A stretch of DNA of 64,000 bases, taken from assembly GCF_006717075.1 (NCBI RefSeq), contig NZ_VFQC01000002.1:538351-602350 (forward strand), given 5' to 3'. The notes below the pieces were generated by a model, which did not search any database, was not told where the DNA came from, and saw only the letters and a list, made by a program, of their open reading frames with translations. Shown here one piece after another: positions 1-64,000 of this stretch. Position 1 is the first letter of the stretch, and each line of letters opens with the position of its first letter. A program made the position numbers and the translations under genes. This DNA is from Haloactinospora alba (lineage in GTDB: Bacteria; Actinomycetota; Actinomycetes; Streptosporangiales; Streptosporangiaceae).

Positions 1-130
1 CGGCTGGGACCCTCGGGCCGAGGGCGGGTTCACCTACTACCGGGTGTTTCCCTCGCGGATCCAGGCCTGGCGGGAGGCCGACGAGATGCGGGGGCGGACC
101 CTGATGCGCGACGGCACCTGGGTGGTGTGA
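1..130 (+). CDS. C-terminal fragment of a pyridoxamine 5'-phosphate oxidase-like flavin protein
   Basis: Only the last 42 codons are inside the window, ending in TGA at 128-130; the 5' part lies upstream. The visible tail reads through FTYYRVFPSRIQAWREADE and ends RTLMRDGTWVV. This resembles the C-terminus of actinobacterial PPOX-family FMN or F420-binding proteins, where a YRV.P.R.QAWRE segment is common. Without the flavin-binding N-terminal barrel neither the cofactor nor the reaction can be assigned. It is followed by about 100 bases with no gene before hisE and is probably a separate transcription unit. Confidence 0.55.
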   Translation, partial: GWDPRAEGGFTYYRVFPSRIQAWREADEMRGRTLMRDGTWVV

Positions 131-234
131 CCGGCCGTTGCCCCGGTGGTAGCGCTCTGCGGTGCTGGCCGCCGTCACCACCAGGGGCGGGGTGCGCCTA
201 GGCTGGAAGGGCACGTCGCCTGAGGGAAGAACTG

Positions 235-498
235 ATGAAGACCTTCGAAGAGCTGTTCGCCGAGTTGTCCGAGAAGGCCCGCACCCGCCCCGAGGGGTCG
301 GGAACCGTCGCCGCTCTGGACTCCGGTGTCCATTCCATCGGTAAGAAGGTCGTCGAGGAGGCCGCAGAGGCCTGGATGGCCGCCGAGTACGAGTCGGACG
401 ACCGTGCCGCCGAGGAGATCTCCCAGCTCCTCTACCACCTTCAGGTGCTGATGCTGGCGCGGGGACTGCGCCTGGAGGACGTGAACGAGCATCTCTAG
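235..498 (+). CDS. hisE: Phosphoribosyl-ATP pyrophosphatase (HisE)
   Basis: 87-residue protein of the small all-alpha HisE/MazG-like family. It hydrolyses phosphoribosyl-ATP to phosphoribosyl-AMP and pyrophosphate, the second step of histidine synthesis, in the cytoplasm. The family signature is the acidic helix [14 protein letters not shown] (about residues 38-51), followed by a second acidic stretch, [19 protein letters not shown], that completes the metal site. Length is normal for the stand-alone actinobacterial enzyme. The ATG at 235 has a purine-rich GAGGGAAGA about 5 bases upstream. hisG follows after 86 bases on the same strand, so the two consecutive first-pathway enzymes are probably one operon. 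Confidence 0.95.
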
Positions 499-584
499 GC
501 CGGAACGGCGCTCCGCGCCGGACCCGGCCGCGTCGCTGACGCTCGTGACCACGTCCATTCTCGTTGGGAGGGAACCTACCTCTG

Positions 585-1439
585 ATGCCGGACCAGCTCC
601 GTATCGCCGTACCGAACAAGGGCCAGCTCGCCGACCCCGCCAGCGCCATGCTCAGCGAGGCCGGATACCGCCAGCGCAGGGACTCGCGCGACCTCATCAT
701 GGTCGACCCGGACAACGACACCGAGTTCTTCTTCCTGCGCCCCAAGGACATCGCCGTCTACGTCGGTGAGGGAATCCTGCAGGTCGGTATCACCGGCCGG
801 GACATGCTGCTCGACTCCCGCGCCCCGGTGGACGAGGTCCTCCCGCTCGGGTTCGGCGGCTCCACCTTCCGTTTCGCCGCCCCGGGCGGTTCCGCCATGA
901 AGGTCGAGGACCTGCAGGGCAAACGGGTCGCCACCTCGTTCCCCGGCGTGTTGAGCGGCTATCTGGAGGACAACGGGATCGACGCCCGGGTGATCCACCT
1001 GGACGGTGCGGTGGAGACCTCCATCGAGCTCGGCGTCGCCGACGCCGTCGCCGACGTGGTCTCCACCGGGACGACGCTGCGTAACGCGGGCCTGGAACTG
1101 TTCGGGGAGCCGATCCTCACCTCCGAGGCGGTGGTGATCCGCCAGCACGGCGCGGAGGACGACCCGCAGGTGGAACAGCTGCTGCGGCGGCTGCGCGGTG
1201 TCCTCCTCGCCCGCGACTACGTGATGATGGACTACGACGTCCACGCCGAGCGGCTGGACAACGCGGTGGCGCTCACCCCGGGGATGGAAGGTCCGACCGT
1301 GTCCCCGCTGCACCGCGAGGGCTGGGTGGCGGTGCGTTCGATGGTGCCGCGCCGCGACGCCCAGCGGATCATGGACGACCTGTGGGAGCTCGGAGCCCGG
1401 GCGATCCTCGTGACCGACATCTACGCCTGCCGGTTGTGA
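585..1439 (+). CDS. hisG: ATP phosphoribosyltransferase, long form (HisG)
   Basis: 284-residue enzyme that joins ATP and PRPP to form phosphoribosyl-ATP, the committed and feedback-inhibited first step of histidine synthesis. It begins LRIAVPNKGQLADPA, the conserved HisG opening. The PRPP-binding loop is visible at DAVADVVSTGTTLRNAGLEL (about residues 158-177). The length and C-terminal domain (about residues 210-284, ending LGARAILVTDIYACRL) mark the long, homohexameric form that binds histidine directly and needs no HisZ. I chose the ATG at 585 because GGGAGGGAA lies 8-10 bases before it; an upstream in-frame start at 564 would place that ribosome site inside the gene. Downstream of hisE in a likely hisEG operon. 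Confidence 0.96.
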   Translation: MPDQLRIAVPNKGQLADPASAMLSEAGYRQRRDSRDLIMVDPDNDTEFFFLRPKDIAVYVGEGILQVGITGRDMLLDSRAPVDEVLPLGFGGSTFRFAAPGGSAMKVEDLQGKRVATSFPGVLSGYLEDNGIDARVIHLDGAVETSIELGVADAVADVVSTGTTLRNAGLELFGEPILTSEAVVIRQHGAEDDPQVEQLLRRLRGVLLARDYVMMDYDVHAERLDNAVALTPGMEGPTVSPLHREGWVAVRSMVPRRDAQRIMDDLWELGARAILVTDIYACRL

Positions 1440-1553
1440 CCCCGGTCCCACCGGTTCTGGCGGCCCTGTCGCGCCCGGTCGGCGGGTGCGACAGGGGCGG
1501 GTCGCGTCGCCCGTGGTTCGGCCCCCGGTTGCGGCCGTGGGAGGGACCCGGAC

Positions 1554-2255
1554 ATGAGCACCGACAACATCGCCGACTGGCTACCGCAGGAGCCGCGCCC
1601 GCGCGTGGTCGCCCGGGAGGAGGCACGGGCTGGCGGGGAGCTGGCGCTGCGGCGTGACGGCGGCGACTACGAGGTGATCAGCAACGGGGTGTTCCTGATG
1701 GACACCCGTGGCGGCGCCTCGGAACGCGAACTGGTCCGGGCGCCCCTGTCCGCCCTGTCCGGACGGGACGAGGTCCGGGTGCTCGTCGGAGGGCTCGGTG
1801 TCGGGTTCTCGGCCCGGGAAGCCCTGGACGACCCCCGAGTGGTGCGGGTGCGGGTGGTGGAGCTGGAACCGGCCGTGCTCCGGTGGCACCACGGTCCGCT
1901 CGCCGACGTCGCCGGGAACCTGCCGCATGAGCCGCGCTGCGAGCTGGTGTGCGCCGACGTCATGGAGCACCTGACGGCCGCCGCCGGTGCGGGGGAGACG
2001 TTCGACGCCGTGTGTATGGATGTCGACAACGGGCCGGACTGGACGGTGACGGAGGGCAACGACCGGCTGTACCAGCCGCGGGGGCTGGAGCTGGTGCGGC
2101 GGGTGCTCGCCCCGGACGGCGTGGCCTCCTGGTGGTGCGCCGCACCCGCCCCCGGGTTCGCGGCGTCCCTGCGGTCCCGGTTCGGCGAGGTGGCCGCGGT
2201 CGAGGTGCCCGTGGCGCGCGGCGAGCCCGACGTGATCTACACGGCCCGGACGTGA
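1554..2255 (+). CDS. Spermidine-synthase-like SAM-binding methyltransferase
   Basis: 233-residue protein with a class I Rossmann SAM-binding fold of the spermidine-synthase-like type. The glycine-rich motif I appears as VRVLVGGLGVGFSAREAL (about residues 77-94), followed by VRVVELEPAVLRW, where the acidic E of motif II would hold the ribose. The product-side motif FDAVCMDVDNGPDW follows at about residues 148-161. The N-terminal part, EVISNGVFLMDTRGG, resembles the substrate-gating strand of spermidine synthases, but polyamine-binding residues cannot be confirmed, so the substrate is unknown. A strong GGGAGGGACC precedes the ATG. It stands alone on the plus strand 114 bases after hisG and may be read from the his transcript. 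Confidence 0.75.
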   Translation: MSTDNIADWLPQEPRPRVVAREEARAGGELALRRDGGDYEVISNGVFLMDTRGGASERELVRAPLSALSGRDEVRVLVGGLGVGFSAREALDDPRVVRVRVVELEPAVLRWHHGPLADVAGNLPHEPRCELVCADVMEHLTAAAGAGETFDAVCMDVDNGPDWTVTEGNDRLYQPRGLELVRRVLAPDGVASWWCAAPAPGFAASLRSRFGEVAAVEVPVARGEPDVIYTART

Positions 2256-2414
2256 CCCCGTGCGGGTCGGGTGGAAGCCGTTGAACCCCGGTAGCGACGG
2301 ACATCGTCGTTGTCCACGTGTCGGCGCGGGGCGCATACGTGGTTTTCCTCGATCTCGACGCCAGCGGCGGATCCCGCACCCGGCGAGAAGCTGGGTGCGG
2401 GATCCGCGCGGGGG

Positions 2415-2612
2415 TTAGTGGTCGTAGTGGGGCGGGATTGCGGTGTCGGTGTCGTCGGTGTTTTCGTCGCCGAGCCAGGTGTCCACGCAGGTGTGGAGTT
2501 CCTGCAGGGTGTCGTGGATCTGGTTGGGCCACAGGGCGCCGCCCTCCATGGCCTGGGTGAGCTGCTCCAGTAGGTCGCGTAGTTCGCGGCGTTCGTGGGG
2601 GGTGAGGTTCAC
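2415..2612 (-). CDS. Small hypothetical acidic protein, third gene of a BldC-like operon
   Basis: 65-residue protein beginning MNLTPHERRELRDLLEQL and ending in an acidic, Asp/Thr-rich tail. No family is recognised. The first 45 residues look alpha-helical with heptad-like leucines; the tail is probably disordered. The GTG start at 2612 overlaps the stop of the upstream HTH gene as GTGA, showing translational coupling. It is probably an accessory partner of that DNA-binding protein. No catalytic motif is visible. Confidence 0.6.
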   Translation of the reverse strand: MNLTPHERRELRDLLEQLTQAMEGGALWPNQIHDTLQELHTCVDTWLGDENTDDTDTAIPPHYDH

Positions 2613-2827
2613 GCTTGGCCACCTCCCTGGTCCTGGTGGTGGATGGTGGCCATCAGGGTGTGGACGTCCTGGGGCAGGAAGCGGCGGTGTCCGCCCGGGG
2701 TGACCAGTGCCGGGGACAGGCGCCCCTCGCGTACCCAGGTGTTGACGGTCGAAGTAGTCACACCGAAGGCTTCGGCCACGTCACCGGGACGCAACAGGGT
2801 CGTGGGCCAGTTCTCGGGGATCGTCAC
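2609..2827 (-). CDS. BldC/excisionase-like winged-HTH protein
   Basis: 72-residue MerR-type winged helix-turn-helix protein with no effector domain. The core LLRPGDVAEAFGVTTSTVNTW (about residues 10-30) is helix-turn-helix, and TPGGHRRFLPQDVHTLM (about residues 43-59) is the wing with the GGHRR motif of BldC and phage excisionases. Such proteins bind direct repeats cooperatively and act either as developmental regulators or as excisionases. The GTG start at 2827 overlaps the stop of the preceding gene (GTGA) and has GGAGGTGG just upstream. Its place between two small unknown genes beside an Scr1/DUF397 pair suggests a local accessory regulator. No integrase is nearby, so an excisionase role is not supported here. 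Confidence 0.8.
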   Translation of the reverse strand: MTIPENWPTTLLRPGDVAEAFGVTTSTVNTWVREGRLSPALVTPGGHRRFLPQDVHTLMATIHHQDQGGGQA

Positions 2828-3324
2828 TGGACCACCTCCGCACGGTTCTCCTCGTGCTGGTCCAACCATTGGCGCACCAGTGGGGACAACTCCGCGCGCA
2901 CGTCGTCCAACCCGTCGCCGTAGACCGGCGGGGCGGGAGACTCAGGCGCGGGGGCAGCACCGCAAGCCGGGCAGGCCCCCTGTTCCTCCCGCTGTTGGCG
3001 GTGGCGCTCGAACTCGGTCACATACGGACGCACGGGGGTGTGCTCCTGCGGGTCGAGCAGCTCGGGTTCGGGAAACGCGGCCGGTGCAACTATGCCGCTG
3101 TCCACGTCCTGGTAGGAGATCCTGGCTTGGTCATGGGTTCCACTCCGTGGCGAAGGAACGGTGAACCGCCGGGCTGTGCCTCGCCTCGCGGGTAGTGGTG
3201 CGGCATGTGGGATCGAACGTTCGTAGCGATCCCGGTAGCGCGTAGGAGGGAACAGGGCGACGGCGAGCATCACAAGCAGCGTCCACAGGGACGCGAGGGT
3301 GCGAATAAACTGGGGCACCGTCAT
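2824..3324 (-). CDS. Hypothetical protein with N-terminal membrane segment, first gene of the BldC-like operon
   Basis: 166-residue protein starting MTVPQFIRTLASLWTLLVML, with one likely N-terminal transmembrane helix (about residues 7-26) and a polar remainder. It contains a CPAC motif (EEQGACPACGAAP), which could bind zinc or be redox active, and the segment VRPYVTEFERHRQQREEQ. A similar VRPY....ERxR segment occurs in the first gene of the 53.1-54.1 kb operon, so the two look distantly related. I chose the ATG at 3324 because GAGGAG lies 5 bases upstream; a GTG at 3369 has no ribosome site. It heads a tightly overlapping three-gene minus-strand operon. Function unknown. Confidence 0.6.
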   Translation of the reverse strand: MTVPQFIRTLASLWTLLVMLAVALFPPTRYRDRYERSIPHAAPLPARRGTARRFTVPSPRSGTHDQARISYQDVDSGIVAPAAFPEPELLDPQEHTPVRPYVTEFERHRQQREEQGACPACGAAPAPESPAPPVYGDGLDDVRAELSPLVRQWLDQHEENRAEVVQ

Positions 3325-3369
3325 CGACTCCTCGTCAGTCGGTGGCTCGCCCCGGAGTGGTGAGGTCAC

Positions 3370-3552
3370 TCGCGGGGCTCTTCTGTGATGCCTCGGGCGT
3401 GATCAGCTGTTACTAAAGAATCACGTCCGGGGCTTTTTGCTCTGCTACTTCAGTATCTCGCTACACCAGTTGATCTGCTAGTTGGGCTACAAGATCTGTG
3501 CTTTTCTTAGAAGCGGTAGCGGTATGTAGCGCCATTGGAGCATAATTGCGTC
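3370..3552. other. AT-richer divergent intergenic region
   Basis: About 180 bases between the minus-strand BldC-like operon and the plus-strand Scr1-type regulator. It is clearly less GC-rich than the chromosome around it and must hold both divergent promoters. I see no convincing RNA gene or long inverted repeat. Confidence 0.4.
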
Positions 3553-4359
3553 ATGGTGGAGCGCATCAACGAGAGATGGAAACGTTGGGGCGCCGAGTTG
3601 CAGCGGATACGGCTTCACTCTGGTGAAACAATGCAAAGCTTGGCGCAGAAAGCAGCTATTAGCCGCCAGTTGATCGGAAAGTACGAGCAAGGTACACGTG
3701 CACCAAGTCGGGATAAAGTGGACGCATTAGATGACGCTCTCGCTACAGGAGGGCGGTTGCGTCAGTATCGCGCGGAACTCATGGAAGACGCTCACATCCC
3801 AGCAGAGTTCCGTGATGCCTTGTTGATGGAACAGCGTAGCCAGGAGATCCGCGAGTATCATTCGGTTCTGATTCCTGGCCTGTTGCAAACAGCGAGTTAC
3901 GCACGTTCCCTCGTTTCTGCTCGTCGGGTCCGCGACACCCCCGAGCAGATAGAGCAGATTGTTGCTACTCGTACCGAACGTCTGAAACAGCTTCGTGAGA
4001 CCCGCCCCCTGCTCTGCTTCGTCGTAGACGAGGTGGCAATCTCCCGTACTGTCGGGGATGAGAAGATCATGCAGGAACAACGGAACTGGCTCATCGAGCT
4101 CGCTGAGCGGGGTACCATCCGACTGCAGTTGATAACGAACCTTCCCCGTCATCCAGGACTATGCTCACCCTTCCGGCTGATGAGCCTGGACGGTTCCCGG
4201 GCGGTAGCTTTTTTGGAAGATGCTCTCGGAGGGCGTAGCGCAACCAAGCCACAGGAAATAGCTGAACTCGGTACAGTGTTCGGTCTCCTCCAGGCTGAGG
4301 CGCTGTCGCCTGACGCGTCGATCGAGCGTATAAGGGAAACGAATCATGTACGAGCGTGA
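3553..4359 (+). CDS. Scr1-type XRE regulator with DUF5753 domain
   Basis: 268-residue regulator. Residues about 8-65 form an XRE helix-turn-helix (GETMQSLAQKAAISRQLIGK, then YEQGTRAPS). The remainder is the DUF5753 domain typical of Scr1-family antitoxin-like regulators: YHSVLIPGLLQTASYAR, the RTERLKQL helix and LRLMSLDGS-like strands, here as FRLMSLDGSRAVAFLEDA. These proteins sit directly before DUF397 genes in Streptomyces and relatives, and the pair has been compared to toxin-antitoxin or WhiJ-like developmental switches. The end overlaps the DUF397 start by 14 bases. The start is the ATG at 3553; a TTG at 3535 is possible. Base composition is visibly lower in GC than its neighbours, which suggests later acquisition. 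Confidence 0.88.
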   Translation: MVERINERWKRWGAELQRIRLHSGETMQSLAQKAAISRQLIGKYEQGTRAPSRDKVDALDDALATGGRLRQYRAELMEDAHIPAEFRDALLMEQRSQEIREYHSVLIPGLLQTASYARSLVSARRVRDTPEQIEQIVATRTERLKQLRETRPLLCFVVDEVAISRTVGDEKIMQEQRNWLIELAERGTIRLQLITNLPRHPGLCSPFRLMSLDGSRAVAFLEDALGGRSATKPQEIAELGTVFGLLQAEALSPDASIERIRETNHVRA

Positions 4360-4531
4360 CTGGCACAAGAGCAACCACAGTGACGGTGGTGGCGGTAACT
4401 GCGTCGAGGTCCGGGAGTCGGCTGTTAGGACTGACGTGCGCGACACCCAGAACCGGCGGGACGGGCACCTGTCGTTCTCCGCCTCCGAGTGGCGGGCGTT
4501 CCTCGCCGACGTGCGCGCCGACCGGCTGTAA
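4346..4531 (+). CDS. DUF397 protein, partner of the Scr1-type regulator
   Basis: 61-residue DUF397 protein with the family signature WHKSNHSDGGGGNCVEV near the N-terminus and FSASEWRAFLADVR at the C-terminus. The start overlaps the upstream regulator by 14 bases, so the two are translated together. DUF397 proteins are thought to bind or antagonise their partner XRE regulator; no enzymatic activity is known. A second, closely similar copy lies at 5319-5504. The GC content rises sharply relative to the regulator. Confidence 0.92.
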   Translation: MYERDWHKSNHSDGGGGNCVEVRESAVRTDVRDTQNRRDGHLSFSASEWRAFLADVRADRL

Positions 4532-4539
4532 CCCCCGCC

Positions 4540-4562
4540 GTGGCCCGTGGCGCACGGGGCAC
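4540..4562 (+). terminator. Hairpin after the first DUF397 gene
   Basis: Inverted repeat GTGGCCCGTG / CACGGGGCAC with a 3-base loop and one mismatch, starting 9 bases after the DUF397 stop. There is no T-run, which is common for actinobacterial terminators. A counterpart follows the second DUF397 copy at the same distance. Confidence 0.5.
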
Positions 4563-4811
4563 GGCCACGGGACATGAGCACGTGCGCGCCGCCGTGCCCG
4601 GGGGCCGCCACGGAAGACGGAACCAGCGTGTCCGACGCGGCCCGCACACTCCGTGCGGCTGTCTGGGATCGGGCTCCGCTGCGGTACCGGAGCGGAGCCC
4701 GGTGGCGGCGGGTGGACGACGGCTCGGACCCGCGCGGCGGACAGGCCAGTGTCAGTGCCACCGGGCATGATGGCGGGGTGCTCGTGTTCCCGACCTCCGA
4801 GGGGAGACCCG

Positions 4812-5222
4812 ATGGCCACCACGGTGCCGCAGAAGATCACGACGTTCCTGATGTTCGAGGGCGCGGCCGAGGAGGCGATGACCTTCTACGTGTCCCTGTT
4901 CGAGGACTCCGAGATCCTCGACATCACCCGGTACGGCGCCGGTGAGGCCGGCCCCGAGGGGAGCGTGTGGCACGCCAGCTTCTCCCTCGCCGGACAGAGG
5001 TTCATGTGTATCGACAGCCACGTGTCCCACGGGTTCGGTTTCACCCCGTCGATGTCGCTCTTCGTCCAGTGCGGGACCGAGGAGGAGATCGACCGCCTCC
5101 ACACCGCGCTCTCCGACGGGGGCGAGACGCTGATGCCGCCGGACTCCTACGGTTTCAGCGCCAAGTTCGCCTGGGTGAACGACCGTTTCGGGGTCTCCTG
5201 GCAGTTGAACCTGGCCGAGTGA
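4812..5222 (+). CDS. VOC-family (PhnB / 3-demethylubiquinone methyltransferase-like) protein
   Basis: 136-residue single-module VOC protein. It starts MATTVPQKITTFLMFEGAAE, has the paired beta-alpha-beta-beta-beta pattern, and ends FAWVNDRFGVSWQLNLAE, the usual PhnB-like C-terminus (D.FGV.WQ). Family members are dimeric metal-site barrels whose functions range from antibiotic resistance to unknown isomerases; no substrate can be named. GAGGGGAG lies 5-8 bases before the ATG at 4812. The gene is flanked by the two DUF397 copies and is probably a resident gene caught between the duplicated units. Confidence 0.85.
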   Translation: MATTVPQKITTFLMFEGAAEEAMTFYVSLFEDSEILDITRYGAGEAGPEGSVWHASFSLAGQRFMCIDSHVSHGFGFTPSMSLFVQCGTEEEIDRLHTALSDGGETLMPPDSYGFSAKFAWVNDRFGVSWQLNLAE

Positions 5223-5318
5223 GGGATCGGTCCGGGGACGTCGCTCCGGGCCGTCCGGACCGTGCGAAGGCATCGTCCGGCGTGAGCCGGGCCGATGGAG
5301 TGTGGGAGGAGACGGATC

Positions 5319-5504
5319 ATGCGCGAACGTGACTGGCACAAGTCGTCATACAGCGACGGTGGTGGCGGTAACTGCGTCGAGGTCCGGGAGTCGGCTGCCG
5401 GGGTCGCAGTCCGCGATTCCCGGAATCGGCGGGAGGGGAACCTGTCGTTCTCCGCGTCCGAGTGGCGGTCGTTCCTCGCCGGTGTGCGCGCCGACCGCCT
5501 GTGA
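5319..5504 (+). CDS. Second DUF397 protein, orphan copy
   Basis: 61 residues, DUF397, nearly the same as the protein encoded at 4346-4531: WHKSSYSDGGGGNCVEVRES in place of WHKSNHSDGGGGNCVEVRES and the same FSASEWR....VRADRL end. DNA similarity is also high across the gene. Unlike the first copy it has no adjacent Scr1 regulator, because a VOC gene stands upstream. GGAGGAGACGG precedes the ATG at 5319. It may act with the regulator at 3553 or with one elsewhere in the genome. Confidence 0.9.
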   Translation: MRERDWHKSSYSDGGGGNCVEVRESAAGVAVRDSRNRREGNLSFSASEWRSFLAGVRADRL

Positions 5505-5512
5505 CCGTCTAC

Positions 5513-5535
5513 CGGGCCCGTCACGCACGGGCCCG
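5513..5535 (+). terminator. Hairpin after the second DUF397 gene
   Basis: Perfect inverted repeat CGGGCCCGT / ACGGGCCCG with a 5-base loop, 9 bases after the stop codon. It is positioned like the hairpin after the first DUF397 copy, so the duplication may have included the terminator. Confidence 0.6.
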
Positions 5536-5722
5536 CCGCACGGGTCACGGGGTTTGTTCGGGCAGCGGCTGCGTCGCCCGGGGAACAGCGTTCGGGAGGC
5601 CGCGGTGCTTCCGCCGGCGTCGCCGCACCGGTCCCACCGGTGTCCCGGCGGTAGCGCCGGACACGAGCTCCGGCAGGGGACACGCGCGCAGCGCACCCCC
5701 GCGGGCGTGGGAACGGCGCAGG

Positions 5723-6109
5723 TCATTCCTCCTGCTGCGCCGTGCCGTCGGCCTGCTGCTTCTCGATCTCCTTGCGGACCTCGTCCATGTCGAGCTCGCG
5801 GGCCTGCTTGATCAGGTCCTCCAGGGCGTCCTCGGGGAGGGCGCCGGGCTGGGAGTAGATCACGGTCTGTTCCCGCACCACCATCAGGGTGGGGATGGAC
5901 TGGATCTCGAAGCTGGCGGCGAGCTCCTGCTGGTTCTCCGTGTCGACCTTGGCGAAGGTGAGGTCCGTGTGCTGCTCGGACGCCTTCTCGAAGATAGGGG
6001 CGAACTGCTTGCACGGTCCGCACCATTCGGCCCAAAAGTCGATCAGGACGAAGTCGTTCTGGGTCAGGGTCTCGTTGAAGTTGTCCTTGGTGAGCTCGAT
6101 GGTTGCCAC
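5723..6109 (-). CDS. trxA: Thioredoxin
   Basis: 128-residue thioredoxin. The active site WCGPC is at about residues 29-33 within LIDFWAEWCGPCKQFAP, and the cis-proline strand is IQSIPTLMVV. The fold is complete by about residue 105; a charged tail (MDEVRKEIEKQQADGTAQQEE) extends it. It reduces protein disulfides in the cytoplasm with thioredoxin reductase, which is not in this window. The start is the GTG at 6109, because AGGAGAAAC lies 3-9 bases upstream; the much longer open frame upstream is an artefact of high GC. Monocistronic, in opposite orientation to the DUF202 gene. Confidence 0.93.
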   Translation of the reverse strand: MATIELTKDNFNETLTQNDFVLIDFWAEWCGPCKQFAPIFEKASEQHTDLTFAKVDTENQQELAASFEIQSIPTLMVVREQTVIYSQPGALPEDALEDLIKQARELDMDEVRKEIEKQQADGTAQQEE

Positions 6110-6310
6110 GCGTTTCTCCTGGGTGCGGATCGTTTGGTGTTCTCCCGTTCCCCTGTAGAGCGGCAACGTCCCCGCGTTTTGTTCCTGACGCGTGGCCACG
6201 AACGTGTCCGGTTCGCGTTGGCCCTCGTTCCAGGCGGACCAGGCCAGCGTATGCTGTTGTGGCGAGTATGCCTGTGTCGTGGATGTAGCCGTGGGTGCGG
6301 GAGGTGACCA

Positions 6311-6676
6311 GTGGGGCCGCGTCCAGGTGCCGGAGCGGGCGACGACGAGGACGCGGAGCCGGACTACCGGTTCACTCTGGCCAACGAGCGTACGTTCCTG
6401 GCGTGGATACGCACGGCGTTGGCGCTGATCGCCGGGGCGGTGGCGGTGCTGCACCTGTTGCCGCTGGACTGGCGGCCGGGGCTGAACCTGGCCGTTGGTA
6501 CCGGCCTCGCGGCTCTCGCCATCGTCATCACCGTGTACGCGCCGTGGCGGTGGATGCGGGTGCAGCGGGCGATGCGCCGGGGGCAGTCCCTTCCGGTGAG
6601 CGTGCTTCCGGCGATCACCACGGTCGGGGTCGCGTTGGTGTCCATCCTGGTCCTGTTCGGCAACTACTGGCCCTGA
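6311..6676 (+). CDS. DUF202 / YidH-like small membrane protein
   Basis: 121-residue integral membrane protein. The family motif LANERTFLAWIRTALALIAG (about residues 23-42) is present, with three predicted transmembrane helices (about residues 33-52, 58-77 and 98-117). The function of DUF202 proteins is not established. The GTG at 6311 has GGGAGGTG upstream. The last 13 bases overlap, tail to tail, the end of the epimerase gene on the other strand. Confidence 0.82.
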   Translation: MGPRPGAGAGDDEDAEPDYRFTLANERTFLAWIRTALALIAGAVAVLHLLPLDWRPGLNLAVGTGLAALAIVITVYAPWRWMRVQRAMRRGQSLPVSVLPAITTVGVALVSILVLFGNYWP

Positions 6677-7677
6677 GCGGGCACGGCGGGTGTGTGTTCC
6701 AACGGGGCGGTTGCCGGGGCGGACCGGGCGTGGGCGGCGACCGAGGTGATGATGTCGTCCAGGGCGCGCCGCGGCGCGTAGCCGATGAGCTCGCTGGCCA
6801 GTGACAGGTCGGGCATCCGCCGCTGCATGTCCTCGTACCCGTCGCCGTAGGCCTCCTGGTACGGGATGTGCCGGATCTCGCTGGAGGAGCCGGTCAGTTC
6901 GAGGACGCGGTCCGCCAGCCCCTTGATGGACACCTCCTCCCGGCCGCCCAGGTTGACCGCCGTGCTCGTCGCGGTCGGTGCGGTCAGCAGTTGGACCATG
7001 GCGGGTACGACGTCGAAGACCGAGCCGAAACACCGCCGCTGGGTGCCCTCCCCGTAGACGGTGATGGGTTCCCCGGACAGGGCCTGTTGGACGAAACGCG
7101 GTATCACCATCCCGTAGCGCCCGGTCTGGCGCGGTCCCACGATGTTGAAGAACCGGGTGATGACGCAGGGCAGTCCGGACTCCGTGGCGTAGATGTGCGC
7201 GACGAGCTCGTCGAGCCCTTTCGCCGCGGCGTAGGACCACCGACTCTTCAGCGGTGACCCCAGGATCCGGTCGTCGTTCTCGGTGAGGCCGTCGGAGTCG
7301 TTCTTGCCGTACACCTCGCTGGTGGAGGCGATGAGGAAGCGCGCCCGCTGCGCGGCGGCCGCCTCGATCACGTTCTCGGTTCCGTGCAGGTTGGTGCGCA
7401 GCGACCGCAGCGGCTGGTCCACGATGGTGTGGACACCGACGGCGGCCGCGAGGTGGAAGACGCTGTCACACTCGGCGACGAGCTCCCTCACCAGGTCGGC
7501 GTCCAGGATCGACCCCTGGACCATGCTAAAGGCCGGGTCGTCGGTGAGGTGAGCGATGTTGGAGACATGGCCGGTGGAGAGGTCGTCCAGAGCGACGACG
7601 CTGTGGCCGTGGGTGACCAGATAGTCGCACAGGTGCGAGCCGATGAAGCCGGCACCTCCAGTGACAAGGGCTTTCAC
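6664..7677 (-). CDS. Extended SDR nucleotide-sugar epimerase/dehydratase
   Basis: 337-residue extended short-chain dehydrogenase. The NAD-binding motif TGGAGFIGSHLCDYL is at about residues 6-20, the substrate-side STSEVYG at about 120-126, and the catalytic Tyr-Lys pair in SYAAAKG at about 146-152. This architecture is that of UDP-glucose 4-epimerase, UDP-glucuronate decarboxylase and related sugar-nucleotide enzymes; the exact reaction is not decided by sequence. The GTG at 7677 follows a GGGGGA. It is the last of three minus-strand genes with a PIG-L deacetylase and a WbqC protein, so it probably supplies a modified sugar to the same glycan or glycoconjugate. Confidence 0.85.
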   Translation of the reverse strand: MKALVTGGAGFIGSHLCDYLVTHGHSVVALDDLSTGHVSNIAHLTDDPAFSMVQGSILDADLVRELVAECDSVFHLAAAVGVHTIVDQPLRSLRTNLHGTENVIEAAAAQRARFLIASTSEVYGKNDSDGLTENDDRILGSPLKSRWSYAAAKGLDELVAHIYATESGLPCVITRFFNIVGPRQTGRYGMVIPRFVQQALSGEPITVYGEGTQRRCFGSVFDVVPAMVQLLTAPTATSTAVNLGGREEVSIKGLADRVLELTGSSSEIRHIPYQEAYGDGYEDMQRRMPDLSLASELIGYAPRRALDDIITSVAAHARSAPATAPLEHTPAVPAQGQ

Positions 7678-7748
7678 GTTTCCCCCTATCTCGGACGCGG
7701 ACGGGCGCGGGGCGGTTTGGCTCGGGTGGAACCGGTGGGCAGAGCGGG

Positions 7749-8459
7749 TCACGCGAGCGAGCGCATCGTGTGGAACCCCTCCGCCAGAGCGGTTCCGCCC
7801 TGCATCCCGCGCAGGACGGCGAGACTGCGTAATGTCAGCTCGGATCTGGTGTGCGGGTGTTCGTGGGTTTGTGTCCCGTACAGCCGCATCGCCGAGGTTT
7901 TGGCCCCGATATCGTGCTCGGAGAGCTCCACGAGCAGGTCGGGTGAGGTCACAGCCTCGTAGTGCCACTGGTCGGCGGCCTCCTCGTAGGCCAGCACCAG
8001 TGGGGGGTGGTACCGCGACCGCCTGTCCGAGGGCCGTAGCGCGGTGTGTGCTGCTTCCGCCGTCACCTGGTGGTCCTGGTTGTAGCTGCTCCGGTGCGGT
8101 GCGCACACCACGGTGGGTCGCAGCGCCCCGACGGACAGGGGGCTGGTCCGTTCGATGGTGTTCACCAGGTCGAAGCGGGGGAGCCGGTCGAGCTTGAGGT
8201 GGTACTCGTCGCCGGGGAAAGCGATGTCCCAACCGTCCCACCGGAAGTGGTCCGCGACCCTCTTGATCTCCGTGTAGCGTTCGTGGGCGCTGGAGAAGCC
8301 CGCGGCCGAGTTGTCGGCGGTGTCCCCCACGGTGAGGAACTGGACGTGGACCTCCGCTCCGGCCGCTTTGGCCTTGTGCATCAACCCGCCGCACCCCAGC
8401 GTCTCGTCGTCGGGGTGGGGTGCGAGGATCAGCAGCCGTTGCCTGGACCAGTCGATCAT
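7749..8459 (-). CDS. PIG-L / LmbE-family N-acetyl-sugar deacetylase
   Basis: 236-residue zinc-dependent deacetylase. The metal motif APHPDDETLGCGG is at about residues 13-25, and a downstream DHQ (YNQDHQVTAEAAHTAL) supplies another zinc-binding histidine. Family members remove N-acetyl groups from sugars such as GlcNAc-inositol (MshB), bacillithiol precursors or antibiotic pseudo-disaccharides. It lies between the epimerase and WbqC genes on the same strand, so the substrate is probably a sugar of that pathway. I chose the ATG at 8459 because the protein then begins just before the conserved strand LLILAPHPDDE; a longer start at 8525 adds 22 unconserved residues. It is not obviously MshB, because the neighbours are not mycothiol genes. 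Confidence 0.87.
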   Translation of the reverse strand: MIDWSRQRLLILAPHPDDETLGCGGLMHKAKAAGAEVHVQFLTVGDTADNSAAGFSSAHERYTEIKRVADHFRWDGWDIAFPGDEYHLKLDRLPRFDLVNTIERTSPLSVGALRPTVVCAPHRSSYNQDHQVTAEAAHTALRPSDRRSRYHPPLVLAYEEAADQWHYEAVTSPDLLVELSEHDIGAKTSAMRLYGTQTHEHPHTRSELTLRSLAVLRGMQGGTALAEGFHTMRSLA

Positions 8460-8602
8460 ATGCCGTATCCCGTCTGGGTGGAGAGAAGGATGTGAGGTAA
8501 CGGACGGGCCGGAGCGGGCGGCCATGGTGTTGTGGGCCCTGGGAGAGGGTACGGGTTTCTCCCCGCGTGCTGCGGGGCGGAACAGCGCCCGTCAGACAGG
8601 GC

Positions 8603-9304
8603 CTACGCGCGGGCACGGCGCAGGACCTCCCTGCCGTCCGGGCCGGCGTTCAGTAGCAGGTCCAGCGCCGCCATCCGGGGAAGGAACTCGTCGCGGCCGC
8701 GGGAGTGCTGCGGGTACTCGGGGTGGTGGAAGTCCTGCCACTCCACACTGATCCCGTAGCGGGATAGGATGTCGAGATCGAGGTAGGAGCGGGCCCCGTC
8801 GCCGGAGAGCATGGTGGTGGCGCCCACCTTCGCGGAGAGCTGGGCGAGTAGTTCGCTTTTCTGGCCGGGGAACTCCCCGAGCTCGCTGGCGCGGACGAGG
8901 GGCGTCGTGATGCCGAACCCGTCCAGGACGAGCCGAGTGGTCGCTATGGCCAGCTCGGTGAGGCTGGACCACTCCTGCTGGTACAGCCGCAGGATTTCCG
9001 TTCCGAACTGTCCCCAGAAGGGCGCCCCTCGGTAACAGTGTTCCGCTAGTGTTCGCTTGTGCTTTTCGTTCCATTGCTGCGTGTTGTCTATCTTTTTGTC
9101 CGAAATCAGTTCGCCGCGGCTCTGCTGAACCACCGGGACCGTGAGTAGCACGGGCCCGTTCCTCGCAGCGACGTAGTTGCGGTTCTGCCATCCTTTACGC
9201 TCGTATTGCACGTTGTCGAGAAGGATAAAAACATCGCTGCGGTCGACTTTGTCCACGAAGCCGAGCCACGGAAGGTAGTGCGGTTGGTGCATGGCGACGC
9301 GCAC
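8603..9304 (-). CDS. WbqC-family protein
   Basis: 233-residue WbqC-like protein. The family's N-terminal signature is clear: VAMHQPHYLPWLGFVDK, then DVFILLDNVQYERKGWQNRN. WbqC proteins occur in O-antigen, flagellin-glycan and antibiotic clusters and are suspected acyl- or aminoacyl-transferases on amino sugars; the biochemistry is largely unproven. The GTG at 9304 has GGAGGACGCAAC upstream. It heads a three-gene minus-strand set (WbqC, deacetylase, epimerase). A free amino group made by the deacetylase would be a logical acceptor for WbqC. A GT2 synthase is transcribed away on the other side of a 368-base gap. Confidence 0.85.
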   Translation of the reverse strand: MRVAMHQPHYLPWLGFVDKVDRSDVFILLDNVQYERKGWQNRNYVAARNGPVLLTVPVVQQSRGELISDKKIDNTQQWNEKHKRTLAEHCYRGAPFWGQFGTEILRLYQQEWSSLTELAIATTRLVLDGFGITTPLVRASELGEFPGQKSELLAQLSAKVGATTMLSGDGARSYLDLDILSRYGISVEWQDFHHPEYPQHSRGRDEFLPRMAALDLLLNAGPDGREVLRRARA

Positions 9305-9672
9305 GTTGCGTCCTCCCCGGCGTGGTTTCCTGCGTGCTCCCGGAGTGCGTGAGACGCTTCCTACAGCGGTGCGGTTGTCCGGGGGAAGAGCCCGACACTC
9401 CTCGGACGCCCCTCCAGGGCGCGGTGTCCAGCGGATTCCTGGATTCGGCTGCAATCGGCACAGAATGCGAAAAACCCTTGTACAGCGCTGGTATGTTTCT
9501 TCTTCCCGCTATATTGCATCAAGGGGGGAAGTAACCCGCAAGCCTATATGTGGCGATTCGGAAGACCTGCGTGAGTCGGTGTGCTAAACATGCTTTGACC
9601 TCGATATTTTCCGCTGATGCGTAGGATTTTTCACTTCTTCTCACCGCAGAAACGCACTCTGGAGGACGACTG
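9305..9672. other. Divergent promoter region of the glycan cluster
   Basis: 368 bases between the WbqC gene (minus) and the GT2 synthase (plus). The half nearest the synthase is unusually AT-rich for this chromosome, with TATA-like stretches near 9510-9550 and a T-rich block at 9605-9640. Promoters for both directions are expected here. I see no open frame with coding bias. Confidence 0.45.
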
Positions 9673-11169
9673 GTGCGTACGGCACATTTCCTCGGAAACT
9701 GCCTAGGTGCGGCGCTCGCGCTCGCCGTCCTGGTGGTGTTCGTCACGCAGTGGCTGCGGTTCGTCCTCAGCGTGGACGGGGGGACCGGCCTGGCAGCGCT
9801 GTTCCTGTGGCTGGTGCTCGGCGTCAACATCACGGTGTGGGCCACGGTCGGGATGGTGCGCCTCGGTGACGACTCGGTGCGCGCCCTGGCCGACCGCACG
9901 AGACACCGGAGACAGACGTGGCGTTTCGGGAAACGGGGGCGCCACCACTCGGGAAGAGCGCGCCGCACCCCCGCCGGTCCCGAGGCAGAGGGAAGAACGG
10001 ACAGCGGTTCGGCACCCGCCACCACGTCCGCACCGCAGGACCTCACCCTGGCCGTGATCATCCCCGCCCACAACGAGGAACCCGTCATCGCCGACGCGAT
10101 CTCCTCGGCGCTGCGGCTGTTCCACCGCCGGGACGTCTACGTGGTGTCGGACAGCTCCCAGGACAGAACAGCCGACATCGCCGCGGAGACCGGGGTGAAC
10201 GTTCTGGAGCTGCTCACCAACTACGGCAAGGCGGGCGCGCTCGACGCGGCCATCGAGACGTTCGAACTCACCGAACGCTACGACGGCGTCGTCCTGCTGG
10301 ACGCGGACACCGAACTCGACTCCGCCTACGTGCGCGGGGTGCGGGAACAACTGAGCGACCCGAAGGTGGCCGCCGTGGCCGGGTTCGTCGTCGCCGACTG
10401 GGACCCGGCGGGGCGGACCGTGGTAGGCCGGCTGATCTCAGCCTACCGGGACCGGCTGTACTGGATGCTGCAGTACCTGCTGCGGTTCGGCCAGACGTGG
10501 CGCCACACCAGCGTCACCTCCATCGTCCCCGGGTTCGCCAGCGCGTACCGCTCCAGTGTGCTGCGGCAGCTGAACATCAACCCCAAGGGGCTGGTCATCG
10601 AGGACTTCAACATGACGTTCGAGGTCCACCACAAGCGTCTCGGCCGGATCTCCATGCGCCCGGGGACGAAGGCCTACTGCCAGGACCCGTTCACGTTCGG
10701 CGACTACGTCAAGCAGGTGCGCCGCTGGACCCTGGGGTTCTGGCAGACGGTGCGGCTGCACGGTCCGTGGCTGAGCCTGTTCTGGGTTGCCCTGGCCTGC
10801 TACATCCTGGAGATCCTGTTCGTCGCGCTGCTGCTCCTGGCGACGGCGTGCCTGGCGGTGTTCACCCTGCTCCCGGTGCTCACCGACGGGGCGGTGCTCA
10901 GCCTGGGGTGGTACGCCGCCGGCTACGAGGCGGTGACCGCCGCTCTCCCACTGACCGTGGTCGCGGTCGGTCTCCTCGTCCCGGACTACATCCTCACCTG
11001 CGTACTGGCTACCCTCCGGCGCCGGCCGAGCTACCTGGTGTACGGACTGTTCTTCCTGCCGATGCGGCTCGTCGACGCCTACCTCATCCTGCGCACCATC
11101 CCGCAGTCGTGGACCACCGCCTCCGACGGCCGGTGGAGCAGCCCCGACAGGGCCGCCACGCGGTTGTGA
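9673..11169 (+). CDS. Processive family 2 glycosyltransferase (PgaC / hyaluronan-synthase-like)
   Basis: 498-residue membrane glycosyltransferase. Two N-terminal helices (about residues 7-25 and 37-57) precede a GT2 domain: VIIPAHNEEPVIADAI (about 129-144), the metal-binding DADTELD (about 212-218), the acceptor-site VIEDFNMTFEVHHK (about 314-327) and the processivity motif KQVRRWTLGFWQ (about 346-357, QxxRW type). At least four C-terminal helices form the export channel. This is the layout of poly-N-acetylglucosamine and hyaluronan synthases, which polymerise a UDP-sugar and extrude the chain. The polymer is unknown. A linker of about 50 residues rich in Arg and Gly separates the N-terminal helices from the catalytic domain. 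GGAGGACGACTG precedes the GTG. Confidence 0.87.
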   Translation: MRTAHFLGNCLGAALALAVLVVFVTQWLRFVLSVDGGTGLAALFLWLVLGVNITVWATVGMVRLGDDSVRALADRTRHRRQTWRFGKRGRHHSGRARRTPAGPEAEGRTDSGSAPATTSAPQDLTLAVIIPAHNEEPVIADAISSALRLFHRRDVYVVSDSSQDRTADIAAETGVNVLELLTNYGKAGALDAAIETFELTERYDGVVLLDADTELDSAYVRGVREQLSDPKVAAVAGFVVADWDPAGRTVVGRLISAYRDRLYWMLQYLLRFGQTWRHTSVTSIVPGFASAYRSSVLRQLNINPKGLVIEDFNMTFEVHHKRLGRISMRPGTKAYCQDPFTFGDYVKQVRRWTLGFWQTVRLHGPWLSLFWVALACYILEILFVALLLLATACLAVFTLLPVLTDGAVLSLGWYAAGYEAVTAALPLTVVAVGLLVPDYILTCVLATLRRRPSYLVYGLFFLPMRLVDAYLILRTIPQSWTTASDGRWSSPDRAATRL

Positions 11170-11308
11170 CACAGCCGACCGCGTCGTTCCCCGCCCCCGC
11201 GGACGGGTACCCCCGCTGGGCACATAGGCTCTGGACGGAAGGGACCAATGAACCCCGGCGGCCGGGCCGCCGGAACGTCCGACCGCCCCCGTGCCACGAG
11301 GTGCCCCT

Positions 11309-11716
11309 GTGGACAAGAAGCGTCTGCCGTTCGCGCTGTACCGCGTGCTGGCCTATGTGACCGGAATCTTCCTGCTGCTGCTGACGTTCGTGGCGCTCCC
11401 GGCGAAGTACCTGATCGGCGAGACGGCCCGGTTCTCGCTGTGGGCGGCACCCGCCGGAACGGAGCAGTGGTTCGGGCAGGACTCGTTCCTGATGGCGCTG
11501 ATCGCCATCCCGCACGGCTACGTCTACATGCTCTACGTGCTGGTCGTGCTGTGGCTGGCCGTGGGCCGGCGCTGGAGCGCCGGACGGACGCTCGGCGTGG
11601 TCCTGGCGGGAACCATCCCGGTCGCCGGGCTGGTGGTGGAACACCGCCTGTCCCGCGCGGAGGCCGCGAGTGTCCAGGGCGGACAGGGCCAGCAGCCTCA
11701 GCCGACCGAACGCTGA
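11309..11716 (+). CDS. DUF3817 membrane protein
   Basis: 135-residue protein of the DUF3817 family. It has a first helix (RVLAYVTGIFLLLLTFVALP, about residues 12-31), a conserved PHGYVYMLYVLVVLWLAV segment with the PHG motif (about 70-87), a third helix VVLAGTIPVAGLVVEHRL and a Gln-rich tail. The function of the family is unknown. GAGG at 11297-11301 is well placed for the GTG at 11309, so that start is preferred to a GTG at 11291. The last 19 bases overlap the end of the convergent SURF1 gene. Confidence 0.82.
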   Translation: MDKKRLPFALYRVLAYVTGIFLLLLTFVALPAKYLIGETARFSLWAAPAGTEQWFGQDSFLMALIAIPHGYVYMLYVLVVLWLAVGRRWSAGRTLGVVLAGTIPVAGLVVEHRLSRAEAASVQGGQGQQPQPTER

Positions 11717-12570
11717 GACGCGGCCGGCTCGCCGGACGGGGAGTCCGTTCCGGAATCCGGGCTCCCGGTCCCAGTACCGTGTGACCCGTCCTTCCCTCCG
11801 GTGCCGCCCTCGGTCAGTTCGCGCCGCACCAGTGCCGCCCAGAAGACGATGACCGCGACCCCGAAGACCCCCCACTGGGCCGCGTAGCTCAGGTTGCGCC
11901 AGTTCCACACGGTGTCCGGCGGCGGCTGCGGCGGGGGGATGTTCCGCGGCTGGGTCTGCGCCGCCCCGGCCTCCGGCGCTGCCGGGTCCTGCTCCCCGAG
12001 GACGAGGTAGCCCTCGTAGAGCTGGTACGGCCACTCGTTCACGAGCAGGGACGGAGCGATCCGGGATATCTCCTCCTCGGGACTCGAGACGGGGACGTAG
12101 GCCTCTTCCTCCTCGCCCTTCTGCGGCGGGCGCAGCCAGCCGGTCGCGGTGACAGTGCCCTCGGGGAGGGGAGAGAGGGAACCGACGTCTTGGGCCTCGT
12201 CCTCCGGAACCCAGCCGCGGTTCACGGCCAGCGCGGTACCGTCGTCGGTGACGAGGGGGACGATCACGTAGTACCCGCGCTCGTCCTCCGGGGACAGCGC
12301 CGGAGCGAGGAGCTGCGCGTCAGTGTCGTAACGCCCCGTAGCCGTGACGGCGCGGTTCGCCTCGTCCTGCGGCATGTAGGCGCCCGGCTCCAGGACCGTG
12401 CCGAGGCTGGTGGCCTCGGAGAGGTCCTGCACCGGCGTGGTGATCGTCTCCCGGGTCGGCTCCTGGGCGCGGACGAACTGCCAGTAGCCGCACACGAAGC
12501 AGACAGTGACGGCCAGGACGGCCGTCAGATGGAGACCGATCCAGCGGGGTCGCAACAGCGGAAAGCGCAC
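11698..12570 (-). CDS. SURF1-family cytochrome oxidase assembly protein
   Basis: 290-residue SURF1/SHY1 family protein with the usual layout: an N-terminal transmembrane helix (about residues 11-30, ending CGYWQFVRAQ), an extracytoplasmic domain containing the conserved LAVNRGWVP and ATGWLRPPQ segments, the NEWPYQLYEGYLVL strand, and a second helix (about 233-250, YAAQWGVFGVAVIVFWAAL). SURF1 proteins help insert haem into cytochrome aa3 oxidase. The C-terminal 40 residues are Gly/Ser/Asp-rich and probably disordered. It overlaps the DUF3817 gene tail to tail. A 17-base palindrome lies about 95 bases upstream of the GTG start. Confidence 0.88.
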   Translation of the reverse strand: MRFPLLRPRWIGLHLTAVLAVTVCFVCGYWQFVRAQEPTRETITTPVQDLSEATSLGTVLEPGAYMPQDEANRAVTATGRYDTDAQLLAPALSPEDERGYYVIVPLVTDDGTALAVNRGWVPEDEAQDVGSLSPLPEGTVTATGWLRPPQKGEEEEAYVPVSSPEEEISRIAPSLLVNEWPYQLYEGYLVLGEQDPAAPEAGAAQTQPRNIPPPQPPPDTVWNWRNLSYAAQWGVFGVAVIVFWAALVRRELTEGGTGGKDGSHGTGTGSPDSGTDSPSGEPAASQRSVG

Positions 12571-12663
12571 CTTTCCAGGTTATGCCCCCGACGGTTGGGG
12601 CCTTCAGCCCCCCGGAACAGGCTGGGCTCCCCCGGCTTGATGCGGAGTAGACCCGAATATGGA

Positions 12664-12680
12664 AATTACTTTAAGTGATT
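12664..12680. promoter_or_regulatory. 17-base palindrome shared with the betB upstream region
   Basis: AATTACTT-T-AAGTGATT, an odd-centred inverted repeat in a GC-poor pocket. It matches the site at 19268-19284 (GATTACTT-A-AAGTAATC) and fits RATTACTTNAAGTRATY. It lies between the SURF1 start and the promoter of the candidate RNA, so it could control either. The binding protein is unknown. Confidence 0.5.
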
Positions 12681-12695
12681 TTCCGTGACTGAGGG

Positions 12696-12724
12696 TTGTT
12701 AGAGCGTGCGGGCGTGGGTAGTCT
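12696..12724 (+). promoter_or_regulatory. Strong vegetative-type promoter
   Basis: TTGTTA (12696-12701), a 17-base spacer and TAGTCT (12719-12724) form a good sigma-70-type promoter directed at the hairpin pair downstream. No convincing coding region follows before 13014. Confidence 0.5.
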
Positions 12725-12730
12725 ATGGAC

Positions 12731-12874
12731 CAGCGCTGGAGATAACAGCGCAGCGGACAGCACAGGCTTTTACGGGTCGCGACTCCAGGGGGGAGGAGTC
12801 CGCGACCGTTCCCGAGGCGAGGGCTGTCTCCGTGATTTTGAGGGGGGACACGGAGACGGCCCTCGCGTTTTCTT
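12731..12874 (+). ncRNA. Candidate structured small RNA with two G6-loop hairpins
   Basis: Starting about 7 bases after the promoter's -10 box, this non-coding stretch contains two strong hairpins. The first (12775-12807) pairs GGTCGCGACTCC with GGAGTCCGCGACC around a loop AGGGGGGA. The second (12818-12865) has a 17-bp stem with one wobble pair and a loop that also carries AGGGGGGA. It is followed by a T-rich tract at 12868-12874, as in an intrinsic terminator. On the opposite strand both loops read TCCCCCCT. That recalls the actinobacterial 6C RNA (two hairpins, each with six or more C in the loop), but the promoter and T-tract favour the plus strand. Confidence 0.45.
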
Positions 12875-13013
12875 GTGCGGGGGCACGACCGGGGCCGGCT
12901 CCCGCGCCGTCCGTAGGGTCGAACCGGGCCGCGGCCCGGAACCCGCATGGCTCCGGCCGTTGGCTTCGCGGCGCCGCTCGGTCCCGACATCCCGCACGGA
13001 GCTAACATGACGT

Positions 13014-14035
13014 ATGTCCAACGGAACCCCGGCGACGGGTCGGAACCGCCGCGACCAGCTCCGCGACTTCCTGCGTACCCGCCGGGCGCGGATCGCGCCC
13101 GGTGACGTCGGCATGGCGGCAGGAGGCAGGCGCCGCACCCCGGGGCTGCGGCATGAGGAGGTCGCCACCCTGGCCGGGGTGGGTGTGTCCTGGTACACCT
13201 GGCTCGAACAGGGCCGCGACATCAACGTATCGGTCGAGGTACTCGACGCGATCAGCGCGACGTTGCGTCTGACCGGCCCCGAACGCGCGCACCTGTACAC
13301 CCTGGCCGGGCTCAATCCCCCACGTACCGGCGGGGAGCACGAAACCACAGTCCCTCCGGAGCTGATGCGGCTGCTCGACGGGTGGACGCCGCGCCCCGCG
13401 CTGCTCCAGGACCGGTACTGGAACCTGCTCGCGACCAACGGGGCCGCGCGGACGGTGTTCGGCTACGAGGGGACCGATGCCAACTGCCTGGTCGCGTTCT
13501 TCACCAGCGACCGGTACCGCGCCGCCCACGTCCACTGGGCGTCAGCGGCGCCGGGGGTTGTCGCCGCGTTCCAGCCGCACGGCGACGTCTCCGAGGCCGA
13601 GTTCGACCGGACGGTGAACACCAACGTCAAGGGAGTGTTCTTCGCCATCCAGAAGGCCGTTCCGCTGCTGACCGACGGCGCGGCTGTCGTGATCAACGCG
13701 TCGTGGACGCTGCACCGCGGTCTCCCCGGCGCCTCGCTCTACTCGGCGACGAAAGCGGCGGTGCACAACCTGACACACACCCTCGCGGCGGAACTGGGAC
13801 CCGAGGGAGTACGAGTCAACTCCGTGAGTCCCGGCTACATCGAGACCGCGATGTTCCACGAGAAGTGCCGGTCGAGGAACAGCCCTCCGTCGTCGCCGGG
13901 GTCGTCTCCGGGCGTCTCGGCACCTCCGAGGACGTCGCCAACGCTGTCGCCTTCCTCGCCTCGCACGAGGCCTCCTACGTCAACGGGCAGGACCTGGTCG
14001 TCGACGGTGGCCTGGTGTCCTCCATCCCGGGATGA
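13014..14035 (+). pseudogene. Fusion of an MmyB-type XRE regulator with a short-chain dehydrogenase, frameshifted
   Basis: The first about 175 codons encode an XRE helix-turn-helix (RRTPGLRHEEVATLAGVGVS, then YTWLEQGRDINVS) plus the start of an MmyB-like ligand domain (LLDGWTPRPALLQDRYWNLL, then ATNGAARTVFG). The frame runs straight on into the middle of a classical SDR: FDRTVNTNVKGVFFAIQKAV, then the catalytic SLYSATKAAVHNL and VRVNSVSPGYIETAM. The SDR N-terminal NAD-binding GxxxGxG part and the regulator C-terminus are missing, as after an internal deletion. At about 13850-13870 the reading frame shifts, and the SDR end (LGTSEDVANAVAFLASHEAS, then VNGQDLVVDGG) continues in another frame to a stop at 14035. 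Almost certainly non-functional as an enzyme. Confidence 0.85.
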
Positions 14036-14268
14036 CGGTCCGGACGGCCCGCGGGCCGGGCGTTTCAGCGCGGGCCGCGGTGCTACGGTCGGTTCCCCCG
14101 CGTGCTTGCGGGCGTGGTGCCCGCCCGTGCGGGTACGCTGCGCGCCGAACGGGATGAACGGTACGGCTCCACGCACAGCGGCGGCCCGCGGCGCCGCCGG
14201 AAGGGGCCGCGGCGGGGCTGGCCCGCCCCGGGGGCTGTTCACCCGCTGGTACCAGGAGGTCTGCATAC

Positions 14269-15036
14269 ATGACGGTCGTCCCGCTGCAGTACCGGTTCGA
14301 CGGCCCCGAGGACGCGCCCACCGTGTTGCTGCTCCCTCCCCTGGGCACCCGGTGGTCGGTGTGGGAACCGCAGATGCCCGAGCTGGTGCGCAGACACCGC
14401 GTGCTGCGCGTCAACCACCGCGGACACGGCGACAGCCCGGCCCCGACCGGTGGTTACACCGTGGAGGAGCTGGGCGGCGACGTTCTCAGCCTGCTGGACG
14501 AGCACCGGGTGGGACGGCTGTCGGTCATCGGTTCGGACCTGGGAAGCGCGCTGGCCACGTGGGTCGCCACGGCCGCGCCCGGCCGGGTGCGGAGCCTGCT
14601 CCACCTCGCCGGGACGGCACGCACCCCCCGTCCGCACTGGTGGCGTGCCGTGGGGGAGCGCGCCGTGAGCGCGGGGATGGCCGGGATCGCCGGCGAGGTC
14701 ACCGGCTCCTGGTTCACCCCCGCTTTCGCCCAGCGCTGCCCCGACGTGGTCTCCCGCATGGTCGGTGAGTTCCGGGAGCTCGATGCCACCGGTTACGCCG
14801 GATGCTGCGCCGCGCTGGCGGAACTGGACCAGCGGCGGCTCCTCGCCCGGGTGAGAGCGCCCACCGTGGTGGTCTCCGCCGCCCACGACCCGTTCCTGCC
14901 GCCGGGCCACGGCAGGCGGTTGGCGGACGGGATCGCGGGCGCGCGGTTCGAGGTGGTGCCCGGCGCCGCGCACCTTGTCGGTATCGAACGCCGCGACCGG
15001 GTGAACGAGCTGGTACGCGAGCACGTGGTGGGTTGA
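14269..15036 (+). CDS. Alpha/beta-hydrolase with Asp at the nucleophile position
   Basis: 255-residue alpha/beta-hydrolase resembling 3-oxoadipate enol-lactonases. The oxyanion segment LLPPLGTRWSVWEPQ is at about residues 23-37, and the nucleophile elbow reads SVIGSDLGSALA (about 85-96). Where GxSxG is usual, the elbow gives G-S-D-L-G, placing aspartate at the nucleophile position as in haloalkane dehalogenases and epoxide hydrolases. Candidate acid and base are VVSAAHDPFLPP and PGAAHLVGIE. The substrate is unknown; a true lactonase activity is doubtful with this elbow. AGGAGG at 14252-14257 precedes the ATG. It stands alone between the fusion pseudogene and the crcB pair. Confidence 0.8.
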   Translation: MTVVPLQYRFDGPEDAPTVLLLPPLGTRWSVWEPQMPELVRRHRVLRVNHRGHGDSPAPTGGYTVEELGGDVLSLLDEHRVGRLSVIGSDLGSALATWVATAAPGRVRSLLHLAGTARTPRPHWWRAVGERAVSAGMAGIAGEVTGSWFTPAFAQRCPDVVSRMVGEFRELDATGYAGCCAALAELDQRRLLARVRAPTVVVSAAHDPFLPPGHGRRLADGIAGARFEVVPGAAHLVGIERRDRVNELVREHVVG

Positions 15037-15172
15037 GGCCCGGGCAGGGGCGGGTCGTAGGATCGGTGCGGTGGTGGGGCCCACCGCGTCGGCCCTTCGG
15101 GCGGACGGAAACCGCGGCGCGTGCCGCCAACGGTCCCTGCAGTGCCTGCGTGTGGCAGTCAGGGAGGCGAGT

Positions 15173-15670
15173 GTGCGTAACCGGAGAAACCCGTACCCGG
15201 TCGATCCCGACCTCGACGCGCACGTGCCGCGGCAGCGCCGGGAGCTGTCCGGGGCGCCGTGGGCGGTACTCGGGGTGGTGGCCGCCGGGGGAGCGCTGGG
15301 GGCGCTCGCCCGCTACGGCGCGGGACTGGCCGTGCCGCGGGTGGCCGGCGGGGAGGTTCAGGCCACCCTCGCCGTCAACGTCTCCGGGTGCCTGCTGATC
15401 GGTGCCCTCATGGTGGTGGTGACCGAGGCCCGCGCTGGCGGGCGTCTGCTGCGGCCGTTCCTGGGGACGGGGGTCGCGGGCGGCTACACCACCTTCTCCG
15501 CCCACGTGGGGCAGTTCCGGGAGTTGCTGCAGTCGGGCGCCGCCGCGCCCGCCCTGGCCTACCTGGCGGGGACGCTGTTCCTGGCGCTCGCCGCGGTGTG
15601 GTTGGGAGTGGCGGTGACGCGCCGGGTGCTGCGCGTGCGGATCGCCGGTGAACGGGAGGTGCGGCAGTGA
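15173..15670 (+). CDS. crcB: CrcB/Fluc-type fluoride channel subunit, first of a pair
   Basis: 165-residue CrcB protein: about 40 hydrophilic N-terminal residues, then four transmembrane helices. The GALARYGAGL motif (about residues 44-53), NVSGCLLIGALM (about 71-82) and the channel signature GVAGGYTTFSAHVGQF (about 102-117) are visible. Fluc channels are dual-topology dimers that expel fluoride; actinobacteria commonly encode two different subunits. The GTG at 15173 has GGGAGG 6-10 bases upstream. Its stop overlaps the start of the second crcB as GTGA. Confidence 0.92.
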   Translation: MRNRRNPYPVDPDLDAHVPRQRRELSGAPWAVLGVVAAGGALGALARYGAGLAVPRVAGGEVQATLAVNVSGCLLIGALMVVVTEARAGGRLLRPFLGTGVAGGYTTFSAHVGQFRELLQSGAAAPALAYLAGTLFLALAAVWLGVAVTRRVLRVRIAGEREVRQ

Positions 15671-16029
15671 CGGTCGTGCTGGTGATGCTGGGGGCGGCTG
15701 TCGGGGCGCCGCTGCGTTACCTCACCGACCGGTTCGTGCAGCTGCGGCACGACTCGGTGTTCCCGTGGGGCACCCACGCCGTCAACGCGACGGCCTGCCT
15801 GCTGCTGGGGTTCACGGTCCCGCTCGCCCTGCCGGAGTGGGCTGCGGCGCTGCTCGGAACGGGGCTGCTGGGGTCGCTGTCCACGTACTCCACGTTCGGC
15901 TACGAGACGTTCCGGCTGGCCGAGACGCGGTGGCGGTTCCTCGCGTTCGCCAACGCGGCCGCGTCCGTGGGCGCGAGCCTGGGGGCGCTCGTGCTCGGTG
16001 CCGCCCTGGCGCGGGCCCTGGCCGGGTGA
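15667..16029 (+). CDS. crcB: CrcB/Fluc-type fluoride channel subunit, second of a pair
   Basis: 120-residue CrcB protein with four transmembrane helices: GAPLRYLTDR near the start, NATACLLLGF in the second helix and GLLGSLSTYSTFGYETFRL as the channel signature (about residues 72-90). Translation is coupled to the upstream copy by a GTGA overlap, as expected if the two form an antiparallel heterodimer. Length is normal. No further gene is obviously in the operon; the next gene has its own promoter. Confidence 0.92.
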   Translation: MTVVLVMLGAAVGAPLRYLTDRFVQLRHDSVFPWGTHAVNATACLLLGFTVPLALPEWAAALLGTGLLGSLSTYSTFGYETFRLAETRWRFLAFANAAASVGASLGALVLGAALARALAG

Positions 16030-16099
16030 GACGCTCCCCGGCCCCGCGCTCGTTCTGTCCTGTCTCCCCCGTAGGGGACCCCGGTTCGGTACAAGTTTC

Positions 16100-16128
16100 T
16101 TGTCACTATGTAGTACTAGTGCTATATA
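16100..16128 (+). promoter_or_regulatory. Promoter with embedded palindromes, for the ABC exporter
   Basis: TTGTCA (16100-16105), a 17-base spacer and TATATA (16123-16128) lie 35 bases before the ABC ATPase start. Two inverted repeats overlap it: ACAAG...CTTGT at 16091-16103, covering the -35 edge, and CACTA...TAGTG at 16104-16121, filling the spacer. Such placement suggests a repressor, possibly the XRE protein encoded after the permease. Confidence 0.6.
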
Positions 16129-16162
16129 TGGTTTAAGAAAGACTGCGAACGGAATGAGGAGT

Positions 16163-17140
16163 ATGACAGAGACGGCGGCGGACACCCTGCCGTCCTCCGG
16201 TGCGGATGACGCACCGGAGGACGTGGTGGAGGTGGACGACCTTCGGATGCGCTACGGGAGCACCGACGTGCTCACCGGGGTGGGTTTCACCGCCCGCCGC
16301 GGCGAGGTCCTCGCGCTGCTCGGGCCGAACGGGGCCGGGAAGACCACCACGATCGAGATCCTGGAGGGGTTCCGCGCCCGCTCCTCGGGAACGGTGCGGG
16401 TGCTGGGCACCGACCCGATCAGCGGTGGCGAGGCCTGGCGGTCGCGGGTCGGGATCGTGCTGCAGTCCTGGCGCGACCACGGCAGGTGGCGGGTGCGCCA
16501 GCTCCTGGAGCATCTCGCCCGGTTCTACGTCCCCTACGGAGACCCGGAACGCGACCGGCCGCGGGAGACGGGCGCGCTGCTGGAGGCGGTCGGGCTCGCC
16601 GAACAGGCCGAGCACAGGATCCAGACGCTCTCCGGCGGGCAGCGCCGCCGGCTCGACGTCGCCATCGGCATCCTCGGCCGCCCCGAGCTGCTCTTCCTGG
16701 ACGAGCCCACCGCCGGGTTCGACCCCGAGGCGCGGCGCGACTTCCACGACCTGGTGCACCGGCTGGCCGACGAGGAGGAGACCACCATCCTGCTCACCAC
16801 CCACGACCTGGACGAGGCGGAGAAGCTGGCGGACCGCATCCTGATCCTCGCCGGCGGCGGCATCGTCGCCGACGGCAGTGCGGAGCAGCTCGCCCAGCGT
16901 GTGGAGAGCAACAGCGAGGTGAAGTGGACCCGCGGCGGGCAGCGTTTCGTGCACTCCGCGCCCGACGGTACGGCGTTCGTGCGGGAGCTGTTCGAACAGT
17001 ACGGCACCGAGGTCAGTGACCTCGAGGTGCGCCGGGCGACGCTGGAGGACGTCTACATGGACCTGGTGCACCGGCACGAGTCCGGGCAGGCCGAGGGCGC
17101 GGCGGCGGCCGCGGCCGAGTTCGCGGAGGGGGAGCGATGA
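16163..17140 (+). CDS. ABC-2-type exporter ATP-binding protein
   Basis: 325-residue ABC ATPase. Walker A LLGPNGAGKTTTIEI is at about residues 53-67, the Q-loop in VGIVLQSWRDHGRW, the signature LSGGQRRRLDVAIG at about 156-169, Walker B LLFLDEPTAGFD at about 176-187, and the switch His in LLTTHDLDEAEKLADR. The C-terminal extension with VSDLEVRRATLEDVYMDLV is the DrrA-type regulatory region of drug and lipid exporters. It energises the permease encoded by the next gene, whose start overlaps its stop (ATGA). Substrate unknown. GAGGAG precedes the ATG by 2-7 bases. Confidence 0.93.
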   Translation: MTETAADTLPSSGADDAPEDVVEVDDLRMRYGSTDVLTGVGFTARRGEVLALLGPNGAGKTTTIEILEGFRARSSGTVRVLGTDPISGGEAWRSRVGIVLQSWRDHGRWRVRQLLEHLARFYVPYGDPERDRPRETGALLEAVGLAEQAEHRIQTLSGGQRRRLDVAIGILGRPELLFLDEPTAGFDPEARRDFHDLVHRLADEEETTILLTTHDLDEAEKLADRILILAGGGIVADGSAEQLAQRVESNSEVKWTRGGQRFVHSAPDGTAFVRELFEQYGTEVSDLEVRRATLEDVYMDLVHRHESGQAEGAAAAAAEFAEGER

Positions 17141-17997
17141 GGGGAAACACGACGAGCGTGGTACGGGCCGGCCTCTCCCGCGGATGGATCGAGTACCGGC
17201 AGAGCTTCACCAGCGGGCAGGACCTGTTCGCCTACTTCGGCATCTCGGCCATCTTCGTCACGATCGCCTACTTCCAACAGGACGCGGATCTACCGGAAGC
17301 CTCCCAGGTGTCGAACGGCGCACTGATGGTCGTCGGCACGCTGGGATTCCTGCTGACGATAGCGGGCCTGATGTCGGTGGCCCAGGTGCTGGCCACCGAA
17401 CGCGAGGACGGGACGCTGCTGCGGGCCAAGTCCGTCCCGAACGGGATGCTCGGCTATCTGGTCGGCAAGTGCGTGCACATCCTGCTGATCACGGTGACGA
17501 ACCTCGCCATCGTGCTGGTGGCCGCGCTGGTGCTGATCGACGGGGTGCGTATGCCCGGCGCTGCCGGCTGGGCCACGGCCGCGTGGGTCCTGGTGCTGGG
17601 GCTGCTGGCCACCGCGCCGCTCGGGGCCATATGCGGTTCGCTGGTCAGCAACCCCCGCACCGCGCCCAGCCTGCTCATGGTCCCCATCATGGGCGTCACC
17701 ATGGCCTCGGGGGTGTTCTTCCCCATCACGTTCCTGCCGGAGTGGGCCCAGACCCTGGGCCAGGTGTTCCCGGTCTACTGGCTGGCGCTGGGCTTCCGGT
17801 CGGTGTTCCTGCCGGAGGCGATGGTCGCAGCCGAGATCGGGGAGAGCTGGCGGCATCTGGAGACGGCCGGTGTGCTCGGCGCGTGGGCGCTCGTGGGGCT
17901 GGTCGTGGCGCCGTTCGTGCTCCGCTCGATGGCGCGCCGCGAGTCGGGCTCACGCGTGGAGGCCGCGCGGCAGCGTGCGATGCAGCGTGCCGTGTGA
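17137..17997 (+). CDS. ABC-2-type exporter permease
   Basis: 286-residue membrane protein with six predicted helices (first about residues 26-45, last about 245-265). It carries the ABC-2 features ATEREDGTLLRAKSVPNGML (coupling helix after the second transmembrane segment) and MVPIMGVTMASGVFFPITFLPEWAQ. It is translationally coupled to the ATPase gene, giving a two-gene half-transporter pair of the DrrAB type. What it exports cannot be read from sequence. The XRE gene about 80 bases downstream may be part of the same unit. Confidence 0.92.
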   Translation: MRGNTTSVVRAGLSRGWIEYRQSFTSGQDLFAYFGISAIFVTIAYFQQDADLPEASQVSNGALMVVGTLGFLLTIAGLMSVAQVLATEREDGTLLRAKSVPNGMLGYLVGKCVHILLITVTNLAIVLVAALVLIDGVRMPGAAGWATAAWVLVLGLLATAPLGAICGSLVSNPRTAPSLLMVPIMGVTMASGVFFPITFLPEWAQTLGQVFPVYWLALGFRSVFLPEAMVAAEIGESWRHLETAGVLGAWALVGLVVAPFVLRSMARRESGSRVEAARQRAMQRAV

Positions 17998-18073
17998 GGC
18001 GCGGAGGACGCCGCGTCGCTTCCCGCGCGGCGCCAGGTAGAACGGGACACGGACACGCGTTGCGACAGCAGGG

Positions 18074-18343
18074 ATGGCGATGAGCCCGCAAGGAAAGACC
18101 AGGACGGGGGCGGCGGGTGAGCAGATCTACAACCGCATCGCGGTACTGCGCGCCGAGCGCGGGATATCGCGGCGGCAGCTCGCCGAGACGCTGGGGGTGC
18201 ACTACCAGACCGTGGGCTACCTGGAGCGGGGGGAGTACAGCCCGAGCCTGCACCTCGCCCTGCGGATAGCGCAGTACTTCGAGGTTCCGGTGGAGGTGGT
18301 GTTCTCCACCGAACCGTTCCCCCGGATCGGAAGCACCACGTGA
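18074..18343 (+). CDS. Small XRE-family transcriptional regulator
   Basis: 89-residue (or 87 if the ATG at 18080 is used) Cro/CI-type protein consisting of one HTH: NRIAVLRAERGISRRQLAET, then LGVHYQTVGYLERGEYSPSL (about residues 21-60). The closing AQYFEVPVEVVFSTEPF is typical of the short YozG/Cro-like class. It lies just downstream of the ABC exporter genes in the same direction and may control their promoter. A GGGA about 5 bases before 18080 makes the second ATG slightly more attractive. Confidence 0.85.
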   Translation: MAMSPQGKTRTGAAGEQIYNRIAVLRAERGISRRQLAETLGVHYQTVGYLERGEYSPSLHLALRIAQYFEVPVEVVFSTEPFPRIGSTT

Positions 18344-18360
18344 CCGGGCGGGGCCGCTCG

Positions 18361-18396
18361 GGCCCTGTCTGACGGACGCCGTCCGTCGAACAGGGC
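18361..18396. terminator. Bidirectional terminator between convergent genes
   Basis: Inverted repeat with outer arms GGCCCTGT / ACAGGGCC and an inner pair GACGGAC / GTCCGTC, located between the stops of the XRE gene and the convergent class II aldolase gene. Confidence 0.7.
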
Positions 18397-18397
18397 C

Positions 18398-19048
18398 TCA
18401 GAGGATGTCCGGCCCCGCCCAGTCGTAGGCCCCGCGTTGGCGGGTCCCGGCGAGTTCGTCCTCGGTCAGCACGCGCGGCGGGCCGAGGGACGCGGCGCGG
18501 ATGTAGACGCCGCACAGCCACTCCAGCAGCTGCGCGTTCCCCAGCGCCTGGTGCACGTCCGCGCCGGTGGCGACACCGCCGTGGTTGGCCAGGAGGGCGG
18601 CGCTCTTCCCGGACAGCGCTTTGACGGCGTGGTCGGAGAGCTCCCCGGTGCCGTAGGTGGCGTAGTGGGTGACCGGGACCGCTCCACCGAGGAGCGCGGC
18701 GCTGTGGTGTACCGGAGGCAGTTCGGCGAGGACGGCGGACACGGCCGCGGCGTTGTCCATGTGAGCGTGGACGGCGGCACCCGTGCCGGGATCGCCGTGC
18801 TGGTAGACGGCCATGTGCAGGGTGGTCTCCGCCGCGGGGCCGCGCCGCCCCTCCACCACGCCTCCCTCGAGGGAGAGGACGGGGCAGTCCGCGGGTTCGA
18901 CGCGGTCGAGCGGTACCCCGGCGGGGGTGACGGTGACGTGGTCGCCGGAGCGGATGCTGACGGTTCCACCGTCGCCGCGGGCGAGGCCGCGTTCGGCGAG
19001 AGTGCGTGCGGTGACGCACACGTCTCTGCGTTCCTGTTCCAGCAGCAT
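18398..19048 (-). CDS. Class II aldolase/adducin-family protein
   Basis: 216-residue L-fuculose-phosphate-aldolase-like protein. It has the early GDGGTVSIRSGDHVTVTPAG (about residues 26-45), AETTLHMAVYQ, zinc ligands in AAVHAHMDNAAAVSA (HxH, about 92-106) and a third histidine in ALLANHGGVATGADVHQAL. The family catalyses retro-aldol cleavage of sugar phosphates or decarboxylation; the substrate is not clear. GAGGACCC precedes the ATG. A near-consensus iron box lies about 65 bases upstream, which would make this an iron-regulated gene, unusual for a sugar aldolase. Confidence 0.82.
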   Translation of the reverse strand: MLLEQERRDVCVTARTLAERGLARGDGGTVSIRSGDHVTVTPAGVPLDRVEPADCPVLSLEGGVVEGRRGPAAETTLHMAVYQHGDPGTGAAVHAHMDNAAAVSAVLAELPPVHHSAALLGGAVPVTHYATYGTGELSDHAVKALSGKSAALLANHGGVATGADVHQALGNAQLLEWLCGVYIRAASLGPPRVLTEDELAGTRQRGAYDWAGPDIL

Positions 19049-19113
19049 GGGTCCTCACGGGCCAGGGACGGGTCGTCACGGTGGGGGAGCGCTCCCGACG
19101 CCGCCCGGTCTCA

Positions 19114-19132
19114 TTAGGTTTGCCTAACCGAT
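19114..19132. promoter_or_regulatory. Iron box (IdeR/DmdR-type operator)
   Basis: TTAGGTTTGCCTAACCGAT matches 16 of 19 positions of the consensus TTAGGTTAGSCTAACCTAA as I know it. It lies 66-84 bases upstream of the class II aldolase start, a normal operator distance for an iron-dependent repressor. Confidence 0.6.
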
Positions 19133-19267
19133 CTTACCGGGTTTTGGGGCGTTATGGGAGGGGTGTGGGATACGGCACTTTTGTCCAGCGTTCCGGAGAG
19201 TGTGGGCGCGCGACAGGGGGGCGGCCCCGGCATGCAGCGCGAGTCGGCGGCTGCGGCTTGTTCGTGA

Positions 19268-19284
19268 GATTACTTAAAGTAATC
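19268..19284. promoter_or_regulatory. 17-base perfect palindrome upstream of betB
   Basis: GATTACTT-A-AAGTAATC, arms perfectly complementary about one central base, 150 bases before the betB start. It matches the site at 12664-12680 near SURF1 and the candidate small RNA. Probably an operator; the regulator is not identified. Confidence 0.55.
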
Positions 19285-19301
19285 AATTTTGGGTGCGTTG
19301 C

Positions 19302-19315
19302 GTGATGCGAATCAC
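19302..19315. promoter_or_regulatory. Second palindrome upstream of betB
   Basis: GTGATGCGAATCAC, five-base arms GTGAT / ATCAC around GCGA, 17 bases after the first palindrome. A possible -10 element TAATAT lies at 19369-19374, so both palindromes are upstream of the likely betB promoter. Confidence 0.4.
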
Positions 19316-19435
19316 CGCTGCACGTCTAAAATCGGGGTGTTTTGCCTGGTAGGGGCGGTGCAAGTGGGTAATATCAGAGCGGTAAAGATCCGAAATGGGT
19401 AGTTTGTAGCCGAATTTCCTGGGCAGGACCGAGCC

Positions 19436-20962
19436 GTGATGCAACCCTATGTAACCCTTCCGCGTAAGCAATACCTATCCGAGCCGGGATCAGCCACCGC
19501 GGCCAGTCTGTATGTGGACGGTGCTTGGCAGGCCGCCGCCCACGGGGGGACCCGTGACGTCCTCAACCCCTACGACGCCTCCGTCCTCACCGTCGTCAGC
19601 GAGGCGGGTGCGGTCGACGCCGAGACCGCCATCTCCGCCGCGCGGCGCGCGTTCGAGGACACCGACTGGGCCCGCCGCAGCGCGGGGGAACGCGGTGAGA
19701 TCCTGCACCGCATCGCCGAGCTGCTGCGGCGCGACCGTGAGGAACTCGCGGTCATGGAGTCACTGGACACCGGCAAGACCATCGAAGAGGGTCGCATCGA
19801 CGTCGACGACGTGACCGGGGTGTTCCTGTACTACGCGGGCCTGGCGGACAAGGAGGCGGGCCACATCGTCTCCACGCCCGAGGGGATCTTCAGCCGCGTC
19901 GTCTACGAGCCGGTCGGCGTGTGCGCGATGATCACGCCCTGGAACTATCCGCTGCTGCAGCTCTGCTGGAAGGTCGCCCCGGCGATCGCCGCCGGCGACA
20001 CCATGGTGATCAAACCCAGCGAGATCACCCCGGTGACCACGTGCAAGCTGGTCGAGCTCGCCGCCGAGGCGGGCGTCCCCGACGGCGTGGTGAACCTGGT
20101 GCTCGGCACCGGCGCCGAGGTCGGCTCGGCCATGACCACCAGCCCCGACGTGGACCTCGTCTCCTTCACCGGCGGCCTGGCCACCGGCAAGCGGATCATG
20201 GCCAACGCCTCCGAGACGGTCAAGAAGGTGGCCCTGGAGCTGGGCGGGAAGAACCCCAACATCGTCTTCGACGACGTCGACCTCGACACCGCCGTGGACT
20301 ACGCGCTCAACGCCGCCTTCTTCCACTCCGGACAGGTCTGCTCCGCCGGTGCCCGCCTGATCGTGCACGAGGATATCCGCGAGAAGTTCGTGGACGAGCT
20401 CGCCCGCCGCGCCGACAACATCACGATCGGCTGCGGCCAGGCCGAGGGGGTGGAGGCCGGCCCGCTGGTCTCCGCCGAACACCGCGCCAAGGTGGAGGCG
20501 GCCGTGGCCCGCGGCGTCGAGGAGGGCGCCCGGATCGTCGCCGGCGGCCACCGTCCGCAGGAGCCCGAGCTGGCCAACGGCTACTTCTTCCGCCCCACGG
20601 TCTTCGTGGACTGCGACCGCAGCATGGACATCGTGCAGCAGGAAGTGTTCGGTCCCGTGGTCACCGTGGAGACGTTCCGTACCGAGGCCGAGGCGATCGA
20701 GCTCGGCAACGACACCGACTACGGGCTCTCCGGAGCGGTGTGGACCAACGACCCCGGGCGGGGCGACCGGGTCGCGGCCGGACTGCGGCACGGCACCGTC
20801 TGGATCAACGACTTCGGCCCCTACCTTCCCGGCGCCGAGTGGGGCGGCTTCAAACGCTCCGGCATCGGCCGGGAGCTGGGACACGTGGGCCTGGACGAGT
20901 ACCGCGAGGCCAAGCACATCTACCGGAACCTGCAGCCCGAACCGCAACGCTGGTTCGCGTGA
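19436..20962 (+). CDS. betB: Betaine-aldehyde dehydrogenase
   Basis: 508-residue NAD(P)-dependent aldehyde dehydrogenase that oxidises betaine aldehyde to glycine betaine in the cytoplasm. Visible landmarks: the PWNYPLLQLCWKVAPAIAAG cofactor segment, general-base Glu in KKVALELGGKNPNIVFDD (about residues 261-278), nucleophile Cys in FFHSGQVCSAGARL (about 297-310), and EVFGPVVTVE (about 403-412). The C-terminal GGFKRSGIGRELGHVGLDEY is typical of betaine-aldehyde enzymes. The start is GTG at 19436 or the adjacent ATG at 19439. It precedes betA, and with the proVWX importer forms an osmoprotectant locus. Upstream palindromes suggest repression relieved by choline or osmotic stress. Confidence 0.93.
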   Translation: MMQPYVTLPRKQYLSEPGSATAASLYVDGAWQAAAHGGTRDVLNPYDASVLTVVSEAGAVDAETAISAARRAFEDTDWARRSAGERGEILHRIAELLRRDREELAVMESLDTGKTIEEGRIDVDDVTGVFLYYAGLADKEAGHIVSTPEGIFSRVVYEPVGVCAMITPWNYPLLQLCWKVAPAIAAGDTMVIKPSEITPVTTCKLVELAAEAGVPDGVVNLVLGTGAEVGSAMTTSPDVDLVSFTGGLATGKRIMANASETVKKVALELGGKNPNIVFDDVDLDTAVDYALNAAFFHSGQVCSAGARLIVHEDIREKFVDELARRADNITIGCGQAEGVEAGPLVSAEHRAKVEAAVARGVEEGARIVAGGHRPQEPELANGYFFRPTVFVDCDRSMDIVQQEVFGPVVTVETFRTEAEAIELGNDTDYGLSGAVWTNDPGRGDRVAAGLRHGTVWINDFGPYLPGAEWGGFKRSGIGRELGHVGLDEYREAKHIYRNLQPEPQRWFA

Positions 20963-21126
20963 CACCGGGCGGGGGTGTCGGCGTGAGCCGGTCCGCCGAC
21001 GCCCCCGCGGCGCGCCCCGCCGTCCGCGCGACGGGGCGCGGACGCCTGTTCTGACCGGCGAACCCGTGCTGTGCCGGCGCTGTCCGGGGCGCGGAGACCG
21101 GGCTGAGAAACCGAAAGGAGCTGTAC

Positions 21127-22677
21127 GTGTCGTCCGCTGATTCCACCTTCGACTACGTGATCGTCGGTGGGGGAACCGCCGGGTCGGTGCTGGCCAACCG
21201 ACTCACCGAGGACCCCAACACCAGCGTGTGTGTCATCGAGGGAGGGCCGTCCGACGCCGACCAGGAGCGGGTTCTCAAACTGGGGAACTGGCTGGAGCTG
21301 CTGGAGAGCGACCTCGACTACGGCTACACCACCGTGGAACAGCCGCGCGGGAACTCGCACATCGTGCACTCGCGGGCGCGTGTCCTGGGAGGCTGCTCCT
21401 CGCACAACACACTGATCAGCTTCCGCCCGTTCCCCCAGGATCTGGACGACTGGGTCGCCGCTGGGGCCGAGGGCTGGGACAACGCCACGGTGCAGTCCTA
21501 CGCCGACCGCATCAAGTGCAACATCGTCCCGGTGGCGAAGCAGGACCGCAACGCCATCGTCAAGGACTGGATCACCGCCTCCTCGGCGGCGACCGGCGTT
21601 CCGGTGGTCGAGGACTTCAACGCCGAGACGTCGCACGGCGGCGGTTTCAGCGACGGCGTGGGCTTCCTGTCGATCTCCTACGACCCCTACACCGGCAACC
21701 GCTCCTCCGCCTCGGTGGCCTACCTGCACCCGATCATGGAGCAGCGCGACAACCTGACGCTGTTCCTCGAGACGTGGGCGGACCGGCTGGTGTTCGACGG
21801 CGACCGGGCCACCGGCGTCGAGGTGCGGATGTCGTCCGGTGAGCGGCGGACCATCAGCGCCAACCAGGAGGTCCTGCTGTGCGCCGGCGCGATCGACAGT
21901 CCGCGGCTGCTGATGCTGTCGGGGGTCGGACCGGCCGAGGAGCTGCGTCAGGTGGGGATCGAGTCCCGCCACGACCTTCCCGGGGTCGGTGAGCACCTGC
22001 TCGACCACCCCGAGTCGATCATCATGTGGGAGACGACCGAACCGGTGCCGGAGAACACCGTGATGTCGTCCGACGGCGGGCTGTTCGTCCGGCGGGACAC
22101 GAGCGACCCGCGGCCGGACCTGATGTTCCACATCTACCAGGTGCCGTTCGACGACAACACGGCCCGGCTCGGCTACGACTCGCCCGGAGAGCGCAACGCG
22201 ATCTGCATGACGCCGAACATCCCGCGGTCGCGCTCCCGGGGGAAGATGTGGCTGACCAGCTCCGACCCGGACGTGAAGCCGGCGTTGGACTTCCGCTACT
22301 TCACCGACCCCGAGGACCACGACGCCACGACGATCGTCGACGGGCTGAGGATCGCCCGCGAGATCGCCGACACCGAACCGTTCAAGTCCTGGATCAGTCG
22401 CGAGGTCGCGCCTGGTCCGAACGTGACCACCGACGAGGAGCTCTCGGAGTACGGCCGCCGCGCCGCGCACACCGTGTACCACCCGGCCGGCACCTGCATG
22501 ATGGGCGCCGCTGACGATCCCGACGCCGTGGTGGACCCGGAACTGAAGGTGCGGGGGCTGTCCGGGCTTCGGGTAGTGGACGCGTCCGTGTTCCCGACGA
22601 TGCCCTCCCCTAACCCGATGGTCACCGTCCTGACGATCGGCGAACGTGCCGCCGATCTGATTCGCGCCGACCGCTGA
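21127..22677 (+). CDS. betA: Choline dehydrogenase-type GMC flavoprotein
   Basis: 516-residue GMC-family FAD oxidoreductase. The dinucleotide motif YVIVGGGTAGSVLANRL is at about residues 10-26, the GMC signature SRARVLGGCSSHNTLI at about 81-96, and the second GMC signature AGAIDSPRLLMLSGVGPAE at about 258-276. The catalytic His lies in TVYHPAGTCMMG (about 454-465) and the C-terminal PNPMVTVLTIGERAADLI is present. It oxidises choline to betaine aldehyde, the substrate of the BetB encoded just upstream. It is shorter than E. coli BetA and could accept other alcohols, but the context supports choline. GAAAGGAG stands about 9 bases before the GTG start. Confidence 0.87.
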   Translation: MSSADSTFDYVIVGGGTAGSVLANRLTEDPNTSVCVIEGGPSDADQERVLKLGNWLELLESDLDYGYTTVEQPRGNSHIVHSRARVLGGCSSHNTLISFRPFPQDLDDWVAAGAEGWDNATVQSYADRIKCNIVPVAKQDRNAIVKDWITASSAATGVPVVEDFNAETSHGGGFSDGVGFLSISYDPYTGNRSSASVAYLHPIMEQRDNLTLFLETWADRLVFDGDRATGVEVRMSSGERRTISANQEVLLCAGAIDSPRLLMLSGVGPAEELRQVGIESRHDLPGVGEHLLDHPESIIMWETTEPVPENTVMSSDGGLFVRRDTSDPRPDLMFHIYQVPFDDNTARLGYDSPGERNAICMTPNIPRSRSRGKMWLTSSDPDVKPALDFRYFTDPEDHDATTIVDGLRIAREIADTEPFKSWISREVAPGPNVTTDEELSEYGRRAAHTVYHPAGTCMMGAADDPDAVVDPELKVRGLSGLRVVDASVFPTMPSPNPMVTVLTIGERAADLIRADR

Positions 22678-22718
22678 CCGCGACGGGCAGCGGACACCGG
22701 CGTCTCATCCGACAACAG

Positions 22719-22738
22719 GCCGCCGTCACCGTGGCGGC
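22719..22738 (+). terminator. Hairpin between betA and proV
   Basis: GCCGCC / GGCGGC with an 8-base loop, 28 bases before the proV start. It may attenuate read-through or stabilise the 3' end of the betA message. Too short to be certain. Confidence 0.3.
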
Positions 22739-22765
22739 GGCCGCTTACGAGGAGAGCTAATTTTC

Positions 22766-23923
<1,158 letters not shown>

Positions 23924-23924
23924 T

Positions 23925-25844
23925 ATGGCCACCACCACCGCACCGGCGCGAACCGCCACCGGATCCGGACCGGTCCGATCCTGGGTGACCAGCCCCTGGG
24001 CACAGGCGGGCGTCGTACTGTCCGTCCTCCTGCTCGGCTACGCGGCCGCCCACCTGCCGGCGGGCGTTCCGCAGTGGCTCGACGTGGGGTTGGGCGACTT
24101 CTGGAACCGGATCTACGACTGGATCGTCAACAACCGCAACTCCAGCCCGCTGTTCCTCTACGGGTTCAACTACGTGTCGGTGGGACTGGGATCGGCCGTC
24201 GTTCTCATCAACCAGGCGCTGACCCTGCTGACCTGGCCGGGCGTCATCGTTCTGGGAACCCTGACCGCCTGGCGCGCCGCGGGCAAACGCGTCGCCCTGT
24301 TCGTCCTCGCCAGCTTCGCGGTCGTCGGCTTCACCGGGCTGTGGAGCGAGACGCTGACGACGCTCTCACTGATCATCACCTCGGTGCTGCTGGCGCTCGT
24401 CATCGGCATCCCGCTGGGGATCATCGCCGGCCGCAGCGACCGGTTCCATGCCGCGATCCGTCCGGTACTGGACTTCATGCAGATCATGCCGGCGTTCGCC
24501 TACCTGATGCCGATGCTGCTGCTGTTCGGTATCGGCAACCCGGCGGCCGCCGTCGCCACCACCGTCTACGCCGCCCCGCCGGCGGTGCGTATCACCGCCC
24601 TGGCCATCCGCGGTGTCGACCAGGGGGTGGTGGAGGCCACCACCTCGCTCGGCTCGACCCCGCGCCAGCTGCTGACCAAGGTCCAGCTGCCGCTGGCCAA
24701 ACGCACCATCCTGCTCGGGGTGAACCAGACCATCATGCTGGCGATGTCCATGGTGGTCATCGCGTCGGTCATCGGTGCGGGCGGTCTCGGTGACGCCATC
24801 TACCAGGCGTTGAACAAGGTCAACGTCGGGGAGGCGTTCAGTGCCGGCATCGCGATCGTTCTCATGGCGATCGCGCTCGACCGCGTGACCAACGCCGGCG
24901 GGGACGAGAACCGCGGCCCCGACATTCCGGAGAGCCTGCGCAAACCCGTGCTGGGTCTCGGTGTGCTGGTGACCGCGGCCGCGGCGGTTCTCGGCCGGCT
25001 CGCGGGCCAGCTCCAGTGGCCCGCCAGCTGGGAGTTCAGCATCGCCGGCCCGGTGAACGCCGTCAACGACGGTCTGCAGAACCTCATCGGCGAGTTCACC
25101 GAGAAGCTCGCCTCGCTGATGCTCACCTGGCTGCTGGACCCGCTGACCGCGCTGCTCACCGGTTCGCCCTGGTGGCTGCTCGTGCTCGTCGCCGCGGCCA
25201 TCGGGTGGGTGGTCGACGGGTGGCGGATGTCCCTCACCGGCGGCCTCACCATCCTCGCCTGCGGCCTTCTGGGCGCGTGGGAAGCGAGCATGGACACCCT
25301 GGCGCAGGTGCTGATCGCGGGGGTCGTCACCGTCATCATCGGTTTCCTGGTGGGCATCCTCGCCTCGCGCAGCGACAGGCTCGCGGCCGGGTTGCGCCCG
25401 CTGCTGGACGCGATGCAGACCCTGCCGCCGTTCGTCTACCTGATCCCCGCCGTCGCACTGTTCGGTGTGGGCCGCATCCCGGCCCTGGCGGCAGCGGTCA
25501 TCTACGCGCTTCCGCCGGTGATCCGGCTGGTCAACGACGGCATCCGCGGCTGCTCGCCGGCCGCGATGGAAGCCGCCGCCTCCCAGGGGTCGAGCCGCTG
25601 GCAGATGCTCACCAAGGTGCAGCTCCCGCTGGCGAAGTCGTCCCTGCTGCTGGCGGTCAACCAGGGCATCATGATGATCCTCGCCATGGTGGTTATCGGG
25701 GCGCTGGTCGGCGCCGGGGCGTTGGGTTACAACGTCGTGTTCGGCATGGCGCAGAACCTGCTCGGCCTGGGGCTCAACGCCGGCCTGGCCATCGTCTGCC
25801 TCGGCCTGTTCCTGGACCGGCTCACCCAGAGCGCCGCCAAGTAG
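23925..25844 (+). CDS. proW: Tandem-duplicated glycine betaine ABC importer permease
   Basis: 639-residue permease, about twice the usual ProW/OpuAB length. It contains two complete MetI-type transport domains. The first (about residues 145-345) carries MPAFAYLMPMLLLFGIGNPA and the coupling motif EATTSLGSTPRQLLTKVQLP (EAA loop). The second (about 440-635) repeats it as LPPFVYLIPAVALFGVGRIP and EAAASQGSSRWQMLTKVQLP. Each has its own membrane helices, so a single polypeptide supplies both halves of the channel. The ATG at 23925 lies 2 bases after the proV stop, so the two genes are coupled. The substrate is inferred from proX and the betA/betB neighbours. Confidence 0.92.
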   Translation: MATTTAPARTATGSGPVRSWVTSPWAQAGVVLSVLLLGYAAAHLPAGVPQWLDVGLGDFWNRIYDWIVNNRNSSPLFLYGFNYVSVGLGSAVVLINQALTLLTWPGVIVLGTLTAWRAAGKRVALFVLASFAVVGFTGLWSETLTTLSLIITSVLLALVIGIPLGIIAGRSDRFHAAIRPVLDFMQIMPAFAYLMPMLLLFGIGNPAAAVATTVYAAPPAVRITALAIRGVDQGVVEATTSLGSTPRQLLTKVQLPLAKRTILLGVNQTIMLAMSMVVIASVIGAGGLGDAIYQALNKVNVGEAFSAGIAIVLMAIALDRVTNAGGDENRGPDIPESLRKPVLGLGVLVTAAAAVLGRLAGQLQWPASWEFSIAGPVNAVNDGLQNLIGEFTEKLASLMLTWLLDPLTALLTGSPWWLLVLVAAAIGWVVDGWRMSLTGGLTILACGLLGAWEASMDTLAQVLIAGVVTVIIGFLVGILASRSDRLAAGLRPLLDAMQTLPPFVYLIPAVALFGVGRIPALAAAVIYALPPVIRLVNDGIRGCSPAAMEAAASQGSSRWQMLTKVQLPLAKSSLLLAVNQGIMMILAMVVIGALVGAGALGYNVVFGMAQNLLGLGLNAGLAIVCLGLFLDRLTQSAAK

Positions 25845-25858
25845 GAGAGGAGCGCCCC

Positions 25859-26827
25859 ATGCGCAAGATAGGCAACAGGTCACTGCTCGCGAAGGCGGCG
25901 GTCGTGCTGCTCGCACTGCTGGTGACAAGTTCGTGCGCGATGCGTACGACATCCATGCTGCGCGACCCCAACACGGTTCGCATCGCCCTGAACTCCTGGG
26001 TGGGTTACGAGGCCGACGCGGCTGTGATCAAACACCTGCTGGAGCAGGAGCTCAACTACGAGGTCCAGCTCATCCAACTCGCCGAACAACCCTCGTGGCA
26101 GGCGCTCGACCAGGGCGCCGCCGACGTGATCCTGGAGAACTGGGGCCACGAGGACCTGTTGGAGACCTACGGGCCCGACGGGAACGGGACCGTGCTCGAC
26201 GGCGGCCCCAACGGCAACATCGGCCACATCGGCTGGTACATGCCGGAGTACCTGGTGGAGGAGTACCCCGACATCAACACACCCGAGGGGTTGCGGGAGC
26301 ACTCCGACGTCTTCCAGACGCCGGAAAGCGGTGACAAGGGCGAGTTCCTCGCCGGCGCTCCCGGGTTCGTCACCCAGGACCAGGGCATGATCAACCACTA
26401 CGACCTGCCGTTCGAGATCGTCTACGCGGGGTCGGAAGCCTCCCAGCTCACCGAGGTGCAGAAGCGCTACGAGCGCGAGGAGCCGGTGCTGTTCTACTCC
26501 CAGGAGCCGAGCTGGGTCCAGAACCAGCTGGACCTCGTGCGGGTGGAGTTCCCCGAGTGGACCGAGGGGTGCACCGACGATCCCGACGACATCGCCTGCG
26601 ACTACCCCCGCTACGATCTGAACAAGATCTACCGGACGGGGTTCGCGGAGGAGGACAGCGCGGCCTTCGAACTCATCGACCGGTGGAAGTGGGACAACAC
26701 GGACCAGAACGCCGTCGCGCAGAAGATCGCCGACGGGAACATGGACCGTGCGGACGCCGCCGCGGAGTGGGTGGAGAACAACCCGGACGTGTGGCAGTCC
26801 TGGGTCCCGGAGAGGACCGACAGGTGA
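25859..26827 (+). CDS. proX: Glycine betaine-binding lipoprotein of the ABC importer
   Basis: 322-residue OpuAC-type substrate-binding protein. A basic start (MRKIGNRSLL) and hydrophobic stretch lead to VTSSC, a slightly atypical lipobox with Cys at about residue 26, so it is probably anchored outside the membrane. The mature part opens VRIALNSWVGYEADAAV. Trp residues in GHIGWYMPEYLV, ENWGHEDLLE and SQEPSWVQNQLDLV are candidates for the aromatic cage that holds the trimethylammonium group. GGAGAGGAG lies 6-14 bases before the ATG. Last gene of the importer operon, followed by a strong terminator. Confidence 0.92.
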   Translation: MRKIGNRSLLAKAAVVLLALLVTSSCAMRTTSMLRDPNTVRIALNSWVGYEADAAVIKHLLEQELNYEVQLIQLAEQPSWQALDQGAADVILENWGHEDLLETYGPDGNGTVLDGGPNGNIGHIGWYMPEYLVEEYPDINTPEGLREHSDVFQTPESGDKGEFLAGAPGFVTQDQGMINHYDLPFEIVYAGSEASQLTEVQKRYEREEPVLFYSQEPSWVQNQLDLVRVEFPEWTEGCTDDPDDIACDYPRYDLNKIYRTGFAEEDSAAFELIDRWKWDNTDQNAVAQKIADGNMDRADAAAEWVENNPDVWQSWVPERTDR

Positions 26828-26845
26828 GCGGATAGTTCCGCTGCT

Positions 26846-26876
26846 GCGCGGGGGCGGCCTGGGGCCGCCCCCGCGC
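26846..26876. terminator. Strong terminator between proX and the DUF6343-like gene
   Basis: A 14-bp perfect GC-rich stem, GCGCGGGGGCGGCC paired with GGCCGCCCCCGCGC across a 3-base loop, between two convergent genes. It can end transcription from both sides. Confidence 0.8.
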
Positions 26877-26881
26877 GACTC

Positions 26882-27112
26882 TCAGTCCTCGTAGCGGATG
26901 CGCTGGTACACCCAGTACACGTTCAGGCACGCCGCCAGGAAACCGGCGCCGAGGATCACCGCCAGCGGCGCGGAGTCCGCCAGCACGACGGCGAGCACCG
27001 CTCCCGCGAGCAGCACCCCGGCCCCGAACACCGCCAGGACGAGCCGGAACCGTAACGCGCTCGCCGGCCTGTCGTGGCTGCCCAGCGGCCCCTTGAGCCG
27101 TCCGCGACGCAT
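26882..27112 (-). CDS. Small membrane protein, DUF6343-like
   Basis: 76 residues: a polar start with RPASALRFRLVLAVFGAGVL, then two transmembrane helices (about residues 22-45 and 48-68) and a short basic/acidic tail QRIRYED. It resembles small actinobacterial DUF6343 proteins of unknown role. The ATG at 27112 follows GGGAGGGAACC, which decides the start over one 19 codons upstream. Confidence 0.6.
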   Translation of the reverse strand: MRRGRLKGPLGSHDRPASALRFRLVLAVFGAGVLLAGAVLAVVLADSAPLAVILGAGFLAACLNVYWVYQRIRYED

Positions 27113-27212
27113 GGTTCCCTCCCGAGTCCGGCTCCTGTTACCAGGATACGACCACGCCGCGCGCCGCACCGGCGTGTTGCGGGCAGCGCGTTTCCACCGC
27201 TCCGGGCGGCGG

Positions 27213-27791
27213 CTACCGTTCCTCCCCCGGGGAGGCGTCCTCGCCGGCGGGCGGGAGGGTGCGCGCCAGCTCCGTGAACTCCAGATCCGGTCGCTGCGGC
27301 ACGCCGAACCGCTCGTCCCCGTACGGGAACGGGGCCGTCACTCCGGTTCGCTCGTATCCCCGCCGCTCGTACCACGAGACCAGTTCCTCCCGCTGGCGGA
27401 TGACGGTCATCCGCATCCGCCGCGCCCGCCACCACCGGACGGCGAGCCGTTCGGCGCGCCGCAGGACGGCCCGGCCCAGGCCCGTCCCCTGCATCGTCGG
27501 GCGGACGCACAGCATGCCGAAGTAGGCGTCGCCGTCGCCGGAGCGGCGCAGTTCGCAGCAGGCGGCCAGCTCCCCGCCGGATTCGGCCAGAAGGAGCGTG
27601 GTGTCGGGTTTCGCCAGCAGTTCCGCCACCATGTCGGGGTCGGTGCGCTGGCCCCCGAGGAGGTTCGCCTCCGTGGTCCATCCGCCGCGCGAGCTGTTCC
27701 CGCGGTAGGCGGAGTTCACGAGGTCGACGACGTGCGGCGTGTCCGCCGCCTGCGCCGCCCGGAACCGCAGCGTTCCGGTGTCGGTGTCCAT
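27213..27791 (-). CDS. GNAT-family N-acetyltransferase
   Basis: 192-residue acetyltransferase. The acetyl-CoA motif is LCVRPTMQGTGLGRAVLRRA (R/Q-x-x-G-x-G/A at about residues 101-120), preceded by the beta-4 strand DGDAYFGM and followed by ELVSWYERRGYERTG, the usual GNAT C-terminal beta strand. The substrate is unknown. GGGAGGTGAGC precedes the ATG at 27791. Possibly in one unit with the smaller GNAT gene upstream. Confidence 0.85.
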   Translation of the reverse strand: MDTDTGTLRFRAAQAADTPHVVDLVNSAYRGNSSRGGWTTEANLLGGQRTDPDMVAELLAKPDTTLLLAESGGELAACCELRRSGDGDAYFGMLCVRPTMQGTGLGRAVLRRAERLAVRWWRARRMRMTVIRQREELVSWYERRGYERTGVTAPFPYGDERFGVPQRPDLEFTELARTLPPAGEDASPGEER

Positions 27792-27861
27792 GCTCACCTC
27801 CCACTGCACGACCGCGGGAGAACGGAACGGTCCCGCGCGCTGGTCGGAAGCATAACCGGCC

Positions 27862-28176
27862 CTAGTCGTGGACCTCGCTCGCCGGGGCGTCGTAGAGGAG
27901 GTCCGCGTAGTCGGGGTGGCGGCCGATCCACCCCTTCACGTACGGGCACACCGGTATGACCCTCAGGTTCCGCGCGCGTACGTCGTCCAGCGCGCCGCGG
28001 ACGAGCCGGCTCCCCAGCCCCCTGCCCGCGAACGGCGACCCGACCTGGGTGTGAGTGAACACCATCACCCCACCGGTGAGGATGTACTCCGCCACCCCGG
28101 CGGGTGCGCCGTCGCCGCGGATCTCGTAGCGGTGTTCGTCCGGGTTGTCGGTGACGGTGTAGCCGTCGTCCTCCAT
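27862..28176 (-). CDS. Small YjdJ-type GNAT acetyltransferase
   Basis: 104-residue single-domain protein of the GNAT_YjdJ type. It has the segments RYEIRGDGAPAGVAEYILTG, HTQVGSPFAGRGLGSRLVRG (acetyl-CoA loop GRGLGS) and the C-terminal VIPVCPYVKGWIGRHPDYAD with the family's CPYVxxxIxxHPxY motif. The Cys in that motif is characteristic of this subgroup. Substrate unknown. GGGGGGATGG precedes the ATG. Confidence 0.9.
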   Translation of the reverse strand: MEDDGYTVTDNPDEHRYEIRGDGAPAGVAEYILTGGVMVFTHTQVGSPFAGRGLGSRLVRGALDDVRARNLRVIPVCPYVKGWIGRHPDYADLLYDAPASEVHD

Positions 28177-28268
28177 CGGTCCATCCCCCCACAGGGCGGC
28201 CGCGCGGGCACCGGGTGTTGTCGCTGGTCAGCAGCGTAACTCGGTGCCGCTGTCCGCACGGGCGAACC

Positions 28269-28300
28269 CGCCCCCGCGGCGCGTGTCGCACGCGGGGGCG
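28269..28300. terminator. GC-rich hairpin at the IS boundary
   Basis: CGCCCCCGCG paired with CGCGGGGGCG around a 12-base loop, ending 9 bases before the insertion element. It would stop transposase transcripts from running into the acetyltransferase genes, or be the target-side terminator next to which the element inserted. Confidence 0.6.
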
Positions 28301-28325
28301 ACCCGGCTAGGGCCTGTTTGGGAAG

Positions 28326-28781
28326 TTAGAGCCATTCGTTGATGGCCGCGATCTGGATGGTGGCCTCGTAGCGAAGCGCGAGCTTGTCATAGCGCGTGGC
28401 CACCGCCCGGTGCCGTTTGAGCCGGTTGATCCCGCACTCCACCGCGTGACGGGCCCGATAATCGACCTTGTCGAACCCCGGCGGGCGGCCCCCGCGATGC
28501 CCGGTGCGTTTGCGGTTGCGCACCCGGTCCGCGGGTTCGGGAATCGTCGCCTTGATCTTGCGTCTGCGCAGGTAGGCACGGATCTCCGTCGAGCTGTAGG
28601 CCTTATCCGCGCGCACCCGCACCGGTCGGGTGCGCGCGGGACCGCTCCGCTGGTGTCCGGCCACCCGGATGCCCTCCACCACCGGTGCGAATTGCGGTGC
28701 GTCTCCCCGCTGCCCGGCGGTGACCACCACCGACATCGGCTTTTGTCCCTGTTCGCAGGCCAGATGGATCTTCGTGCTCAA
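28326..28781 (-). CDS. IS5-family transposase, second frame (orfB)
   Basis: C-terminal catalytic part, 151 residues from the first possible start; the open frame continues upstream through [19 protein letters not shown] into the frameshift zone. It holds the second Asp in [11 protein letters not shown] and the Glu region [21 protein letters not shown], with the Y(2)R(3)E(6)K-like spacing of IS4/IS5 enzymes. There is no ribosome site at the TTG at 28781, which supports expression only as a fusion with orfA. Confidence 0.85.
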
Positions 28782-29203
28782 CCCTCCGCGTGAGCGGCCC
28801 AGCCCGTGATCGTCGGGCTCGACCGTTTCGTGATCCCGGCCTTCCCCCTTTCCGCGGCCCCGGCGGCGTGCTGGTGGGCGCGCACCGCGGTGGAGTCCAC
28901 GTTGATGTCCCAGGTGATCAGCCCCGCCGCGTCGGCCCGCGAGCGCAGGGCGGTCAGGATCCGGGCCCAGGTGCCGTTGCGGGTCCAGCGGCGGAAGAGG
29001 TCATAGACGCTTTGCCAGGGGCCGTAGCGTTCGGGCACGTCGCGCCAGGGAGCGCCGACCCGTACCCGCCAGCGGATGCCGTTGATCAGTTGGCGTTTGG
29101 AGCGTGAGGGTGGGCGGCCGGCGGCGGGGGTGGGCAGGAGTGGTTCGAGCAGCGCCCATTGGGCGTCGGTGAGGTCACCGCGTGCGGGGCCGGGTAGGGT
29201 CAC
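28778..29203 (-). CDS. IS5-family transposase, first frame (orfA)
   Basis: 141-residue N-terminal part. It contains the IS5/IS427 start [16 protein letters not shown], the helix [20 protein letters not shown] and the first catalytic Asp in [16 protein letters not shown]. The frame ends shortly after a purine-rich run at about 28840-28855 (GGAAAGGGGGAAGG in the reading strand), where a ribosomal frameshift would join it to orfB. Its natural product is probably the fused orfAB transposase. Confidence 0.87.
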
Positions 29204-29413
29204 AGTGAAGCCTTCGGTGGGTGTGGTCTTCTTGGTCGTTGACTCGTCTACCGAAGGCTTCGCTTATGTGCGGGGTGACACGCCTGGTGTGACCGGATCG
29301 GTGCGTTTTCCCCTGATCGCACCAATTACCAAACAGGCCCTAGGAGCGGTGTCCAGGCACGTTGGTCGGGCCGACGCGACGTGTCGGCCCGAAAGCCGCC
29401 AAGGGCCGTCCCC

Positions 29414-30850
29414 TCAGCGGGAGATTGTCCGTTCGCGGCGCCGTGCGGTGAGAGTCGCACGCGCGGCGAGGCAGGCGCAGAACAGCAGGATGCCCGCGCT
29501 GACCGAACCGACGATGTGGAGCGAACCGGTGAGTGTTCCGCTTCCTGCGGCGATCCCTTCCGAGGCGACCCGTCCGATGGTCCCGAGGAGGGCGATTCCG
29601 GCGGCTGAGCCCACGTGGTTGCCGGTTTCGGCGAGCGCGGCGGCGCGGGCGGCTGATTCCGGCGGCGCCGCGGAGACGAGACGGTGTGTTCCGAACGCGA
29701 AGAGGGGGCCGCAGCCGAGCCCGGTGAGCGTGTAGGAGAGGACCAGGGGAAGCAGCGGGTGGGACTCACCCACCAGGACCAGGAGGGCTTCGCTTCCGGC
29801 CGAGACCGCGAGTCCCGCGGGTATCAGGATGTCGGCTGGGATGGTGGGGGAAAGACGTGCGGCGATCTGGGTGCCGACGGCGACGCCGATTCCCATGGGC
29901 ACGAATGCGACAGCGGCAGCCAGGGGCGTCAGCCCGGCGTCGGACTGGAGGTACTGGGTGGCCCAGAACCCGGTCCCGGCGAGCACGACGCCGGCGAGGA
30001 TGAGCGCGGTGAGGGTGCTGGCCACGGCAGGCGTGGCCAGGATCCGGAGGTCGAGAAGCGGTGAGGCGGTGGTGAGCTGTCGGCGAACGAACCAGGCCCC
30101 GATGACGAGGGCTCCCGCGCCCGCGGCAACCGCCATCGTGACGGGAGACCCATGAGCGGGGAGACCGGTCTTGATCAGGAGGAAGGTGCAGGCGAGCGCG
30201 GCGACGAGGAGTCCGGCACTGAGGCCGTCGACGTGTTGGGCGCTGGCCGGGTCCACGTGTTCGGGCAGTAGTCTCGGGCCGAGCGTCAGTACGGCGAGGC
30301 TGACGGGGACGGCGAGTAGGAACACCGACCCCCACCACCACTGGTGAAGCATGATGCCGCCGATCACGGGCCCGAAGGACGCGAAGGCGAACTGGGTAGT
30401 GGCCCACGCCGCGATAGCCCGGCCGCGTTTCGACTCTTCGGGGAATAACTCGGTGATCAGCGCGAGTGTGGACGGCATCAGTGTGGCGCCAGCGACCGCC
30501 TGCAGAACCCGAGCCGCGATGAGGGCCGTCGAGCTGGGCGCGAACGCGGCCAGCAGCGAGGCGAGCAGGAACCCGGTCGACCCGAGGAACAACAGCCGGC
30601 GACGTCCGAAGCGGTCGCCCACGGCGCCGGCCACCACGGCGAGCACGCCCACCACCAAGCCGTAGACATCGGTGATCCACAACTGCTCTGCCGCGTTCAC
30701 CCGGAGGTCGGTCGTGAGCTCGGGAAGCGCAAGGAAGAGGACGTTGAGATCCACGGCGACCACGGCGGTCGGCAAGAGGAGCAGGGTCAGCCCGCGCCAT
30801 GGACGAGTCAGCGGGTCGTGGTGGTGAGCGGTGTTCACAGCGTGTCTCAT
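29414..30850 (-). CDS. MFS multidrug exporter, 14-helix DHA2 type
   Basis: 478-residue major facilitator protein of the QacA/SmvA (DHA2) class. It has an N-terminal VVAVDLNVLFLALPELTTDL with the motif D1 Asp, motif A VAGAVGDRFGRRRLLFLGST (about residues 64-83) and motif C-like GPVIGGIMLHQWWWGSVFLL. Fourteen helices are predicted. The ATG at 30850 has no clear ribosome site and would be within a base or two of the transcript start predicted from the ECF42-type promoter at 30859-30885, so the message may be leaderless; a GTG at 30838 is an alternative. It is divergent from the YCII/ECF42 genes and probably belongs to that regulon. Substrate unknown. Confidence 0.88.
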   Translation of the reverse strand: MRHAVNTAHHHDPLTRPWRGLTLLLLPTAVVAVDLNVLFLALPELTTDLRVNAAEQLWITDVYGLVVGVLAVVAGAVGDRFGRRRLLFLGSTGFLLASLLAAFAPSSTALIAARVLQAVAGATLMPSTLALITELFPEESKRGRAIAAWATTQFAFASFGPVIGGIMLHQWWWGSVFLLAVPVSLAVLTLGPRLLPEHVDPASAQHVDGLSAGLLVAALACTFLLIKTGLPAHGSPVTMAVAAGAGALVIGAWFVRRQLTTASPLLDLRILATPAVASTLTALILAGVVLAGTGFWATQYLQSDAGLTPLAAAVAFVPMGIGVAVGTQIAARLSPTIPADILIPAGLAVSAGSEALLVLVGESHPLLPLVLSYTLTGLGCGPLFAFGTHRLVSAAPPESAARAAALAETGNHVGSAAGIALLGTIGRVASEGIAAGSGTLTGSLHIVGSVSAGILLFCACLAARATLTARRRERTISR

Positions 30851-30858
30851 GCCTGGTG

Positions 30859-30885
30859 GTCGTCGCCGGTCACCGATTCTCGACA
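30859..30885 (-). promoter_or_regulatory. ECF42-type promoter of the MFS gene
   Basis: On the minus strand: TGTCGA (30885-30880), 17-base spacer, CGAC (30862-30859). TGTCGA and CG(A/T)C are the -35 and -10 elements I recall for ECF42 sigma factors. Transcription would begin essentially at the MFS ATG. Confidence 0.6.
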
Positions 30886-30914
30886 GACAGGGGGAGACTT
30901 GTTGCGAACCCGGT

Positions 30915-30941
30915 TGTCGTGTGTGCCGATCCGGTGACGAC
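30915..30941 (+). promoter_or_regulatory. ECF42-type promoter of the YCII-sigma operon
   Basis: TGTCGT (30915-30920), 17-base spacer, CGAC (30938-30941), one mismatch from the ECF42 consensus and with exactly the spacing of the divergent promoter. It would give about 45 bases of leader before the YCII start and make the sigma factor autoregulated. Confidence 0.55.
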
Positions 30942-30992
30942 CACGGGGTACGACGGCAAACCGACGTCGTACCGAGCCCCCGGGAGGAAAAC

Positions 30993-31361
30993 GTGAAGTA
31001 CCTGATCCTGATGCATGTCGACCCGGACGTCCTGGAGCAGCTCCCTCCGGAGCAGGGCAAGCGGATCCAGGAGGGTCACGCGGCATTCATGGCGGAGACG
31101 AAGGAGCGGGGTGAGTTCGCCGGGACCCAGGCGCTGGCCGACCCGTGCCAGACCAAGGTCGTGCGGTCGGTCGACGGGAGCCAGCAGACCAGCGACGGTC
31201 CGTTCGTGGAGGCCAAGGAATACCTCGGCGGGTTCTACGTCATCGACGTGGAGGACGAGGAGCGCGCTCTGGAACTCGCGAAACTGATCCCGGACACGCG
31301 GATCGACGGGCTCGCGGTGGAGCTGCGGCCCGTGATGTTCAGCGACTTCGGAGACCTGTGA
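30993..31361 (+). CDS. YCII/DGPF-domain protein linked to an ECF sigma factor
   Basis: 122-residue YCII-related protein. It opens MKYLILMHVDPDVLEQLPPE and carries the eponymous DGPF motif in QTSDGPFVEAKEYLGGFYVI (about residues 68-87). DGPF proteins are the invariant genomic partners of ECF42 sigma factors; they are small dimeric ferredoxin-like proteins of undefined biochemical role. GGGAGGAAAAC precedes the GTG at 30993, and the stop overlaps the sigma gene start (GTGA), so the two are coupled. Confidence 0.93.
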   Translation: MKYLILMHVDPDVLEQLPPEQGKRIQEGHAAFMAETKERGEFAGTQALADPCQTKVVRSVDGSQQTSDGPFVEAKEYLGGFYVIDVEDEERALELAKLIPDTRIDGLAVELRPVMFSDFGDL

Positions 31362-32596
31362 CACCCGGAAGCGACGAGGGCGAGGGCCTGCTGCGTGAAC
31401 TGGCGCCGCAGGTCCTCGCTCGCCTCGTGCGCACGTATGGCACCGACCAGTTCGACCTGTGCGAGGACGCGGTCCAAGACGCGCTCCTGGCAGCACACCG
31501 CCAGTGGCAGTCGGCCGTGCCCTCGGACCCGCTCGGCTGGCTCGTGACCACTGCCCGTCGCCGCTACGTTGACCGGATCCGTTCCGATTCGAGGCGTCGC
31601 GAGCGCGAGACCCGCGAGGCTGTCCTGACCGAGCCGCTGGCGCATGTCGGCGCCGATCCGTCCCTCGCGGGCGACAGTCTCCTTTTGCTCCAGCTCTGCT
31701 GCCATCCGGCCCTTCCCCGTACCGGCCAGGTCGCTCTCGCCCTCCGCGCGGTCGCGGGTCTGAGCACGGCGCAGATCGCGAACGTCCACCAGCTTCCCGA
31801 ACCCACAGTGGCGCAACGCATCACCCGCGCCAAGCGCCGTCTCGCCGAACTCGACAGCGCGCTGCCGCGTCCCCGCGACGCCGCCGAGCGGCTCGGTCCG
31901 GTACTCGACGTTCTCTACGCCATGCTCACCGAGGCGCACCACACCACCTCGGGCGCACCGGCCCGGGACACCGACCTCGCCGCCGAAGCCGTGCACCTGG
32001 CACGGTTGCTGCACGAGGCGCTCCCCACCGACTCCGAGGTCGCCGGACTCCTCGCGCTCATGCTGCTCACCGAGTCGCGGGGCCCGGCGCGCCAAGCCCC
32101 CGACGGCTCACTGATTCCGCTCGACGAGCAGGACCGGCGCATGTGGGACCACGCACGGGCGGACGAAGGTCTCGCACTGGTCGCGGCAGCAGCGCCCGGA
32201 GCAGCGCCGGGTCCCTTCCTGCTGCAGGCATGCATCGCCGCCCTGCATGCCGAGGCTCCCGACACCGCGTCCACCGACTGGAGCGAGATCCTCGCGCTCT
32301 ACGACGTGCTTGACGTCGTGACGGGACGCAACAACCCCACAGTTGCGTTGAACAGGATCATCGCGGTAGCGCAAGTACACGGTGATGCCAGCGCGCTCGA
32401 CGCGCTGCACCAGCTCTCGGCCCACCATCCGCGGTTGTCCCGGATCGACGCCGTGCGAGCCCATCTCCTGGAACGCCTCGGCCGCACCGGCGACGCCGCC
32501 GACGCATACCGCGAGGCCGCACGCGCAACGCGCAACCTCGCCGAGCGGCAGTACCTGCAGAACCGTCTCCGAGCCCTCACCCGGCCTGACCCGTAG
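31358..32596 (+). CDS. ECF42-group RNA polymerase sigma factor with long C-terminal extension
   Basis: 412-residue sigma factor. Region 2 is seen in YGTDQFDLCEDAVQDALLAA (about residues 26-45) and WLVTTARRRYVDRIRSDSRR (about 60-79). Region 4 is TGQVALALRAVAGLSTAQIA through LPEPTVAQRITRAKRRLAEL (about 127-170). The remaining about 230 residues are a helical, TPR-like extension (LLEALPTDSEVAGLLALMLL-type repeats, ending GRTGDAADAYREAARATRNL). ECF42 sigmas lack a separate anti-sigma factor, and the extension is thought to govern activity. It probably directs transcription from both divergent promoters in the preceding intergenic region. Confidence 0.92.
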   Translation: MTPGSDEGEGLLRELAPQVLARLVRTYGTDQFDLCEDAVQDALLAAHRQWQSAVPSDPLGWLVTTARRRYVDRIRSDSRRRERETREAVLTEPLAHVGADPSLAGDSLLLLQLCCHPALPRTGQVALALRAVAGLSTAQIANVHQLPEPTVAQRITRAKRRLAELDSALPRPRDAAERLGPVLDVLYAMLTEAHHTTSGAPARDTDLAAEAVHLARLLHEALPTDSEVAGLLALMLLTESRGPARQAPDGSLIPLDEQDRRMWDHARADEGLALVAAAAPGAAPGPFLLQACIAALHAEAPDTASTDWSEILALYDVLDVVTGRNNPTVALNRIIAVAQVHGDASALDALHQLSAHHPRLSRIDAVRAHLLERLGRTGDAADAYREAARATRNLAERQYLQNRLRALTRPDP

Positions 32597-32667
32597 CCGC
32601 GTCCCACACCATTCACACCGACGCCGCTCCGCCCGTAACGTTCGGTTCGACTGCGCACGGCGCACTG

Positions 32668-32937
32668 TTCCGCCGCGGGGCCGACCGGCCCACCGGCGAT
32701 TCGATCCGCCGCTGCGAGCACGATCGGCCCGGAGACCTGATCCACATCGGCGTCAAGGAGTCCGGCGAGACTCCCGACGGCGGTCGGCGGCGCCACGTAG
32801 GGCGTCAACAAGGTGGCAGGAACCGCATACCGACCGCGGCACCAACGGGGAAACCGCGCAGCGGGCGCGGGAACCGACACGCTTCCCGCGCCGTGATCGA
32901 CGAGCTCGCGGGTCGCCTACCTCGAAGCCCGCCATGA
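32668..32937 (+). pseudogene. Decayed IS481-type transposase fragment
   Basis: A 90-codon open stretch without a proper start encodes a diverged piece of an IS481 integrase: RRCEHDRPGDLIHIGVKESG, then ETPDGGRRRHVGRQQGGRNR and a GKPR...VIDELAGRLPRSPP end at TGA 32935-32937. Intact family members read about as YEH..PGDLIHVDVKKLG.IPDGGGWR..G and continue to the second catalytic Asp in VIDDHSR. The catalytic positions are substituted (D to G, then IDE), both ends are missing and no terminal repeats are seen. An old remnant between the ECF42 operon and purL. Confidence 0.7.
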
Positions 32938-33030
32938 CGAGACCACGTCTAGGACCACCACAGGCCCCGCCCAGCGGTCGGGAGGGGCGCGCACCCCTCT
33001 CCGGGTTGGACAACTCCCGGGACAGCCCAG

Positions 33031-35319
33031 TCAGGCCACACCGACGAGGTCGGGCAGGGTTCCGGCGTGGGTGGCCCGCAGCTCGTCCAGCTCGATCGCG
33101 AACCCGCCGCCGGGGTGGGAGACCCGCAGCGCGGAGCCGCCGGTGGAGCCGACCGCTTCGACCGGGACACCGTGGCGGGAGCAGAGCTCGGTGAACTCCG
33201 CCTCGGCCCGCGGGTCCACCGCGACGACGGCACGTCCCGCCGACTCGCTGAACAGGGAGACGAAGGGGTCCGTCACCTCCACGGAGCACCCCGTGCCGCC
33301 GCGCAGCGCCGACTCCGCGAGCGCCACCGCGAGCCCGCCGTCCGACAGGTCGTGCGCGGCCAGGGCGAGCCCCCGTTCGGCGGTTTCGGCCAGCACGGCA
33401 CCGAGCGCGGCCTCCGCGTCCAGGTCCACCCGCGGCGGGTGGCCCCCGAGGTGGCCGTGGACCACGCTGGCCCACACGGACCCGCCCAGCTCTGCCGCGG
33501 TCTCGCCCAGCAGCAGGAGGCGCGCCCCGGACGTGTCGAACGCCGACGTCAGCCGGTTGTTGACGTCGCTGATCACCCCGAGTACCCCGACCACCGGGGT
33601 GGGATTGATCGCCGTGTCCCCGGTCTGGTTGTAGAAACTCACGTTGCCCCCGGTGACCGGGGTTCCGAGGTGCTGGCACGCGTCGGCGAGTCCCCGGGTG
33701 GACTCGGCGAACTGCCACATCACGCCGGGGTCCTCCGGCGAGCCGTAGTTGAGGCAGTTGGTGACGGCGAGCGGTCGCGCCCCGGTCGCGGCGACGTTGC
33801 GGTAGGCCTCGGCGTAGGCGGCCTGTGTCCCGGTGTAGGGGTCGAGGCGGGTGTAGCGGCCGTTCCCGTCGGTCGCCAGGGAGATGCCGCGGTCGCTGTC
33901 GTCGGACACCCGCACCACACCGCCGTCGTGCGGCGCCGCCAGCACCGTGTTCCCCAGCACGTAGCGGTCGTACTGCTGGGTCACCCAGGTGGGGTCGCAC
34001 ACCCCGGGCGCGGCGAGGACGCGCAGCACCTGCTCGCGCAGCCCCTCGTCGGTGGTGGGCCGTTCCAGCCGCTCGGGCGTGTCCGCCTGCAGCCCGTCCT
34101 GGTCCTGCGGGCGGGAGTAGGGGCGCTGGTAGACCGGCCCCTCGTCGGAGGCGGTGCGCGGCGGCATGTCCACGATCGTCTCGCCGTGCCAGGTCATGAC
34201 CAGGCGTCCGCCGCGTTCGGCCTCCTCACTGGTGACGTCGGTGACGTCGCCGATGACGGTGGCGAGGATGTTCCACTTGCGGCAGGTCTCCTGGAACGCG
34301 TCGAGCTTGTCCGGCTCGACGACGGCCATCATGCGCTCCTGGGACTCGCTCATCAGGATCTCTTCGGGGGTGAGCCGCGGGTCTCGCAGCGGCACCCGGT
34401 CCAGCTCGACGCGCATCCCGCCGGTGCCGCCCGCGGCCAGCTCGGTGGTGGAGCAGGAGACACCGGCGGCTCCCAGGTCCTGGATGCCGACGACGAGGTC
34501 GTTGCGGAACAGTTCCAGGCTGCACTCCACCAGCAGCTTCTCCAGGAACGGGTCGCCCACCTGGACGCTGGGGCGCTTCGCGCCGCTCTCGGCGTCGAAG
34601 GAGGCGCTGGCGAGCACGGACGCGCCGCCGATGCCGTCGGGGCCGGTGGGCGCGCCGAAGAGGACGACCTTGTTGCCCGGCCCGGATGCCTGGGCGAGCT
34701 TGATGTCGTCGCGGTCCAGCACACCGACGCACATCGCGTTCACCAGCGGGTTGCGGGCGTAGCCGGGGTCGAACCCGAGTTCCCCGCCGATGTTGGGCAG
34801 GCCCAGGCAGTTCCCGTAGGAGGAGATGCCGGAGACGACGCCGGGCAGCACCCGCAGGGTGTCCTCCTCCTCGGCGGGGCCGAACCGCAGCGCGTCCATG
34901 ACCGCCACCGGCCGGGCCCCCATGGTCAGGATGTCGCGGACGATGCCGCCCACGCCGGTGGCGGCGCCCTGGTGCGGCTCCACGTAGGAGGGGTGGTTGT
35001 GCGACTCGAGCTTGAACGTCACCGCGTTGCCGTCGCCCACGTCGACGACGCCCGCGTTCTCGCCCATCCCCACCAGCAGCGCGTCGCTGTCCGGGGCTTT
35101 CTCACCGAACTGGCGCAGGTGGGCCTTGGAGCTCTTGTAGGAGCAGTGTTCGCTCCACATGACCGAGTAGATGGCGAGTTCGGCCGCGGTGGGGCGGCGC
35201 CCGAGGATCTCGCGCACGCGCGCGTACTCGTCCTCAGCCATACCGAGCTCGGCGTAGGGCTGCTGCGTGGCCGGTGTCGCGGCGGCCGCTGCGACGGTGT
35301 CGGTCTGCGTGTCGGGCAT
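33031..35319 (-). CDS. purL: Phosphoribosylformylglycinamidine synthase, large subunit (PurL)
   Basis: 762-residue small-type PurL, which with PurS and PurQ converts FGAR, ATP and glutamine-derived ammonia to FGAM in purine synthesis. Visible landmarks are [18 protein letters not shown] (about residues 52-69), [20 protein letters not shown], the Mg/ATP segment [20 protein letters not shown], the signature [17 protein letters not shown], and the second-half nucleotide region [18 protein letters not shown]. The length is right for the three-subunit bacterial enzyme. Last gene of a minus-strand set that also holds purQ and purS, interrupted by two non-purine genes. Confidence 0.97.
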
Positions 35320-35352
35320 GGGCGGGTTCCGTTCTCGGTTCCGTGGTCGTGC

Positions 35353-35841
35353 CTAGGAGGGCGGTTGGGCGTGGGTGAGCATCAGTCCTGCCGTGGTGTC
35401 CGGCCCGTAGGGGTCGGTGCTGCCTTTCAGCAGGACGGATCCGTTGGTCAGGTACGTCTGCTCGGTGGGGACGTCGTCGGGGTCGTCCTCCCCCTGCGGC
35501 AGGGTCTGGCCCCATCCCTTGTCGAGCAGGTGGTCGTAGACGGTGTCGACGGCCTCCTCGGAGTCGAGGTCCTCGGCGGCGATCCCGACGAGGCGGTAGC
35601 ACTCGCCGCCCTCGCACTGCTGGCCGAGGTCCGTGTAGGAGGCGTCACCGGGCGCCTCGCCGATCTCGGACATCTCCGGGGCCGGGGCAGGGGGCTGCTG
35701 GGAGCCCTCGGGGGCGGGGCTCTTCGGTGCCGGCGCGCTCGACATGGTGAACAGGCCGACCGCGCCGGTGGCCACCATGCCCACCGTGACGAGCGCGGCT
35801 AGGACGTACATGGTCATGCGCGAACGCAGCAGCGCCATCAT
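35353..35841 (-). CDS. Hypothetical secreted or membrane-anchored protein between purQ and purL
   Basis: 162 residues. It begins with a short basic segment and one hydrophobic helix (MTMYVLAALVTVGMVATGAV, about residues 9-28), followed by a Pro/Ala-rich linker and an acidic domain with two cysteines (QQCEGGECYRLVGIAAEDLD) that could pair outside the cell. No known family is recognised. GGGAGAGAC precedes the ATG. Small gaps on both sides suggest co-transcription with the pur genes, although nothing suggests a role in purine synthesis. Confidence 0.65.
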   Translation of the reverse strand: MMALLRSRMTMYVLAALVTVGMVATGAVGLFTMSSAPAPKSPAPEGSQQPPAPAPEMSEIGEAPGDASYTDLGQQCEGGECYRLVGIAAEDLDSEEAVDTVYDHLLDKGWGQTLPQGEDDPDDVPTEQTYLTNGSVLLKGSTDPYGPDTTAGLMLTHAQPPS

Positions 35842-35885
35842 GGAGTGTCTCTCCCGTTCGGTCCGCCGGGGTCGGTTCCCACGCC

Positions 35886-36596
35886 CTAGCGCGCCCCCGC
35901 CGCGGTGCCGGCGGGGACGGCCCCGCCGGCGCGTGCGACGAGCGAGGTGAGGAACCCTCTCCCGTCGACCGATGGCCCGGTGAGGGCGGCGGTGGCGTGT
36001 TCCGGGTGGGGCATCACGCCGACGACGTTGCCGTGCTCGTTGGTGACGCCCGCGATGCCGCGGTGGGCGCCGTTGGGGGAGCCGCCGACGTAGCGGAGCA
36101 CCACCCGGCCGTCGCGTTCCAGGGTGTCGAGGGTCTCCGGCGCCGCGACGTAGTTGCCCTCGTTGCTCTTCAGCGGGAGGAGCAGCTCCTGGCCGGTGTG
36201 GTACTGGCCGGTCCAGGCGGTGTCGGTGGTCTCGACCCGGACGCGCTGGTCGCGGCAGATGAAGTGCTGGTTGGCGTTGCGGGTCAGGGCTCCCGGCAGC
36301 AGGTGGCTCTCGCACAGGATCTGGAAACCGTTGCAGATCCCCAGCACTGGAAGGCGGCCGGACTCCGCGGCGGGAACCAGCTCGGACATCACCGGTGCGA
36401 ACCGGGCGATGGCGCCGCAGCGCAGGTAGTCCCCGTAGGAGAAGCCGCCCGGGAGGACGACGGCGTCCACACCGTGGAGGTCGGCGTCGTCGTGCCACAG
36501 GGGGACGGGTTCGGCGCCGCAGATGCGGATGGCACGTGCCGCGTCCCTGTCGTCCAGGGAGCCGGGGAACGTGACGACGCCCACGCGGGCTGTCAT
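35886..36596 (-). CDS. purQ: Phosphoribosylformylglycinamidine synthase, glutaminase subunit (PurQ)
   Basis: 236-residue class I glutamine amidotransferase that delivers ammonia to PurL. It starts VGVVTFPGSLDDRDAARAI, has the oxyanion strand VVLPGGFSYGDYLRCGAIAR, the nucleophile Cys in PVLGICNGFQILCES (about residues 84-98) and the catalytic His-Glu pair in GVMPHPEHATAALTG (about 199-213). Full length for the family. It lies between the RsbW-like gene and the secreted hypothetical. Confidence 0.96.
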   Translation of the reverse strand: MTARVGVVTFPGSLDDRDAARAIRICGAEPVPLWHDDADLHGVDAVVLPGGFSYGDYLRCGAIARFAPVMSELVPAAESGRLPVLGICNGFQILCESHLLPGALTRNANQHFICRDQRVRVETTDTAWTGQYHTGQELLLPLKSNEGNYVAAPETLDTLERDGRVVLRYVGGSPNGAHRGIAGVTNEHGNVVGVMPHPEHATAALTGPSVDGRGFLTSLVARAGGAVPAGTAAGAR

Positions 36597-36720
36597 GGGT
36601 ACTCTCCGAAAAGTCGTCGCACGGATGGCTCGCGTGCGCTGGTGGCCATCGCGACCAGCGCCTCCACTGCCGAGGCTACCCGCTGGCCCGGCCGCTGGGT
36701 GCGGTGGGCCTCCGCGGTGG

Positions 36721-37161
36721 TCAGTGCGTTGCCGGGGCCAGGTCGGGGCGGCCGTCGGCGGGGGCGCCCGGGCACAGGTGCTTACGCAGCAGCACCGTGA
36801 TCGCACCGGGGGAGGTGTCGCGGAACGTCACCTCGTCGACCAGGCTCCGCATCAGGGCGATCCCGCGGCCGGACTCCGCGTCCAGGTCCGGCGCCGGGAT
36901 GTGGGCGGGGGCGAACTCCGGGCCGGCGTGGGTCACCGACAGCAGGCAGGAGCCGTCGTACAGGTGGGCGGTCACCTCGTAGGTGGCGGCGGGGGCGCCG
37001 TGGTCGATGACGTTGGTGCAGGCTTCGGATGCGGCGAGAAGAATGGTGAATGTGCATTCCTCGGTAATTCCGTTCACCCGGAGGACTTCCCCGAGGAATT
37101 CGCGCATGACCGGAACCGTGTACGCGGCCCGAGGAAGCGCGATCGCGAAACTCGCCTCCAT
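36721..37161 (-). CDS. RsbW-like anti-sigma-type ATP-binding protein
   Basis: 146-residue HATPase (GHKL) domain protein of the actinobacterial serine-kinase anti-sigma class. The N-box is seen in ILLAASEACTNVIDHGAPAA (about residues 41-60; Glu and Asn present), and the G1 region as DLDAESGRGIALMRSLVDEV (about 92-111). Such proteins bind a sigma factor or an anti-anti-sigma factor and phosphorylate the latter; dozens occur in actinomycete genomes. No partner STAS protein is adjacent. It sits within the pur gene set between purS and purQ, with about 100-base gaps on both sides, so it may share their transcript. Confidence 0.87.
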   Translation of the reverse strand: MEASFAIALPRAAYTVPVMREFLGEVLRVNGITEECTFTILLAASEACTNVIDHGAPAATYEVTAHLYDGSCLLSVTHAGPEFAPAHIPAPDLDAESGRGIALMRSLVDEVTFRDTSPGAITVLLRKHLCPGAPADGRPDLAPATH

Positions 37162-37263
37162 CGGAATCCCCCCTGAATATCCTGCCGCATTTCCTAGCTT
37201 TCCCGGTGGGGTTGCTGTGAAACAGGAGGCGAGAGGTGATGTTGGCGCGATTGGGGAGCGGGG

Positions 37264-37506
37264 TCACTCCACCCGTACCTCGAAGTCCTCGATGACGGGA
37301 TTCGCGAGCAGTGTGCCCGCCATATTCCGAATCTCCTCGAGGCGCTCCTCGTCGGGCTCGCCCTCCACGTCCACCTCGAAGCGCTTTCCCTGCCGGACCC
37401 CGTTGATCCCCGCGAACCCCAGGCGGCCGCACGCGCCCGTGATCGCCTCGCCCTGCGGGTCCAGGATCTCCGGTTTGAGCATGACATCAACGACGACGCG
37501 GGCCAC
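37264..37506 (-). CDS. purS: Phosphoribosylformylglycinamidine synthase subunit PurS
   Basis: 80-residue PurS, the small dimeric subunit that bridges PurL and PurQ and helps channel ammonia. Family features are VVVDVMLKPEILDPQGEAIT (about residues 4-23), the LGFAGINGVRQGKRFEVDVE strand-turn-strand (about 29-48) and a C-terminal NPVIEDFEVRVE. GGAGGAGACCC immediately precedes the GTG at 37506 and fixes the start. First gene of the purS-RsbW-like-purQ-hypothetical-purL run on the minus strand. Confidence 0.95.
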   Translation of the reverse strand: MARVVVDVMLKPEILDPQGEAITGACGRLGFAGINGVRQGKRFEVDVEGEPDEERLEEIRNMAGTLLANPVIEDFEVRVE

Positions 37507-37604
37507 GGGTCTCCTCCATTTTGTCGTGCGGGTGCTTCGCTGCCGGGCCGGCCTGCCGACACCGGCAGGCAGCACGCAGCGTACGGCACTGGCGTCGCCG
37601 GGCA

Positions 37605-37631
37605 GGAATCGACAGCCGCGGCGGAGGGGTT
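37605..37631 (+). promoter_or_regulatory. Possible SigR-type autoregulatory promoter
   Basis: GGAAT (37605-37609), a 19-base spacer and GTT (37629-37631) resemble the SigR consensus GGAAT-N18-GTT with one extra base. It lies about 140 bases before the SigR-like gene, upstream of a vegetative promoter, as in Streptomyces where sigR has a second inducible promoter. Confidence 0.3.
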
Positions 37632-37691
37632 TCGGGACCCGCAGACGGCCGCTGGCGGGGCTTGTCGGCGCCCGTGACACGTATCACCCGG

Positions 37692-37720
37692 TTGACTGTC
37701 ATCATGGCAGGGCGTTATAT
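37692..37720 (+). promoter_or_regulatory. Vegetative promoter of the SigR-like gene
   Basis: TTGACT (37692-37697), exactly 17 bases, then TTATAT (37715-37720), about 45 bases before the GTG start at 37768. One of the best sigma-70-type promoters in the window. Confidence 0.7.
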
Positions 37721-37767
37721 GCGTCTAACAGGACGGTAACGATGAACAGTCGTCCCGAGGGGGAGAT

Positions 37768-38370
37768 GTGACGACCGTCGAACGCGAGCGAACCACCGAC
37801 GGGGAGGAGACCTCGAACGGCATGGACTTCGCCACGGCCGTGACCCCGTACGCCGACCAGCTTTACCCCACGGCGCTGCGTATGACCCGCAACTCGGCCG
37901 ATGCCGAGGACCTGGTCCAGGAGACCTTCGCCAAGGCGTTCGCGAATTTCCACCAGTTCCGCGCCGGAACGAACCTTCGGGCCTGGCTGTACCGGATCCT
38001 GACCAACACCTTCATCAACGGCTACCGCAAGAAGCAGCGTGAGCCGCGTCAGGACTCGACGGACGAGATCAAGGACTGGCAGCTCGCCGCTGTCGAGGGG
38101 CACACCTCCACCGGCCTCCGTTCCGCGGAGTCCGAGGTGCTGGAGCACCTGCCCGACGCCAACATCCGGCGGGCGCTGGCCGAGCTCCCCAGCGACTTCC
38201 AGCTCGTGGTCTACCTGATCGACGTCGAGGGCTACCCCTACAAGGACGTGGCCGCCCGTATGGGAACCCCGCTGGGAACGGTCATGTCCCGCCTGCACCG
38301 CGCGCGGCGCCAGCTGCGCGGCATGCTCACCGACTACGCCAGGGAGCGCGGCATCGAAGCCGCCGCCTGA
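37768..38370 (+). CDS. SigR-like ECF RNA polymerase sigma factor
   Basis: 200-residue ECF sigma factor of the SigR/SigH redox-stress class. Region 2 is [20 protein letters not shown], then [20 protein letters not shown] (about residues 28-67). Region 4 is [20 protein letters not shown], then [35 protein letters not shown] (about 133-187). The class responds to thiol oxidation through a zinc anti-sigma factor, RsrA, normally encoded immediately downstream. No such gene follows here: the next 440 bases contain no HxxxCxxC frame. GGGGGAGAT precedes the GTG start. The function is inferred from sequence similarity alone; another ECF subgroup is possible. Confidence 0.87.
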
Positions 38371-38559
38371 GCTCCCGTCCCGGTCGTAGCGACCGGTCGC
38401 TGCTCCTCCCGCGCCGTGCCTTCCGGGAGGCAGTCCCCCACCCGCGCCCCGGCGCGGTGCTCCGTCCGGCACACCCCGCACCTCACTCTCCGTGACGACG
38501 TTCGCGTGGACGGTGCCGGGCGGCCCCCGAGGGGGAAACCGTCCGCCACCCGGTTCGTT

Positions 38560-38587
38560 GGACGGCCGATTTTTTATTTGGTCGTCC
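38560..38587. terminator. T-rich-loop hairpin before the dehydrogenase operon
   Basis: Arms GGACGGCC / GGTCGTCC (one mismatch) enclose a T-rich 12-base loop in the 440-base gap after the sigma gene. It may end the sigma transcript. The rest of the gap up to the promoter at 38588 holds no convincing gene. Confidence 0.35.
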
Positions 38588-38616
38588 TTGCAATTGGTAG
38601 GAAATCCTGGTAGTTG
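38588..38616 (+). promoter_or_regulatory. Promoter of the 2-oxoacid dehydrogenase operon
   Basis: TTGCAA (38588-38593), 17-base spacer, TAGTTG (38611-38616), giving a leader of about 190 bases before the E1-alpha start at 38810. Plausible but not strong at the -10 box. Confidence 0.4.
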
Positions 38617-38809
38617 CGCTTTCGGTTTTCTCGGGGACCATGGATGAGGCAGGCGAAAGGTGCCGCTGGGATCTTGCGCCGCCCGCGGTGAGTTCTGTCA
38701 CGATATCGGTAGGGCTGTCCGTGCACCTGTTACCGCGGGTGAACGGACAGAGGTCCGGCCGGTTGGCGGTACCCCGCGTGATCGGCCCCGAGAACCCGAG
38801 GAGCGACAG

Positions 38810-39925
38810 GTGTCGGACAACACCGCGCAGGCGGAACCGGAGCTTATCCAGCTCCTGACCCCCGACGGAGAACTGAGACAACATCCCGACTATCCGCTGG
38901 AGATCGACGCGCAGCAGCTGCGCGAGCTCTACCGCGACCTCGTCCTGGTGCGCCGCATCGACACCGAGGCCGTGGCGCTGCAACGCCAGGGCGAACTCGG
39001 CCTGTGGGCGTCCCTGCTGGGACAGGAGGCGGCGCAGGTGGGTTCGGGCCGCGCGCTGCACCCCAACGACGTGGCCTTCCCCTCCTACCGGGAGCACGGT
39101 GTGGCCTGGTGCTTCGGAATCGACCCCGTCCAACTGCTCGGGGTGTTCCGCGGCGTCACGAACGGCGGGTGGGACCCCAACGAGCACGGCCTCCAGCTCT
39201 ACACGATCGTCATCGGAAGCCAGACGCTGCACGCCACCGGCTACGCCATGGGAGTGCAGCGCGACGGCGCGCTCGGCGAGGACGGCACGGCCGTCATCAG
39301 CTACTTCGGTGACGGCGCCACCAGCCAGGGAGACACCAGCGAAGCGTTCAACTTCGCGGCGGTGAACAACGCCCCCGTCGTGTTCTTCTGCCAGAACAAC
39401 CAGTGGGCCATCTCCGAACCGCTGGAACGCCAGTCCCGCGTGCCGCTGTGCCAGCGCGCCTCAGGCTTCGGTTTCCCCGGTGTGCGCATCGACGGCAACG
39501 ACGTCCTCGCCTCGCTCGCGGTCACCCGCGCCGCGCTGCGCAACGCCCGCGAGGGGCAGGGACCGATGCTGATCGAGGCGTTCACCTACCGCATGGGCGC
39601 GCACACCACGAACGACGACCCCACCCGCTACCGCGCCTCGGCCGAGCTGGAGGAGTGGCAGAACAAGGACCCCATCAGCCGACTGCGCACCTACCTCGTC
39701 AACGAGCAGATCGCCGACGACGCCTTCCTCTCCGAGGTGGAGGCGGAGGCGGACCAGCTCGGAGAGCGTCTGCGCACCCAGTGCCGGCAACTGCCCGACC
39801 CCGAGCCGCTGGACATCTTCCACGAGGTCTACGCGGAACCCAACAGCCACATCGACCGCCAACGCGCGGATTTCGCCGACTACCTCGCCTCGTTCGAGGA
39901 TGTCGGAACGGAAGGGGTCCGGTAA
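38810..39925 (+). CDS. 2-Oxoacid dehydrogenase E1 component, alpha subunit
   Basis: 371-residue thiamine-diphosphate-dependent E1-alpha. The TPP motif is intact: VISYFGDGATSQGDTSEAFN then FAAVNNAPVVFFCQNNQWAI (about residues 162-201). The phosphorylation-loop region is YRMGAHTTNDDPTRYR. It decarboxylates pyruvate or a branched-chain 2-oxoacid and passes the acyl group to lipoyl-E2. The sequence type fits the PdhA/BkdA group; the substrate is not settled here. GAGGAGCGACAG precedes the GTG at 38810. First of three genes E1-alpha, E1-beta, E2; no E3 gene is in the cluster, so a shared lipoamide dehydrogenase is implied. Confidence 0.93.
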   Translation: MSDNTAQAEPELIQLLTPDGELRQHPDYPLEIDAQQLRELYRDLVLVRRIDTEAVALQRQGELGLWASLLGQEAAQVGSGRALHPNDVAFPSYREHGVAWCFGIDPVQLLGVFRGVTNGGWDPNEHGLQLYTIVIGSQTLHATGYAMGVQRDGALGEDGTAVISYFGDGATSQGDTSEAFNFAAVNNAPVVFFCQNNQWAISEPLERQSRVPLCQRASGFGFPGVRIDGNDVLASLAVTRAALRNAREGQGPMLIEAFTYRMGAHTTNDDPTRYRASAELEEWQNKDPISRLRTYLVNEQIADDAFLSEVEAEADQLGERLRTQCRQLPDPEPLDIFHEVYAEPNSHIDRQRADFADYLASFEDVGTEGVR

Positions 39926-39928
39926 CGC

Positions 39929-40906
39929 ATGAGCACCACACTCACCATCGGCAAAGCGATCAACGCGGGGCTGCGCCGCGCGATGGAGACCGACCCCAGT
40001 GTCCTCATCATGGGCGAGGACGTCGGGAAACTCGGCGGGGTCTTCCGGGTCACCGACGAGCTGTACAAGGACTTCGGGGCCGGCCGGGTCATCGACACCC
40101 CGCTGGCGGAGTCCGGCATCGTCGGCACCGCCATCGGGCTGGCCATGCGCGGTTACCGCCCGGTCTGCGAGATCCAGTTCGACGGGTTCTTCTTCCCCGC
40201 CACGAACCAGACCTTCGCGCAGCTCGCCAAGATGCGCCGGCGTTCGGCGGGCAACGTGACCCTCCCGGTCGTGCTGCGCATCCCCTACGGCGGCGGTATC
40301 GGCGCGGTGGAGCACCACAGCGAGTCGCCCGAGGCCTACTTCGCCCACACCGCGGGACTGCGGGTGGCCACGGTCGCCAACCCGGTCGACGCCTACTGGA
40401 TGGTCCAGCAGGCCATCACCTCCGACGACCCCGTGGTGTTCCTGGAGCCGAAACGGCGTTACTACGACAAGGCCGAGGTGGACACCGACGCCGCGGCGCC
40501 GGAGACCGGCATGGACACCGCGCGCGTCGCGCGCCAGGGCCGCGACGTCACGATCGTGGCCTACGGCCCCATGGTGAAGACGGCCCTCCAGGCCGCCGAG
40601 GCCGACACGGAACGTTCCATCGAGGTGGTCGACCTCCGCTCCCTGTCGCCGATCGACTACGACACCGTGGCGGAGTCCGTCCGCCGGACCGGGCGCCTGG
40701 TCGTGACGCACGAGGCGCCGGTCAACCACGGGCTGGGGGCGGAGATCGCCGCCCAGGTCACCGAGAACTGCTTCTACCACCTGGAGGCGCCCGTGGTTCG
40801 GGTGGGCGGGTTCGACACCCCCTACCCCCAGTCCCGGCTCGAGGAGCACTACCTGCCCGACCTCGACCGGGTGCTCGACGGTGTCGACCGCGCGTTCGCG
40901 TACTAA
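39929..40906 (+). CDS. 2-Oxoacid dehydrogenase E1 component, beta subunit
   Basis: 325-residue E1-beta (transketolase-like pyrimidine domain plus C-terminal domain). Landmarks are SVLIMGEDVGKLGGVFRVTD, then DTPLAESGIVGTAIGLAMRG (TPP-activating Glu), RIPYGGGIGAVEHHSESPEA and the closing VVRVGGFDTPYP. It forms an alpha2-beta2 tetramer with the upstream gene product; the two genes are 3 bases apart. Its full length and clean motifs indicate a working enzyme. Confidence 0.95.
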   Translation: MSTTLTIGKAINAGLRRAMETDPSVLIMGEDVGKLGGVFRVTDELYKDFGAGRVIDTPLAESGIVGTAIGLAMRGYRPVCEIQFDGFFFPATNQTFAQLAKMRRRSAGNVTLPVVLRIPYGGGIGAVEHHSESPEAYFAHTAGLRVATVANPVDAYWMVQQAITSDDPVVFLEPKRRYYDKAEVDTDAAAPETGMDTARVARQGRDVTIVAYGPMVKTALQAAEADTERSIEVVDLRSLSPIDYDTVAESVRRTGRLVVTHEAPVNHGLGAEIAAQVTENCFYHLEAPVVRVGGFDTPYPQSRLEEHYLPDLDRVLDGVDRAFAY

Positions 40907-40921
40907 GGGAGCCAGGCGACG

Positions 40922-42289
40922 ATGGAACGACAAGAACAGGGTGTACAGGAGTTCCGGCTCCCCGACGTCGGTGAGGGACTCGTCGAGGCGGAGCTCCTGC
41001 GGTGGTACGTCCAACCGGGGGACGAGGTAGCGGTCAACCAGACGATCTGCGAGGTGGAGACCGCCAAGGCCGCCGTGGAGCTGCCCAGCCCGTACGCGGG
41101 AACGGTGCGCGCGCTGCTGGCCGAGGAGGGAAGCACGGTCGAGGTCGGCTCCCCGATCATCACCGTCGACGACGGCAGCGGCGGCGCGGGCGGGCAGCAG
41201 TCCGGCGGCGGGCAGGAGGCCGAGGAGAAACCGCTCGTGGGCTACGGGCAGAAAGCCGCCAGTACCCAGCGCCGCCCGCGCCGCAACCGCGCGTCCGCCG
41301 CGGCCGGTTCTCCCCCCGCGGAAGCGCCCGCGGCGGCCGCTGAGCCACCCCGGAAGGAGTCCTCCGGCGCCGGCGCACCGAACGGCTCCTCCGGGCGCGC
41401 CCTGGCGAAGCCGCCCGTGCGTAAGCTCGCCAAGGACCTGGGGGTGGACCTCTCCTCGGTCACTCCCACCGGGTCGGGCGGGATCGTCACCCGGGAGGAC
41501 GTCCAACGGGCGAGCGCCCCCGCCGCCGAGACTGCGCCTCCCGCCGAAACCGCGGCGCCGGCCGGCGCGGCCGGCGGGGACACGTCCCGGGAGGAGCGCA
41601 TCCCGGTCAAGGGTGTGCGGAAACGCACAGCGGCGGCCATGGTGGACAGCGCGTTCACCGCCCCTCACGTGACCGAGTTCCTGCAGGTCGACGTGACCCG
41701 GACCGTGGAGGCCGTGGAGAAGCTGCGCGAGCGTTCGGAGTTCGCCGACGTCAAGGTGTCGCCCCTGCTGCTCGTGGCCAAGGCGCTGCTGACGGCGGTG
41801 CGCCGGCACCCCGGGGTCAACGCCTCGTGGGACGAGCAGGCCCAGGAGATCGTGGTCAAGCACTACGTGAACCTGGGTGTGGCGGCGGCCACCGAACGCG
41901 GCCTCGTGGTTCCCAACATCAAGGAGGCGCAGACCAAACCGCTCCCGGACCTGGCGCGGGAACTGGGGGAACTCACCGAGGCGGCCCGTGCGGGCACGCT
42001 CTCCCCGTCCGACATGAGCAACGGCACGATCACCGTCACCAACGTCGGTGTGTTCGGGGTGGACGCCGGAACCCCGATCCTCAACCCGGGGGAGGCCGCG
42101 ATCCTGGCGTTCGGCCAGATCCGGGAGATGCCGTGGGTGCACGACGGCCAGCTCACGGTCCGCAAGGTCACGACCCTGTCGCTGTCCTTCGACCACCGCA
42201 TGGTGGACGGGGAGCTCGGTTCGAAGGTGCTGCGCGACGTCGGCGCCGTGCTGGAGGATCCCGAGACGACCTCACTGGCCTGGGGGTAG
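40922..42289 (+). CDS. Dihydrolipoamide acyltransferase (E2) of the dehydrogenase complex
   Basis: 455-residue E2. One lipoyl domain (about residues 5-82) with the modified Lys in ICEVETAKAAVELPSPYAG, then an Ala/Pro/Glu-rich linker. Next is the peripheral-subunit-binding domain VRKLAKDLGVDLSSVTPTGS (about 162-181), a second linker, and the catalytic domain ending in the HxxxDG active site of LSFDHRMVDGELGSKVL (about 420-436). It transfers the acyl group from E1 to CoA and forms the core of the complex. 15 bases separate it from E1-beta. A single lipoyl domain suits branched-chain or generic actinobacterial E2 rather than the multi-lipoyl SucB-type. Confidence 0.93.
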   Translation: MERQEQGVQEFRLPDVGEGLVEAELLRWYVQPGDEVAVNQTICEVETAKAAVELPSPYAGTVRALLAEEGSTVEVGSPIITVDDGSGGAGGQQSGGGQEAEEKPLVGYGQKAASTQRRPRRNRASAAAGSPPAEAPAAAAEPPRKESSGAGAPNGSSGRALAKPPVRKLAKDLGVDLSSVTPTGSGGIVTREDVQRASAPAAETAPPAETAAPAGAAGGDTSREERIPVKGVRKRTAAAMVDSAFTAPHVTEFLQVDVTRTVEAVEKLRERSEFADVKVSPLLLVAKALLTAVRRHPGVNASWDEQAQEIVVKHYVNLGVAAATERGLVVPNIKEAQTKPLPDLARELGELTEAARAGTLSPSDMSNGTITVTNVGVFGVDAGTPILNPGEAAILAFGQIREMPWVHDGQLTVRKVTTLSLSFDHRMVDGELGSKVLRDVGAVLEDPETTSLAWG

Positions 42290-42514
42290 TGCCCTCCGGT
42301 TGACGGGAACGCGTCCTCCCGCGCGCCGCTCCGGCGCCGTCGGGGACGGGCAGCGCCCGTCGCACGGGCCCCGAGCCTGCGGCCCGGCCGGGCGCGCGTG
42401 CCGCCGCCGCGGTACGCGCGTTCCGGCCGTGGCCGGATCCGGCCACACGGGAACGCCTTCAGGAGACCGTCCGTCAGGGGGACAATGGCGGCGATCGACG
42501 ATCGGAGTCCCCCA

Positions 42515-44122
42515 GTGGTACGGAAAACGCCTTTGGCTCTGGCCTCGTCGCTGGTGTCGGGAAGCCTCCTGCTCAGCGGCTGCGGCTTGGTCCAGGACCT
42601 CGAGAAACCCGGCGAGGACGGGGAGTCCCCCTCTCCCGAGAGCCCCGAACCGGAACCGGTGGAGGAGGACTTCCCCTACACCAAGACGGGGCGCGTGTTC
42701 CTGGACACCGGACAGGACACGGAACTGGAACTGTCGATCACCGGTTTGGAACGCACCCCCGAGCACACGGTGCTGCATTACGAGGCGAGCTACAAGGACC
42801 AGCTGCGGGGCAGCAACACGCGGATGTCCACCCCGCCCACGCTGGTGGACCCGGTGAACGGCCGGGTTTACAACCAGTACATCGACGAGGACGGCGTTAC
42901 GTCCTACGGCTCGCACGGCCCGAAAGACTCGGGGAGGTTTCCCGTCCATGAGGGGGTCGCCAACGAGTACCGGGTGTACTTCCCCCGCATCCCCGAGGAC
43001 GTGCGGCAGGTGACCTTCGTCGGACGCGGGATGGGCGCGATGACTGGTATCCCGATCCAGGATGTGGAGGAGGAGAAACCCACGCCGGATCCCAATGGAG
43101 ACGAGTACGTGAGAACGGAACCCCCCGACGGGACCAACCTCACGTTCGAGGTCCGGCGGCCCGACAGTGAGGCCCAGGCGGTCGACGTGGACCTGGAGAG
43201 CTTCGTCGACTCCGACCTCGCCTCCACCACGCGGGACGGCGACCAGGAGACGATGGCGCTGCACTCCGACGTCATGTTCGAGTTCGACGAGTCCACTCTC
43301 ACCGGCGAGGCGGAGGAGGTCGTCACCAAGGCCGCGGCGTCGCTGGAGCGCAACATCGACCCGGAATCCTCCGAGATCACCGTCATCGGCCACACCGACG
43401 GCAAGGGCAGCGACTCCTACAACGACGAGCTCTCCGAGGAGCGCGCCGAGACCGTCCGGGACCTGCTGAGGGAGGAGCTCGGCGAGGACTACGCCTTCGA
43501 CGTCGAGGGCCGCGGCAGTGAGGAACCCGTCGCCGAGGAAGGAGGGCCGGACGACGAGGAGGCGCGTGCCCGCAACCGGCGGGTGGAGTTCTCCTACGAG
43601 GTGGACCGGGACTCGCCGGGACAGGACAGCGGGAACGGCGACCAGGAGGACTCCCTCGGCGCGGCCGAACGCAACGTCTCCGAACCGGCACCCTTCGACC
43701 CGGAACTGGGCGAGGTGACGGCGAGCGAGACCGAGGACGACGTCCGGCTGGACGTGTACCCGCTGCGCAGGGACGGCGCCTACGTCATCGGGACCGTGGA
43801 GCTGACCAACACCTCCGACGAGCCGACCGAGCTCGAGTTCGACAGCGAGGAGGCCCGGATCCCGGGCGGGCCCGACCAGTTCGAGAAGGGCACCCTGGGC
43901 GGGTTCCAGCTGTTGGAGCCCGACAGTGACCTGGTTCGCTACGTGGCCCAGATGAAGTCGGCCGACGGGAAGTACGCGAGCCTCGCCGAGGAGGTTCACG
44001 AGCTGCAGCCGGGCGAGCCCTACCAGCTCATCGCGATGTTCCCGGCGCCGCCGGGGGATGTCGAGGAGTTGGACATGCGGGCCGGCCCGTTCGGTGAGTT
44101 GGAGGGCATAGCGCTGGAGTGA
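42515..44122 (+). CDS. Lipoprotein with OmpA-like peptidoglycan-binding domain
   Basis: 535-residue exported protein. The signal is lipoprotein-type: MVRKTPLALASSLVSGSLLL, then SGC (LLSGC lipobox, Cys at about residue 23), followed by an acidic Pro/Glu linker. An OmpA-C domain lies at about residues 245-375: MFEFDESTLTGEAEEVVTKA, then ITVIGHTDGKGSDSYNDELS, EERAETVRDLL and DDEEARARNRRVEFSYE. The remaining parts look like beta-rich immunoglobulin-type domains. It would tie the membrane surface to peptidoglycan. I chose GTG 42515 because GGAG is 7 bases upstream and the signal peptide then starts properly; an ATG at 42485 also exists. OmpA domains are uncommon in Gram-positive lipoproteins but known in actinobacteria. 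Confidence 0.85.
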   Translation: MVRKTPLALASSLVSGSLLLSGCGLVQDLEKPGEDGESPSPESPEPEPVEEDFPYTKTGRVFLDTGQDTELELSITGLERTPEHTVLHYEASYKDQLRGSNTRMSTPPTLVDPVNGRVYNQYIDEDGVTSYGSHGPKDSGRFPVHEGVANEYRVYFPRIPEDVRQVTFVGRGMGAMTGIPIQDVEEEKPTPDPNGDEYVRTEPPDGTNLTFEVRRPDSEAQAVDVDLESFVDSDLASTTRDGDQETMALHSDVMFEFDESTLTGEAEEVVTKAAASLERNIDPESSEITVIGHTDGKGSDSYNDELSEERAETVRDLLREELGEDYAFDVEGRGSEEPVAEEGGPDDEEARARNRRVEFSYEVDRDSPGQDSGNGDQEDSLGAAERNVSEPAPFDPELGEVTASETEDDVRLDVYPLRRDGAYVIGTVELTNTSDEPTELEFDSEEARIPGGPDQFEKGTLGGFQLLEPDSDLVRYVAQMKSADGKYASLAEEVHELQPGEPYQLIAMFPAPPGDVEELDMRAGPFGELEGIALE

Positions 44123-44235
44123 CGTCTGGGCGCGCTTCGGCCTCTCGGGCTCCGCGGCGCCGCCCGCGGGGCCCTCTCCGGGCCGGGCCGGGCGCACTGT
44201 CCCCAACGGGGCGGCGAGCCCTCCGGATCCAGGCG

Positions 44236-44574
44236 CTACCGCAGCCTCTCGGCGAGTTCGTCCGGCGTGGCCGCGAACCACACCTGCCTGCCGCGGTTCG
44301 CCTCGCGCACGAAGTCACGCAGCGCCTGGCTCCCGGCGAGGTAGCGGCTGATGTCGCCGACGATCACGAGACGTATCCCGTAGTTCGCGAATCTCTGGAC
44401 GATCTCGCCGGCCAGGCCGGAACCCAGCGAGAAGAAGTCCTCACAGACCCGATCCACGGGGACGGCCGCCACATCGGCCCCACTCCCCATCGCCTCACCG
44501 ATCAGGTCGAGCGCGGTGCGTTCTTCGTACAACGCGGGGGAGGCGGCGCTGGCCGTGAAAACAGGGGAACTCAT
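44236..44574 (-). CDS. DUF4180 protein
   Basis: 112-residue protein of the DUF4180 family, with ALDLIGEAMGSGADVAAVPV, then CEDFFSLGSGLAGEIVQRFA and YGIRLVIVGDISRYLAGSQA, the usual pattern of STAS-like alternating strands and helices, ending VWFAATPDELAERL. The function of the family is unknown; its fold suggests relation to anti-anti-sigma proteins, which is only inference. The ATG at 44574 lacks a strong ribosome site. Stands alone. Confidence 0.85.
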   Translation of the reverse strand: MSSPVFTASAASPALYEERTALDLIGEAMGSGADVAAVPVDRVCEDFFSLGSGLAGEIVQRFANYGIRLVIVGDISRYLAGSQALRDFVREANRGRQVWFAATPDELAERLR

Positions 44575-44876
44575 GCCGTGGCCATACAGGCCGCTCCGAC
44601 GGCGCGTGTGCTTCCCCCGACAGCTTCGGGTGGCGCCGGGCCGGGTGAGCCTGTCAACGGCGGTGTGGACGCGGTGGAGACGTTCGGCGGCACAGCGCCG
44701 GGCCACGTGTCGGGCCCGTTCGTCGCCGACCGTGCGCTGGTCCGGGGCACGTGGAGCGCCGAGGGCCTCCCGGACTACTTCCTCCGGGGGTGGCCCCGGT
44801 CGGCCCACACCCCTGTCGGAGGCCCTTTGCCGTTGTCACACCACTGCTGGGGCGCGGCCCCTGGTGTCCGGTACGT

Positions 44877-45248
44877 CTAGGCAGCGGCGAGCTGCGCGCT
44901 GTGGTGCACCTCGGGCTCGAAGGGGTGCCAACGCGAAAAAGGCCGCAGCATGGCTGCGGCACCGGCGGGATCGTTGGCGGGGTGGGTGATGGTGTCCCCG
45001 AGGAAATCGTTCCAGATGAACTTGCCGTCACGACACCACACGTTGATACCTCGCATGATCGAGATGACCGCGAGGTCGGTGTTGCCCGCCCGGTACATCG
45101 GTCGGGCGGCGACGGCTGCCAGCTCTTCCCACAAGGCTGTGATCGCTCGCTCGGCGCAGAAGGCGTGCCGCGGCCGGTGCTTGGCCCGGTTCGCCAGTGC
45201 CGACTTCGCGCGGTCGGCTCTGGGGTTGTTCAACCGCCAGTGACTCAA
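44877..45248 (-). CDS. Hypothetical protein with upstream Crp-like site
   Basis: 123-residue protein from a TTG start at 45248, chosen because GAGGAGACGTTC stands immediately before it. It begins MSHWRLNNPRADRAKSALAN and contains HRPRHAFCAERAITALWEEL and ISIMRGINVWCRDGKFIWND. It is rich in Arg, Trp and Ala, with two Cys. No family is recognised, and no signal peptide or membrane segment is present. The coding bias and ribosome site support a real gene. A perfect Crp-type palindrome lies about 240 bases upstream. Confidence 0.55.
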   Translation of the reverse strand: MSHWRLNNPRADRAKSALANRAKHRPRHAFCAERAITALWEELAAVAARPMYRAGNTDLAVISIMRGINVWCRDGKFIWNDFLGDTITHPANDPAGAAAMLRPFSRWHPFEPEVHHSAQLAAA

Positions 45249-45461
45249 GAACGTCTCCTCAGTGGTCGGAACCGCGGAGAGGCGCCTCAGCGGGGTGCGG
45301 CGCGTCCGCGGCGGAACCGCGGGCCCCAGTACGTTCCGGTGCCGCCGAAGTTGGTCAGGGGCGGACCGGCTGGTGCCTTGTGGTCCCAACAAAGAGCGCG
45401 ACCAACGACAGGGTCGTTACCTCGCAGTTATTCTTTGCGTCCCGGATCGTAGCAGTAGCCC

Positions 45462-45473
45462 ACCCCTAGGGGT
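45462..45473. promoter_or_regulatory. 12-base perfect palindrome
   Basis: ACCCCTAGGGGT, in the 380-base gap between the hypothetical gene (minus, start 45248) and the end of the PrsW gene. It lies 14 bases from a Crp-like site; both could belong to a promoter reading toward the hypothetical gene. The rest of the gap shows no gene. Confidence 0.3.
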
Positions 45474-45486
45474 CGACCCTGACGTG

Positions 45487-45502
45487 TGTGACCCATGTCA
45501 CA
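45487..45502. promoter_or_regulatory. Perfect Crp/GlxR-type site
   Basis: TGTGA-CCCATG-TCACA matches TGTGANNNNNNTCACA exactly. It lies 239 bases upstream of the minus-strand hypothetical gene and downstream of the PrsW gene, so the former is the candidate target. Confidence 0.5.
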
Positions 45503-45629
45503 ACAACTGGTTCCGGGGGGTCGGAATCCCGCCGGTGCGGCGCGTCCGGATTCGGTTCACACGGGTCCTACCGCCGCGTACGGGTGTATCCGTGTCGGTG
45601 TCCGGGCGTGGCTCGGGAGCGGGGGCGGG

Positions 45630-46586
45630 CTACTCGGTAGTGTGACCGGAATCACCCTGCGTTCCGGGCGTGTGACGGTTGCCAGCGGCGAGCAGCGTGA
45701 GCCAGAGCACGCCGACGGCGGCCACGATCACCAGGCCGGTCCAGTCGAGCGCTGTGCTCAGGTGCGCCTGTGCCGGTGTCAGCTCCGGGAGGTAGCCCAC
45801 GCTGAGCAGGCGTGTCTGCCACATGTCCCCCGTCAGCACGAGCGTCAGCACGATCGCTATCCCGTGCACCGAGTTCCACAGCCCGTGCAGCAGCGCGACC
45901 CCGAGGAAGGTGACGAGTGCCGCGACGCTGAACCGCCACCGCCCCCGGGGCGAGGCGGCGAACACGACACCGCCGAGGATGGCGGTCCACACACCGTGCC
46001 CGACCGGGGTGATCAATCCGCGCAGGATCTCGGTCTCCACGAGCGCCACGAGATCCAGGCCGCTCCTGGACACCAGGGACGTCATCGCGTAACCGGCGCT
46101 CTCGAACGCCGCGAACCCCAGCCCCACGGCCGCGCCCAGCACCATGCCGTCACGGGCGCCGCGGTGGGCCATCCGCTGGGCGACCACCATCAGCGCCGCC
46201 AGCTTCACCGCTTCCTCGATGACACCCACACCGATGTACATCAGCGGTGAGGGCCGCACCAGGTAGGCCTCCAGCAGCGAGGCTCCGAGTACCCCCAGCA
46301 GGCCGCCGACCACGAAGCACAGGAACAGCAGTTCCGCCGTGACGTGCGCGCCGTGCCCCCGCTCGTAGGCCCACGAGGCGAAAGTCACCGGCACTAGGAA
46401 ACTGCCCAGCAGCACGATGGTCGGCAACAGGTTCGGGTTGGCGGTCACGAACGTCACCACCACGGTGGCCGCCCACAGGAGGAACCCCGCCCCGAGGATC
46501 ACCGGCCACGCCGGGCGGGGGGCGATCCACCCGGTCGGCGCGTCGTTCGGCGTCGCCACGGCACCTCCCGAAGGGTTCGCGTTCAC
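45630..46586 (-). CDS. PrsW-family intramembrane metalloprotease
   Basis: 318-residue membrane protein with about eight helices. The PrsW/CAAX-like catalytic motifs are all there: VGVIEEAVKLAALMVVAQR (EExxK), GLGFAAFESAGYAM (FExxGY), TPVGHGVWTAILGG (HxxxxA-like) and VALLHGLWNSVHG (HGxWN). PrsW proteases cut membrane anti-sigma factors or handle membrane proteins by site-1 type cleavage. The substrate here is unknown; the window contains no adjacent transmembrane anti-sigma gene. The GTG start is immediately preceded by a palindrome (46587-46602). Confidence 0.9.
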   Translation of the reverse strand: MNANPSGGAVATPNDAPTGWIAPRPAWPVILGAGFLLWAATVVVTFVTANPNLLPTIVLLGSFLVPVTFASWAYERGHGAHVTAELLFLCFVVGGLLGVLGASLLEAYLVRPSPLMYIGVGVIEEAVKLAALMVVAQRMAHRGARDGMVLGAAVGLGFAAFESAGYAMTSLVSRSGLDLVALVETEILRGLITPVGHGVWTAILGGVVFAASPRGRWRFSVAALVTFLGVALLHGLWNSVHGIAIVLTLVLTGDMWQTRLLSVGYLPELTPAQAHLSTALDWTGLVIVAAVGVLWLTLLAAGNRHTPGTQGDSGHTTE

Positions 46587-46602
46587 CGTTCGTCACCGAA
46601 CG
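46587..46602. promoter_or_regulatory. Palindrome abutting the PrsW start codon
   Basis: CGTTCG-TCAC-CGAACG, perfect six-base arms, directly upstream of the PrsW GTG. As RNA it could form a hairpin over the ribosome-binding region, or as DNA serve as an operator. Confidence 0.35.
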
Positions 46603-46841
46603 ATTGTCGTACGCGTTCGCTCTGGTGTGGTGTTACCGGAAGATCCCGGTGTGTCCCTCGCCGCAGAGATCGATGGGGGAAATCACCCTGGACAGCCGGA
46701 AACGGACTGGTAAACAGGAGTGCGCGGATGGGCCGAGGCATCCGCGGCCGAGCGCGCTCGTGGAAGCAGCCGGGGTTCCGGCCAGGCGCGTGGCGGGCCA
46801 GGCCACCCGGCGCCAGGGGCGCGCACGCTGAGGACACGCCG

Positions 46842-48140
46842 ATGAGCACCAGAGCGGCCGCAGAGGCTGACGACCACGAAGAGACGTCCGATGACCGTGT
46901 CATCGGGGTGGAATCCGCTCCGGAACCGCCCGGTGGTGCCCGTGCCTGGCTGGTGTGGGGTGTTGCGGTCGGGGTGTACTTCCTGGCGATGTTCCACCGC
47001 AACGGCCTCAGCGTCGCCGCGTTGGAGACCCAGGAACGCTTCCATGTGGGGCCGGCTCTGCTGTCGGTCCTGCCGATGCTGCAACTCGTCGTCTACGTGC
47101 TGCTGCAGGTTCCGGCGGGCATCCTGGCCGACCGGGTGGGCCCCCGCAGGACGCTGCTGTTCGGGCTGGCCGCGATGACGTGCGGGGTGGCGCTGTTCGC
47201 CCTGGCGCCCAACGTCCAGGCGGCCGTCGCCGGCCGCGTCCTCATCGGTCTGGGCGACGCGGTGACGTTCATCAACGTCATCCGGCTCGCGGCGCTGTGG
47301 TTCCCCCGCCGGCGCTACGCCCTGGTCAGCGCGCTGACCGGGACCGCCGGGGGGCTCGGACAGATCGCGAGTGTGGGGCCGCTGTCCGCCGCGTTGCACG
47401 GGCCGGGCTGGGTCGCGGCCTTCCTCGGGTCCGCGGCGGTGACCGCCGTGATGACGCTGCTGGTGCTGCTCGTGGTCGCCGACAGTCCCACCGGCCCCCC
47501 GGGGCGCCGCGGCACCCGGCAACCGGTGGCGTTGCGCGCCAGCGTCGCCGAGGCGTTCTGCAGGAGCGGCCCCCGTGCGGGTATGGCCCACCACGCGGCG
47601 GTCATGGCGCCCTACACGATGTTGGCGGTGCTGTGGGGGTACCCGTTCCTGGTGGAGGGAGTGGGTCTCACCCCGGCCGCGGCCGGGGCCGCGATGACCG
47701 CCCTGGGAGCGGGCACCCTGTGGATCGCACCGACCCTGGGAGCTGTGGTCGGGCGGCGCCCCGGCATCCGTCGGCCGTTCGCGACGGTGTTCGCGACGGT
47801 GCTGAGCGCGGGATGGATCACCGTGGTCGTCTGGCCGGGCGGCCCACCGCCGGCTCCGGTCTCCCTGGCGGTCCTGACGGTGAGTTCCGCGGGAGCGATG
47901 ATCGCGCCGTCCCTCTCGTTCGACTTCGCCCGGGACGGTGTGCCGGCGCACCGTACGGGAGTGGTCTCCAGCGTGGTCAACATGTCCGGGTTCACGACCA
48001 CCGTGGTGGCGACCGTGGCCGCGGGGCTGATCCTGCAGGCCGGCGCCGGGTACCAGCTCGCGTTCCTGCCGATCACGTTCACCACGGTCGGTGCCTCGGC
48101 ACTGCTCATCACCCAGCTGTGGAGGTCCCCGCGCGGCTAG
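46842..48140 (+). CDS. MFS transporter
   Basis: 432-residue major facilitator with 12 predicted helices after a polar N-terminus of about 40 residues. Landmarks are YFLAMFHRNGLSVAALETQE (helix 1 with an Arg-Asn pair), motif A as GILADRVGPRRTLLFGLAAM (about residues 91-110), and ALTGTAGGLGQIASVGPLSA in the fifth helix. It resembles the YfkF/NarK-like general group; the substrate cannot be assigned. GAGGA is 7 bases before the ATG at 46842, which is preferred to a GTG 38 codons upstream. No linked biosynthetic genes. Confidence 0.85.
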   Translation: MSTRAAAEADDHEETSDDRVIGVESAPEPPGGARAWLVWGVAVGVYFLAMFHRNGLSVAALETQERFHVGPALLSVLPMLQLVVYVLLQVPAGILADRVGPRRTLLFGLAAMTCGVALFALAPNVQAAVAGRVLIGLGDAVTFINVIRLAALWFPRRRYALVSALTGTAGGLGQIASVGPLSAALHGPGWVAAFLGSAAVTAVMTLLVLLVVADSPTGPPGRRGTRQPVALRASVAEAFCRSGPRAGMAHHAAVMAPYTMLAVLWGYPFLVEGVGLTPAAAGAAMTALGAGTLWIAPTLGAVVGRRPGIRRPFATVFATVLSAGWITVVVWPGGPPPAPVSLAVLTVSSAGAMIAPSLSFDFARDGVPAHRTGVVSSVVNMSGFTTTVVATVAAGLILQAGAGYQLAFLPITFTTVGASALLITQLWRSPRG

Positions 48141-48308
48141 GTGTTCTGTCCTGTTTTCGGACGCTTGTCCCGCTGCGCGTCGCCCGGCCGTGTTCCGCGC
48201 GGTGTGGCAGGAGCCACACGCCGCCTCAGGTCCCTGCGATGTCGCCTTCCGGTAAAGGTGCGCTTCCGGATTGGTGGTTTATGCCCGGAACCTCTTGGCA
48301 TCCCATGG

Positions 48309-48346
48309 CTACTGGCTAGTAACATGGTTTCGTTACCAGCCAGTAG
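48309..48346. promoter_or_regulatory. Paired operator upstream of the acyl-CoA dehydrogenase
   Basis: Two facing 15-base arms, CTACTGGCTAGTAAC and GTTACCAGCCAGTAG, are complementary at 14 of 15 positions and 8 bases apart. Each contains a 12-base core of the type TACYNGCNAGTA (48310-48321 and 48334-48345). They lie 44-81 bases before the FadE5-like start. TetR-type fatty-acid regulators bind sites of this kind. A matching core occurs at 63580-63591 before the EtfD-like gene. Confidence 0.65.
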
Positions 48347-48389
48347 ATCGCGGGTCCAGCACCGCGGCCAGGACGCAGCGGAGCGTGCC

Positions 48390-50213
48390 ATGACGCATTA
48401 CAAGAGCAACCTCCGTGACCTCGAGTTCAACCTCTTTGAGGTCTTCAACCGCCAGGAACTCCTGGGGAAGGGCCCCTTCGAGGAACTGGACGAGGACACG
48501 GCCCGGACCATTCTTGACGAGGTCAACCGGCTCGCCACCGGAGTCGTGGCCGAGTCGTTCGAGGACGCCGACCGGAACCCGCCCGAGTTCGACCCCAAGA
48601 CGGGCACCGTCACTCTCCCCGAGAGCCTGAAGAAGTCGTACCACGCCTACATGGACGCCGGCTGGTACAACCTGGACCTGCCGCCGGAACTCGGCGGTAT
48701 CGGCGCCCCCCGCTCCCTCGTGTGGGCCGCGGCCGAGATGATCCTGGGCTCCAACCCGGCCGTGCACATGTACTCCGCCGGTCCCGGCTTCGCCAGCATC
48801 CTCTGGGAGGAGGGCACCGAGGCGCAGAAACAGTTCGCCCAGCAGGCCATCGACCGCGGCTGGGGCGCCACCATGGTGCTCACCGAACCCGACGCCGGCT
48901 CCGACGTCGGCGCGGGCCGCACCACCGCCTACGAGCAGGCCGACGGCTCCTGGCACCTGGAGGGGGTGAAGCGCTTCATCACCTCCGCCGAACAGGACAT
49001 GACCGAGAACATCTTCCACCTCGTGCTGGCGCGCCCCGAGGGCGGCAAGCCCGGGACGAAGGGGCTCTCGCTCTTCCTGGTGCCGAAGTTCCTCGTCAAC
49101 GAGGACGGGTCGCTGGGCGAGCGCAACGGCGCCTACGTGACCAACGTCGAGCACAAGATGGGACTGAAGTCCTCCACCACCTGCGAGCTCACCTTCGGCG
49201 CCCAGCACCCGGCCGTGGGCTACCTCGTCGGCGACAAGCACGACGGCATCCGGCAGATGTTCATGATCATCGAGTACGCCCGGATGATGGTCGGCACCAA
49301 GGCCATCGCCACGCTGTCCACCGGCTACCTCAACGCGCTGGAGTACGCCAAGGAACGCGTCCAGGGCGCCGACCTCACCCAGATGACCGACAAGACCGCA
49401 CCGCGCGTCGCCATCACCAACCACCCGGACGTGCGGCGCAGCCTGATGACGCAGAAGTCCTACGCCGAGGCGCTGCGGGCCCTGGTCCTCTACACCGCCT
49501 CCCAGCAGGACGCGGTCCAGGTCGCCAAGCACGACGGCGAGGACACCTCGCGGCTCGACGCGCTCAACGACCTGCTGCTGCCCATCGTGAAGGGCGTCGG
49601 CTCGGAGCGGTCCTACGCGCTGCTGTCCGAGTCGCTGCAGACCCTGGGCGGATCCGGGTACCTGCAGGACTACCCGATCGAGCAGTACATCCGGGACTCC
49701 AAGATCGACACCCTCTACGAGGGCACCACGGCGATCCAGGCCCAGGACTTCTTCTTCCGCAAGATCGTGAAGGACAACGGCCAGGCGTTCGGGCAGCTCG
49801 CCGCCGAGATCAAGGACTTCGCCAACAGTGAGGCCGGAAACGGCCGGCTGAAGGAGGAGCGCGCGATCCTGGCCGACGCCGCGGCCGACGTCGAGAAGAT
49901 CGTGGAGACCATGGTCGCCGACGCCATGCGTTCCGCGGAGGAGAGCCGCGAGCTGTACAAGGTCGGGCTGAACACCACCCGCCTGCTGATGGCGGTCGGC
50001 GACGTCGTGCTGGGCTGGCTGCTGCTGCGCCAGGCCGACGTGGCGCTGGGCGCCATCGACGGCGCCGGCCAGGACGACCAGGACTTCTACACCGGCAAGA
50101 TCGCCGCCGCCCGGTTCTTCGCCGACCAGATCCTGCCGCGCGTCTCCGCCGAACGCCGGATCGCGGAGAACACCACCCTGGAACTGATGGACGTTCCCGA
50201 GGCGGCGTTCTAA
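48390..50213 (+). CDS. Long acyl-CoA dehydrogenase (FadE5-like)
   Basis: 607-residue flavin-dependent acyl-CoA dehydrogenase with the extra C-terminal domain of the FadE5/AcdB type. It begins [23 protein letters not shown]/substrate segments are [20 protein letters not shown] (about residues 163-182) and [15 protein letters not shown], with signature [20 protein letters not shown] (about 422-441). The base region is [20 protein letters not shown]. The length matches mycobacterial FadE5 (about 611). It performs the first oxidation of beta-oxidation and passes electrons to ETF. GGAG lies 7 bases before the ATG. The upstream paired palindrome implies repression in the absence of fatty acids. Confidence 0.92.
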
Positions 50214-50454
50214 CCCGTCACCGTCGCTCCCACAGCCCCGCTGGTCCCGGAGAGAACACTTTTCAAGCGCTCGGGAAAGTGAATCTCAGCGAGACCGGCG
50301 GGGCTTCTGTATGGTTGGGCGCACCCTCGCTTCGTATGGGTGGTTGCGAAAAGTCTGATTCTGCCTCTTTTTGTTGTGTATTTTATTTATGGCATAAGTG
50401 GAATATGTGGCCAGTTTGGGGTGCGAACCGTAACTGGCCCAGGATGGAAGACAC

Positions 50455-51264
50455 ATGCAGTCCGTTGAAGAGCGCTATGACTACTTTGACGTTCTCACCC
50501 GGCAGCTGTCCGGTGACGACCTGCACTACGGGTACTGGGAGAGTGAGGAGGACACGACCGGGATCGAGGACGCCACGGACCGGATGACCCGTTTCGTCGC
50601 GTCACGTTTCGACCCTGCCTTCCCCGGGACGATCCTCGACGTGGGGTGCGGCCGCGGGCGCGCGGCGGTGAACCTGTCCGCTGCCACCGGTCGGGACGTG
50701 CTCGCCGTCGACGTGGACCGCAAGGCCCTCCGCACCGCCAGGGACTACGCGGACGCGTACGACGTGGAGGGCCGTGTCACGGTGGAGCACGCTGACGCTC
50801 TGGATCCTCCCCACCCGGAGGGCTCCTTCGGCGGCGCACTGCTCCTGGAGGTCACCGTCCATTTCGACATCGGGGAACTCTACAGAAGCCTCGCCCGGGT
50901 GCTCCGTCCCGGCGGCCGGATCGTGGCGGAGAACCCCTACGTGAGAACCGCCGGCCCCCTCGGTTCCCAGGAAGCACTCACCGACTACCTCGAGATGTTC
51001 GGGTGCACCCATATAAACGACCTGAGGGAATACGTCGAAGCGGCGCACGGTGCCGGGATGGAAGTCCGGGAGGCTCTAGACACAAGTGACAGGACCTCCT
51101 CTTTTTTCCCGCGCATCCTCGACCGAATAGACGGGAACCGCGACAGCCTCGAACGGGCGTACGGAAAGGAAACCCTGCGGGAGTTCGAACAGAGGATTCT
51201 CTCCGTGTCCAGGGTGAGCGGACTCGGGAGCCTGCTGTTCGTGTGCGACAAGCCTTACGAGTGA
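50455..51264 (+). CDS. SAM-dependent small-molecule methyltransferase
   Basis: 269-residue class I methyltransferase. It begins VEERYDYFDVLTRQLSGDDL then HYGYWESEEDTTGI, the N-terminal pattern of small-molecule N- and C-methyltransferases. Motif I is TILDVGCGRGRAAVNLSAAT (about residues 59-78), motif II VLAVDVDRKALRTARDYA, motif III HADALDPPHPEGSFGGALLLE, and post-motif LARVLRPGGRIVAENPY. The substrate is unknown. GGAAGACAC precedes the ATG. The 240 bases upstream are strikingly AT-rich (T-runs near 50365-50395), so it has its own promoter and may be a recent arrival. Confidence 0.85.
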   Translation: MQSVEERYDYFDVLTRQLSGDDLHYGYWESEEDTTGIEDATDRMTRFVASRFDPAFPGTILDVGCGRGRAAVNLSAATGRDVLAVDVDRKALRTARDYADAYDVEGRVTVEHADALDPPHPEGSFGGALLLEVTVHFDIGELYRSLARVLRPGGRIVAENPYVRTAGPLGSQEALTDYLEMFGCTHINDLREYVEAAHGAGMEVREALDTSDRTSSFFPRILDRIDGNRDSLERAYGKETLREFEQRILSVSRVSGLGSLLFVCDKPYE

Positions 51265-51486
51265 CCCGCTGCGCCCCGTGCGGACACACGGGTCCCGGGG
51301 GCACCAACGGGGGGCCGGCGGACCGCCGGACCACTGGTCATGGAACGTACGTGTCGACGGCGTCGGCCCTGTCCGCGGAGAACACGGCGAGGCAGTTCGA
51401 CTCCTCCGCATCCTCCTTCCGCTCTTCCCCGGATGTTCCCATCAGCGCTATCGCGGTGCCCAGGATCGCCGCGGCGCCGCCGATGG

Positions 51487-52126
51487 CTATGTCGCAGCCA
51501 TACCGGCGGGAACGGCAGCGGCAATGGTCAGCACCGCGACGGTGGTTCCGGCCAGCGCCCGCCACACGGAACGGAGCCGGGGCCGGACCGAGACCGCGAG
51601 GAGCAGCAACAGGCCCAAGGCGGCCAGGACCAGGCCGACCCAGCGCACCGCGCTGGCCGGATCGGGGGTAGTAGGAGTGCCCTCCCGGCGCCGTGACGAC
51701 GAACGCGGAGGCGGGGAACGTCACGTAGCACATGACCACGGCCACAAGTGTCACCACCGCCGTGACCACCGGGGAAACCGGTTCCCGTTCCGCAGGTGTG
51801 TTCCCGCGAGCACTGGTGTTCGTCCTCGCGGGGGTCTCCCGCGGCGGAGGGCGCAGGACGAACCGGAACACGACGGGAAGCAGTAACAGCAGCCACAGCA
51901 ACTCCAGGGCCGGGCCGTGATTCTGGTCCTCGCCCAGGAGTCCCATCGGTCCCATGAACCGGAAGGCGACGAGGACCATGAGCGCGCTTCCGCCGAGGAA
52001 CATTCCGGTTCCCGTCCAGGCGAGAATTCCGCGCCACCGTCTTTGGGGTGGAAGGTCGTCCCTCAGCGGTTTCGTCCGTTCCTTCGGCTGGAGGGAGGTC
52101 AACGGCCGGGGGACGTCGTCGGTCAT
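51487..52126 (-). pseudogene. Membrane protein gene with a homopolymer frameshift
   Basis: From the ATG at 52126 the frame encodes a polar start (MTDDVPRPLTSLQPKERTKP) and two or three membrane helices (ILAWTGTGMFLGGSALMVLV, ALELLWLLLLLPVVFRFVL and VVTAVVTLVAVVMCYVTFPA). At the five-base C run corresponding to 51665-51669 the sense moves to another frame. That frame reads ASAVRWVGLVLAALGLLLLL, then AVSVRPRLRSVWRALAGTTV and AVLTIAAAVPAGMAAT, and stops at 51487. Removing one C gives a continuous protein with four to five helices. The original frame stays open to 51338 but turns into Gly/Arg-rich nonsense. Either a real inactivation or a sequencing error. Function unknown. Confidence 0.65.
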
Positions 52127-52231
52127 GGGTCTTTTCTAGTGCGCGGGAAAGAGAGTCATATCGTAACGAATCCCCGGAGTCCGTAATGTCGCAGGGTGGA
52201 GCGGTTGGGCATGCTGATGGGAAAAAGGGAA

Positions 52232-52765
52232 CTAATCGTGGAGGACCCGGCGCACGAATTCGGATTTTCCCGCCGTGTAGCGTTCCCGATCTCCGGAGTG
52301 TGTTCGGGCCAACCGCCGTTTCAGCTGGGCGTACTCCCGGGACAGCGCCGGGTCGGACCGCAGGGCGTCCCGGAAGGCGATCTGCTGGCGCCAGCGCGGG
52401 TGGCCCGCGGTGATCAGGTGCAGGTGGGCGTAGCGGCACCGTCCGGAGGCGTCCGGTTTCACGAGGAACCGCCGCCACTCCCGCTCGTCCAGCTCCGGCG
52501 GGACGAGAACCCACCCGTCCCCGGCGAGAGCGGCGTGCCGTAGGACGGTTTCCGGGGACGAGACCGAGGCCATCAGGTCGAGGACCGGTTTGGCCGCCAG
52601 CCCCGGGACAGCCGTGGAACCGACGTGTTCCACGCCGTCGACCAGCCACGGCCCGAGCAGTTCCACCAGCCGTTCGCGCTCCCGCGCCGCCCGCGGCGCC
52701 CACCGCGGATCGTGGTCGCACACCCGGACGTCCTCGTAAGCCCATTCGGGTGGGTCGCTCGCCAT
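52232..52765 (-). CDS. GrpB-family (UPF0157) protein
   Basis: 177-residue GrpB/UPF0157 protein, a nucleotidyltransferase-like fold. Landmarks are VRVCDHDPRWAPRAARERER, then VEHVGSTAVPGLAAKPVLDL (the GSTAVPGL.AKP.LD motif, about residues 46-65), RFLVKPDASGRCRYAHLHLI and RDALRSDPALSREYAQLKRR. The biological role is not established; it is unrelated to GrpE. The ATG at 52765 gives the family's usual length. Confidence 0.92.
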   Translation of the reverse strand: MASDPPEWAYEDVRVCDHDPRWAPRAARERERLVELLGPWLVDGVEHVGSTAVPGLAAKPVLDLMASVSSPETVLRHAALAGDGWVLVPPELDEREWRRFLVKPDASGRCRYAHLHLITAGHPRWRQQIAFRDALRSDPALSREYAQLKRRLARTHSGDRERYTAGKSEFVRRVLHD

Positions 52766-53115
52766 GCCCGCCACCCTATGCGGGAGTATGGCCACATAAC
52801 CGTAGCCGAGAATTCCGGTGTAATGATTTTTCCTCCGGGAATATAACCGCCTCAGGGTTTCACCGGATCGGAGGAGTGGTGTTATAGCCCCGAGCGCGGT
52901 GTCGATGGGAAGATGTTCGTGGGGCGAGGAAATAGGTCTACCAATACGCGCTGGATTCCCTCCCAGGATCGATAGCACACTCCAGCTCCCACCCCGCAAC
53001 ATCTAGCGTAAGATCTGACATCGAGCAAAAATTCTGGATAAAAGTGGCGCGAGCTACGGGAAAGAACTCCGCACCCTACCAGCATGCAGAGCCCTTCCAG
53101 GGAGAACGTTGGTTG
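52766..53115. other. Intergenic stretch with no recognisable gene
   Basis: 350 bases of lower GC content between GrpB and the 53 kb operon. Frames here are short and lack coding bias. It marks the edge of the AT-richer accessory patch; I found no attachment repeat, tRNA or integrase. Confidence 0.4.
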
Positions 53116-53412
53116 TTAGTGCTGCCATGGTGTAGGCAAGGAACCACCACCGCGAAGCCACTCGTCAAGCTCGCTGAATGCCGCGTCAGCAGGGTCAATG
53201 CGGCGAGCGCGCAGTAACTCGGACAGGTGGTCGTAGAGCATGTCCGCGTAGTCCGCCTCGGTCACGATCTCACGTGGCCAGTGGCCCCCGGACGAGTCCC
53301 GGTGGTGGCCCTGGTGGCCGGTCGTGAGCACACAGGCGAGTCGGAGGCCGCTGTTGCTCGGTCGGCGGGCACGGCACTGGTATTTGTCGCTGGGTACAAC
53401 GTCGGGAGTCAT
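53116..53412 (-). CDS. Hypothetical protein, third gene of the 53 kb operon
   Basis: 98 residues. The N-terminal half has scattered Cys and His (CRARRPSNSG, LRLACVLTTGHQGHHRDSSG), which could form a small zinc site. The C-terminal half is helical and acidic (EADYADMLYDHLSELLRARR). No family name can be given. The ATG overlaps the previous gene's stop as ATGA, showing translational coupling. GC content is below the chromosomal level. Confidence 0.6.
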   Translation of the reverse strand: MTPDVVPSDKYQCRARRPSNSGLRLACVLTTGHQGHHRDSSGGHWPREIVTEADYADMLYDHLSELLRARRIDPADAAFSELDEWLRGGGSLPTPWQH

Positions 53413-53690
53413 GCGGCGGCCCCCTCACGGTGTGCCGTGGTTGTGCGATCCAGTGTGATCCTCATGCGGGTGGGCCAGCTCGTGTCTATGGGACGCACCC
53501 GCGATGCTGTCCTGTCGCCGTTTGTCGTCGGTTTCTGGGATCGTGTCCGGTTGCTATATGTTGCCGAGGACGCTCCCGTACGCACCGTCATATCCGTCGG
53601 AGTGTGTGTCTTCCCGTTCCAACGGAGGATCGCAGGGCTGTACTCGACGCCGGGGCGGTGAGTAGCACTCAGTGTGGGGTTGCCGCTCAT
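53409..53690 (-). CDS. Hypothetical protein, second gene of the 53 kb operon
   Basis: 93 residues, Thr/Arg/Ser-rich and hydrophilic (MSGNPTLSATHRPGVEYSPA to RTTTAHREGAAA), with no recognisable domain. It overlaps both neighbours by ATGA junctions, which is the main argument that it is translated. Function unknown. Confidence 0.5.
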   Translation of the reverse strand: MSGNPTLSATHRPGVEYSPAILRWNGKTHTPTDMTVRTGASSATYSNRTRSQKPTTNGDRTASRVRPIDTSWPTRMRITLDRTTTAHREGAAA

Positions 53691-54052
53691 GCCGTTGCCT
53701 CCCCGCGTTGTGCGCTGTGGGTGACGTCAAGCAGGACGGCTAGGCCCAACCGGTCGCGGTCTGCGCGGTCCACGCGGTCGCGTTCCTGCTGCTGCCGTGC
53801 GCGCTGTCTTTCCAGTGCTTGGTAATAGGGTCGCACCATCGCGACCTGGGGCTGCAGTGCCTCGGTGTCGACCACGGGTGGAAACGCAGTCCGCTGTGGT
53901 GCATGCCGCCGTACACGCGCGGTGCGCGCTGTGCGGAGAGTGCGGGAAGGAGTGGGTATCTCCCGGTCGGCGGTCATCGGACGCGCGTGAACCCCGCGCG
54001 CGGGCCGGATGAGGCGCGAGACGAGACAGAACAGGGATATTAGAATGCTCAA
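53687..54052 (-). CDS. Hypothetical protein with VRPY segment, first gene of the 53 kb operon
   Basis: 121 residues from a TTG at 54052 (or 96 from the ATG at 53977). The long form has a hydrophobic start (MSILISLFCLVSRLI); the core carries VVDTEALQPQVAMVRPYYQA then LERQRARQQQERDR. This resembles the VRPYVTEFERHRQQREEQ segment of the protein at 2824-3324. Both are first genes of overlapping three-gene minus-strand operons, divergent from a regulator. Neither start has a strong ribosome site; GGAG lies about 10 bases before 54052. Confidence 0.55.
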   Translation of the reverse strand: MSILISLFCLVSRLIRPARGVHARPMTADREIPTPSRTLRTARTARVRRHAPQRTAFPPVVDTEALQPQVAMVRPYYQALERQRARQQQERDRVDRADRDRLGLAVLLDVTHSAQRGEATA

Positions 54053-54121
54053 CTGTCAAGTGCTCCGTTCACTTGGCCGGGCCCGGGGAAGTTGGTGGCT
54101 TCCGCCGGGCCGCTCTATGTC

Positions 54122-54139
54122 TATAGTGCGCTTACTATA
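54122..54139. promoter_or_regulatory. Palindromic operator between the GntR gene and the 53 kb operon
   Basis: TATAGT-GCGCTT-ACTATA, perfect six-base arms with a 6-base spacer, between the divergent GntR (start 54215) and operon (start 54052). A GntR dimer site is a natural reading. Two TGTCACG direct repeats lie just downstream (about 54148-54165). Confidence 0.5.
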
Positions 54140-54214
54140 TCTTTACCTGTCACGTGATGTCACGCGAAGTTTCGGGAGGTCGAGCACAGGCACGCGCTGT
54201 TTAGTGTTATTACT

Positions 54215-54457
54215 ATGAGTCCGGCTCTTGATGGTCCCGAGCCCATGTACCGCCAGATTGCATCGATCATCGCGAGGCGTGTGGAGGATGGCACCTACCC
54301 GCCTCACGCGCTCTTGCCCACGGAAGCGGAGCTGTGCGCGGAGTTCGACGTGTCTCGGCGTACGGTCAGGAGCGCTCACGCGTTGCTGCGCGAACAGGGG
54401 TGGATTGTGTCTTCTCCTGGAAAAGGGACCTACGCGCGTGGTCTGGACGGATACTGA
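54215..54457 (+). CDS. Short GntR-family regulator without effector domain
   Basis: 80 residues forming only the GntR winged HTH: PMYRQIASIIARRVEDGTYP then PHALLPTEAELCAEFDVSRR and TVRSAHALLREQGWIVSSPG, ending KGTYARG. Single-domain GntR proteins of this kind are common in actinomycete accessory regions and plasmids. No ribosome site precedes the ATG and a possible -10 (TAGTGT) is close, so the message may be leaderless. It is divergent from the 53 kb operon, which it probably controls through the palindrome at 54122. Confidence 0.85.
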   Translation: MSPALDGPEPMYRQIASIIARRVEDGTYPPHALLPTEAELCAEFDVSRRTVRSAHALLREQGWIVSSPGKGTYARGLDGY

Positions 54458-54921
54458 GGGAAGGCCAGTTGGCTCGCGGCACAGTTGCCCTTACGCACCA
54501 CCAAGCCTAGAACGGCTGCTGCAACTCCCCGCGGCCACTGGGCATCGAAAGCTGTACTGCCTCCGTAAGGGGTGTTTGGCGAGGACACCAGTAACGCCTA
54601 CTGCGGCGATATCTCCGCGTAGGGCGAATCTTGCCATCCTCTTTCCGCGCTGCCTGTACCGCCGCACTATGGCCGAGATGATCCGTCGGCTCTTCTGGGG
54701 CCTCTACTCGATCTCTCAACCCTATCGGGCTACCTCTCTGAATCCCTTCCCATCAGCACAAACCTGATGATGGAGGCACTCTGAGCTTCTATGGGTAAAA
54801 AACGCACATCATAGTCATGAATAGACGTAGGTTCCCATTTCCCTACCCCGGGTGTTAAGGCGGTTTTGCCAAGTTATAGAGTTTGTGTCGCTTATGGCAT
54901 AGATTGATGATGGGAGGAAGT
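54458..54921. other. Intergenic stretch with no supported gene
   Basis: 464 bases of mixed composition after the GntR gene. Short frames exist on both strands but have stop-rich surroundings and no ribosome sites. It may contain a decayed gene; nothing recognisable remains. The AT-rich end (54790-54900) probably holds the promoter of the next gene. Confidence 0.4.
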
Positions 54922-55191
54922 ATGGAGCGCCCCTGGGAAGTGGATACCTCTGTAACGTTCCAACATCGTCTCGGAAAAAGCGCATCTGAGCTGGGATACA
55001 GCAGAGACAGCCGAGACTGTCCAGATATATGGGAGCTGTCCAACGGGGACGTTGCGATTGTCGGGCGGGACGTGACTGAGCATTTCTCGCGTGGGCTGCC
55101 CGATGGTGTGAGTGTGGGGTCCGACGAGCGTCTGGTAGTGATCCCTGGAACTATGCTGCGGGCGGCTAAGTCCGATATTCCGGATCTTTGA
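54922..55191 (+). CDS. Small hypothetical actinobacterial protein
   Basis: 89 residues: MERPWEVDTSVTFQHRLGKS, then a conserved-looking core DCPDIWELSNGDVAIVGRDV and VSVGSDERLVVIPGTMLRAA, ending KSDIPDL. Proteins with the DCP.IWEL..GD.A.IGRD pattern are frequent in actinomycetes near Scr1/DUF397- or DUF6879-type accessory genes; function unknown. GGGAGGAAGT immediately precedes the ATG at 54922 and settles the start. GC content is lower than in the core genes. Confidence 0.7.
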   Translation: MERPWEVDTSVTFQHRLGKSASELGYSRDSRDCPDIWELSNGDVAIVGRDVTEHFSRGLPDGVSVGSDERLVVIPGTMLRAAKSDIPDL

Positions 55192-55309
55192 CCAGGTAAG
55201 TAGCTGAATACAGAGCTGGAACATGGGGCATGAGCCTGTTTTGGCCATGTTCCCCATAGGGTCTTCCGTTTCATTAACGAGGGTAGGCTCCAGCGAGTAG
55301 CTTAGACGT

Positions 55310-56137
55310 ATGCAGCAAGATCATGAGCGTGGAGTGGTTCGCCCCTCTTACATGGCCACGGTTCTCATCCTCATACTGATCGTCCTATTCGCTGGAGCTT
55401 CCCTTGCCTCCGTTGCGCTCTTCACTCCTGTTGGAGAGTGGGAACGGTTGAGCTTCGTCGGTTCCACCTACGGTGCGGTGTCGGCGCTCATCGCCACGCT
55501 CGCGCTCGTCGGTGTGGTGTTCACGCTGGTTCTGCAGGCGCGGGAGACGAAGCGCGCGGTGGAGGAGACCCGCCGGCAGGCCACCAGCGACCTGCTGAAG
55601 ATGGCGATGGAGGACCCGGACCTGGACGCGTGCTGGGGGCCGGTCCCGGAGCCGAACGACCCCGTGACCCGCAAACAGCGGCTGTACACCAACATGATCG
55701 TGGGCCAGTGGGCCACGGCGTTCGAGACGCGCACGCTGCCGGAACAGCGGTTGCGCGCCATCGCCAACGAGATGTTCCACGGTGAACCCGGCCAGGCGTT
55801 CTGGGCCGAGTCCCGGGAGGCGTGGCTGGCCAACCCCGCCAACGACACCGAGCGGCGGTTCACCGAGATCCTGGACGAGGAGTACCGGCGCGCCAAGGTC
55901 GCCGTCCGGGTGGAACCCGCTGCCGGAACGAAACGGCCCTCCCCGCGTTCCCGGACCGTGTGGTGGACGGCGGGCGGTTTCCTCGCGGGCACGTGCGCCG
56001 CCGCAGCGGCGGCCGCCGTGGCGGCGTCGCGCCGTTCCCGCGAGCGTGCCCCCTCCGGGCGCCGGGGCGGCTCCGAACCCGCATCCGGCCCGGTCCGGGA
56101 GGTGCGAAACCGCCTCACGGCCGGACGCGGAAGGTGA
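55310..56137 (+). CDS. DUF6082-like membrane protein
   Basis: 275 residues. Two N-terminal helices (VLILILIVLFAGASLASVAL, about residues 18-37, and VSALIATLALVGVVFTLVLQ, about 57-76), then a cytoplasmic helix region with QARETKRAVEETRRQATSDL, LLKMAMEDPDLDACWGPV and YTNMIVGQWATAFETRTLPE. Near the C-terminus a further hydrophobic helix (TAGGFLAGTCAAAAAAAVAA) is followed by a basic tail. The middle part matches the DUF6082 pattern of actinobacterial proteins, of unknown function. GC content rises abruptly within the gene's first 100 bases, marking the return to core-like DNA. Confidence 0.72.
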   Translation: MQQDHERGVVRPSYMATVLILILIVLFAGASLASVALFTPVGEWERLSFVGSTYGAVSALIATLALVGVVFTLVLQARETKRAVEETRRQATSDLLKMAMEDPDLDACWGPVPEPNDPVTRKQRLYTNMIVGQWATAFETRTLPEQRLRAIANEMFHGEPGQAFWAESREAWLANPANDTERRFTEILDEEYRRAKVAVRVEPAAGTKRPSPRSRTVWWTAGGFLAGTCAAAAAAAVAASRRSRERAPSGRRGGSEPASGPVREVRNRLTAGRGR

Positions 56138-56193
56138 GACGCGGGTGGCAGCCCGGTTAACGAGGCCACCACCCGGTCGTTCGCTTGCACCGG

Positions 56194-58803
56194 TTACGCC
56201 GGCTGCGGTTCGCGCTGGGCGGGCTGCACCGTCAGCTGGTCCTGGTCGACGTCCAGTTCCACCCGCACGGTGTCGCCCTCCTGCAACCTTCCGGACAGCA
56301 GCTCCTTGGCCAGCGGGTCACCGATGGCGGACTGCACCAGCCGCCGCAGCGGACGGGCACCGTACACCGGGTCGTAGCCGGTCAGCGCCAGCCACTCGCG
56401 GGCGGCGGGGGTGACATCCAGTTCCAGCCGGCGGTCGGCCAGCCGGTGGGACAACCGGTCGATCTGCAGGTCCACGATCCGGGAGAGGTTGTCGGTGGAC
56501 AGCGCGTCGAACATGATCACGTCGTCCAACCGGTTGAGGAACTCCGGTTTGAACGTGTTGTGCACCACGGACATGACCTTGTCCCGTTTGGCGCTGTCCT
56601 CCAGCTCCGGGTCGACCAGGTACTGCGACCCCAGGTTGGAGGTCAGGATCAGCAGTGTGTTGCGGAAGTCGACGATCCTGCCTTGCCCGTCGGTGAGGCG
56701 GCCGTCGTCCAGCACCTGCAGCAGGGTGTCGAACACCTCGACGTGGGCCTTCTCCACCTCGTCCAGCAGCACCACCGTGTAGGGGCGGCGGCGTACCGGC
56801 TCGGTGAGCTGGCCGCCCTCCTCGTAGCCGACGTAGCCGGGAGGGGCGCCCATCAGCCGCGCGACCGAGTGCTTCTCGGCGTACTCGCTCATGTCGATGC
56901 GCACGATCGCGCGTTCGTCGTCGAACAGGAACTCCGCCAGGGCCTTGGCGAGCTCGGTCTTACCGACACCCGTGGGGCCGAGGAAGAAGAACGAACCGGT
57001 GGGCCGGTCCGGGTCGGAGATGCCGGCGCGGGCGCGGCGCACCGCGTCGGACACGGCGGCCACGGCCCTGCTCTGGCCGACGAGGCGTTTGCCCAGCTCC
57101 TCCTCCATCCGCAGGAGTTTGGACGTCTCGCCCTCCAGCAGCCGGCCGACGGGAATCCCGGTCCACGAGGAGACGACGTCGGCGACGTCGTCGGCCTCCA
57201 CCTCGTCCTTGACCATGCTGGACTCGTCGCGTTCGGTCTCCTCCTCCGCGTTGGAGGCCTCCTCCACCTGCTTCTCCAGCTCGGGAATGTCGCCGTACAT
57301 CAGGCGGGAGGCGACGTCGAAGTCACCGTCGCGCTGGGCCCGTTCGGCCTGGCTGCGCAGGTCGTCGAGGCGCTCCTTCAGCTCCCCGACGCGGTTCAGG
57401 CCGGCCTTCTCCTGTTCCCACCGGGCGATGAGCCCGTCCAGCTCCTCCTGCTTGTCGGCGAGCTCGCCGCGCAGCCGTTCCAGCCGCTGCACGGACGGCG
57501 CGTCGGACTCCTTCTCCAGCGCCATCTCCTCCATCCGCAGCCGGTCCACGGTGCGCTGCAGCTCGTCGATCTCCACCGGTCGGGAGTCGATCTCCATGCG
57601 CAGCCGGGACGCGGCCTCGTCCACCAGGTCGATGGCCTTGTCCGGGAGGAACCGGGCGGTGATGTAGCGGTCGGACAGGGTCGCGGCCGCCACGAGGGCG
57701 GAGTCGGCGATCTGCACCTTGTGGTGCGCCTCGTACCGGCTCTTCAGCCCCCGCAGGATGGCGATGGTGTCGGCGGACGAGGGCTCGCCCACCTGCACCT
57801 GCTGGAACCGGCGCTCCAGCGCCGGGTCCTTCTCGATGCGTTCGCGGTACTCGTCCAGAGTGGTGGCACCCACCATGCGCAGCTCGCCGCGGGCCAGCAT
57901 CGGTTTGAGCATGTTGCCCGCGTCCATCGCGCCCTCGGCCGCACCGGCGCCGACCATGGTGTGCAGCTCGTCGATGAACGTGATGATCTGGCCGTCGCTC
58001 TCCTTGATCTCGTTGAGCACGGCCTTGAGGCGCTCCTCGAACTCGCCGCGGTACTTGGCTCCCGCCACCATCGCGGACAGGTCCAGGGCGATGAGCCGCT
58101 TGTCCCGCAGCGACTCCGGGACGTCGCCGGCGACGACGCGCTGCGCCAGGCCCTCGACGACGGCGGTCTTCCCGACGCCGGGTTCGCCGATCAGCACCGG
58201 GTTGTTCTTGGTGCGCCGGGAGAGCACCTGCACCACCCGGCGGATCTCGGCGTCCCGCCCGACGACCGGGTCCATTCCGCCGGAGCGCGCGTTGGCGGTC
58301 AGGTCGACGCCGTACTTCTCCAGCGCCTGGTAGGTGTCCTCGGGGTTCTCCGAGGTGACCTTACCGGGGCCGCGCACCCGGTCGAAGGCGGCCAGCAGCT
58401 CCTCGGGGGTGGCTCCGGCGTCCTGCAGCAGCCGTTTCGCCTCCCCGCCGTCGGCGGCCAGCCCGACCAGGAGGTGCTCGGTGGAGACGTACTCGTCCTC
58501 CATCTGCTGGGCGCGCTGGGCGGCGGTGTTCATCGACACGATGAGCTGCCGGGAGCTGTCCGGTGCGCTGACGGTGCTGCCGCTGGCCTTGGGCAGGGAG
58601 GCGAGGCTCTGCTCCACCTTGCCGCTGAGCTCGTCCGGGCTGATCCCGAGTTCCTTCAGCAGGGGGCGGATGATGCCCTCTCCCTGGTTGACCAGGGCGA
58701 AGAGCAGGTGGACGGGTTCGACTTGCGGGCTGCCGTCCGAGGTCGCCCGGCGGACCGCCTCGGACAGTGCTTCCTGGCTTTTCCTGGTGAGTTTGTAGTT
58801 CAT
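56194..58803 (-). CDS. clpB: ClpB disaggregase chaperone
   Basis: 869-residue Hsp100 ATPase that resolubilises aggregates with DnaK. Clp_N repeats occupy about residues 1-145. NBD1 has Walker A in [20 protein letters not shown] (about 203-222), the coiled-coil middle domain lies about 400-530, and NBD2 has Walker A in [20 protein letters not shown] and Walker [17 protein letters not shown]. The C-terminal domain ends at about 850. All motifs are intact. GGAGG precedes the ATG. It directly follows hspR on the same strand (139-base gap), making dnaK-grpE-dnaJ-hspR-clpB a continuous heat-shock run. Confidence 0.97.
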
Positions 58804-58942
58804 CCTCCGCGTCCCCCCTGGGTCGTCGGTCGTGGTGTCGGTTGGTGGTCCTCTCTCGGGCGGGTCCCTGGTACCGCAGGAAGCACACGCGTCAGCCCTG
58901 GCCGCTGCGCGCGCATCCCGCGGTACCGGCGCGGGTGGTCGG

Positions 58943-59368
58943 TTACCGTTCCTGCTCCGGGGGAGGGGAGGTGTTGAAGATCGTCACGCGGGTGCGCCGT
59001 ACCGGAAGAAGCTCGCCGCCGTGCTCCTCCTCGCCGGAGGTGCGCCGGGAGACGGCGCTGCGGGCCGCGTCCAGCTCGTTGTGCAGGTGGAAGATGTGGT
59101 CCCGCAGCTCGGCCACCTCGCGCTGGAGTTCCAGGATGCGTTTGATGCCGGCGAGGTTGATGCCCTCCTCCTGCGACAGCCGCTGCACCTCGCGCAGCAT
59201 CTGGATGTCGCGCAGCGAGTACCGGCGGCCGCGTCCGGGAGCCCGGCCCGGACGCACCAGGCCCATCCGGTCGTACTGGCGCAGTGTTTGCGGGTGTAGT
59301 CCGGACAGTTCGGCGGCGACAGAGATCACGTACACCGGGATGTCGTCACCGAACGCGGGGTTGGTCAT
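58943..59368 (-). CDS. hspR: HspR heat-shock repressor
   Basis: 141-residue MerR-type repressor. The winged HTH contains [20 protein letters not shown], then [20 protein letters not shown] (about residues 12-51), followed by the dimerisation helix [20 protein letters not shown] and a longer tail. HspR with DnaK as co-repressor binds HAIR inverted repeats (CTTGAGT-N7-ACTCAAG) and shuts off the dnaK operon until heat titrates DnaK. Two HAIR-like sites precede dnaK. The ATG at 59368 is used here; a GTG at 59377 overlapping the dnaJ stop (GTGA) is equally possible and would couple translation. Confidence 0.93.
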
Positions 59369-59373
59369 CGCCC

Positions 59374-60540
59374 TCACATCCCCTTCGCCCGCGCTTCGAG
59401 GCCGTTGCGCGGGTCGTGGTCGGAGGTCGCGGCACTGAACTTCTCCAGCGCCTCCCTGGCCTCGTTGTTGAGATTCTGCGGCACTGTCACCTCGATGGTG
59501 ACGAGCATGTCACCCTTGGTGCCGTCCCGGCGCGTCACCCCCTTGCCGCGCACCCGCAGGGTGCGCCCGTTGGGGGTGCCCGCGGGCACCTTGACCGTCA
59601 CCGGGAGCCCGTTGAGGGTGGGCACCCGAACCTCGGCACCGAGGGCCGCCTCCGGGAAGGTCACCGGGACGGTGATCGTCAGGTTGTCGCCGGTCTTGCC
59701 GAACACCGGATGCGACTCCACATGCACCACCACATACAGATCTCCGGCCGGTCCCCCCCGTTCGCCCGGCGCGCCTTTTCCTTTGATCCGGATCCGCTGG
59801 CCGTCGGAGACGCCAGCCGGGATCCGTGTCTGCACCCGGCGGGTGCTCCTGCCGCGCCCGCTGCCGTTGCAGGTGGGGCACGGGTCGTCCACAACGAGAC
59901 CGCGCCCCTTGCACTCGCTGCACGGTTCGGACAGCGAGAACCCGCCGAGGTTCGTGCTCTCGTGGCCGGTACCGGAGCACTTGGGGCACATGCGGGGTCC
60001 GGACGAGCCGGCCCGCGCGCCGGTGCCCTTGCACGTGGCACAGGCGGCGTCACTACTCAGCGAGAACGAGCGGGTGACCCCCTGGGCCGCCTCGCTGAAC
60101 GTCAGGGTGGTCTCGGTCTCCACGTCGGCGCCGCGCCGCGCCTGGGTGGTGGTACGGCCGCCGCGGCCGCCGAACAGTCCACCGAACAGGTCGCTCAGCC
60201 GTTCCCCGCCGCCGGTACCGGTGCCGGTGGTGGGGCCGTGCCCGAAGAGGTCGCCGAGATCGAACCCGCCCGCTCCGGTTCCGCCGCCGGGCCGGTAGGC
60301 ACCACCGAAGGAGGAGCGCGCCTCGTCGTACTCCTTGCGCTTTTCCTCGTCGGAGAGCACGTTGTAGGCCTCGGAGATCTCCTTGAACCGCTCCTCGGCC
60401 TTGGGGTCGCCCGTGTTGGCGTCGGGGTGGTATTCGCGTGCGAGCTTACGGTAGGACTGCTTGATCTCCTCCTGCGACGCCGACTTGGAGACGCCGAGGG
60501 TCTTGTAGTAGTCCTTCTCCAGGTAGTCCTTCGTGCTCAT
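59374..60540 (-). CDS. dnaJ: DnaJ (Hsp40) co-chaperone
   Basis: 388-residue type I DnaJ. The J domain ([20 protein letters not shown], then [20 protein letters not shown] with the HPD motif) is at about residues 9-70. A Gly/Phe-rich linker follows, then a zinc-finger domain with four CxxCxGxG-type repeats ([32 protein letters not shown]; about 155-225), and the two C-terminal beta domains. It delivers substrates to DnaK and stimulates its ATPase. This is the DnaJ1 type that belongs to the dnaK-grpE-hspR operon. Confidence 0.97.
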
Positions 60541-60635
60541 CGACGCTTGCCTTCTCCCGCTTCGCGCTCATGGTTCCTCCGGCCTCGGGGCGGCCGAGAG
60601 GTCCGCCCCGAGGGAATCCCCCGGGGCGGACGCTG

Positions 60636-61355
60636 TCACTCCTGCTGCTCGCTCTCGTTCCCCGCCTTCGGCGGTGCCTCGGCGGAGTCGGCTTCCTGAG
60701 CGGGAGCTTCCTCCTGGTCCGTTCCGGACCCCTCAGGGGTGTCCTCCCCAGGGCCGGCCACCACTACGCGGGCTGGACGCAACACCCGTTCACCGATGAG
60801 GTACCCGGGCTGGAACACCTCGACCACCGTCGGGACGGTGACGTCGGCCGACGGAACCATGGTCAGCGCCTCGTGCACGTTGGGGTCGAACTCGTCGCCC
60901 TGCTCGGCGTACTTCTTCAGCCCCAGCTTGGTGACGAGGGACTCCAGCGACTCACCGACCGACTTGAACCCGCCGGTGAGCTCGTCGTACTCCCGGGCCC
61001 GGCCGATGTCGTCCAGGATGGGGAGCAGGTCGCCCACCACCTGGGCCAGCGCCTGCTCCTTCAGGGACTCCCGTTCCCGTTCCACCCGCTTGCGGTAGTT
61101 GGCGTACTCGGCCTGCAACCGCTTGAGGTCGTTCGTCCGGTCGGTGAGCTGCTGCTGCAGCTCGGCGACCTCCGCGTCGGCGGTGCTGGTGACCACCTCA
61201 GCCTCCAGCGGCTGCTCTTGTTCCTCGACCGGCTCGTCGGCGGTCTCGCCGCCCTCCGTCTCGCGCAGTTCACCGGTCTCCGGGTCGACGCGCCGCTTGT
61301 CGCGGACCACCGGCCCCTCCGGTTCCTCGCCGTTGTCGTTTTCCGGCGACGACAT
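60636..61355 (-). CDS. grpE: GrpE nucleotide-exchange factor
   Basis: 239-residue GrpE. An acidic, disordered N-terminus (about residues 1-75) leads into the long coiled coil, LQQQLTDRTNDLKRLQAEYA then NYRKRVERERESLKEQALAQ, and the C-terminal beta wing with VMGVPSADVTV-like strands, here LTMVPSADVTVPTVVEVFQP and GYLIGERVLRPARVVVAGP. It releases ADP from DnaK. AAGGAGGCG precedes the ATG. The C-terminal extension after the wing is acidic and longer than in E. coli, as usual in actinomycetes. Confidence 0.96.
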   Translation of the reverse strand: MSSPENDNGEEPEGPVVRDKRRVDPETGELRETEGGETADEPVEEQEQPLEAEVVTSTADAEVAELQQQLTDRTNDLKRLQAEYANYRKRVERERESLKEQALAQVVGDLLPILDDIGRAREYDELTGGFKSVGESLESLVTKLGLKKYAEQGDEFDPNVHEALTMVPSADVTVPTVVEVFQPGYLIGERVLRPARVVVAGPGEDTPEGSGTDQEEAPAQEADSAEAPPKAGNESEQQE

Positions 61356-61388
61356 TAGCTACGCCTCCTTGTTTCCGCGCCGTGCGAG

Positions 61389-63242
61389 TTAGGCGTTGCC
61401 GTCCCGCTTGGTGTTCTCCTCGTCGACGACCTCGGCGTCCACGACGTCCTCGCCGCCCTGGTCGCTCCCGGCGGCCGCGGCCTCGGCGCCCTCGGCGCCG
61501 CCCTCCTGGCCCTGGCCGTAGATGGAGGAGCCGATCTTCTGGCTGGCCAGCGCGACCTTCTCGCTCGCGGAGCGGATCGTGTCGATGTCGGAGCCCTCCA
61601 GCGCCTGCTTCAGCTCGCTGACGGCGCTCTCGGTCTCGGACTTCACGTCCTCGGGGATCTGCTCCTCGTTGTCCTTGATGACCTTCTCGGTCTGGTGGAC
61701 GAGGGACTCGGCGTTGTTGCGGACCTCGGCCTCCTCGCGGCGCTTGCGGTCCTCCTCCGCGTACTCCTCGGCCTCGCGGACCATCTTGTCGATCTCGTCC
61801 TGGCTCATGGCCGAGCCACCGGAGATCGTCACCGACTGCTCCTTGCCGGTGCCCAGGTCCTTCGCGGTGACGTTCACGATGCCGTTCGCGTCGATGTCGA
61901 AGGTCACCTCGATCTGGGGCACGCCGCGCGGCGCCGGCGGGATGCCGCTCAGGTCGAAGACGCCCAGCTTCTTGTTGTACTGCGCGATCTCCCGCTCGCC
62001 CTGGTACACCTGGATCTGCACCGAGGGCTGGTTGTCGTCGGCGGTGGTGAAGATCTCCGAGCGCTTGGTCGGGATCGTCGTGTTGCGCTCGATGAGCTTG
62101 GTGAACACGTTGCCCTTGGTCTCGATGCCGAGCGACAGCGGGGTCACGTCCAGCAGTAGGACGTCCTTGACCTCACCCTTGAGCACGCCGCCCTGCAGGG
62201 CCGCGCCGATGGCCACGACCTCGTCCGGGTTGACGCCCTTGTTCGGCTCCTTGCCGCCGGTGAGCTCCTTGACCAGCTCGACCACGGCCGGCATCCGGGT
62301 GGAGCCGCCGACCATCACCACGTGGTTGATCTTGTCGAGGCTGATCCCGGCGTCCTTGACGACCTGGTGGAACGGTTCCTTGGTCCGGTCGAGCAGGTCG
62401 GAGGTGAGCCGCTCGAACTCGGCGCGGTTGAGCTTCTCCTCCATGTGCAGCGGCCCCTCGGAGGAAGCCGTGATGTAGGGGAGCTGGATGGTGGTCTCGC
62501 TGGAGCTGGACAGCTCGATCTTGGCCTTCTCCGCGGCCTCGCGCAGCCGCTGCAGGGCCATCTTGTCCTTGGACAGGTCGATGTTGTTGCCGTTCTTGAA
62601 CCGCTCGACCAGCCAGTCGACGATCGCCTGGTCCCAGTCGTCACCGCCGAGGTGGTTGTCGCCGTTGGTGGCCTTCACCTCGACCACACCGTCGCCGACC
62701 TCCAGCAGGGAGACGTCGAAGGTACCGCCACCGAGGTCGTAGACCAGGATGGTGGCCTCGTCCTCCTTCTCCAGGTGGTAGGCGAGCGCGGCGGACGTGG
62801 GCTCGTTGATGATGCGCAGGACGTTCAGTCCCGCGATCGTGCCGGCCTCCTTGGTGGCCTGCCGCTGCGCGTCGCTGAAGTAGGCCGGGACCGTGATGAC
62901 GGCGTCGGTGACCTCCTCGCCCAGGTAGGCCTCGGCGTCCCGCTTGAGCTTCTGCAGGATGAAGGCGCTGATCTGCTGCGAGTTGAAGCTCTTGTCGTCG
63001 ATCTCGGTTTCCCAGTCGGTGCCGATGTGGCGCTTCACCGACCGGATGGTCCGCTCGACGTTGGTGACCGCCTGGCGCTTGGCGACCTCACCGACCAGGA
63101 CCTCGCCGTTCTTGGCGAAAGCGACCACGGAGGGCGTGGTCCGGGTCCCCTCGGCGTTGGCGATAACCGTGGGCTCGCCGCCTTCCAGTACGGAAACGAC
63201 CGAGTTGGTCGTCCCCAGGTCGATACCGACCGCACGTGCCAT
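61389..63242 (-). CDS. dnaK: DnaK (Hsp70) chaperone
   Basis: 617-residue Hsp70. The nucleotide-binding domain has [17 protein letters not shown] (about residues 5-21), the signatures [20 protein letters not shown] and [20 protein letters not shown], and the linker [20 protein letters not shown]. The substrate-binding beta domain and helical lid follow, and the C-terminus is Gly/Glu-rich. It folds proteins with DnaJ and GrpE and acts as HspR co-repressor. CGGAGG lies about 7 bases before the ATG. First gene of the operon, under a strong vegetative promoter bracketed by HAIR sites. Confidence 0.98.
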
Positions 63243-63261
63243 GAGTGCATCCTCCGTAAAA

Positions 63262-63282
63262 GTTGAGTCTTACAGACACAAT
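63262..63282. promoter_or_regulatory. HAIR-like HspR site, proximal
   Basis: GTTGAGT-N7-ACACAAT, a partial match to the HspR inverted repeat CTTGAGT-N7-ACTCAAG (11 of 14 arm positions). It overlaps the -10 box and start region of the dnaK promoter. Confidence 0.6.
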
Positions 63283-63309
63283 ATTGCTTCGTCGTGTCCT
63301 CACTGTCAA
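63281..63309 (-). promoter_or_regulatory. dnaK: dnaK operon promoter
   Basis: On the minus strand TTGACA (63309-63304), 17-base spacer, CAATAT (63286-63281): a consensus -35 with a good -10, about 40 bases before the dnaK start. It lies exactly between two HAIR-like sites, so HspR would cover it. Confidence 0.8.
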
Positions 63310-63313
63310 CTCA

Positions 63314-63334
63314 CTTGAGTCGCCCAGGCTCAAA
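63314..63334. promoter_or_regulatory. HAIR-like HspR site, distal
   Basis: CTTGAGT-N7-GCTCAAA, with one perfect arm and 5 of 7 matches in the other. It sits just upstream of the -35 box of the dnaK promoter. Confidence 0.65.
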
Positions 63335-63342
63335 TAAGTTCG

Positions 63343-63579
63343 CACACCCCCTCCAACGGGACGCGGCTGGCGTGTTGTTCCCGGTCACCGGAGGGTTGGA
63401 GCGATTTTTGGTGGAAACTGGGGCGGGTTTGGCCGGGGGTGTCCGGTGGCAGAGGGCGGGCGCGGGTGGGCTCTGCGGCGTTCGGGGCCGGGGCGGAGGC
63501 CTCGGTTGTAAGTGAGATCACTACCGTGGGGGTCGTAGCGATGGCGCGCGTTTCGCGAGGGAGTGTGAAGCGCGAGCAC
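63343..63579. other. Divergent intergenic region upstream of dnaK and the EtfD-like gene
   Basis: About 240 bases between the HAIR sites of dnaK and the operator of the EtfD-like gene. It is GC-rich with G-rich runs at 63420-63500. It includes a near-palindrome AGTGAGATCACT at about 63511-63522. No coding frame is supported. Confidence 0.35.
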
Positions 63580-63591
63580 TACTCGCTAGTA
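63580..63591. promoter_or_regulatory. FadE5-type operator core before the EtfD-like gene
   Basis: TACTCGCTAGTA followed by ACAT, almost identical to the site before the FadE5-like gene (TACTGGCTAGTAACAT at 48310). It lies 68-79 bases upstream of the EtfD-like start. Confidence 0.55.
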
Positions 63592-63658
63592 ACATAGGGG
63601 CGGGTTGTTCGGCGTGCCGAGCACCGACGTACGGAACCGAGGGACGGGAGCCCAGAGC

Positions 63659-64000
63659 TTGAGTGTTCTACAGATCACGCTGGGGCTGATTTGCGCCGCG
63701 ATGACGGTTGTCGCCATCGCGATGCTCGCCATGACCGTGACGCGCATGATCCGCACCATCCGTCTCGGCCGGCCGGAACCGGGACGTGGCGGTCCCCTCG
63801 GCACCCGGCTCGCCGTGATGGTCAAAGAGATCCTCGGGCACACCCGCATGCTCAAATGGGGCACGGTCGGGGTGGCCCACTGGCTCGTGATGGCGGGCTT
63901 CGTCGCGCTGATGCTGACAGTGCTGGAAGCCTACGTGGAGGTGGTCAACCCCGAGTTCCACCTTCCCCTGCTCGGTGAGTGGGCACCGTGGAACCTCTGG
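63659..64000 (+). CDS. N-terminal part of an EtfD-like membrane Fe-S oxidoreductase
   Basis: Incomplete: 114 codons to the window edge. From the TTG at 63659, which has GGGAG 8 bases upstream, it reads MSVLQITLGLICAAMTVVAI, a first membrane helix, then a basic loop (VTRMIRTIRLGRPEPGRGG), VMVKEILGHTRMLKWGTVGV and AHWLVMAGFVALMLTVLEAY. This matches the NarI-like membrane N-terminus of actinobacterial heterodisulfide-reductase-related proteins such as mycobacterial EtfD (Rv0338c). EtfD takes electrons from ETF, reduced by acyl-CoA dehydrogenases, to the quinone pool. The Fe-S and CCG domains would lie beyond the window. It shares an operator with the FadE5-like gene. Confidence 0.78.
   Translation, partial: MSVLQITLGLICAAMTVVAIAMLAMTVTRMIRTIRLGRPEPGRGGPLGTRLAVMVKEILGHTRMLKWGTVGVAHWLVMAGFVALMLTVLEAYVEVVNPEFHLPLLGEWAPWNLW

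Follow-up and report, generated by a model that had tools for sequence, protein, structure and literature searches.

WbqC family proteins occur in O-antigen loci in a sugar-modification context, where a glycyl-transfer role is ascribed to them. In bacillithiol and mycothiol synthesis, the deacetylase BshB or MshB acts first, and BshC or MshC then joins cysteine to the amino sugar; BshC activity in vitro was still undemonstrated as of a 2015 review (PMC4360819). Streptomyces MatB is a GT2 glycosyltransferase fused to an extracellular CE4 deacetylase domain (PMC5972031). In Bacillus cereus NVH 391-98, UDP-GlcNAc is converted to UDP-N-acetylxylosamine by a dehydrogenase and decarboxylase pair (PMC5078965).

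The locus described here combines an SDR, a PIG-L family de-N-acetylase, a WbqC family protein, and a membrane GT2. The original prediction knew of no characterised locus with this set, and searches of the openly licensed literature found none.

Gene Content and Layout of the Locus

The window (the whole stretch of DNA analysed, 64 kb) carries three of the genes as a minus-strand operon. The first gene (8603-9304) encodes the WbqC family protein (PF08889, 223 bits). The second (7749-8459, or to 8525 via an upstream ATG) encodes the PIG-L family protein, with 63 bits against a PF02585 cut-off of 28.2, which places it in that family. The third (6664-7677) encodes an extended SDR of the epimerase/dehydratase/decarboxylase family (PF01370, 193 bits). 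The GT2 gene (9673-11169, plus strand) is divergent from the operon and encodes a membrane protein of the QxxRW, processive synthase-like kind (PF13632, PF00535, and PF13641, 60-67 bits). Transmembrane-like segments are absent from the SDR, PIG-L, and WbqC proteins, and the GT2 is hydrophobic at both ends. The Pfam domains and motifs agree with the predicted layout of a minus-strand operon and a divergent GT2 with an intact QxxRW.

The operon and the GT2 gene are separated by a 368 bp intergenic region (9305-9672) that holds both start regions. Ribosome-binding-like sequences can be read upstream of the SDR, WbqC, and GT2 starts. An element like GTATTGCATCAA lies at 9511-9522, with GCAAG about 15 bases downstream. 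Of 25 divergent intergenic regions from orthologous loci, 19 contain such an element; in the window it occurs only once, and it is possibly a promoter or operator.

Two other features of the window were noted. A DUF5753/XRE regulator (Pfam) is encoded at 3535-4359, and a small DUF397-like ORF was recognized by eye at 5295-5504; this is a common actinomycete arrangement. At 13014-13900, a single frame begins, by eye, like an XRE-type regulator and continues as a short-chain dehydrogenase, of which it has the C-terminal half, after which similarity is lost. This frame is possibly a deletion-fusion remnant.

Conservation within the GTDB Family

The family sample comprised 150 genomes of the GTDB family, and the genome of the window is counted among the 35 carriers given here. 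WbqC orthologues are present in 35 of the 150 genomes at an identity of at least 58%. The identical 35 genomes carry orthologues of PIG-L (at least 68% identity) and of the GT2 (at least 55% over full-length matches), the GT2 gene of one genome (G025) being split across two contigs. The gene order SDR-PIG-L-WbqC-GT2 is constant where the contig permits; in G039, the contig ends between WbqC and GT2. The set usually stands between DUF202 and DUF3817-SURF1. Because the same arrangement of four genes is found in 35 genomes of the family sample, it is not due to chance, and the SDR, PIG-L, WbqC, and GT2 genes form a real conserved unit. The expected conservation of the SDR/PIG-L/WbqC triplet was thus borne out by the neighbourhood search.

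The named genomes with the set are species of Nocardiopsis, Streptomonospora, Actinorugispora, Murinocardiopsis, Marinactinospora, and Allosalinactinospora. Further carriers are one more Nocardiopsaceae strain and two MAGs. Pairwise identity in any one of the four proteins correlates with that in the others (r of 0.73-0.86). In several genera of the Nocardiopsaceae group no sampled genome lacks the locus, which is therefore a candidate core surface-glycan system of the Nocardiopsaceae. One genome of the same group (G331; L331:6007-7028) has the SDR, PIG-L, and GT2 genes and a gap without WbqC, so WbqC is dispensable to the set.

Arrangements across the Class

The GT2 was predicted to be adjacent in relatives, and it was found there in two transcriptional layouts. 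One is the divergent layout of the window. The other occurs in family f19, where five loci carry co-directional SDR, PIG-L, WbqC, and GT2 genes with a GH18 glycosidase gene after them. The GT2 match of one of these loci (L207) is in two pieces, and in a sixth f19 locus the contig ends after WbqC. By eye, the neighbours of the operon in two f19 loci (L174 and L175) resemble genes for universal stress proteins and sensor kinases. These neighbours hint at a stress- or dormancy-linked glycan.

The SDR and GT2 also occur without the other two genes. At L164-L167, the SDR (57-60% identity), followed by a GH18 gene and a GT2 gene (the GT2 at 40-44% identity), is part of a larger exopolysaccharide cluster from which PIG-L and WbqC are absent. 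A Pfam scan of L175 and L164 confirmed the GH18 assignment. Six genomes of families f3, f26, f33, and f36 have a nucleotide-sugar dehydrogenase next to the SDR and the GT2 within a few kilobases. Two of the associated dehydrogenases were scanned (L164 and L210), and in both the UDP-N-acetylhexosamine type scores above the UDP-glucose type. A protein search of the class sample at an E value of 1e-50 or better gave 33 genomes with the GT2, and 32 of these have the SDR close by. The GT2 protein of the remaining genome (G379), which has no SDR nearby, is unusual in its length of 966 residues. Because of these varied arrangements, the SDR and GT2 are the core of the system, and PIG-L and WbqC are a recurrent addition. 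The pairing of SDR and GT2 in relatives with a UDP-HexNAc-type dehydrogenase, a GH18, or both points to an exported N-acetylhexosamine-derived glycan.

In the WbqC tree, other WbqC groups separate the Nocardiopsaceae from f19 (split support 91/81); the PIG-L tree gives no resolution at this split. PIG-L and WbqC may have joined the core once, or possibly separately in the two families.

The surroundings of the set bear on whether the GT2 and the operon work together at all. They could belong to separate pathways and be neighbours through inherited gene order in a stable region, and the DUF202, DUF3817, SURF1, and hisG surroundings are indeed conserved across the same genomes. The co-directional four genes of f19 stand in a different setting, however, and in all but one of the class genomes with the GT2, across several families, the SDR is its neighbour. 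Separate pathways are therefore very unlikely.

The SDR

The SDR contains the residues TSEVYG, YxxxK, and RRxPD, which align to human UXS and are invariant in six relatives. Its closest PDB relatives are UDP-glucuronate decarboxylases, at about 181 bits. The catalytic residues of UXS and UXNAcS enzymes are present (the S-E of TSEVYG, YxxxK, and the R of RxPD), although these residues suit some dehydratases too. Scores against equivalog models are sub-threshold, with 140 bits against 294 for PRK11908 and 152 against 475 for LegB. Elsewhere in the host genome there are two dehydrogenase candidates, one of the HexNAc type and the other of the UDP-glucose type.

One further setting of SDR and PIG-L homologues was noted. 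At L172:6700-11100, homologues of the SDR (59%) and PIG-L (35%) are found inside what appears by eye to be a 2-deoxystreptamine aminoglycoside-like cluster with a cyclase-like gene. One DegT aminotransferase of this cluster was confirmed by Pfam.

PIG-L and Its Pairing with WbqC

The PIG-L protein has the zinc-site motifs APHPDDE and SYNQDH, of which APHPDDE and QDH are kept in the orthologues. Assignment as BshB was rejected, with 40.3 bits against a cut-off of 182.5 for BshB1 and 31.5 against 195.25 for BshB2. Assignment as MshB was likewise rejected (21 bits against 224.35), and a genuine MshB gene lies elsewhere in the genome (C1:3005054, 404.6 bits).

The association of PIG-L with WbqC extends to viruses and to other actinomycetes. 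The viral set consisted of 76 IMG/VR loci with WbqC (L226-L301) and up to 3 kb of flank. Of these loci, 31 have a PIG-L homologue no more than 3 kb from WbqC, always on the same strand. The 80 viral SDR loci that served as a control have none. The Fisher value of 4e-12 for this comparison is indicative only, because the viral loci are not independent. Many of the 31 loci also hold DegT or SDR genes.

WbqC adjoins PIG-L in other actinomycetes as well (L168, L169, L054, L055, and L057, also L170 and L171; Pfam check in L168, L169, and L171). These clusters contain GT4, QueD/QueE-like, phosphoribosyltransferase, DegT, and 5'-3' exonuclease genes, not all of them in each cluster. The order GT4-PIG-L-WbqC seen in other actinomycetes resembles the layout of bshA-bshB-bshC.

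The Predicted Fold of WbqC

With 222.7 bits against the PF08889 cut-off of 21.3, the protein belongs to the WbqC family. Searches of PDB and Pfam with the single sequence or a profile found only its own family, and searches of the openly licensed literature found no mechanism for WbqC. The structure was predicted from 36 sequences with a mean pLDDT of 95.4. The model aligns with BshC (4wbd) over 218 residues with an rmsd of 3.5 and a VIA-align Z of 13.5. The runners-up in VIA-align, class I tRNA synthetases and phosphopantetheine adenylyltransferases, reach a Z of 7.3 or less. A query for the BshC loop served solely to find that loop in 4wbd.

Several results count against the link to BshC. 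The Z value comes from a single aligner, Foldseek found nothing significant with the same model, and BshC was matched neither by single sequences nor by profile. Membership of WbqC in the BshC family by sequence was rejected on these single-sequence and profile comparisons. On the VIA-align match the predicted fold looks BshC-like, and the reading of the locus given below suggests a role for the WbqC family.

WbqC proteins occur in many bacteria and on viral contigs, and the deacetylase-then-ligase pairing together with the BshC-like fold gives them a concrete and testable function. WbqC may be a minimal BshC-like ligase that aminoacylates amino sugars freed by PIG-L, the pair building an exported aminoacylated amino-sugar polymer. 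This specific proposal is tentative, and we consider it possible but on the unlikely side. No described example of such a polymer as a bacterial surface glycan was found in the openly licensed literature.

The original prediction also had PIG-L supply the amine to WbqC. The pairing in unrelated contexts and the predicted fold speak for this idea.

The GT2 and the Nature of the Product

The GT2 motifs PxHNE, DAD, EDFNMT, and QVRRW are intact and invariant in relatives. The protein thus has the D, DxD, (E)D, and QxxRW motifs of the processive QxxRW GT2 enzymes together with membrane segments. In a profile search against PDB, hyaluronan synthase spans through the QxxRW region. The PDB relatives also include non-processive polyprenyl-phosphate and dolichol-phosphate sugar transferases, which cover the N-terminal part of the profile only. 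The nearest NCBIfam model is PgaC/IcaA (61.3 bits against a cut-off of 422.3). The GT2 may make and export a polymer.

The non-processive relatives would fit a GT2 that is not a polymer synthase and instead loads a membrane lipid or polyprenyl carrier with a single sugar or a few, with the SDR, PIG-L, and WbqC shaping the sugar for a glycolipid or small glycoconjugate. The locus has no export partner or chain-length genes, and PIG-L/WbqC pairs are found elsewhere in small-molecule type clusters with GT4, both of which would suit such a product. Against it, QxxRW and the membrane segments at both ends are kept in all relatives, hyaluronan synthase, but not the non-processive enzymes, is matched as far as QxxRW, and a GH18 lies beside the GT2 in relatives. 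A glycolipid or small glycoconjugate is accordingly judged unlikely.

A polymer product could also be PNAG-like and partly deacetylated, with the free amines left by PIG-L as the end state and WbqC as an accessory. It is consistent with this that PgaC/IcaA is the nearest model, that G331 keeps the rest of the set without WbqC, and that sequence comparison connects WbqC with no characterised transferase. The score of the GT2 is far under the PgaC/IcaA cut-off, however, and PIG-L is without a signal or membrane segment, as opposed to the extracellular CE4 domain of MatB (PMC5972031). WbqC is also kept in 35 genomes of the family and has a BshC-like predicted fold. We regard a PNAG-like end product as quite unlikely, and less probable than the glycolipid or small glycoconjugate.

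Proposed Pathway

The preferred reading is that the four genes are one functional unit making an exported amino-sugar glycan, the sugars of which are deacetylated and then capped. A UDP-N-acetylhexosamine derivative is the most likely starting point, from which the SDR would prepare the nucleotide sugar. PIG-L, acting in the cytoplasm, would then strip the N-acetyl group and expose an amine, and WbqC would cap the free amine with a new group, possibly an amino acid. A WbqC step after PIG-L would follow the same logic as BshB and then BshC in bacillithiol synthesis. The membrane GT2 would polymerise the remodelled sugar or transfer it outward.

This reading draws on the conserved linkage, the intact active-site motifs, the PIG-L/WbqC association, and the predicted WbqC fold. 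The clusters at L164-L167, without PIG-L and WbqC, and G331, without WbqC, count against a unit of all four genes, and we hold the chances for and against the reading to be about equal. From this evidence we infer the substrates, the order of the steps, the added group, the formation of a polymer, and its export. With the chemistry deduced in this way, support attaches to the linkage and the logic and does not extend to the identity of the product. The chemistry of the locus could represent a new type of substituted exopolysaccharide.

Comparison with Known Systems

The O-antigen loci with WbqC differ from this locus, which lacks the O-antigen polymerase, flippase, and aminotransferase genes. 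The UXNAcS system of B. cereus (PMC5078965) is similar in that relatives of the locus combine a HexNAc-type dehydrogenase with a decarboxylase-like SDR. It differs in that no dehydrogenase is present in the locus, and the likeness is one of enzyme type.

The PNAG systems (pga, ica, and Streptomyces matAB) share with the locus a GT2 of related kind and amino-sugar N-deacetylation. They differ in the deacetylase, which here is a cytoplasmic-looking PIG-L. No CE4 (NodB-type) deacetylase was found by Pfam among the four genes or the flanking DUF202, DUF3817, and SURF1. Membership of the GT2 in the PNAG synthases was rejected on its PgaC/IcaA score and the absence of CE4 from the locus. The earlier statement that no classical pga partner is present holds for the locus itself, but relatives carry GH18, and at least one of them has a confirmed NodB-type polysaccharide deacetylase.

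The bacillithiol and mycothiol pathways differ in using the GT4-type BshA and MshA where this locus has a GT2 membrane enzyme. PIG-L is below the BshB1, BshB2, and MshB cut-offs, WbqC is without a BshC sequence match, and membership in either pathway was rejected on the curated deacetylase cut-offs. The likeness would lie in the order of the enzymes, those pathways using a PIG-L-type deacetylase to free an amino-sugar amine and then an enzyme with a HUP/class I aaRS-like fold to add an amino acid (PMC4360819, PMC2922099).
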